Positions 1-33,070 of a stretch of DNA of 33,070 nt are shown in pieces. The notes beneath the pieces are model-generated. The model was not told where the DNA came from. It was given only the letters and a program-made list of their open reading frames with translations, and made no database searches. A program made the translations under genes and the position numbers. Every line of letters begins with the position of its first letter. The stretch's first letter is position 1. The stretch comes from Ilumatobacteraceae bacterium. GTDB lineage: Bacteria; Actinomycetota; Acidimicrobiia; Acidimicrobiales; Ilumatobacteraceae. Location: contig JANRCO010000030.1 in the NCBI GenBank assembly GCA_030726975.1, positions 1 through 33,070 on the forward strand. Direction: 5' to 3'.

Positions 1-1007
1 GCTCCGTCCCACCAGCCGCCATAGAGGCGCCAAATGTTGTGCACCACAAACTCGGGTTCGTCGTACATGGGGCGCAAATAGGGTTTGTTGAGAACGTCTT
101 GTGGCACCGACACGCTGTGAATGATGCTGTCGAGTGTGGCGCCGTCGTTCATCATCACCAGAACTTCCGACACCAATGTTTCGAGTGCGCTTGCAATGTC
201 GGTGAGCACTATTTCAATGCGCTCGTTGCCGTCAATGGGTAAGCCGTGTGCGGGCAGGAGGAGCTCTGGTTTCTTTGCGGCCATGTCGCGCAATGCTTTG
301 GCCCATTCGAGTGGGTAGCGCTGAACTTTTTGTGGGTTGCCAGCATTGGGGAAGTTCCAAATGAGGAAGTCGCCCGCCATGATCCATTTCTTGTCAGGGA
401 CCCATGCCCACAAGTGGTCGTCGGTTTCGCCGATGGCGTGGTTGAGTTCTACTGAATGGTCGCCGATGTTGAGGACGTATTGCTCGCGGAACGATTCTTG
501 AACTTCTAAAACATCGGGCGGAATGAAGTGGTTCTTGTTGCCGCCCAAGCTGTATTGATGTTCAACGCGAATGCCACCAAATTGTTTGGCGTTAATGAAC
601 CTGTTCCAGCCATCGGTATCGCGGTAACGCTGTACGCGTGGCGCAATGTTTTCATGACCAATGACGCGAGGGTTGGGCACGCCTTTTGCTGCAGCGGCAG
701 CGGCAAATGCGGGGCTGCCACCAATGTGGTCGGCATGGCCGTGTGTGTAAATGAGATGGCTCACTGGAGTTGAGGTCCACTTGTTCAACGCCTCAACAAC
801 GAGCGGGCCGGTAACAACACCTGAGGCGTCGAAACAAGCAAGCCCTTCAGAAGTTTTCCACGCCACGCAGTGGCTGAAACTTTCCACAACAGCAAGGTCG
901 TCGGCAATTTCCGACAGTTCATTGCTGAGGCGATTAGTGGGGCCGGTTCCGGAGTCAACAACACCTGTGTCGATGATGTGACGTGAGAGTGCGAGAAGGT
1001 CGGCCAT
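1..1007 (-). CDS. MBL-fold metallo-hydrolase (alkylsulfatase-like), 3' end truncated by window edge
   Basis: Open minus-strand frame from ATG at 1007 to the window edge with no stop, so it is absent from the ORF track. Translation begins MADLLALSRHIIDTGVVDSG and contains THGHADHIGG (HxHxDH) and ...YGGWWDG. Confidence 0.85.
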   Translation of the reverse strand, partial: MADLLALSRHIIDTGVVDSGTGPTNRLSNELSEIADDLAVVESFSHCVAWKTSEGLACFDASGVVTGPLVVEALNKWTSTPVSHLIYTHGHADHIGGSPAFAAAAAAKGVPNPRVIGHENIAPRVQRYRDTDGWNRFINAKQFGGIRVEHQYSLGGNKNHFIPPDVLEVQESFREQYVLNIGDHSVELNHAIGETDDHLWAWVPDKKWIMAGDFLIWNFPNAGNPQKVQRYPLEWAKALRDMAAKKPELLLPAHGLPIDGNERIEIVLTDIASALETLVSEVLVMMNDGATLDSIIHSVSVPQDVLNKPYLRPMYDEPEFVVHNIWRLYGGWWDG

Positions 1008-1016
1008 GTGTATTTC

Positions 1017-2135
1017 CTATTTTTTGACTGCAGATGGTTCTTTAGGAAGGCCGAGCACGCGCTCGCCCAAAATGTTGCGCATCACGTTTGAGGTGCCACC
1101 CATGATGGTGTAGCCAGGCCCATACATGAGCCCAGAGGTGACGTCGTCCCACAACATGGCGTCGGCGCCAAATGTTTGTGCAACAAATTGGGCAACACGC
1201 CATTCGTGTTCGGTGCAGAAGCATTTTGTGGCTGCAGAAAAACCAGCAGGAGCTTGCTTCAATACTTCACGCACCACCAAGATGCGGCCAATGCGGTAGT
1301 ACATCTCGAGTTGCGCAATGGTTTGGCGTACACGTGGGTCGGAAGTGTCGGCACGTTCACGGGCCTTGAGATACAACGCATGGTTCGATACCAAACGGTC
1401 GATGCCGCCGCGCTCGTGTTCGAGTTGACGCATTGTTTGTTTGAACGCTCCACCTTGTTCGCCCACCAAGTTTGCTTTTGGTACGCGCACATTGGTGTAG
1501 AACACTTCGCAAAAGTGGCGGTTGGTGGTCATGTCTTGAATTTCGCGTGCTTCAATGCCGGGCGTATTCATGGGCACAACAATTTCGCTAATACCTGCGT
1601 GCGGTGGCCCGTCGTTGCTGGTGCGACAAATGAGATAGCAGTACTGCGCAACGGCTCCGAATGAGGTCCAGATTTTTTGTCCGTTAATGACCCATTCATC
1701 GCCATCGAGAACTGCACTTGTTTTCAACGATGCAAGGTCGCTACCTGCATCGGGTTCACTCATGCCAATGCACCAGGTGTCTTCGCCCGACAAGATGCCA
1801 GGAAGAAAAGCTTTTTGTTGTTCGGGCGTTCCGTAGGCCATGAACGCTGGGCCCATTTGGCGGTCGCCAAACCATGAAGCGGCAATGGGGGCGCCAGCAG
1901 CAATGAGTTCTTCACCCACAATGAGACGATCAATGGGTGGGCGTCCGCCGCCACCGAACTCTTTGGGCCATGTCATGCCAATGAAGCCGAGTGCGCCGAG
2001 TTCCTTTGAGAACTCTTTGGAATACCCATTCATCCATGAGTCGTTGAAGCGCCCGTATCGCTCCACGGCGTCAATGGCAATGGCTCGGGCTTCGGCGCGA
2101 AGTGCCTCTTGTTCGGGTGTCCAGGCGAATTCCAT
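1017..2135 (-). CDS. acyl-CoA dehydrogenase family protein
   Basis: MEFAWTPEQEALRAEARAIA..., WCIGMSEPDAGSDLASLKTSA, GYTIMGGTSNVMRNILGERVLGLP. The internal Met at 2135 is preferred over the 2219 start. Confidence 0.92.
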   Translation of the reverse strand: MEFAWTPEQEALRAEARAIAIDAVERYGRFNDSWMNGYSKEFSKELGALGFIGMTWPKEFGGGGRPPIDRLIVGEELIAAGAPIAASWFGDRQMGPAFMAYGTPEQQKAFLPGILSGEDTWCIGMSEPDAGSDLASLKTSAVLDGDEWVINGQKIWTSFGAVAQYCYLICRTSNDGPPHAGISEIVVPMNTPGIEAREIQDMTTNRHFCEVFYTNVRVPKANLVGEQGGAFKQTMRQLEHERGGIDRLVSNHALYLKARERADTSDPRVRQTIAQLEMYYRIGRILVVREVLKQAPAGFSAATKCFCTEHEWRVAQFVAQTFGADAMLWDDVTSGLMYGPGYTIMGGTSNVMRNILGERVLGLPKEPSAVKK

Positions 2136-2213
2136 GGATGAATGGTAAGCGACCAAGCGAGCCCAGCCATAGTGGGGCGAAGAGGACACCTGGGCACCCT
2201 GAGCGGCTAATGT

Positions 2214-2232
2214 GTACAAGTACCGTACAAGT
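2214..2232. repeat. direct repeat GTACAAGT x2, 11 bp apart, upstream of icd
   Basis: GTACAAGT at 2214-2221 and 2225-2232. Confidence 0.5.
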
Positions 2233-2234
2233 GA

Positions 2235-2259
2235 CCGTTACCCGTCTGGTGGGTGGCGG
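2235..2259 (+). promoter_or_regulatory. hairpin in the icd 5' leader
   Basis: CCGTTACCC-GTCTGGT-GGGTGGCGG: 9-bp stem including two T-G wobbles, 17 nt before the icd ATG. Confidence 0.35.
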
Positions 2260-2276
2260 GAAGAGAAAGGCCCCCA

Positions 2277-3494
2277 ATGGCAAAGATCAAGGTGGACAAC
2301 CCCGTCGTCGAACTCGACGGCGACGAAATGACACGGATTATTTGGCAGTTCATCAAAGATCGCCTCATCTTGCCGTACCTCGACATTGAGCTTGAGTACT
2401 ACGACCTCGGTATGGAATACCGCGACCAAACCGACGACCAGGTCACCATCGATTCTGCACGTGCCATCTTGAAGCACGGCGTGGGCGTGAAGTGCGCAAC
2501 CATTACGCCAGACGAACAGCGTGTTGAAGAATTCAAATTGAAGAAAATGTGGAAGTCGCCAAACGGCACCATTCGTAACATTCTTGGCGGCGTTGTTTTC
2601 CGCGAGCCAATTATTTGCAACAACATTCCTCGCTTGGTTCCTGGTTGGACCAAGCCCATCGTTATTGGCCGTCACGCACATGGCGACCAGTACAAAGCAT
2701 CCGACTTCAAAGTGCCTGGTGCAGGAACCGTCACCATGACCTACACGCCAGAAGATGGCAGTGCGCCAATGGAACTTGAAGTTGCCAAGTTTGGCAAAGA
2801 CGGTGGCGTTGCAATGGGTATGTACAACTTCAACGACAGCATCCGCGACTTTGCTCGCGCGTCGTTGCGTTACGGTCTCGACCGTCAGTACCCCGTGTAC
2901 ATGAGCACCAAGAACACCATCTTGAAGGCATACGACGGCCAGTTCAAAGATCTCTTCGAAGAAGTGTTCGTGAACGAGTTCAAGGCCGACTTCGACAAGG
3001 CTGGCATCACCTATGAGCATCGCCTCATTGACGACATGGTTGCATGCGTCATGAAGTGGGAAGGTGGCTACGTATGGGCATGTAAGAACTACGACGGCGA
3101 CGTTCAAAGCGACACCGTTGCACAGGGCTTTGGTTCACTTGGTCTCATGACCTCGGTTCTCTACACACCAGATGGCCGCACAGTGGAAGCAGAAGCTGCT
3201 CACGGCACCGTGACACGTCACTACCGCGAACACCAGAAGGGCAACAAGACATCAACCAACCCGGTTGCTTCAATTTTTGCCTGGACACGTGGTTTGGTGC
3301 ACCGTGGCAAGCTCGACAACAACCCGAAACTCATCGACTTCGCAACGAAGCTCGAAGAAGTGTGTGTGGAAGCAATCGAAGCTGGCGAAATGACAAAAGA
3401 CTTGTCGATTCTCATCTCGAAAGATGCTCCATGGCTCACCACTGAAGGTTTCTTGGAAGCACTCGATACACGTTTGCAAAAGAAGATGGCCTAA
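2277..3494 (+). CDS. icd: NADP-dependent isocitrate dehydrogenase (eukaryote/mitochondrial-like dimeric type)
   Basis: [45 protein letters not shown]..., [46 protein letters not shown]. Start placed at ATG 2277. Confidence 0.97.
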
Positions 3495-3499
3495 TCGTT

Positions 3500-4479
3500 A
3501 TGCGCGCAGTCGTGCTCACCGAGTTTGGCGGGCCAGAAGTACTGCGCTTTGCCGATATTCCCGTACCGCAACCCGATGCTGAAGAAGTGTTGGTTGCGGT
3601 ACGGGCAACGGCGTTAAACAGGGCCGACCTCATGCAGCGCATGGGGCTCTACCCGAACCCGAGCCCAGTAGAACACGATGTGCCTGGCCTCGAATTTGCT
3701 GGCGTGGTTACAGCTATTGGAAGTCGTGTTCGTGAACATGCTGTTGGCGATGCCGTGATGGGCATTGTGAGCGGTGGTGGATACGCCGAGTATTTAGTAG
3801 TGCACGAACGTCAAGCAATGCGTGTGCCGGCAAACATTTCGGTGAACGATGCTGCGGCAATTCCTGAAGTTTTCATTACTGCTTGGGATGCACTTGTTGT
3901 TCAAGGTGGTCTCACCAGTGGCCGTATTGCCTTAGTGCATGCAGGCGCTTCGGGCGTTGGCACAGCCGGTATTCAAATTTGTAAAGCAATTGGTGCGCGC
4001 GTTGTGGTCACCTGTTCCACCGGAAAAGTGCAAGCGTGCAAAAACCTTGGTGCCGACCTGGTTATCGATTACTCCACGCAAGATTTTGTGGAAGAAGTGA
4101 AGAAGTTCACCGGCGGCAAAGGTGTCGACACCATTCTCGACGTTATTGGCGGCGACTATGTTGACCGCAATATTGCGTCACTTGCGTTAAAGGGTTGCAT
4201 TGTTCAAGTAGGAACCATGGCAGGCCCACCACCGGCCATGAACTTGGGTGGTCTCATGTTCAAGCGCGCTCGTCTTGTAGGAACAGTGCTGAGGGCACGA
4301 CCCCTCGATGAAAAAATCGCTATTAGCCAACGCTTCGCCGCAGAAATGCTGCCTCTGTTTGCAACAGGCGCTCTGAAGCCAGTGATTGACTCACGTTATG
4401 AATTCTCCGACATCGCAATTGCGCATGAGCACATGGCAAAAAATGCCAATGCCGGAAAAATCGTGATTGATATCTCGCG

Positions 4480-4483
<4 letters not shown>
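3500..4483 (+). CDS. NAD(P)H:quinone oxidoreductase, zinc-independent MDR family (PIG3-like)
   Basis: MRAVVLTEFGGPEVLRFADIPVPQP..., LVHAGASGVGTAGIQICKAIGARV; PIG3-type overall pattern. Confidence 0.9.
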
Positions 4484-5748
<1,265 letters not shown>

Positions 5749-5849
5749 CTGTGAACTCCTTCAGTTAGGTATTGGGGGCTTCCTCCCCGTGGGAAAGAAT
5801 AGAGCAACTGACCCCTTGGCTCACAATGGGAGAACCCTTGGCCAGTGAT

Positions 5850-7232
5850 TTACAGGGGTGTGTTGTCGTGTTTGCGGGCCTGGAGGCGCTCGCGCTTGTG
5901 CTCAAGGGCCCGCAAAGCCGATGCAATTTCTCGTCGTGTGTCGGCAGGCTCAATGACCCCGTCAACAAGCCCACGCTCGGCTGCGATGTAGGGGTTCAAG
6001 AGACGTTCTGAGTAGTCGGCTTCAAATGCAGCGCGTTCTTCTGGCGTTGCTCGGCGTTGCAAAATGGCAGCAGCTTGACCCGCGCCCATCACTGCTAGTT
6101 CCGCCCATGGCCACGCAAGACACACATCGTTGCCCATGTTCTTTGAGTCCATCACGATGTAAGCACCACCATATGACTTGCGCAAAATGATGCAGATACG
6201 TGGCACCGAAGCGCGTGCGTAGGCAAACACGAGTTGCGCACCGTGACGAATCATGCCGCGCCACTCCAGGTCTTTACCGGGGTAGAAGCCAGGCGTATCG
6301 ACCAAGGTGATGAGGGGAATGTTGAAGGCGTCGCAGAACGCAACAAACCGAGCGGCCTTTTGAGATGCGGGAATGTCGAGTGTGCCGGCAAGCACGATGG
6401 GCTGGTTGGCAACAATGCCCACTACGCGTCCGTCGATGCGGGCAAAGGTGGTAACAACGTTTGCTGCCCAGCGGGCACGCAGTTCAAAGTATTCACCATC
6501 GTCAACGAGGGCAGAAATGACCTTGCGCACATCGTATGAACCAGTTGATGTGGCAGGAATGAAGTCGCCTGCTTCTGGTGTTGGGCGGTCGAATGGGTCG
6601 TCGGTTTCTACCATTTCAGGAAGTTCATCAACACTGTTAGGCAGGTAACTCAGAATTTGCTCCACTGCCAAATGGGCTGCTTCAACACTGGGAACAACAA
6701 GTGAAGCAACGCCACTTGCGCGAGCATGAATTGTTGCTCCGCCGAGTTCTTCGTTGCTCACAGTTTCGCCAGTGAATTCCGCAACCATGGTTGGCCCTGA
6801 AACAAATGCGTAGGCATCTTCGGTCATCACCACAAAGTCGGCGAGCCCAATGAGCAGTGCCGGCCCCGATACAGCTGGGCCAGTGACCACGTGAATGGTG
6901 GGAACAATTCCTGAGCAACGAGCAAGAGCACGTGCTGCTGAACCCCAACCATGGAGTGCAGCAATGCCTTCAACGATGTCGGCACCAGAAGAGCCAAGGC
7001 TCATGACGAGCGGATAGCGCTTATCGCACGCAATGGTTGCTGCTGTTTCGATGACTAAACATGCGTCGGCAGACAATGCGCCTCGACGCACCTCTTCTTC
7101 AATATTGATCCAGACCACGCGACGAGGAGCATCGGGGTTGAAAGTATTAAGAACGCGAATATCTGCGTGAGCGGCTCCGCGTATCGACTTGACGAGGTCG
7201 ATGGAAGGTGCAAATTCGTTCGCAAGTGTCAT
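5850..7232 (-). CDS. acyl-CoA carboxylase carboxyltransferase (beta) subunit-like, short form
   Basis: SNEELGGATIHARASGVAS, VVGIVANQPIVLAGTLDIPASQKAARFVAFCDAFNIPLITLVDTPGFYPG, SYGGAYIVMDSK. Start placed at ATG 7232. Confidence 0.85.
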   Translation of the reverse strand: MTLANEFAPSIDLVKSIRGAAHADIRVLNTFNPDAPRRVVWINIEEEVRRGALSADACLVIETAATIACDKRYPLVMSLGSSGADIVEGIAALHGWGSAARALARCSGIVPTIHVVTGPAVSGPALLIGLADFVVMTEDAYAFVSGPTMVAEFTGETVSNEELGGATIHARASGVASLVVPSVEAAHLAVEQILSYLPNSVDELPEMVETDDPFDRPTPEAGDFIPATSTGSYDVRKVISALVDDGEYFELRARWAANVVTTFARIDGRVVGIVANQPIVLAGTLDIPASQKAARFVAFCDAFNIPLITLVDTPGFYPGKDLEWRGMIRHGAQLVFAYARASVPRICIILRKSYGGAYIVMDSKNMGNDVCLAWPWAELAVMGAGQAAAILQRRATPEERAAFEADYSERLLNPYIAAERGLVDGVIEPADTRREIASALRALEHKRERLQARKHDNTPL

Positions 7233-7245
7233 GACAAGGTCAACA

Positions 7246-8196
7246 CTAGGCGCGTGGCTCGGTGTTTCTTGCAAGCGGGAATGCGCCCTTGCCAACATAA
7301 ACACCAGGTTGACGTGTGCCGTATTTCTCAATGACCAATTGTGCTTCTGCGAGTGTGGCGCGCGTGGCACGGTTGGGTTGTGGGCGCCGACGCTGAGCCC
7401 AGCCCACCACGCGCCGTGGAAGTTCGGGCACAGCAATGCGCACGAAGTCACCCTTCAACCAGCCGGGAATTGCACTTGCGGGAACAATGGCCGCACCGAA
7501 TCCTTCAAAGGCGAGTGAAGCAAGAAGTCGCACGCCGTCGATTTCGGCTTGAGCCTGTAGTGCTACCCCTTTGTTCGCAGCTGCGCGGTCGACAATGCGG
7601 CGAAAGGCAGTACTACGCGGTGGAAGCAACAACGGGTGGGTCGCAAGTTCTGTGAGTGAAATGGTGTCGTACGAGGCAAGTGCGTGCTTGGAGTGGGCGA
7701 GGAGCAACATGTCTTCGGCAAAGAGCGGTTGTGTGATGAGTTCAGGGTCCTCTACTGGCAAGTGAACAATGGCTGCGTCGACGGTGCCATTGGCAAGGCG
7801 CGGCAAGAGCGACGATGTACTGCCCTCGTGCACAATGGTGCGAATGCCAGGATGAGAGTGCGAGAGCGAGGTGAGCAGGCGTGGCATGAACCACCGAGCC
7901 GTGGTGCCGAGTACTCCGAGGCGGGTTTCGCCCGTAATCGCCTCGTCACGGGCCTTGATGTCGGAGGTGATGTCGTCCATCTCGTGCACGATGCGCCGGG
8001 CGCGCTCGGCAACTGCGAGACCTTCATCGGTGAGTTGGCCGCTATGGCGATCGATGAGGGTGGTACCTAAGAGCTTTTCAAGCCGCGAAATATGGGCAGA
8101 AACGTTGGATTGCACCGTTCCGAGCGACTTTGCCGCCGCGGAAAACGAGCCGTGGTCGGCAATGGCGAGAAGGCTGGTGAGTTGGCGAAGTTCCAT
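7246..8196 (-). CDS. LysR family transcriptional regulator
   Basis: MELRQLTSLLAIADHGSFSAAAKSLGTVQSNVSAHISRLEKLLGTTLIDRH (LysR N-terminal HTH). Start at ATG 8196; 13 bp upstream of the carboxyltransferase gene on the same strand. Confidence 0.93.
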   Translation of the reverse strand: MELRQLTSLLAIADHGSFSAAAKSLGTVQSNVSAHISRLEKLLGTTLIDRHSGQLTDEGLAVAERARRIVHEMDDITSDIKARDEAITGETRLGVLGTTARWFMPRLLTSLSHSHPGIRTIVHEGSTSSLLPRLANGTVDAAIVHLPVEDPELITQPLFAEDMLLLAHSKHALASYDTISLTELATHPLLLPPRSTAFRRIVDRAAANKGVALQAQAEIDGVRLLASLAFEGFGAAIVPASAIPGWLKGDFVRIAVPELPRRVVGWAQRRRPQPNRATRATLAEAQLVIEKYGTRQPGVYVGKGAFPLARNTEPRA

Positions 8197-8204
8197 CACA
8201 AAAA

Positions 8205-8221
8205 AAGATACCAAGTATCTT
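8205..8221. promoter_or_regulatory. perfect palindrome AAGATAC-CAA-GTATCTT upstream of lysR; candidate LysR box
   Basis: 7-bp inverted arms with a 3-nt spacer, 9 bp upstream of the lysR ATG. The half-site recurs inverted as GGCAAGATA at 8253-8261. Confidence 0.5.
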
Positions 8222-8252
8222 GCCGTTCGCCTTGAGTAATACCCAGAAATGA

Positions 8253-8261
8253 GGCAAGATA
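8253..8261. promoter_or_regulatory. additional inverted half-site GGCAAGATA (partner TATCTTGCC at 8216-8224)
   Basis: Exact 9-bp inverted repeat separated by 28 nt, next to the C5-loop hairpin array. Confidence 0.4.
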
Positions 8262-8269
8262 TATCCAAC

Positions 8270-8379
8270 AAGCGAATCGGACTTCCCCCAAGACCGATTC
8301 GTAGAGAACCCATCGATGGTCCCCCACCATCGGGTTCATCGGTTGAGAGGCCTCACGTCCCCCACGTGAGGCCTCTCCC
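8270..8379 (+). ncRNA. candidate structured RNA: three consecutive hairpins, each with a CCCCC loop (6C-like sRNA candidate; strand not certain)
   Basis: H1 8273-8301 CGAATCGG-a-CTT-CCCCC-AAG-a-CCGATTCG; H2 8306-8337 GAACCC-(atc)-GATGGT-CCCCC-ACCATC-GGGTTC; H3 8345-8377 GAGAGGCCTCACGT-CCCCC-ACGTGAGGCCTCTC. Upstream TTGAGT (8232-8237) and AAGATATAT (8256-8264) could be a plus-strand promoter. Confidence 0.5.
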
Positions 8380-8394
8380 ATATTCCGGGAGAGG
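8372..8394 (-). terminator. hairpin immediately after the aconitase stop (candidate terminator, no clear U-tract); overlaps the H3 right arm
   Basis: CCTCTCCC-ATATTCC-GGGAGAGG: 8-bp perfect stem, 7-nt loop, 2 bp beyond the aconitase stop codon. Confidence 0.4.
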
Positions 8395-8396
8395 TG

Positions 8397-10658
8397 CTAC
8401 TTCTTGGCGAGGTTCTGTCGCACGATGTTGAGTGCAGAACCTGCTTTAAACCATTCCACTTGCTCGGGGCTAAAGGTGTGCTTTGCCTCGAAGTCAACAA
8501 TGGAACCATCGGCCTTTGTGATGCGACATGTGATGGGCTTGTCGGGAACTGGTGGAAGACCCATCACGCTGATGCGATCGTCTTCGCCGATGAGGTCGTA
8601 CGTTGCAGGGTCAGAGAACGTGAGTGGAACAAGACCTTGCTTCTTCAAGTTTGTTTCGTGAATGCGAGCAAACGATCGAGCGAAAATAACAACACCACCA
8701 CGGAAGCGTGGTTCCATTGCAGCGTGTTCACGCGATGAACCTTCACCGTAGTTTTGATCGCCAATTGCACACCATGAAATGCCAGCTTGCGAATAACGCT
8801 TTGCAATTTCTGGATAGAGGCGAGTACCACCATCTGTGATGTCTTTGCCTTCACCAGTTGCGCCAGTGAATGCGTTGATAGCACCAATGAACAAGTTGCC
8901 AGAGATGTTCTCTAAGTGACCACGATAGGTGAGCCATTTTCCTGCTGCAGAAATATGGTCGGTGGTGCACTTGCCTTTTGCTTTCATGAGCACAGGAAGA
9001 TCGATGTAGTCAGAACCATCCCATGCAGTGAAAGGTTCGAGCAACTGCAAACGATCGGAAGTTGGGCTCACTGCAACAGTGATTTTGCTGCCATCTGCTG
9101 GTGGTTGTGTGAAGGTGTCAACACCTGGGTCATAACCATTTGCGGGAAGCACTTCACCAACAGGAGCAGAGAGCAATACTTCTGTGCCGTCTGGCGCAGT
9201 GATGGTGTCGACCGTTGGGTCGAAGTCGAGGCGACCTGCCAATGCAATAGCAATAACGGTGTCGGGGCTAGTAACAAACGACAAGGTGTTTGCTGAACCA
9301 TCGTTGCGCTTCGGGAAGTTGCGGTTGAATGAGTTCACAATGCTGTTGGGTTTTGCCGTCACATCGGCGTGACGCTCCCACTGACCAATGCAAGGACCAC
9401 AGGCGTTGGCAAGAACAGTTGCGCCAATTGCTTCGAGGTCGGCCATGAGGCCATCGCGTTCAATAGTGGCGCGAATTTGTTCTGACCCCGGTGAGATGAG
9501 CAACTCTGTTTTTGAGCGCAACCCGCGTGCGGCTGCTTGGCGCGCAACCGATGCTGCACGTGTGATGTCTTCGTATGAAGAGTTGGTGCAGCTACCAATG
9601 AGTGCTGCAGAAACTTCAAGTGGCCAGTTGTTTTCGCGAGCAGCATCACCGACGCCGGCACCAACCTTGTGCGCACGGTCTGGTGAGTGCGGGCCGTTAA
9701 TGAGTGGTTTCAATAAGTTGAGATCAATTTCAATGAGTTGGTCGTATTGCGCACCATCGTCGGGGCGAAGTTCGCTTGCAACTTTGTCGGCTGCAGCGGC
9801 AATGTCGGCGCGACCTGTTGCTTGCAAATACTTTGCCATCTGTTGGTCGTAAGAAAATACTGAACACGTTGCACCAATTTCTGCGCCCATGTTGCAAATA
9901 GTTGCTTTGCCCGTTGCGGAAATGGAGTCGGCTCCGTCGCCGAAATATTCAACAATTGCACCTGTTCCACCTTCAACGGTGAGCACGCGTGCAACTTCCA
10001 AAATGACGTCTTTCGGACTCGACCAGCCAGAAAGTGATCCGGTGAGTTTGATGCCAATGACTTTTGGCCAGCGCACGTTGAAAGGAAAGCCGGTCATGAC
10101 GTCAACGGCGTCGGCGCCACCAACACCAATTGCCACCATGCCCAAACCACCAGCGTTTGGTGTGTGGCTGTCGGTGCCAATCATCATTCCGCCAGGGAAT
10201 GCGTAGTTCTCAAGAACAACTTGGTGAATAATGCCGCTGCCTGGGCCCCAAAAACCAATGCCGAACTTTGCACAAACGGAACGCAAGAAGTCGTACACCT
10301 CTTTGTTGGTATCGATGGCAACACCCATGTCGATGCGTGCACCGGTCTTGGCCATAATGAGGTGATCGCAGTGCACGGTTGATGGCACCAATGTTTCAGG
10401 AAGTCCAGCGGTCATGAACTGCAAGAGCGCCATTTGGGCCGTTGCGTCTTGCATAGCCACGCGGTCGGGGTGGAAGTCGGCATAGCTGCGGCCGCGCTCC
10501 ATTTCCTGATTTGCTGGGTCGGCAAGGTGGTTAATGAGAATTTTCTCGGTGAGCGACAATGGGCGACCAAGGCGCTTGCGGCCAAGGGCGGCGCGCTCAA
10601 CAAGGGTGCCATAGACGGCATTCACGAGTGAGATGGGGGTTCCTGCTGACACGGCCAT
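8397..10658 (-). CDS. acn: aconitate hydratase, mitochondrial type
   Basis: PSTVHCDHLI, GTDSHTPNAGGLGMVAIGVGGADAVDVM, IGSCTNSSYEDITRAA, ANACGPCIGQW, GKCTTDHISAAGKWLTYRGHLENIS, SSREHAAMEPR. Start placed at ATG 10658. Confidence 0.96.
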   Translation of the reverse strand: MAVSAGTPISLVNAVYGTLVERAALGRKRLGRPLSLTEKILINHLADPANQEMERGRSYADFHPDRVAMQDATAQMALLQFMTAGLPETLVPSTVHCDHLIMAKTGARIDMGVAIDTNKEVYDFLRSVCAKFGIGFWGPGSGIIHQVVLENYAFPGGMMIGTDSHTPNAGGLGMVAIGVGGADAVDVMTGFPFNVRWPKVIGIKLTGSLSGWSSPKDVILEVARVLTVEGGTGAIVEYFGDGADSISATGKATICNMGAEIGATCSVFSYDQQMAKYLQATGRADIAAAADKVASELRPDDGAQYDQLIEIDLNLLKPLINGPHSPDRAHKVGAGVGDAARENNWPLEVSAALIGSCTNSSYEDITRAASVARQAAARGLRSKTELLISPGSEQIRATIERDGLMADLEAIGATVLANACGPCIGQWERHADVTAKPNSIVNSFNRNFPKRNDGSANTLSFVTSPDTVIAIALAGRLDFDPTVDTITAPDGTEVLLSAPVGEVLPANGYDPGVDTFTQPPADGSKITVAVSPTSDRLQLLEPFTAWDGSDYIDLPVLMKAKGKCTTDHISAAGKWLTYRGHLENISGNLFIGAINAFTGATGEGKDITDGGTRLYPEIAKRYSQAGISWCAIGDQNYGEGSSREHAAMEPRFRGGVVIFARSFARIHETNLKKQGLVPLTFSDPATYDLIGEDDRISVMGLPPVPDKPITCRITKADGSIVDFEAKHTFSPEQVEWFKAGSALNIVRQNLAKK

Positions 10659-10737
10659 TGGGGGCTCTTTTCTCTCGAGCAAGCCGGGTTCCCCGCGGAA
10701 CTTGCAAATGTGTGCTGTGTAGACAACTCTAATACAA

Positions 10738-11469
10738 GTGAGGACCATTCGCTATCAACAGATTGCCGAGAACCTGCGTGAGCGTCTCGTCGCGGGCAAT
10801 TTCGTGGCTGGGCGTATGTTGCCGAGCGAGTCGGAGTTGTCGGCTGAGTTCTCTGCAAGTCGAGTCACGGTGCGTCGTGCACTTGAAGTGTTGCGCGATG
10901 AAGGCCTCGTGAGCGCTCGACAAGGTTTCGGATGGTTTGTTCCTGGCGATACGGTGCGTCAGCCGCTGGGAAAATTGGCAACCATCGAAGAACAAATGCG
11001 GGCGAGTGGAGTGACTTCGCAGCGACGCATTGTGGAGTTTGGTTTTGAATCGGCGCCGAAGAAAATTGCCGATGTGTTGGGAACAACCCAAGTGCTCCGT
11101 GTGTTGCGCGTGAACCTTGCCGACGGCGAACCCTTTGCCATTGTGACGGTGTGGTGTTCTGCAGAAGTGGGCCAGCACTTGTCGCGTCGCGATGTTGAGC
11201 AGTCGCCGTTTTATGAACTGCTTGATGTTCCACTCAGTGGAGCTACGCAAACTATTGGGGCCGATGCGGCTACTCCAGACGATGCAACGATGTTGCATAT
11301 TCCTGTGGGATCACCTGTCTTGCGCTGTGAGCGGGTCACGTCCGACACCACTGGACGCCCAGTGTTGGTATCGCATCACGTGTTTCCCGCTCACCGCACA
11401 GAGTTTGTTGTTGACTTGCCGTACACCGAGCCATCGATTGCGCCCAGTGGTTTAAGGCTCGTTGACTAA
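10738..11469 (+). CDS. GntR family (HutC/UTRA-type) transcriptional regulator
   Basis: RYQQIAENLRERLVAGNFVAGRMLPSESELSAEFSASRVTVRRALEVLRDEGLVSARQGFGWFV (GntR wHTH) followed by a UTRA-like domain. GTG start. Confidence 0.9.
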   Translation: MRTIRYQQIAENLRERLVAGNFVAGRMLPSESELSAEFSASRVTVRRALEVLRDEGLVSARQGFGWFVPGDTVRQPLGKLATIEEQMRASGVTSQRRIVEFGFESAPKKIADVLGTTQVLRVLRVNLADGEPFAIVTVWCSAEVGQHLSRRDVEQSPFYELLDVPLSGATQTIGADAATPDDATMLHIPVGSPVLRCERVTSDTTGRPVLVSHHVFPAHRTEFVVDLPYTEPSIAPSGLRLVD

Positions 11470-11476
11470 CTGCGAC

Positions 11477-12127
11477 TTACCACTTATCCCAGTGCAAAAT
11501 GCCATCGAGTGGCAAACGCTTTGCAACTTTGAAGTCGGTTCCGATGGTGTACGCAATAGGGAAGAGTCCGGCTTGGGTGACTTTGTCGAAAGGAATACCG
11601 AGCACTTCCGCGGCGCGCTTTTCGCCTTCACCAATGAGGTGAATGGTGGTCCAAGCAGAACCAATGCCGCGCTCACGAGCAGCAAGCATGAATGACCACA
11701 CTGCAGGAAGGAGTGAACCCCATGCCGATGCGCCTTGCATCACCGATGCGTTATCGAGGCGTCCAGTGATGCACGGAACGAGCATGAGTGGAACGCGATG
11801 AAAGTTTTCGGTGAGGTATGTTGCCGATTCGGTGATTTTTTCTTTTTGTGCAGAGCGTGGGTCGTCGTCTGCATAGCCAGCGCTCGTTGGGTTTTTTGCG
11901 TAAATAGAAAAGTTCTCTTTGTAAATGTCGGCAAGGGCTTTTTTCTTGGCGGCGTCTTCAACAACAATCCACTGCCAGCCTTGGCTGTTTGAGCCAGTTG
12001 GGGCTTGAAGGGCAATTTGCAGACACTCTTCCACGACGGATCGGGCCACAGGCTTGTCGAAATCTAGGCGCTTGCGCACGCTGCGGGTGGTGGTGAGTAC
12101 TTCGTCGGCGGTGAGGTTCAATTTCAT
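11477..12127 (-). CDS. nitroreductase family protein
   Basis: TTRSVRKRLDFDKPVARSVVEECLQIALQAPTGSNSQGWQWIVVED, AARERGIGSAWTTIHL. Confidence 0.88.
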   Translation of the reverse strand: MKLNLTADEVLTTTRSVRKRLDFDKPVARSVVEECLQIALQAPTGSNSQGWQWIVVEDAAKKKALADIYKENFSIYAKNPTSAGYADDDPRSAQKEKITESATYLTENFHRVPLMLVPCITGRLDNASVMQGASAWGSLLPAVWSFMLAARERGIGSAWTTIHLIGEGEKRAAEVLGIPFDKVTQAGLFPIAYTIGTDFKVAKRLPLDGILHWDKW

Positions 12128-12172
12128 CTCTTCAGTGTGTCATGTGAGGCACGGGAGTGCGAGACTGAAACG

Positions 12173-12991
12173 ATGAGCAGCGAAAAGAGAGTCACTATTT
12201 CTGTTAATGGCGGCATTGCAGATGTGCGCATGAACCGCCCCGATAAGCGAAATGCGCTCGATGGCGCGATGTTTGCGGGTCTGGCTGAAGCCGGAGACGA
12301 ATTGAAAGCACGCAAAGACGTGCGCGTGGTGGTGTTATCGGGTGAAGGTTCGTCGTTTTGTGCGGGCCTCGATTTTGGTTCGTTTCAGCAAATGGCAGGA
12401 GGGGCAAGCGACGCTCCTCGTGAACCACGCGCATCAGATATGCAAGAGGGTCGCATCACGCACCTGGGTCAGCAGGCGGCATGGGCATGGCAAGAGATTC
12501 CTGTTCCCGTCATTGCCGCGGTGCACGGGCACGCACTGGGTGGCGGAATCCAAATAGCACTGGGCGCCGACATTCGCATTGTGCACCCCGACACACAAAT
12601 GGCGGTGCGCGAAGTGCATTGGGGCCTTGTTCCCGACATGACCGGAACATTGGTGCTGAGCCGTTTGGCGCGCCCCGATGTGGTGAAAGAGCTTGTTTTC
12701 ACTGCCCGTGTCTTTTCTGGCAAAGAAGCATTCGAGCTCGGTTTGGCTACACGCCTCTCGGCAACGCCATTCGACGATGCCATGGCAATGGCTCAGGAAA
12801 TTGCCGACCGTAGCCCCGATGCCATCCGCGGCTCGAAAGAGTTGCTCAATCGCCTGTTTGCCGCTGGGGCTGCCGAACAATTTGCCGAGGAGCGCCGGGT
12901 CATTGGTGCACTCATTGGAAAGGCCAACCAAGTGGAAGCTGTCACAGCGAACTTCGAAAAGCGGAAAACCGCTTTCATTGACCCCGCCTAG
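12173..12991 (+). CDS. enoyl-CoA hydratase/isomerase family protein
   Basis: MNRPDKRNALDGAMFAGL, VVVLSGEGSSFCAGLDFGSF, PVIAAVHGHALGGGIQIALGADIRI. Start at ATG 12173. Confidence 0.92.
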   Translation: MSSEKRVTISVNGGIADVRMNRPDKRNALDGAMFAGLAEAGDELKARKDVRVVVLSGEGSSFCAGLDFGSFQQMAGGASDAPREPRASDMQEGRITHLGQQAAWAWQEIPVPVIAAVHGHALGGGIQIALGADIRIVHPDTQMAVREVHWGLVPDMTGTLVLSRLARPDVVKELVFTARVFSGKEAFELGLATRLSATPFDDAMAMAQEIADRSPDAIRGSKELLNRLFAAGAAEQFAEERRVIGALIGKANQVEAVTANFEKRKTAFIDPA

Positions 12992-13033
12992 GGCGATATC
13001 CTTTCACGGCTGGGCCAGCGTCGTCCCAGAGGA

Positions 13034-13119
13034 AACCTTCAGAACTGCAAGGTTCTGATGACAACCCAAAGTTCTCGGAGCAAATTGTCGCGAAAACCGT
13101 GACACACCGCGCCGAGAAC
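13034..13119 (+). promoter_or_regulatory. structured leader candidate upstream of gltB
   Basis: Overlapping alternative stems AACCTT(13034-13039)/AAGGTT(13049-13054) versus CAGAAC(13040-13045)/GTTCTG(13052-13057), plus a long-range stem GTTCTCGG(13071-13078)/CCGAGAAC(13112-13119). Confidence 0.35.
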
Positions 13120-13144
13120 CCTTACAACTCATTGGAGACTGTTC

Positions 13145-16100
13145 GTGTCGACGCACAACTCACATTTTTATCCTGCTGCGCGCGGTCTGTACGACCCTCG
13201 TTTTGAGCACGATGCCTGCGGCGTATCTTTTGTTGCGCAGATGAAGGGCATTGCGAGCCACAACATTGTGCGACTTGGTATTGGTGCTTTGTGCAACATG
13301 GAGCACCGTGGTGCCACAGGTGCAGAGGCCGACACTGGCGACGGTGCGGGCATTCTCATTCAAGTTCCCGATGCATTTTGTCGTGCAGTAGCTGGCGTGG
13401 AACTTCCTGCTGCTGGCGCGTACGGCGTGGGCTTGGCATTCATGCCACAAGGCGCAAGTGATGTTGCACTTGCTGTTGCACGTATTGAAGCAATATTTGC
13501 AGAGTCACAATTGCGCGTTCTTGCATGGCGCGATGTGCCAGTGAACCCTTCGTGCCTTGGCGCAACTGCACTTGCAGTAATGCCCACCATGCGTCAAATT
13601 TTTGTCAGCGATGCCCAGGGAACAAGTGGTATTGAACTCGATCGCAAATTGTTCATTGCGCGCAAGCGTGTAGAACATGAATTACCTGCGGATTTGTCAA
13701 CATACTTTCCGTCGTTGTCGGCGCGTACTTTGGTGTACAAAGGAATGTTCACCACGCCAGAACTCGGCGAGTTCTTTCCCGACTTGTCTGATGAACGCAT
13801 GGAGTCGGCTCTTGCTTTGGTGCATAGTCGTTTCAGTACCAACACTTTTCCTTCGTGGCCACTTGCGCACCCATACCGCTTCATTGCGCACAACGGCGAA
13901 ATCAACACGGTGCAAGGCAACCGCAACTGGATGCGTACGCGCGAGTCGTTGCTTTCGAGCGAACTTCTTCCCGACCTAGAAAAAGCATTCCCCATTTGCA
14001 CAGTGGGGGGCTCCGACTCCATGTCGTTCGACGAAACGTTGGAAGTCATACACCTCGCTGGGCGCTCGTTGCCACATGCAGTTCTCATGATGATTCCTGA
14101 GGCATGGCAAAACAACGACCGCATGGATGCGAAAAAGCGTGCGTTTTATGAATATCACGGCTCACTCATGGAACCATGGGATGGGCCAGCAAGCGTTGCC
14201 TTTACCGATGGAACAGTGATTGGTGCAGTGCTCGACCGCAACGGATTGCGTCCGAGCAGGTACTGGGTAACAGACGATGATCTCGTGGTGATGGCTAGTG
14301 AGTCGGGTGTGCTCGACATTGCTCCAGAGCGCGTGGTGAAAAAAGGTCGCTTGCAACCAGGGCGGATGTTCCTCATCGACACCGCACAGGGTCGCATTAT
14401 TGACGACGATGAAGTGAAGTCAGAACTTGCTGCCATGGCCCCGTATGAAGAGTGGGTTGCGCAAGGCATGGTGAAGCTGGAAGATCTTCCCGAACGTGAA
14501 CATATTGTCTATGGCCACGACAGCGTGTTGCGTCGTCAACAAATGTTTGGCTACACGCACGAAGAACTGAAAATCATTGTGGCGCCAATGGCAAAAGGTG
14601 GTCTTGAACCTCTTGGTTCAATGGGCACCGACACTCCCATTGCAGTGCTGTCAAAGCGTCCGCGTTTATTGTTCGATTACTTCCAACAGTTGTTTGCGCA
14701 AGTAACAAACCCGCCACTCGATGCCATTCGTGAAGAAGTGGTCACAGCAGTGAGCCGCACTGTGGGCCCCGAAGCAAACCTTTTGTCTGCAGGGCCAGAT
14801 GCATGTCGCCAACTCGCCATGCCTTTCCCCATCATCGACAACGACGACCTCGCACGCATTATTCACATCAACGACGATGGCAACTTGTCGCACTTGAAGT
14901 CGGCAGTCATTTCTGGTCTCTTTCGTGTAAGCGGCGGCGGAGAAGCGCTGCGTGAAGCACTCACACAAGTTCGCAGTGAAGTAGAAGCAGCAATTGACGA
15001 TGGTGCTCGCATCATTATTTTGTCCGACCGTAACTCCGATGAAATTCATGCACCAATTCCATCGCTCCTCATGACAAGTGCTGTTCATCACCATCTCATT
15101 CGTCAGAAAAAGCGCACGCTTGTTGGTCTCATTGTGGAAACTGGCGATGCGCGAGAAGTGCATCACATGGCGTTGCTCATTGGTTTTGGTGCGGCTGCAA
15201 TTAACCCGTATCTCGCCTTTGAATCCATTGACGACATGATTTTGAGTGGAGAGGGCATTGGTCTGCATGGTCTTGGTGGTATCGATGCGGGCAAGGCACG
15301 CAAGAACTACATCAAGGCAGCTGGCAAGGGTGTTTTGAAGGTCATGTCGAAAATGGGTGTTTCGACTGTTGCGTCGTACACCGGAGCACAAATTTTTGAA
15401 GCCATTGGTTTGTCGAGCGAACTTGTTGACGAATTTTTCACCGGAACTGTTTCTCGCCTGGGCGGAATTGGGCTCAATGAAATCGCTATTGAAGCTGCAG
15501 CGCGTCATAGTGCTGCGCACCCATCGCGCCCGGAAGAGCGCTCGCACCGCAAATTGGAGTTAGGTGGCGAGTACCAGTGGCGTCGCGAAGGTGAATTTCA
15601 TCTCTTCAACCCCGAAACCGTCTATCGCTTGCAACACAGCACGCGTTCTGGCAGGTACGACTTGTTCAAGGAGTACACCGCTGCAGTCGACGATCAATCT
15701 CGTAACCTTGCAACATTGCGCGGGCTCTTTCATTTGAAAACTGGAGTACGACCCGCGGTACCTATCAGCGAAGTGGAATCGGTGAGCAGTATTGTTTCTC
15801 GTTTCTCGACTGGTGCAATGAGCTACGGATCCATTTCAGCCGAAGCACATGAAACCTTGGCTATTGCCATGAACCGCATTGGCGGAAAAAGCAATACCGG
15901 TGAAGGTGGTGAAGACGCCGAACGTTTCACGCCAATGGCAAATGGCGATTCAAAGCGCTCAGCCATTAAGCAAGTTGCTTCGGGTCGTTTTGGTGTAACG
16001 AGCGAATATCTCGTGAACGCCGATGACATTCAAATTAAAATGGCACAAGGAGCAAAGCCTGGTGAAGGCGGGCAACTTCCTGGTTACAAGATTTATCCGT

Positions 16101-17728
16101 GGATAGCAAAAACAAGATACAGCACCCCAGGTGTAGGTCTCATTAGTCCGCCTCCACACCACGACATTTATTCCATTGAAGATCTCAAGCAACTCATTCA
16201 CGACTTGAAGAACTCAAACCCTGAAGCACGTGTACACGTGAAGTTGGTTGCCGAAGTTGGTGTAGGAACAGTTGCTGCTGGTGTGAGCAAGGCAAAGGCC
16301 GACGTGGTGCTCATTTCGGGTCATGACGGCGGAACCGGCGCATCGCCACTCACATCACTCAAGCACGCAGGTGCCCCGTGGGAACTGGGTCTTGCAGAAG
16401 CACAACAAACCTTGATGCTCAATGGTCTGCGCGACCGCATTGTGGTGCAAGCAGATGGCCAGATGAAAACTGGCCGTGACGTCATTATTGCTGCGCTTCT
16501 TGGTGCAGAAGAGTTTGGCTTTGCAACAGCACCGCTCGTGGTGAGCGGTTGCGTCATGATGCGTGTTTGCCATCTCGATACATGCCCAGTAGGTATCGCA
16601 ACACAGAATCCTGAGTTGCGCGCGCGCTTTAGCGGCAAGCCAGAGTTCGTTACCAACTTCTTTGAATTTATTGCTGAAGAGGTTCGCGAGTATTTGGCAG
16701 CAATGGGATTCCGCAGCATTCAAGAAGCTGTTGGCCATGTTGAATTCATCGATGCGGTGGAAGCGATTGATCACTGGAAAGTAGAAGGGCTCGATATCTC
16801 GCCGCTACTTGCAGTGCCAGAAAACCCTTACAACCAAACCATGCATCACAGCGTGTTGCAAGAGCACGGTCTCGATGAAGCGCTCGATATGCAAATCATC
16901 GCAGCAAGTACAGCAGCGCTGGAAAAGGGAACTCCTGTGCAGCTGTCGTTCCCTATTCGTAACGTGAATCGCACTGTGGGCACCATGCTCGGCAATGCCC
17001 TCACGAAGAAGTGGGGTGGCGCTGGGCTTCCCGATGCAACAATCGCTATTGAATTCACTGGTTCTGCGGGTCAGTCATTTGGTGCCTTTGTGCCACGTGG
17101 CATTGAAATGCGACTCATTGGCGACTCAAATGACTACCTCGGTAAAGGCTTGTCGGGCGGGCGACTCATTGTGCGCCCGAGCGATGCATCAACATTTGTT
17201 GCCGAAGACAACGTCATTGCCGGAAACGTCATTGGTTACGGCGCAACAAGCGGCGAAATTTACTTACGCGGCATGGTGGGCGAGCGCTTCTGCGTGCGTA
17301 ACTCTGGTGCCATAGCTGTTGTTGAAGGTGTTGGCGACCATGGCTGTGAATACATGACCGGTGGTCGTGTAGTGGTGCTTGGTGCTACTGGTCGCAACTT
17401 TGCAGCGGGTATGTCGGGCGGAATTGCCTATGTTTACGACCGTGACGGAGAATTTGCATCACGAGTGAACTATGAACTTGTTGAAATTGAACCGCTCGAT
17501 GAAACAGATCTGGACTGGTTGAAGTCAACAGTAGAAAAGCATGTGGAGTACACCGGCTCAGAAGTGGGGCAACGCCTCTTGAATTCATGGAATGTGGAAA
17601 CATCAAAAATTCGCAAGGTAATGCCACGCGATTATCGCAATGTTCTTGGGGCAATCGCTCAGGCAAAGTCCGAAGGTCTCAATGAAGAAGAAACCAATAA
17701 ACGGATCATGGAGGTAGCCCATGGGTGA
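13145..17728 (+). CDS. gltB: glutamate synthase large (alpha) subunit
   Basis: 1527 aa; [16 protein letters not shown] (class II amidotransferase Cys), [68 protein letters not shown] start. Confidence 0.98.
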
Positions 17729-19172
17729 GGCAACAGGGTTTTTGAAGTGGGACCGTCAAGGCCCGCAACGTCGTTCGGTTCCCGTTCGCCTGCGCGACTG
17801 GAAAGAAGTGTACGAGCCATTCGATAAAGATGAACTCAAGCATCAAGCAGGCCGCTGCATGGACTGTGGCATTCCTTTCTGCAACAACGGATGTCCACTT
17901 GGCAACCTCATTCCTGACTGGAATGACTTGGTGTATCGCAACCATTGGCGCGATGCCATTGACCGCTTGCATGCCACCAACAACTTCCCTGAATTCACAG
18001 GTCGGCTGTGCCCGGCACCTTGCGAGTCGGCATGTGTGCTTGGCATTAATGCTCAACCAGTGGCCATCAAGCAGGTAGAAGTTGAAATCATCGACCATGC
18101 ATGGAATGAAGGCTGGGTTGTTGCTCAAAAGCCTTCGGTGAAAACCGGCAAGCGCGTAGCTGTTATTGGTAGCGGACCTGCTGGCTTAGCTGCAGCACAA
18201 CAACTCACACGTGCTGGTCACGACGTCGTGGTGTTGGAACGAGACGACCGTATTGGTGGGTTGTTGCGCTATGGCATTCCTGAATTCAAAATGGAAAAGC
18301 ACCACATCGACCGCCGTTTAGAGCAGATGCGTGAGGAAGGAACTGAGTTCCGCACCAATGCAGATGTGGGTGGTGCACTTGATGTGGAAGTTCTGCGTGC
18401 AACACACGACGCGGTTGTGCTTGCGTGCGGTGCAACGGCATGGCGCGACCTGCCGGTACCAGGGCGTGAGCTGAACGGCATTTATCAGGCAATGGAATTT
18501 TTGCCATTGGCAAACAAGGTGCAAGAAGGCGACTTCGCCGAGTCACCCATTTCCGCAGCAGGGAAGAACGTCATCATTATTGGTGGCGGCGATACTGGTG
18601 CCGACTGCTTGGGCACATCACATCGTCATGGCGCAGAGTCGGTGACGCAGCTGGAAATTATGCCGCGACCACCAGATGAGCGTGCGGGCAATAACCCATG
18701 GCCACAGTGGAGCCTGGTGTATCGCGTGTCGAGCGCTCATGAAGAAGGTGGCGAGCGTGTGTACAGCGTGAACACCGAGCGTTTCCTCGACGACGGCAAT
18801 GGCAATGTACGTGCGTTGCTCATTCACGAAGTAGAGATGAAAGACGGGAAGTTTGAAAAAGTTCCTGGCTCCGATCAAGAACTTCCTGCCGATCTCGTGT
18901 TTCTCGCATTGGGTTTTGTTGGGCCAGAAAAAGGTTCATGGCTCGATCAGATGGGTCTCACTTACGACGAACGCGGCAATGTTGCTCGTGACGACCACTA
19001 CAAAACTTCTGCAGATGGCGTGTTTGTGGCAGGTGATATGGGTCGCGGGCAGAGCCTCATTGTGTGGGCAATTGCTGAAGGCCGTGCATGTGCGGCTGGT
19101 GTAGATGCCTTCCTCATGGGCGAAACACATTTGCCGTACCCCATAGCACCAACTGCACGACCTCTTGCGTAA
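17721..19172 (+). CDS. gltD: glutamate synthase small (beta) subunit
   Basis: [67 protein letters not shown] overlaps the gltB end by 8 bp. Confidence 0.97.
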
Positions 19173-19175
19173 GAT

Positions 19176-19811
19176 TTGTCTGTGCAGGAACGTGGACAGG
19201 TAACGGTACGTCAGCAACGACGTTGGGTTCCTGCGGCCCTTGCAGTTGTCTTTACTCCACTCATGGTTCTTGCGGTGAGCGCATGTAGTCAAGATGTCTC
19301 GGGCACTGCAACAACCGTTGTTCCCGTGGGCGCAACCGACTTTGCCACTATCCCTCCTGTCATTACCACCGCTCCTGGAGTGAGCACCACGTTGCCACCG
19401 GGCTCAGTGGGCTTCGAGCAAGAGTACGTAGTTGCTTCTGGCGATTCACCCATCAGGGTGGCCAGTTCATATGGCATCAGCGTTGAAGAGTTGCTTATGT
19501 ATAACGGTTGGGTATCAACATCGCAGTTTCCTTACCCCACGCAAACGTTGAAAATACCTCCAACGGCAAAGAGCACAACAGCGCAAGCAATTGCCAACAC
19601 CACGCTTCCTCCGCAAGGGGCTAGCTCAAAGGGTTGTGGAACTCGTCCGGCGGGAACTTATGAAGTTGCTCCTGGCGACTCGCTGTCGAAAATTGGCTCG
19701 CTGTTTTGCGTGAAGATGGCCGCAATCATGACCGCGAATGGTTGGTACTCACAGGCCGATGTCAAACTCTTCGCTGGCCAAAGCATCATCATTCCCGCCT
19801 GGGTCGGATAA
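19176..19811 (+). CDS. LysM-domain lipoprotein (secreted/envelope)
   Basis: Signal peptide ending VLAVSAC (lipobox V-S-A-C). Two LysM-like repeats: EYVVASGDSPIRVASSYGISVEELLMYNG... and TYEVAPGDSLSKIGSLFCVKMAAIMTANGW. Start uncertain (TTG 19176 or GTG 19182). Confidence 0.82.
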   Translation: MSVQERGQVTVRQQRRWVPAALAVVFTPLMVLAVSACSQDVSGTATTVVPVGATDFATIPPVITTAPGVSTTLPPGSVGFEQEYVVASGDSPIRVASSYGISVEELLMYNGWVSTSQFPYPTQTLKIPPTAKSTTAQAIANTTLPPQGASSKGCGTRPAGTYEVAPGDSLSKIGSLFCVKMAAIMTANGWYSQADVKLFAGQSIIIPAWVG

Positions 19812-20598
19812 ATCTTTCATCGAAAAAGAGTGCAATACCTAAAAGTGCGATGGCAACGAAGCTGTCTAGCCACCAATGATTTCCGGTAGCCGACACAACA
19901 AAAATGGTTGCAGCCACGTGAAAGAGACCAAGCCAACGCCATTTGCTTGTGCAAGTGGCCACGATGCCGAACGACACCACCGCCGCCCAACCCACATGAA
20001 TTGATGGCATGGCGGCAAATTGGTCAGATACTCCCTTGCCTACTGGGCCGTAAACAGACATCCCGTATCGCGTTGATAGATCGATATACCCGAGCTCGGG
20101 GAAAAAGCGTGGTGGGGCAACGCGAATGAATCGAATAGATAAACACATCGCCGTGAGAAGGGCGAGCCCGTTTCGCCATTTGGGGTAAGCGTTTCTGCGA
20201 AAAGCAAAAAGCCATACCAAGAAGATCAGCAACACGGGTACGTGTGCAATGGCGTAGTAAGCATTTGACACCTGGGCGAGCCACTCATGCTCGAGCACAA
20301 ACTTTTGTAAGGAAAGTTCTGAGGGAAGAAAGATCTCTCGCTGAAAACTCTCTAACGACTTTCCGCGCTCAATTGCTCCCAGCGATTGGTCGAGTGGAAG
20401 CACGCGGGCCAAGCGCCACAACGTATACAAACCCGCCACAAAGGAAATTTCTTTGGTGGCCGCAATGAATTGTGTTTGCACTTTGGCCGCCAGGGAAGAG
20501 CCTTGGGGCGATGGCGTTGTCACACGCTGTACTACAAATGATGCGGTTGCGCTTGATGCAGCAATTGCGGCACCTTGTTGCCATGTCAGCCAATCCAT
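19789..20598 (-). CDS. PAP2-superfamily membrane protein (inositol phosphotransferase/IPC synthase-like subgroup)
   Basis: IRVAPPRFFPELGYID, FAAMPSIHVGWAAVVSFG, ATGNHWWLDSFVAIALL (PAP2 motifs) in a hydrophobic multi-TM protein. Confidence 0.82.
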   Translation of the reverse strand: MDWLTWQQGAAIAASSATASFVVQRVTTPSPQGSSLAAKVQTQFIAATKEISFVAGLYTLWRLARVLPLDQSLGAIERGKSLESFQREIFLPSELSLQKFVLEHEWLAQVSNAYYAIAHVPVLLIFLVWLFAFRRNAYPKWRNGLALLTAMCLSIRFIRVAPPRFFPELGYIDLSTRYGMSVYGPVGKGVSDQFAAMPSIHVGWAAVVSFGIVATCTSKWRWLGLFHVAATIFVVSATGNHWWLDSFVAIALLGIALFFDERFIRPRRE

Positions 20599-20622
20599 GT
20601 GGAAGATCGTAAAGGGGAATGA

Positions 20623-21660
20623 CTAGCCGAGGTTTGGCCAGCGTCGTTTTTGTCGGCGCCGTTGCCCTGCGGCACCTAGCTTGCGGTGCTCATAGAGGCT
20701 CCATTGACGTCTCCAACCAGAGTATTCAGGCCCGGTGAGTGCAGTTGAACGACCAGCGGCAGCACGTTGACGTGATGTCCAGAAATCGGTGAGCGACTCA
20801 TCGCCAAGAAGAGTGACTGCTTTTTCGATGCGATCATTGAAACGACGTGTGTTGTCGTTTTCTTCGGGAAAAAGTGGTGCTCCGAAAATCACTCGTACGT
20901 GCCCACGGCGGGGGCGCTTCATTCCCTTGCCGAAAATGGAGCCAGTTCCATCGATGAACACAGGCACAACTGGTGAACCTGTTTTGATGCTCAAGTAAGC
21001 GGCGCCTGCTTTGAAGTCTTGACCCCAACCATCTGGTGAGCGGCCGCCTTCGGGGTAGATGACCACACTCCAGTCGCGAGCAAGAAGTGCACGCAATTCA
21101 TCTGAAGATTTACGGCTTGTGGTTTCACGGTCAATAGGGAATGCATTGAGTGCAAGAGCCGCAATGGTGCCCTTCGTGCGCTTATCGAAGAAATAGTCGG
21201 CAGCGGCAGCAACAACTAAACGGTCATTCCACGGAGAAGGAACCGCGGTGGTCATGAGCGGAGTATCGATGTGCGAATGATGATTAGGAGCGAAAATCAC
21301 TCCACCCACATCGGTTCGTTTTGCTAAGTCACTCAAGCGATCAATGCCTTCAACCTTTGGGCGTGCCAAGAACTTCACCATTCCCGTCACGGGACCGGCT
21401 ATCAAAATGCGTCGCACTGCGCGAGCAGCAGGCTTGCGAGCAAAAGATGTGTCGAAGTAAGCGCCTAAATGCGGTTCTTTGGGTGGAACACTCACACCAT
21501 GCGGAACCGATGGAGCGCGAAAAGGGAATCCGGCTCGGCGCCAAAATGCCACACCTCGCAATGCAACTTTTTCAACGCCGGCAATGCCACGAGCTCCGCG
21601 TTGTAAAACGCGTCGTGCGGCGGCTGAGCGGCTCTTGAAAGCGGGGTAGTTATTTGCCAT
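20623..21660 (-). CDS. 1-acyl-sn-glycerol-3-phosphate acyltransferase (PlsC-like lysophospholipid acyltransferase)
   Basis: VIFAPNHHSHIDTPLM (HX4D), AFPIDRET, WSVVIYPEGGRSPDG, GSPVVPVFIDGT. Confidence 0.9.
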   Translation of the reverse strand: MANNYPAFKSRSAAARRVLQRGARGIAGVEKVALRGVAFWRRAGFPFRAPSVPHGVSVPPKEPHLGAYFDTSFARKPAARAVRRILIAGPVTGMVKFLARPKVEGIDRLSDLAKRTDVGGVIFAPNHHSHIDTPLMTTAVPSPWNDRLVVAAAADYFFDKRTKGTIAALALNAFPIDRETTSRKSSDELRALLARDWSVVIYPEGGRSPDGWGQDFKAGAAYLSIKTGSPVVPVFIDGTGSIFGKGMKRPRRGHVRVIFGAPLFPEENDNTRRFNDRIEKAVTLLGDESLTDFWTSRQRAAAGRSTALTGPEYSGWRRQWSLYEHRKLGAAGQRRRQKRRWPNLG

Positions 21661-21672
21661 TGCGCAACACCC

Positions 21673-23259
21673 TTACTTCACATCGGCAATCATGATTGGC
21701 GGTGTGTGGAAGTGAGTGATGGTGGGCGAACGGCCCACAACATCGCTGGCAATTTCCAAAGCATCATTGAAAGTAGACGCAGGAGTGAAACCGAGTCGAC
21801 GAATGGTGGGGGCATCGCCACCAACAATGATGACCTTGCCACAGTGCTGAAGAGCATGGCTGCCCCAATACCACATGTAGAACGGGTGCACTCCGTGGTA
21901 AGCGTTTCCTGTGCGGTACAGGTGCTTGTACCACTCATCTTCGGCAAACTTCTTTTCAAAGCGTGCTTCTAATTCGCTTGGCACAGTTGTTTCTGTCAGA
22001 ACTTGTTCAAAGAAGTCGATGTAGCTCGGGTGATGCACAGGGTGGAACTCGTTAGTGGTGGGGTGGGTCATGATGATGACGCCACCTTCACGCACGAGTG
22101 GTTTGTTGCGATACAGATTGAAGAAGTAGCCAAGGCCTGTGCACATCACCAAGATGGGGTTCATGATGGAGTTCACGTTGTACGGGCAAATAAAAGGAAT
22201 ACCCATAGTAAGAATGTCGGTTTGACCTTGCACTTCAACAAGTTGTTGGCGATACACGTTTGCAGTGGTCACCTTGTGCACCGCTTCCACTTCACCGGCT
22301 TGAATGCTTGTCATCTGGTGTGGCGCTTCAATGGACTGGAAAATATTGCGACGCATGCGAGCAGGGGTGCGGCTCAGTGCTGCTGACGACGCAACAAACT
22401 TGGCGCGGTCGCGTGCATTCCATTCCCATTCACGCTTGCCCAGAAAGTCGAATGCCGAGGGGAAGGTGTCGTTGTTGACCGTGGTCTCAATTTGGAAAAT
22501 TTTCGGACCATGCTTTTTCATGATCTCGCCCATGCGCCAGTTGCTCTTATGCAACTCGCTCTTGTGCTGATCCATAAACGATCGGCTGTTTTCCATTGTG
22601 TGTGTGTTGTGGTGATGACGAAGTGAGCGGTACGACGAAAGACCCGTTGCCGTGCTCTTCCAGCCGCCGTCCATAGCAACCAAGTTGATGTTGACATACA
22701 CCAGCAAGTCGCTTTCGGCTGCGCGCTTGTTGATTTCTACTTCCTCACCATGAGGTGTTTCGCCAAGAAGTGCCAAGTTGTCTTGGTCTTCGGCATCGTG
22801 TTGGTACAGCATGCCACGAGGGGCAAAAGCATCGTAAACACGATCACCCAGCATGTGTCGCAGTTCGTCTTCAGTCATACGGCGATGGAGGGCAAGCGCC
22901 GCGATGATATGGACGTCGTCAACACCAGCTTCTGCTGCAAGGTCGAGTACCGATTCAATAACGCGTTGGCGAATATCGGGACGTGTCATTTTGGGAAGCG
23001 GCAGCGAGATGTCGTCGAAGGCAATGGTGAGTTTCATGCCAGGGAACAGGAGCGTTGGCAATGGGTCCATCTCGATGGGGTTTAACAGTGCATGACGAAT
23101 TGCAGCATCGATGTCATCAATAGGTGCTTCTGGCTCTGGAGCATAAATGACTCGCGAGCGATCGGCAGGCAACTTCTCGAGCGAGTAGTTTTCACCGCGC
23201 CAAAAAAGGATGGGTGGGGTAGAGCGGTCTACATCTAATACAAATCCTGGACGTGGCAT
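21673..23259 (-). CDS. LarA-like / DUF2088 lactate racemase-domain protein
   Basis: FDDISLPLPKMTRPDIRQRVIESVLDLAAEAGVDDVHIIAALALHRRMTEDELRHMLG; EINKRAAESDLLVYVNINLVAMDGGWKSTATGLSSYRSLRHHHN, which lines up with the LarA GGxKS...GxxSY...H region. Confidence 0.8.
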   Translation of the reverse strand: MPRPGFVLDVDRSTPPILFWRGENYSLEKLPADRSRVIYAPEPEAPIDDIDAAIRHALLNPIEMDPLPTLLFPGMKLTIAFDDISLPLPKMTRPDIRQRVIESVLDLAAEAGVDDVHIIAALALHRRMTEDELRHMLGDRVYDAFAPRGMLYQHDAEDQDNLALLGETPHGEEVEINKRAAESDLLVYVNINLVAMDGGWKSTATGLSSYRSLRHHHNTHTMENSRSFMDQHKSELHKSNWRMGEIMKKHGPKIFQIETTVNNDTFPSAFDFLGKREWEWNARDRAKFVASSAALSRTPARMRRNIFQSIEAPHQMTSIQAGEVEAVHKVTTANVYRQQLVEVQGQTDILTMGIPFICPYNVNSIMNPILVMCTGLGYFFNLYRNKPLVREGGVIIMTHPTTNEFHPVHHPSYIDFFEQVLTETTVPSELEARFEKKFAEDEWYKHLYRTGNAYHGVHPFYMWYWGSHALQHCGKVIIVGGDAPTIRRLGFTPASTFNDALEIASDVVGRSPTITHFHTPPIMIADVK

Positions 23260-24449
23260 TAGCGCAATTTCTCCTGTCGCATATCGAAGGCCACCTTGAT
23301 GGCTCCTCGCGCACCTGCCTCAGAGGCATGGCGCAGTGCTTGTTGATATTCAGATAACGGGTAAGTAGCTGAGAGCATTTGTTCAGCACGAATTTCATTT
23401 GCCAATTCAATAGCCATCAAAAATGTGCGCTGTTTGGTTCCGTTGGGCAATGTTTCCGTGCCATACGTGTAAGCCCCCATGAGTTGCGTTTCACGGTGCC
23501 ATAAGCCGGTGAGGTCGGTGGTGACTTCGCTTGGCATTCCCATGAGAACAATGCGTCCCCGTGGGCGAGTCATACGTAGCGATAATGCGATGCTGTTGCT
23601 ATTGCCAACTGCGTCGATGGTGACATGTGCTCCTGAAGACAAGTAGTCGCCAACAACATGGCAACCTGCCGCGTGGCGCACAGCGCGCATCAGTTCATCG
23701 GGCTTCACAACGGAAGTTGCTCCGAAAGTTTTTGCGAGTCGCATCTGGGCGGGGTAACGCGCACCAACGACAATGGTTGCTTGTGGAGAGTATTTACGCA
23801 GAGCGGCAATTGCGCTGAGGCCCATGGTGCCTGCACCCAGCACGGCAAAGAGCGGGGTTTCAGTTGAGCTTGCATGAGAAATAGCTAAGAGCGCAGCGTG
23901 AATACCACCAGCAACTGGTTCTACAAGAACTGCACGTTCATCGGGCATATCGCTTGCGATGGTGTGAATTTGCGATGCATGGGCAATGAGTTCTGTTGCC
24001 CAACCTCCGCCAGTGGAATTGCAAAAACCGATTTGGATTCCGGGCTCTAATGGTGGCATTGCTAAATGCGCGTAGTCGTCGCCATCACCTGGTGCCGCAT
24101 CGGGAAAGGGAAGTTCGACACCACGTGCGGCATGGCCAAGCACTGGTTCAATAACGATGCGTTCACCGCTATCGAGCGTGCCAACAATTTCGTGCCCAGG
24201 TACAAAAGGAAAACTCACCCAATGCTCGAAGTAGGTGGAAGCGTGACCTTCCACGGTGGCAAGGTCGCTACCGCAAATGCCGGTGAGCAGTGGATGCACG
24301 CGCTGCCATTCGTTGTCCACCAGTTCAGGCGGCTCACAGTTGGTGAGAGTGAGTGGCCCAATTTTTGCAGCAGTGCCTGTATCGATGCCCGATACCAAGC
24401 GGGCCAACATAAAGCGGCCAGTGCTGCGGTCGACGCGGAGTGCTTTCAT
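23259..24449 (-). CDS. zinc-type alcohol dehydrogenase-like MDR oxidoreductase
   Basis: LTGICGSDLATVEGH, FPFVPGHEIVGTLDSGERIVIEPVLG, FAVLGAGTMGLSAIAALRKYSPQATIVVGARYPAQ, VTIDAVGNSNSIALSLRM. Confidence 0.88.
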   Translation of the reverse strand: MKALRVDRSTGRFMLARLVSGIDTGTAAKIGPLTLTNCEPPELVDNEWQRVHPLLTGICGSDLATVEGHASTYFEHWVSFPFVPGHEIVGTLDSGERIVIEPVLGHAARGVELPFPDAAPGDGDDYAHLAMPPLEPGIQIGFCNSTGGGWATELIAHASQIHTIASDMPDERAVLVEPVAGGIHAALLAISHASSTETPLFAVLGAGTMGLSAIAALRKYSPQATIVVGARYPAQMRLAKTFGATSVVKPDELMRAVRHAAGCHVVGDYLSSGAHVTIDAVGNSNSIALSLRMTRPRGRIVLMGMPSEVTTDLTGLWHRETQLMGAYTYGTETLPNGTKQRTFLMAIELANEIRAEQMLSATYPLSEYQQALRHASEAGARGAIKVAFDMRQEKLR

Positions 24450-26803
24450 CGTTGACGCTCATTCATGAGTGGGGAAAATGGCAAGATGCGCTTGGGGGCA
24501 CCCGCTGCTTTTTCCCAATCTTCTACAAGCCAGCCACGCTTACGAGCAATAGAAGCAAGGCGAGTTTCGGGGTTCACAGCAACAGGGTGCCCGACTGCTT
24601 CAAGTAGGGGAAGGTCTGAAGTGGAGTCGGCGTAGGCCACACAGTCGTCGAGGTGCACGCCAAGCGAAGCGCAGTAGTCGGCAAGTACCTGAGCACGTGT
24701 TTCGCCTGTGGGTGGGGCTTTGATGAGTTGCCCGCTGTACGTGTTGTCGGGGCGAATAGACATTTCTGCTCCAACAATTTCATCGAAGAGTGGTCGCAAG
24801 CCTTCAACATTGAAAGTGAGTGCACCGGTAATAAGAATGGTTTTATGGCCAAGTGCACGATGCTCGCGGACGCGACGAATGGCGGCAGGGAATGATTTTG
24901 CAATGATGACGTCGGTCATCATGAGCTGAGTATCGATAGCAATTTGGTCGACAGGTGCGTCTTCATAGCGACGATAGAAGTAGCGCAAGAAGTCGCTGCG
25001 GTCTTTGCGGTCCATTGAGAGCAGGGTGGGGGCCTCTTTCATGGTGCGCAAGAAATAGCGTGCACGTTCTGCATTATTGAGGTGGCGCGTTGCAAGCCAT
25101 GAGTAGCTCTCTACGACGTTTGAAGCAATGAGTGTATTCTCTAGGTCGAATGCGGCAACTTTGCGATCGGGTGAGAGCACGTTTGCGCGCAAACGAGTAG
25201 CGCGGTCGGTTTTGGTTTTTCCCGGCGTCATTTTGACGCGGGCGTGGTCGACCACAGAAGGAAGATGCACTTCTTTTACATAGTGATTCCAGTTCACTAC
25301 GCGCGGGTCGAAACAAAAATCGCGTTGGTCTGTTTGGTCGAGTTCATTCCACAGTGAGAGCAGGTTGTCGACGCTGTAAATGGCTTCGCACTCGGTGTAC
25401 AAACCGTAGAGCTCTACATATTCCAAAGCGCGTTCTACTTCAATACGCTTTTCGTCGAGCTTCGCCGACCATGCAGCTTGTGCGCCACGCAAGGGAAGAG
25501 CTTGCAGCACTCGTTCGCCTTGTGTAATGACAGTTTTCGCACGTGAGAGTTGTTGTTGCACGCGCCCGCGGCCGGGGAAGCGCCAATCGGGCACCACAAT
25601 GGGCTGGCCTTCAGAGTCGTAAATAGGGTGCTCGGTAAACCAGTCGCGCACATTGTTCACCAAGTCGCTGTAGCGCAAGGGGTTTATGCTTCCTGAAGCA
25701 ACCTGTGTGATGTACGGAGATTTTTCGGGCCCTGCTGCTGCAACAGCAATGATGGCTGCAACTACGAGGTCAACGGGAATGACGTCGACAGTTCCTTCTG
25801 GTACGCCAGGAAATTCACGCAGGAGCCCACGTGCGTAGGAGATGATGACAGGTTCGGCCATACGAAAGCCGCGAATCCAGCCTGGCTTTGGTTCAAGAAC
25901 TGCCGACTCGATAATGGAGGGGCGCACGATGTTGACGGGAAGTGCACCTTTTGTTTCAGTGAGTGCTTGCTCGCCAAGCGCCTTGGTGAATGCGTAAGCA
26001 TCGGGCCAACCCACGCTTGCTGCGCGTGAACGACCTGCTTGAACAAGTTCGCTACTCACCCAACGTTCGCGCAATTGTTCTGTTTTTGCTGCAAGTGCAG
26101 GAGCGCCGGCTGCGCCGAGTTCGCGGCGTGCACCCTTGCGGAAACCTTCCAGCACTTTTGGCGTACGGCTTGCAGCTTCAACGTCGCTTCGCAAGCGTCG
26201 TGCCGAGGCCACTTCCGCTTTCCAGCTCAGCCCAATATCGAAAGGACCTTCCGATACCAGTTGCTCAGGTGCTGTACCGCGCCGGTTGCCTGCTACGTAA
26301 CAAGTGCTCACGGCAACAAGGTGTGGCATGTTGGTGCCACTCGGGTGAAGTTCATTGAGCAGTGCAGCGAGTCGTGTTGGGCCTAAGAGGTTGACTTCCA
26401 CTGCGGAGTCGAGTGGCGAGTCGAACGACACCGCTGCAGCCGAGTGAATAATGATGTCGCAAGAGGCAAGTAGTGCACGGTCGGTTTCATTGAGCGATAA
26501 GCCATCCACAGAAATGTCGCCGTCAAGTGCATGCACGCGTCGTGCGGTCATTGCATCGAAGGTTTCTGCACTATTGGCGTGCATGTCGCGTAAACGGTCG
26601 AAGGCGTCGTTGCTCAGAATTTCACGCTTCACTCGCGATGCTGCACCGCGGCGACCACCACGAATAATGAGAAAGAGCTCGCACCCTGGTGCGCTACGTA
26701 AGAGGCGTTCCACGAGGGCAGTGCCCACGAATCCGGTGGAACCGGTGATGGCGATCTTGCGCCCCGATAGAGAATCAGCAATCATGCGAGACTTTTCTAG
26801 CAC
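24446..26803 (-). CDS. fusion protein: SDR/fatty acyl-CoA reductase-like (NAD_binding_4) N-terminal domain plus HAD-IB-like C-terminal domain
   Basis: KIAITGSTGFVGTALVERLLRSAPGCELFLIIRG, YAFTKALGEQAL (YxxxK); C-terminus KVAAFDLENTLIASNVVESYSW, TILITGALTFNVEGL, CVAYADSTSDLPLLEAVGHPVAVNP. Start is GTG 26803 or ATG 26785. Confidence 0.87.
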   Translation of the reverse strand: MLEKSRMIADSLSGRKIAITGSTGFVGTALVERLLRSAPGCELFLIIRGGRRGAASRVKREILSNDAFDRLRDMHANSAETFDAMTARRVHALDGDISVDGLSLNETDRALLASCDIIIHSAAAVSFDSPLDSAVEVNLLGPTRLAALLNELHPSGTNMPHLVAVSTCYVAGNRRGTAPEQLVSEGPFDIGLSWKAEVASARRLRSDVEAASRTPKVLEGFRKGARRELGAAGAPALAAKTEQLRERWVSSELVQAGRSRAASVGWPDAYAFTKALGEQALTETKGALPVNIVRPSIIESAVLEPKPGWIRGFRMAEPVIISYARGLLREFPGVPEGTVDVIPVDLVVAAIIAVAAAGPEKSPYITQVASGSINPLRYSDLVNNVRDWFTEHPIYDSEGQPIVVPDWRFPGRGRVQQQLSRAKTVITQGERVLQALPLRGAQAAWSAKLDEKRIEVERALEYVELYGLYTECEAIYSVDNLLSLWNELDQTDQRDFCFDPRVVNWNHYVKEVHLPSVVDHARVKMTPGKTKTDRATRLRANVLSPDRKVAAFDLENTLIASNVVESYSWLATRHLNNAERARYFLRTMKEAPTLLSMDRKDRSDFLRYFYRRYEDAPVDQIAIDTQLMMTDVIIAKSFPAAIRRVREHRALGHKTILITGALTFNVEGLRPLFDEIVGAEMSIRPDNTYSGQLIKAPPTGETRAQVLADYCASLGVHLDDCVAYADSTSDLPLLEAVGHPVAVNPETRLASIARKRGWLVEDWEKAAGAPKRILPFSPLMNERQR

Positions 26804-26806
26804 ATT

Positions 26807-26826
26807 CCTCTACCATTTGGTAGAGG
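26807..26826. promoter_or_regulatory. palindrome CCTCTACCA-TT-TGGTAGAGG, candidate TetR operator
   Basis: Perfect 9-bp inverted arms with a 2-nt spacer, in the divergent intergenic region between the tetR-type gene and the lipid operon. Confidence 0.7.
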
Positions 26827-26847
26827 CGAACGGGAAAGTGGGAAAAT

Positions 26848-27456
26848 ATGGCCGAAATCCGTAAAAAACATGCTCAACCCACGCGGGAGCGCATTCTCGA
26901 TGCGGCCCTTGACCTCTTTGGTTCGGGTGGGGTCGACGCCACCAGCTTGGATGACATTGCCCGCGCTGTGGGGGTGGCCAAGCAGACCGTGCTCTACTGG
27001 TTCGTTACCAAAGAAGAATTGGCTGTTGCAGTGATGCAGCGCGTTGCCGATGAACTGGTGTTGGAAATTGGTGCCGCTATTCGCTCGGCCCCACATGGTT
27101 TTGCACGTATTGAGGCAACAGTGACCGCGGTCTTTCGCCCAGCCATTCGCCGGCCTGCATTACTTGGTCTCATTCGCGAGCTCAACCGCTTGCCGCCAGC
27201 ACTCAGTGAAGCACTCATCGACAAGGTGGCTCCACTCATCAACATGGCTGCAATCTATTTGGAAAAAGAAATGGATGAAGGGCGCCTACGTCGTGCCGAC
27301 CCCCATTTGTTGTTGGCCTTTGTGTATTCCACTGTGGTGGGTGTTGCTACAGAGCCGGTGGCGCTTCGTGCTGTGGGGTGGCAACCAACAACGGTGGGTC
27401 TGCGTGCATTGCGTCGTGAGCTGCTCGAATTTTTGCGAGCAGCACTCACGCCTTAG
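26848..27456 (+). CDS. TetR/AcrR family transcriptional regulator
   Basis: PTRERILDAALDLFGSGGVDATSLDDIARAVGVAKQTVLYWFVTKEELAVAVM (TetR_N HTH). Confidence 0.93.
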   Translation: MAEIRKKHAQPTRERILDAALDLFGSGGVDATSLDDIARAVGVAKQTVLYWFVTKEELAVAVMQRVADELVLEIGAAIRSAPHGFARIEATVTAVFRPAIRRPALLGLIRELNRLPPALSEALIDKVAPLINMAAIYLEKEMDEGRLRRADPHLLLAFVYSTVVGVATEPVALRAVGWQPTTVGLRALRRELLEFLRAALTP

Positions 27457-28502
27457 TGGCTGGTGTGTCGGCGACGACGAGCGTGTCGTTCGAAGGCCAG
27501 CTCAATGAGGCGGTCGATGAGGTCGCTGTAAGAGATACCTGTTTGTTCCCACAACTTTGGGTACATCGAAATCGGTGTGAACCCGGGAATCGTGTTGACC
27601 TCGTTGCATAAGAAGCGTGAGGTTGATTCTTCAAAGAAGAAATCGACTCGGGCGAGGCCGTCGCAACGGAGCGCTTTGTAAATGTTGAGGGCTTTTTCGC
27701 GTACTTCTTGCGATTGCTCTGCGGTTAACAGCGCTGGAATATGCAACGTGGCACTGTTGTTGACGTATTTGTCTTTATAGTCGTAGAACTCGCCAGCAGG
27801 AACAATTTCTCCAGGCACCGAGGCAATGGGATCCATATTTCCTAGAACCGCAATTTCAATTTCTCTTGCGGCAATGAATTCTTCGCAGATTGCCCATTCG
27901 TCGTATTGAAAGGCCAGGTGCAGTGCAGTCATGAAATCTTCGCGACGAGCAACCTTGCTCACACCTACAGACGAGCCCATGTTGGCGGGTTTGACGAAAA
28001 TAGGGTATCCGAGTTGGTCGATGGCGGCATCAATATCGGCTGGTGAACATTCACCGTCACGCAGTGCAATAAAAGCAGGCTGCTCAATGTTGTGGTGCTG
28101 CAATATTTGTTTGCTCACCACTTTGTCCATGCACACTGCGCTCGATAAAACGCCAGACCCTACGTAAGCGATATTGCCAAGTTCGAGCATGCCTTGCACG
28201 GTTCCATCTTCGCCGAGGGGTCCGTGGAGCAAAGGCAAAACAACGCATTGTGTAGAGAGAGACGTAATGGTTTGCAAATTTGTTGGCGTACCGGTGGTTG
28301 ATAAACGACCTGTGGCCAACTCATCACGTGTGGGGGTGACGAGATTCCAATTGCCTGCTCGGCTAATACCAATCGTGGTGATGTCGTATTTCTCGGTATT
28401 GGCTGCCGCAATGACATGAGCTGCTGTAACGCAACTGACGTCGTGCTCTGCGGACTCGCCACCAAAGAGAACAATAAGAGGAATGCGGGAAGAAGCGTTC
28501 AT
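27453..28502 (-). CDS. ddl: D-alanine--D-alanine ligase
   Basis: IVLFGGESAEHDVSCVTA, LPLLHGPLGEDGTVQGMLELGNIAYVGSGVLSSAVCMDK, FLCNEVNTIPGFTPISMYPKLWEQTGISY. Confidence 0.97.
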   Translation of the reverse strand: MNASSRIPLIVLFGGESAEHDVSCVTAAHVIAAANTEKYDITTIGISRAGNWNLVTPTRDELATGRLSTTGTPTNLQTITSLSTQCVVLPLLHGPLGEDGTVQGMLELGNIAYVGSGVLSSAVCMDKVVSKQILQHHNIEQPAFIALRDGECSPADIDAAIDQLGYPIFVKPANMGSSVGVSKVARREDFMTALHLAFQYDEWAICEEFIAAREIEIAVLGNMDPIASVPGEIVPAGEFYDYKDKYVNNSATLHIPALLTAEQSQEVREKALNIYKALRCDGLARVDFFFEESTSRFLCNEVNTIPGFTPISMYPKLWEQTGISYSDLIDRLIELAFERHARRRRHTSH

Positions 28503-28585
28503 ATTTCTTCCCCCGACGGTACACGTGTGGCGAGACTTTTATCGCACTCACGACTTCCGACAGTGGGGAGCAGTATCTTTGGGGC

Positions 28586-29914
28586 ATGCGCATTCCCCTC
28601 GCTGAAGTTGCAGGCGTCTTGCATGCATCTGTCGTGGGCGAGGTAGGAAGTGTTCTGGTGGCCGACGGCGTGTCGTATGACTCTCGACAAGTACTGCCAG
28701 GAAATCTCTTTGTAGCCATCGTTGCGCAGCGTGATGGTCACGATTTCGTACTCGATGCAGTTCAATCAGGCGCTGCTGCAGTTTTGGTATCTCGAGAAGT
28801 ATTGGGGTGTTCCGTTCCTCAACTCGTCGTGGCCGATACGTCAGTTGCGCTGACCGTACTGGGAAAATGGGCTCGAGAGTATGTGCAGCCCACTGTAGAA
28901 AATCGCGTCATAGGTATTACTGGTTCGGTGGGTAAAACATCAACCAAAGATTTCATCGCAGCAGTTTTACGTTCTCAGTTTGCGGTTGGGGCAAGTGAGA
29001 AATCACTGAACAACGATCAGGGCGTACCTGTTACTTTGCTAAATGCCCCAGATGCGGTTCGCGCACTAGTTGTGGAAATGGGAATGCGCGGCTTTGGGGA
29101 GATTGCACGGCTTGCAGAACTGGTTGAGCCTCATATTGGAGTCATTACTGCAGTGGGTGAATCGCACAGTGAGCGCGTGGGCGGCGTAGATGGAGTAGCG
29201 CGGGCCAAGGCAGAGCTGGTTGAGTCGTTACCTACAAGTGGTTTTGCTGTGCTCAATGCCGACGATGCTCGTGTTGTAGCGATGCGAAGCAAAACCAGTG
29301 CCAAAGCATTCACTTATGGCATTGCAGCCAACGCCGATGTGCGCATATCCGACCTCGTGTTAAACGGCGAAGGCTGTGCTTCGTTTCGCATCACTTCGCA
29401 GTGGGGAAATGGAAGTTGCACGCTCACGGTGCCGGGCAAACACATGGCAAGCAATGCTGCAGCGGCTGTATTGGTAGGGGCCTTATGTGGGGTCACTGTT
29501 GCCGATGCGCTGCGAGCAGTTGAGCACACAGAGGTGTCGCCCATGAGAATGCAAGTACATGCGCTTGCAAATGGCATCTTGCTCGATGATTCATATAACG
29601 CAAGCCCCACGTCGATGGCAGCGGCATTGCATACCTTGGCAAGCATGACCGCTGAACATCGCGTTGCGGTGCTTGGCGTGATGGCAGAAATATCCGATAC
29701 CGAAATGCAGCACAGAAACATTGCTCAGTTAGCGCAAGATCTTGGTATTGAAGTCATTGCATTCCAAACCGACCTGTATGGTTTGGCGAGCAGTAACACA
29801 TATGAAGAGGTGCACGCACTCTTGCAAAAGCGTTCTGCAAACACTGCAATACTTTTAAAAGGTTCGCGTGTCGCGGGTTTAGACGCAGTAACGCAATTAC
29901 TTCTCGGAAACTAA
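28586..29914 (+). CDS. murF: UDP-N-acetylmuramoyl-tripeptide--D-alanyl-D-alanine ligase
   Basis: VSYDSRQVLPGNLFVAI, VIGITGSVGKTSTKDFIAAVL, LLDDSYNASPTSMAAALHTL, VAVLGVMAEI. Confidence 0.95.
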   Translation: MRIPLAEVAGVLHASVVGEVGSVLVADGVSYDSRQVLPGNLFVAIVAQRDGHDFVLDAVQSGAAAVLVSREVLGCSVPQLVVADTSVALTVLGKWAREYVQPTVENRVIGITGSVGKTSTKDFIAAVLRSQFAVGASEKSLNNDQGVPVTLLNAPDAVRALVVEMGMRGFGEIARLAELVEPHIGVITAVGESHSERVGGVDGVARAKAELVESLPTSGFAVLNADDARVVAMRSKTSAKAFTYGIAANADVRISDLVLNGEGCASFRITSQWGNGSCTLTVPGKHMASNAAAAVLVGALCGVTVADALRAVEHTEVSPMRMQVHALANGILLDDSYNASPTSMAAALHTLASMTAEHRVAVLGVMAEISDTEMQHRNIAQLAQDLGIEVIAFQTDLYGLASSNTYEEVHALLQKRSANTAILLKGSRVAGLDAVTQLLLGN

Positions 29915-31174
29915 GTTCTTTCGCGCATCGACAGATGCAATATTGCACCACCACGCAAGTAAGAGCGCCCAAATAGCGCCGCCGATGAGAACCCAGCGTG
30001 CGCCGAAGTGGTCGATGACTGGACCAAACAGCAGGTTGCCAAGGGGTACCGTTCCGCCAAAAGCCATGAACCACAGTGCCATCACGCGACCTCGTTCATT
30101 AGGGGCGAGGCGCGACTGCAAAATGGTCATCATCGCGGTGGTGGTAGCAAAGTATGCAATTCCTAAAAAGAAGCCGACGATAAAGGCTTGAATTGGTGTG
30201 CGTGCAATAGCGAAGAAAAACAAACACACCGCAAATGACGCAAACCCGTATTGAATGATTCTTCGTTTGTCGGCCTTCACAAAAATGGTTCCGATGGCGA
30301 GTCCGCCTAAAGCGGCACCCAAGCCCCAAGTTGCATAGAGCCATTTATAAACAGGAGCCCCTTCATCGATGCCGAAGTTGAGTGATGCAACGGCGGGGAA
30401 GAGGCCGACATATGGCAATGAGAAAAATGAAAAAGTGGCGAGTGAAATGAGGAGGCGATTAATTTCTGTTCGTTCGCGGGCAATCTTTAAACCAGCAGTG
30501 AACTGACGCCATCCTGGCTCAGAGGTGATGCTCTGGAGAACGGGTAGGTGAACTCGCAGCAGCGCCCCGATAACAAAAAAGTAGGTAACTGCATTCATGA
30601 GAAAGAATTGCGATGTCGTGACTCCCCACGCAGACAACACAGCAACGATGATGGGGCCTATTACTCGTGATCCGTTAATGAGAGTTGAATTCAGTGCAAT
30701 GGCGCCAGGCAAATCTTGCGGTGGCACAAGGGTGGGGAGTGATGCCGACCAAGCAGGAGCATTCAAGGCGTTACCCACGCCAACACCGAATTGCATGAGA
30801 AACAGCAACCAAATTGCCGCATCGCTCGCCGCAAGTGGAAACAACATGAGTGAGAAAAATAACTGCACCGTTTGTGTGACGATGAGCCATTTACGGCGAT
30901 CAAATTTGTCAGCAATGACACCCGCGGGAATGGAAAGAATGAGAAGAGGACCGAGCTGAGCAAAAATCAGCAACCCCACCAGCGAAGCTTTTCCTGTGCG
31001 GTGGTAGATGTATGCAGGAAGAACCACATTTTGCATCCACGTGCCGATATTCGACAGGAATGCTCCTATGAACATCAGGCGAAAAGGCGGTGAGGCTAAG
31101 GCTGCCCGGGCGCTTCCTGGAGTGTGTGAGTGCGGTTGAAAGTCGTCAAACGGGTTTGTTGCAGTATCGGTCAT
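29897..31174 (-). CDS. MFS transporter (MFS_3/EntS-like)
   Basis: SPPFRLMFIGAFLSNIGTWMQNVVLPAYIYHRTGKASLVGLL..., GVIADKFDRRK; about 12 hydrophobic segments. Start placed at ATG 31174. Confidence 0.9.
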   Translation of the reverse strand: MTDTATNPFDDFQPHSHTPGSARAALASPPFRLMFIGAFLSNIGTWMQNVVLPAYIYHRTGKASLVGLLIFAQLGPLLILSIPAGVIADKFDRRKWLIVTQTVQLFFSLMLFPLAASDAAIWLLFLMQFGVGVGNALNAPAWSASLPTLVPPQDLPGAIALNSTLINGSRVIGPIIVAVLSAWGVTTSQFFLMNAVTYFFVIGALLRVHLPVLQSITSEPGWRQFTAGLKIARERTEINRLLISLATFSFFSLPYVGLFPAVASLNFGIDEGAPVYKWLYATWGLGAALGGLAIGTIFVKADKRRIIQYGFASFAVCLFFFAIARTPIQAFIVGFFLGIAYFATTTAMMTILQSRLAPNERGRVMALWFMAFGGTVPLGNLLFGPVIDHFGARWVLIGGAIWALLLAWWCNIASVDARKNLVSEK

Positions 31175-31191
31175 GTGGGCATGTGCCAGCG

Positions 31192-32247
31192 TTAGCCGGC
31201 TACAAGTTCTGCATAAGTTTCCAGCACTTGTGGCGGTCCACTGATGAGAAATGTGGTGATGCATGTTTCGCGCCACTTCGCCATTTCGTCTTTGATCTTT
31301 GCCATGGGCCCTACAAGTGCCACGTCTTCCACCATTGCTAATGGAATTGATGCTGCAGCTTCTTCTTTCTTGCCTGCGAGGTAGAGATCTTGAACTTTCA
31401 GTGCAACATCTTCGTAGCCCATGCGGGCAAATACTTCAAAGTGGAAGTTGGCACCGCGTGCTCCCATGCCACCGGCGTAGAGGGCAAGGAATGGGCGCAC
31501 GAAGTTTGCGCATGCTTCAACGTCGTCGCCAGGAATAATCATGACGCCAGAGGCAACTTCAAATCGATCTGACTTATTTGCTTCGCCGCTTTTTGCAAAA
31601 CCCTCACTGAGGCACTTGCGGTAAAAAGCATCTTCTTTCGGTGAGAAAAAGAGTGGCAGCCATCCGTCGCAAATTTCCCCTGCGAGTGCAACGTTCTTTG
31701 GGCCTTCTGCGCCAAGGAAAATAGGAATGTCTTTGCGCAGTGGATGCACTGTGCTCTTCAGTGGTTTTCCGAGGCCCGAGCCACCGCGTAACGGGATGTC
31801 GTAGAAATCGCCATGATGGTCAATGGGCTTGTCGCGCTTCAAAATGCTGCGCACCACTTCAACATATTCACGTGTGCGAGCGAGCGGCTTGGGGTACGGC
31901 TGGCCGTACCAGCCTTCCACTACTTGTGGGCCCGAGGCGCCAAGACCAAGAATGAAACGACCATTGCTGAGATGGTCGATGGTCATCGCAGCCATAGCGG
32001 TAGCTGAAGGAGTACGTGCGCTCATTTGGATGATGCCGGTTCCGAGTCGCACGTTTTGTGTTTGCGCGCCCCACCATGCAAGAGGAGTAAGTGCATCACT
32101 TCCGTATGCCTCTGCGGTCCAGACACTGTCGAAACCTAAACGATCGGCTTCTTTGATTCCCTCAAGAGCGCCTTGCGGAGGTCCGCTACCCCAGTAGCCA
32201 GTGTTGTACCCGAGTTTGATTTCTTTAGATGCTGAACTATTCCCCAT
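31192..32247 (-). CDS. LLM-class (probably F420-dependent) oxidoreductase
   Basis: KLGYNTGYWGSGPPQGALEGIKEADRLGFDSVWTAEAYGSDALTPLAWWGAQTQNVRLGTGI, RFILGLGASGPQVVEGWYGQPYPKPLARTREYVEVVR. Confidence 0.92.
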   Translation of the reverse strand: MGNSSASKEIKLGYNTGYWGSGPPQGALEGIKEADRLGFDSVWTAEAYGSDALTPLAWWGAQTQNVRLGTGIIQMSARTPSATAMAAMTIDHLSNGRFILGLGASGPQVVEGWYGQPYPKPLARTREYVEVVRSILKRDKPIDHHGDFYDIPLRGGSGLGKPLKSTVHPLRKDIPIFLGAEGPKNVALAGEICDGWLPLFFSPKEDAFYRKCLSEGFAKSGEANKSDRFEVASGVMIIPGDDVEACANFVRPFLALYAGGMGARGANFHFEVFARMGYEDVALKVQDLYLAGKKEEAAASIPLAMVEDVALVGPMAKIKDEMAKWRETCITTFLISGPPQVLETYAELVAG

Positions 32248-32307
32248 GCCACAAAGATACGTGGCGAGAAGCCACCAGCCCCGACTCAAGTGAACAGATT
32301 GAGAAAA

Positions 32308-33070
32308 TCAGGAGCGAGGCGTTGGGGTAAATGTCACAGGAAGTGAATCTGGCCCATAAATTCCTGCAGTTGCGACCTTGTAGCGCGCAGGGCCAGCGAG
32401 TTCGAGGTGTGGCATTCGCGCGGCAATGAGTGGAAGGGCTTCTTGGAGTTCTGCTCGAGCAAGAGAAGCTCCGAGGCAGTAGTGGATGCCCGAACCGAAG
32501 GTGAGTTGTGGCGAGTGCGACTCGGCGCGGTGAAGGAGGAGTTGTTCTGGGTCGTGAAAAACGTCGCCGTCAAAGTTGCCCGTAGCGAGGCTGGGGAAAA
32601 TAAGTGTTCCTTGCGGAAAGAGGATGTCTTTGTACTCAATGTCTTGTGAAGCGAAGCGCCCCGTTGCTCGTACTGCACCGTTGATGCGCATCACTTCTTC
32701 AATGAGACGTTGTGCATGCTCGGGTTGTTCGGCAATGAGACTCCACTCGTTTGGGTGATTGGCAAGAAGTGCAACTGCCAGGCCGAGTTGATTACGCGTG
32801 GTGTCGGTGCCGCCAATGATGACTGCTTCAACCATCATCACAAGCTCATCGTTCGACAATTTGTCGCCTTGTTCTTCGGCGCTGATGAGGCTAGAGAGCA
32901 GATCATCTTGAGGAGACTTGCGACGTGCAGCAATGAGTTCGCGCGTGTAGGCATCGAGTTCGTCTTGGGCCGCCATAATGAGGGGAAGATCGTTTTTGAA
33001 GTTGCTGTCGAAGATACGCAAAATGTCACTCGCCCAGCGGCTAAAGAGTTCCCAATCAGATCGTGGTGCG
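32308..33070 (-). CDS. cytochrome P450, 5' end truncated by window edge
   Basis: VIIGGTDTTRNQLGLAVALLANHP (I-helix), EEVMR (ExxR region), LTFGSGIHYCLGASLARAEL (heme-binding loop). The frame stays open to the window edge (...RSDWELFSRWASDILRIF). Confidence 0.94.
   Translation of the reverse strand, partial: APRSDWELFSRWASDILRIFDSNFKNDLPLIMAAQDELDAYTRELIAARRKSPQDDLLSSLISAEEQGDKLSNDELVMMVEAVIIGGTDTTRNQLGLAVALLANHPNEWSLIAEQPEHAQRLIEEVMRINGAVRATGRFASQDIEYKDILFPQGTLIFPSLATGNFDGDVFHDPEQLLLHRAESHSPQLTFGSGIHYCLGASLARAELQEALPLIAARMPHLELAGPARYKVATAGIYGPDSLPVTFTPTPRS

Follow-up and report, generated by a model that had tools for sequence, protein, structure and literature searches.

A three-hairpin small RNA with C-rich loops beside a LysR-type gene in Ilumatobacteraceae, a likely divergent homologue of 6C RNA

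The gap between a LysR-type regulator gene and an aconitase gene in the window (the whole stretch of 33,070 nucleotides that was analysed, from contig JANRCO010000030.1 of an Ilumatobacteraceae bacterium) carries three consecutive hairpins, each with a CCCCC loop. That this array is a structured, single-copy small RNA (sRNA), read from the plus strand and selected for its C-loops, is close to certain, and it is likely to be a divergent homologue of the 6C RNA (Rfam RF01066). Taken as a whole, we consider it probable that the element is a divergent, trans-acting sRNA of the 6C type, with three C-loops that pair with G-rich ribosome-binding sites and with expression switched by LysR. The features concerned are as follows.

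7249 to 8196, minus strand: LysR-type regulator gene (PF00126/PF03466), divergent from the sRNA and adjoining it in nearly all loci of the family
8207 to 8219, no strand assigned: palindrome GATACCAAGTATC (GATAN5TATC), likely LysR operator; GATn7ATC occurs in 43/45 loci
8232 to 8237, plus strand: sRNA promoter, -35 box TTGAGT; promoter of a type (TTG-N17/18-CATACT/CAAGAT) conserved family-wide
8255 to 8260, plus strand: -10 box CAAGAT, recognised by position and conservation
8266 to 8381, plus strand: three-hairpin 6C-type small RNA, model extent (144.4 bits with model R1, 122.7 bits with model R2)
8272 to 8302, plus strand: hairpin 1, CCCCC loop at 8285-8289, compensatory changes at every aligned pair
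8303 to 8381, plus strand: sub-threshold match to RF01066 (6C) over hairpins 2 and 3, at 33.8 bits (E = 0.011) against a gathering score of 47, covering model positions 1-75 of 75
8306 to 8337, plus strand: hairpin 2, CCCCC loop at 8321-8325, bulge of 3 nt at 8312-8314
8345 to 8377, plus strand: hairpin 3, perfect stem of 14 bp, CCCCC loop at 8359-8363, conserved UCCCNU tail on its 3' side
8397 to 10748, minus strand: aconitase gene (TIGR01340), convergent with the sRNA and outside the sRNA unit
27453 to 28502, minus strand: D-alanine-D-alanine ligase gene (Ddl), candidate target, with CGGGGGAAG before its start

The first-pass annotation had described three CCCCC-loop hairpins at 8273-8377, and its stem lengths, coordinates and spacers (4 and 7 nt) were all reproduced; hairpin 1 gained one more pair, a G.U (8272.8302). 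The minimum-energy structure of 8265-8385 on the plus strand contained all three hairpins, with a free energy of -59.8 kcal/mol against -29.4 +/- 3.2 kcal/mol for dinucleotide shuffles (z = -9.5), and none of 200 shuffles matched it. The modelled transcript probably spans about 8267 to 8385, with hairpin 3 probably doubling as its terminator hairpin. A terminator scan of the array found a T-run at none of the three hairpins. The sole terminator-like site lay at 8371-8395 on the plus strand, where a CCTCTCCC-ATATTCC-GGGAGAGG hairpin is possible; it is incompatible with stem 3 and absent from some congeners. The reading as paired intrinsic terminators, whether of tandem or of convergent genes, was rejected, since the hairpins have no T-run and their loop sequences are constrained; a REP-like element, or a duplicated or tandem DNA repeat, was likewise rejected, because the stems are mutually different and the site is single in the genome.

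Two covariance models were used, R1 being built from five window-clade sequences and R2 being the family-wide model of the three-hairpin RNA. R1 matched 103 of 151 Ilumatobacteraceae genomes, nearly always with one strong, full-model match in each. The LysR gene was present in 13/13 genomes of the genus, and the three-hairpin element adjoined it in each; the genomes with a LysR match belonged to Ilumatobacteraceae/Acidimicrobiales; most had been assembled from freshwater metagenomes, and several bore the name acIV. MAFFT misplaced hairpins 1 and 2 when applied to two branches of the genus, and the covariance model was therefore used instead. In the alignment of 44 distinct family sequences, which was fitted to that model, 96.9% of paired cells were kept (71% when shuffled, at most 51% when slid), and the covariation score was 0.631 (0.166 when shuffled, at most 0.071 when slid). 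An independent MAFFT alignment, nearly gap-free in hairpin 3, showed the same compensatory changes there. Runs of at least four C were found in loop 1 (44/44), loop 2 (44/44) and loop 3 (41/44); where present, they ranged from 4 to 7 and were mostly of five, and many relatives carried a UUCCCCCAA loop rather than CCCCC. Compensatory stem changes around invariant C-loops had been named beforehand as what relatives should show, and the 44 sequences agreed, with changes on both sides in 34 of 38 pairs and near-invariant C-loops. The proposal that selection acts on the loop, rather than that a repeat was duplicated, was likewise upheld, as the C runs persist while the stems diverge freely, and only one genomic copy exists. 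Weak R2 matches (L195-L199, L323-L325), mostly a C-rich or plain terminal hairpin, were left out of the membership.

At the gathering threshold, Rfam yielded no match anywhere in the window. When the suggested kinship with RF01066 was checked directly, the full length of the model matched hairpins 2 and 3, at a score below the gathering score. In eight congeners the RF01066 scores for this locus were about 30-35 bits. The reverse search, with R2 against canonical 6C loci, gave 37.6 bits (E 1.6e-5) for L042, 36.9 for L043 and 32.3 for L037, and homology between the three-hairpin family and canonical 6C was thus detectable both ways. The RF01066 cut-off is a strict one, because among the control genomes the 6C RNA of C. 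glutamicum, which has been confirmed by Northern blot (PMC4046766), fell below it, and most Streptomyces-like genomes reached only 43-48 bits. Since the cut-off was missed, the RNA is not to be filed under RF01066 as defined, and it lies outside the strict 6C definition of Rfam cut-off, six Cs and two hairpins.

The element resembles the known 6C RNAs (B11/6C of M. tuberculosis, cgb_03605 of Corynebacterium glutamicum) in being actinobacterial, about 100 nt long and adjacent to a HAD gene, and in combining C-run hairpins with a long terminal stem and a UCCC(N)U motif, of which UCCC was invariant in 36 sequences. The HAD-IB neighbour that characterises 6C (the rv3660c-rv3661 region in M. tuberculosis) was found in most family members, but not in the window clade. 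Where 6C is described by two adjacent hairpins with about six C, three adjacent C-loop hairpins with mostly five C were found here; the two loops of canonical 6C have six to eight. The three-hairpin RNA differs further in scoring below the Rfam cut-off, in belonging to the class Acidimicrobiia, in the divergent LysR gene and promoter palindrome of its loci, and in reading toward HAD, whereas canonical 6C reads away from it.

Canonical 6C loci of Mycobacterium- and Streptomyces-like genomes (L033-L044) had a hairpin of varying sequence just 5' of the Rfam model, its loop mostly non-C as judged by eye, and the Rfam model may therefore omit a third stem. In one of these, L042 from the actinomycete G257, which passes RF01066 at 66.9 bits, this 5' hairpin bore a C6 loop. 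Because of this extra hairpin, we infer a scaffold of three hairpins common to both groups, with two or three of them bearing C-loops. L042 is like the window's RNA in having three consecutive C-run hairpins and an adjacent HAD gene, but it has at least six Cs per loop, a divergent HAD gene and no detected LysR neighbour. The C-loops occupied the last two hairpins in mycobacteria, the first two in f16/f17 relatives (L015, L200) and all three in most Ilumatobacteraceae.

C-rich-loop sRNAs occur in unrelated bacteria. The trans-acting sX13 RNA of Xanthomonas, from another phylum, for instance, reportedly has C-rich loops, with pairing proposed at G-rich mRNA sites, and on both counts its likeness to the three-hairpin RNA is by analogy alone. 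An unrelated C-loop sRNA that became 6C-like by convergence, with the same mode of action and a separate descent, would fit the sub-threshold RF01066 score, the differing stem sequences and a HAD orientation unlike that of mycobacteria. We nevertheless think it unlikely, given that the profile scores with canonical 6C run both ways, that the HAD neighbourhood and the UCCCNU tail after the last stem are common to both, that an Actinomycetia 6C gene with a high score (L042) also has a C-looped 5' hairpin, and that the intermediates L015 and L200 exist in other families of the order. Among the possibilities raised in the first-pass annotation, a 6C relative with three loops emerged as the best-supported reading, through the two-way scores, the HAD neighbourhood, and compensatory stems with near-invariant C-loops. 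An incomplete search of the literature found none linking 6C RNA with Acidimicrobiia or describing three hairpins.

The gap between the LysR start (8196, minus strand) and the aconitase stop (8397, minus strand) comprises 8197-8396. An alternative, longer LysR reading frame starting at 8313 would overlap the array; orthologues support the start at 8196 (MELRQL...) as the likely one. The LysR protein reached no NCBIfam equivalog cut-off. A HAD-IB hydrolase gene (TIGR01490) adjoined the RNA in most family members, while in the window clade its place was occupied by aconitase; HAD was lost from the site both in this clade and in some small-genome lineages, and aconitase adjoined the RNA in several. 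In Mycobacterium- and Streptomyces-like genomes a homologous HAD gene likewise adjoined canonical 6C, but divergently; the HAD gene is thus not oriented in the same way to the RNA in Ilumatobacteraceae and in Actinomycetia. The array might accordingly be read as a cis-acting leader of a downstream HAD-IB/PlsC gene, left over in the window clade, as most relatives have a same-strand HAD gene directly downstream and Rfam classes RF01066 as Cis-reg. This is very unlikely: the RNA was fully conserved even where HAD has left the site, both in small-genome lineages and in the window clade, the terminal stem and pyrimidine tail suggest that transcription stops there, and canonical 6C is an independent RNA of about 93-100 nt, divergent from HAD (PMC8628891, PMC4046766).

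Substitutions within the stems also indicated the strand. G-U cells outnumbered A-C cells by 90 to 20 overall, and by 40 to 1 in hairpin 3; since G-U becomes an A-C mismatch on the opposite strand, it is the plus-strand RNA that has been selected. The minus-strand alternative offered earlier, an aconitase 3' UTR with G5 loops, was contradicted by this asymmetry, which fits only the plus strand, and by relatives, in most of which aconitase is not the neighbour. A minus-strand aconitase 3' element, or a lysR-acn intergenic cluster of bidirectional terminators, is hardly credible, for although stable hairpins do lie in a gene gap and the minus strand also folds stably (z -6.6), most relatives have no minus-strand gene end there and a HAD neighbour co-directional with the RNA, so that synteny already contradicts it, as do the G-U/A-C asymmetry, the invariant loops that termination does not need, and the absence of a T-run terminator on the minus strand.

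Upstream of the 6C-type RNA, TTGAGT-N17-CAAGAT (8232-8260) corresponded to TTGaaa-N17-CATACT across the family, and transcription is predicted to start at about 8266-8268; a sigma-70 consensus scan did not detect this promoter. The distance from the start of GATn7ATC to the start of the -35 TTG was 25 nt in the family wherever both were recognised, and 24 nt in the non-family locus L015. The distances from palindrome to RNA and from palindrome to LysR varied, while that to the -35 box stayed fixed. Given this fixed geometry, and since nearly all loci have LysR divergent from the RNA, LysR likely binds the palindrome and controls both its own gene and the sRNA. The data show a conserved structure, its strand, the constraint on the loops, the synteny, the palindrome geometry and the G5 enrichment; in the best explanation of these patterns, transcription, LysR binding and pairing are presumed. 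An sRNA of about 115-120 nt would be made on the plus strand from the promoter at 8232-8260, ending at hairpin 3, and LysR, bound to GATAN5TATC before the sRNA promoter and its own gene, would most likely turn the RNA on or off. The CCCCC loop of each hairpin would pair with GGGGG(AA) at ribosome-binding sites and so alter translation of the mRNA, most likely by blocking it, although the sign of regulation is presumed; many of the affected mRNAs would serve oxidative and lipid-type catabolism.

Candidate target sites were sought in partial genomes, with starts taken from a simple codon-usage gene caller that gave no bonus for ribosome-binding sites. In the window genome (G000), GGGGG occurred 26 times at -15 to -1 of 580 starts in 687 kb, where 3.7 were expected from flanking bins; this was a 7.0-fold enrichment (P 5e-14), beside 4.4 for GGAGG, 5.0 for AGGAG and 0.67 for CCCCC. 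A distant congener (G011) showed 3.0-fold enrichment of GGGGG before starts. In the one control, an Acidimicrobiales genome with no 6C match (G263), the values were 0.97 for GGGGG and 10.6-fold for AGGAG; direct comparison with this control gave modest differences (P 0.04 each). Co-occurrence of G5 before homologous genes of the two congeners exceeded chance (OR 5.8, P 1.6e-4), these pairs being non-independent; among RBH pairs only, sharing was not significant (P 0.13). Pattern counts in 61 genomes were mixed: the ratio of GGGGGAN{2,7}ATG to its reversed control was 4.1 in the family, against 2.5 elsewhere in the order (P 5e-5), while the ratio of G-pattern to C-pattern was 1.23 and 1.26 respectively (P 0.70). 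Predicted loop-target duplexes had energies of -13 to -17 kcal/mol, against -4 to -7 for an ordinary GGAG site. The candidates included P450s, acyl-CoA ligases, ecdysteroid-kinase-like proteins, carotenoid oxygenases, dehydrogenases, a thiolase and the window's Ddl. Oxidative or lipid-type catabolism accounted for 15 of 20 candidates and 5 of 19 random genes (P 0.004), in a grouping that was the author's own and not blind. Pairing of the C-loops with G-rich start sites is therefore a supported but not settled prediction, and G5 could be just a lineage-specific variant of the Shine-Dalgarno sequence.

Many actinobacteria conserve 6C, but little is known about what induces it or about its target code; a review describes the inducing factors of B11/6C as undefined (PMC8628891). 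In the Ilumatobacteraceae clade the regulator gene is fixed, a palindrome keeps its position relative to the RNA promoter, a third C-loop is present, and the G-rich signature at start sites would make targets predictable. The comparison also suggests that the Rfam 6C model omits the 5' hairpin and misses a whole actinobacterial class. More tentatively, and at somewhat less than even chances, the family may possess a dedicated switch, made of LysR and the sRNA, by which a three-armed 6C RNA governs a large post-transcriptional regulon through GGGGG(AA) ribosome-binding sites, mainly in oxidative/lipid-type catabolism; lineages would then differ in how many C-loops the common three-hairpin scaffold bears, and where.

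Some individual loci departed from the common arrangement. In five family loci, several of them from small genomes (L092, L096, L097, L108, L192), the stem of hairpin 3 was kept and its C-loop lost, loops 1 and 2 keeping their C; in L193, also of the family, loop 2 was the C-loop lost. One genome from another family of the order (G051) had two separate 6C-like loci, L013 and L015; L015 is flanked by a LysR gene and a HAD gene, and its hairpins 1 and 2 have C6 loops, while its terminal stem is plain. The HAD-IB hydrolase beside the RNA at L071:216-1457 bore a C-terminal PlsC-like acyltransferase domain. Finally, public metagenome bins labelled Bifidobacterium breve, Ferrithrix thermotolerans or Acidobacteria (L113, L115, L145, L118) contained the Ilumatobacteraceae locus described here, and these labels look wrong.
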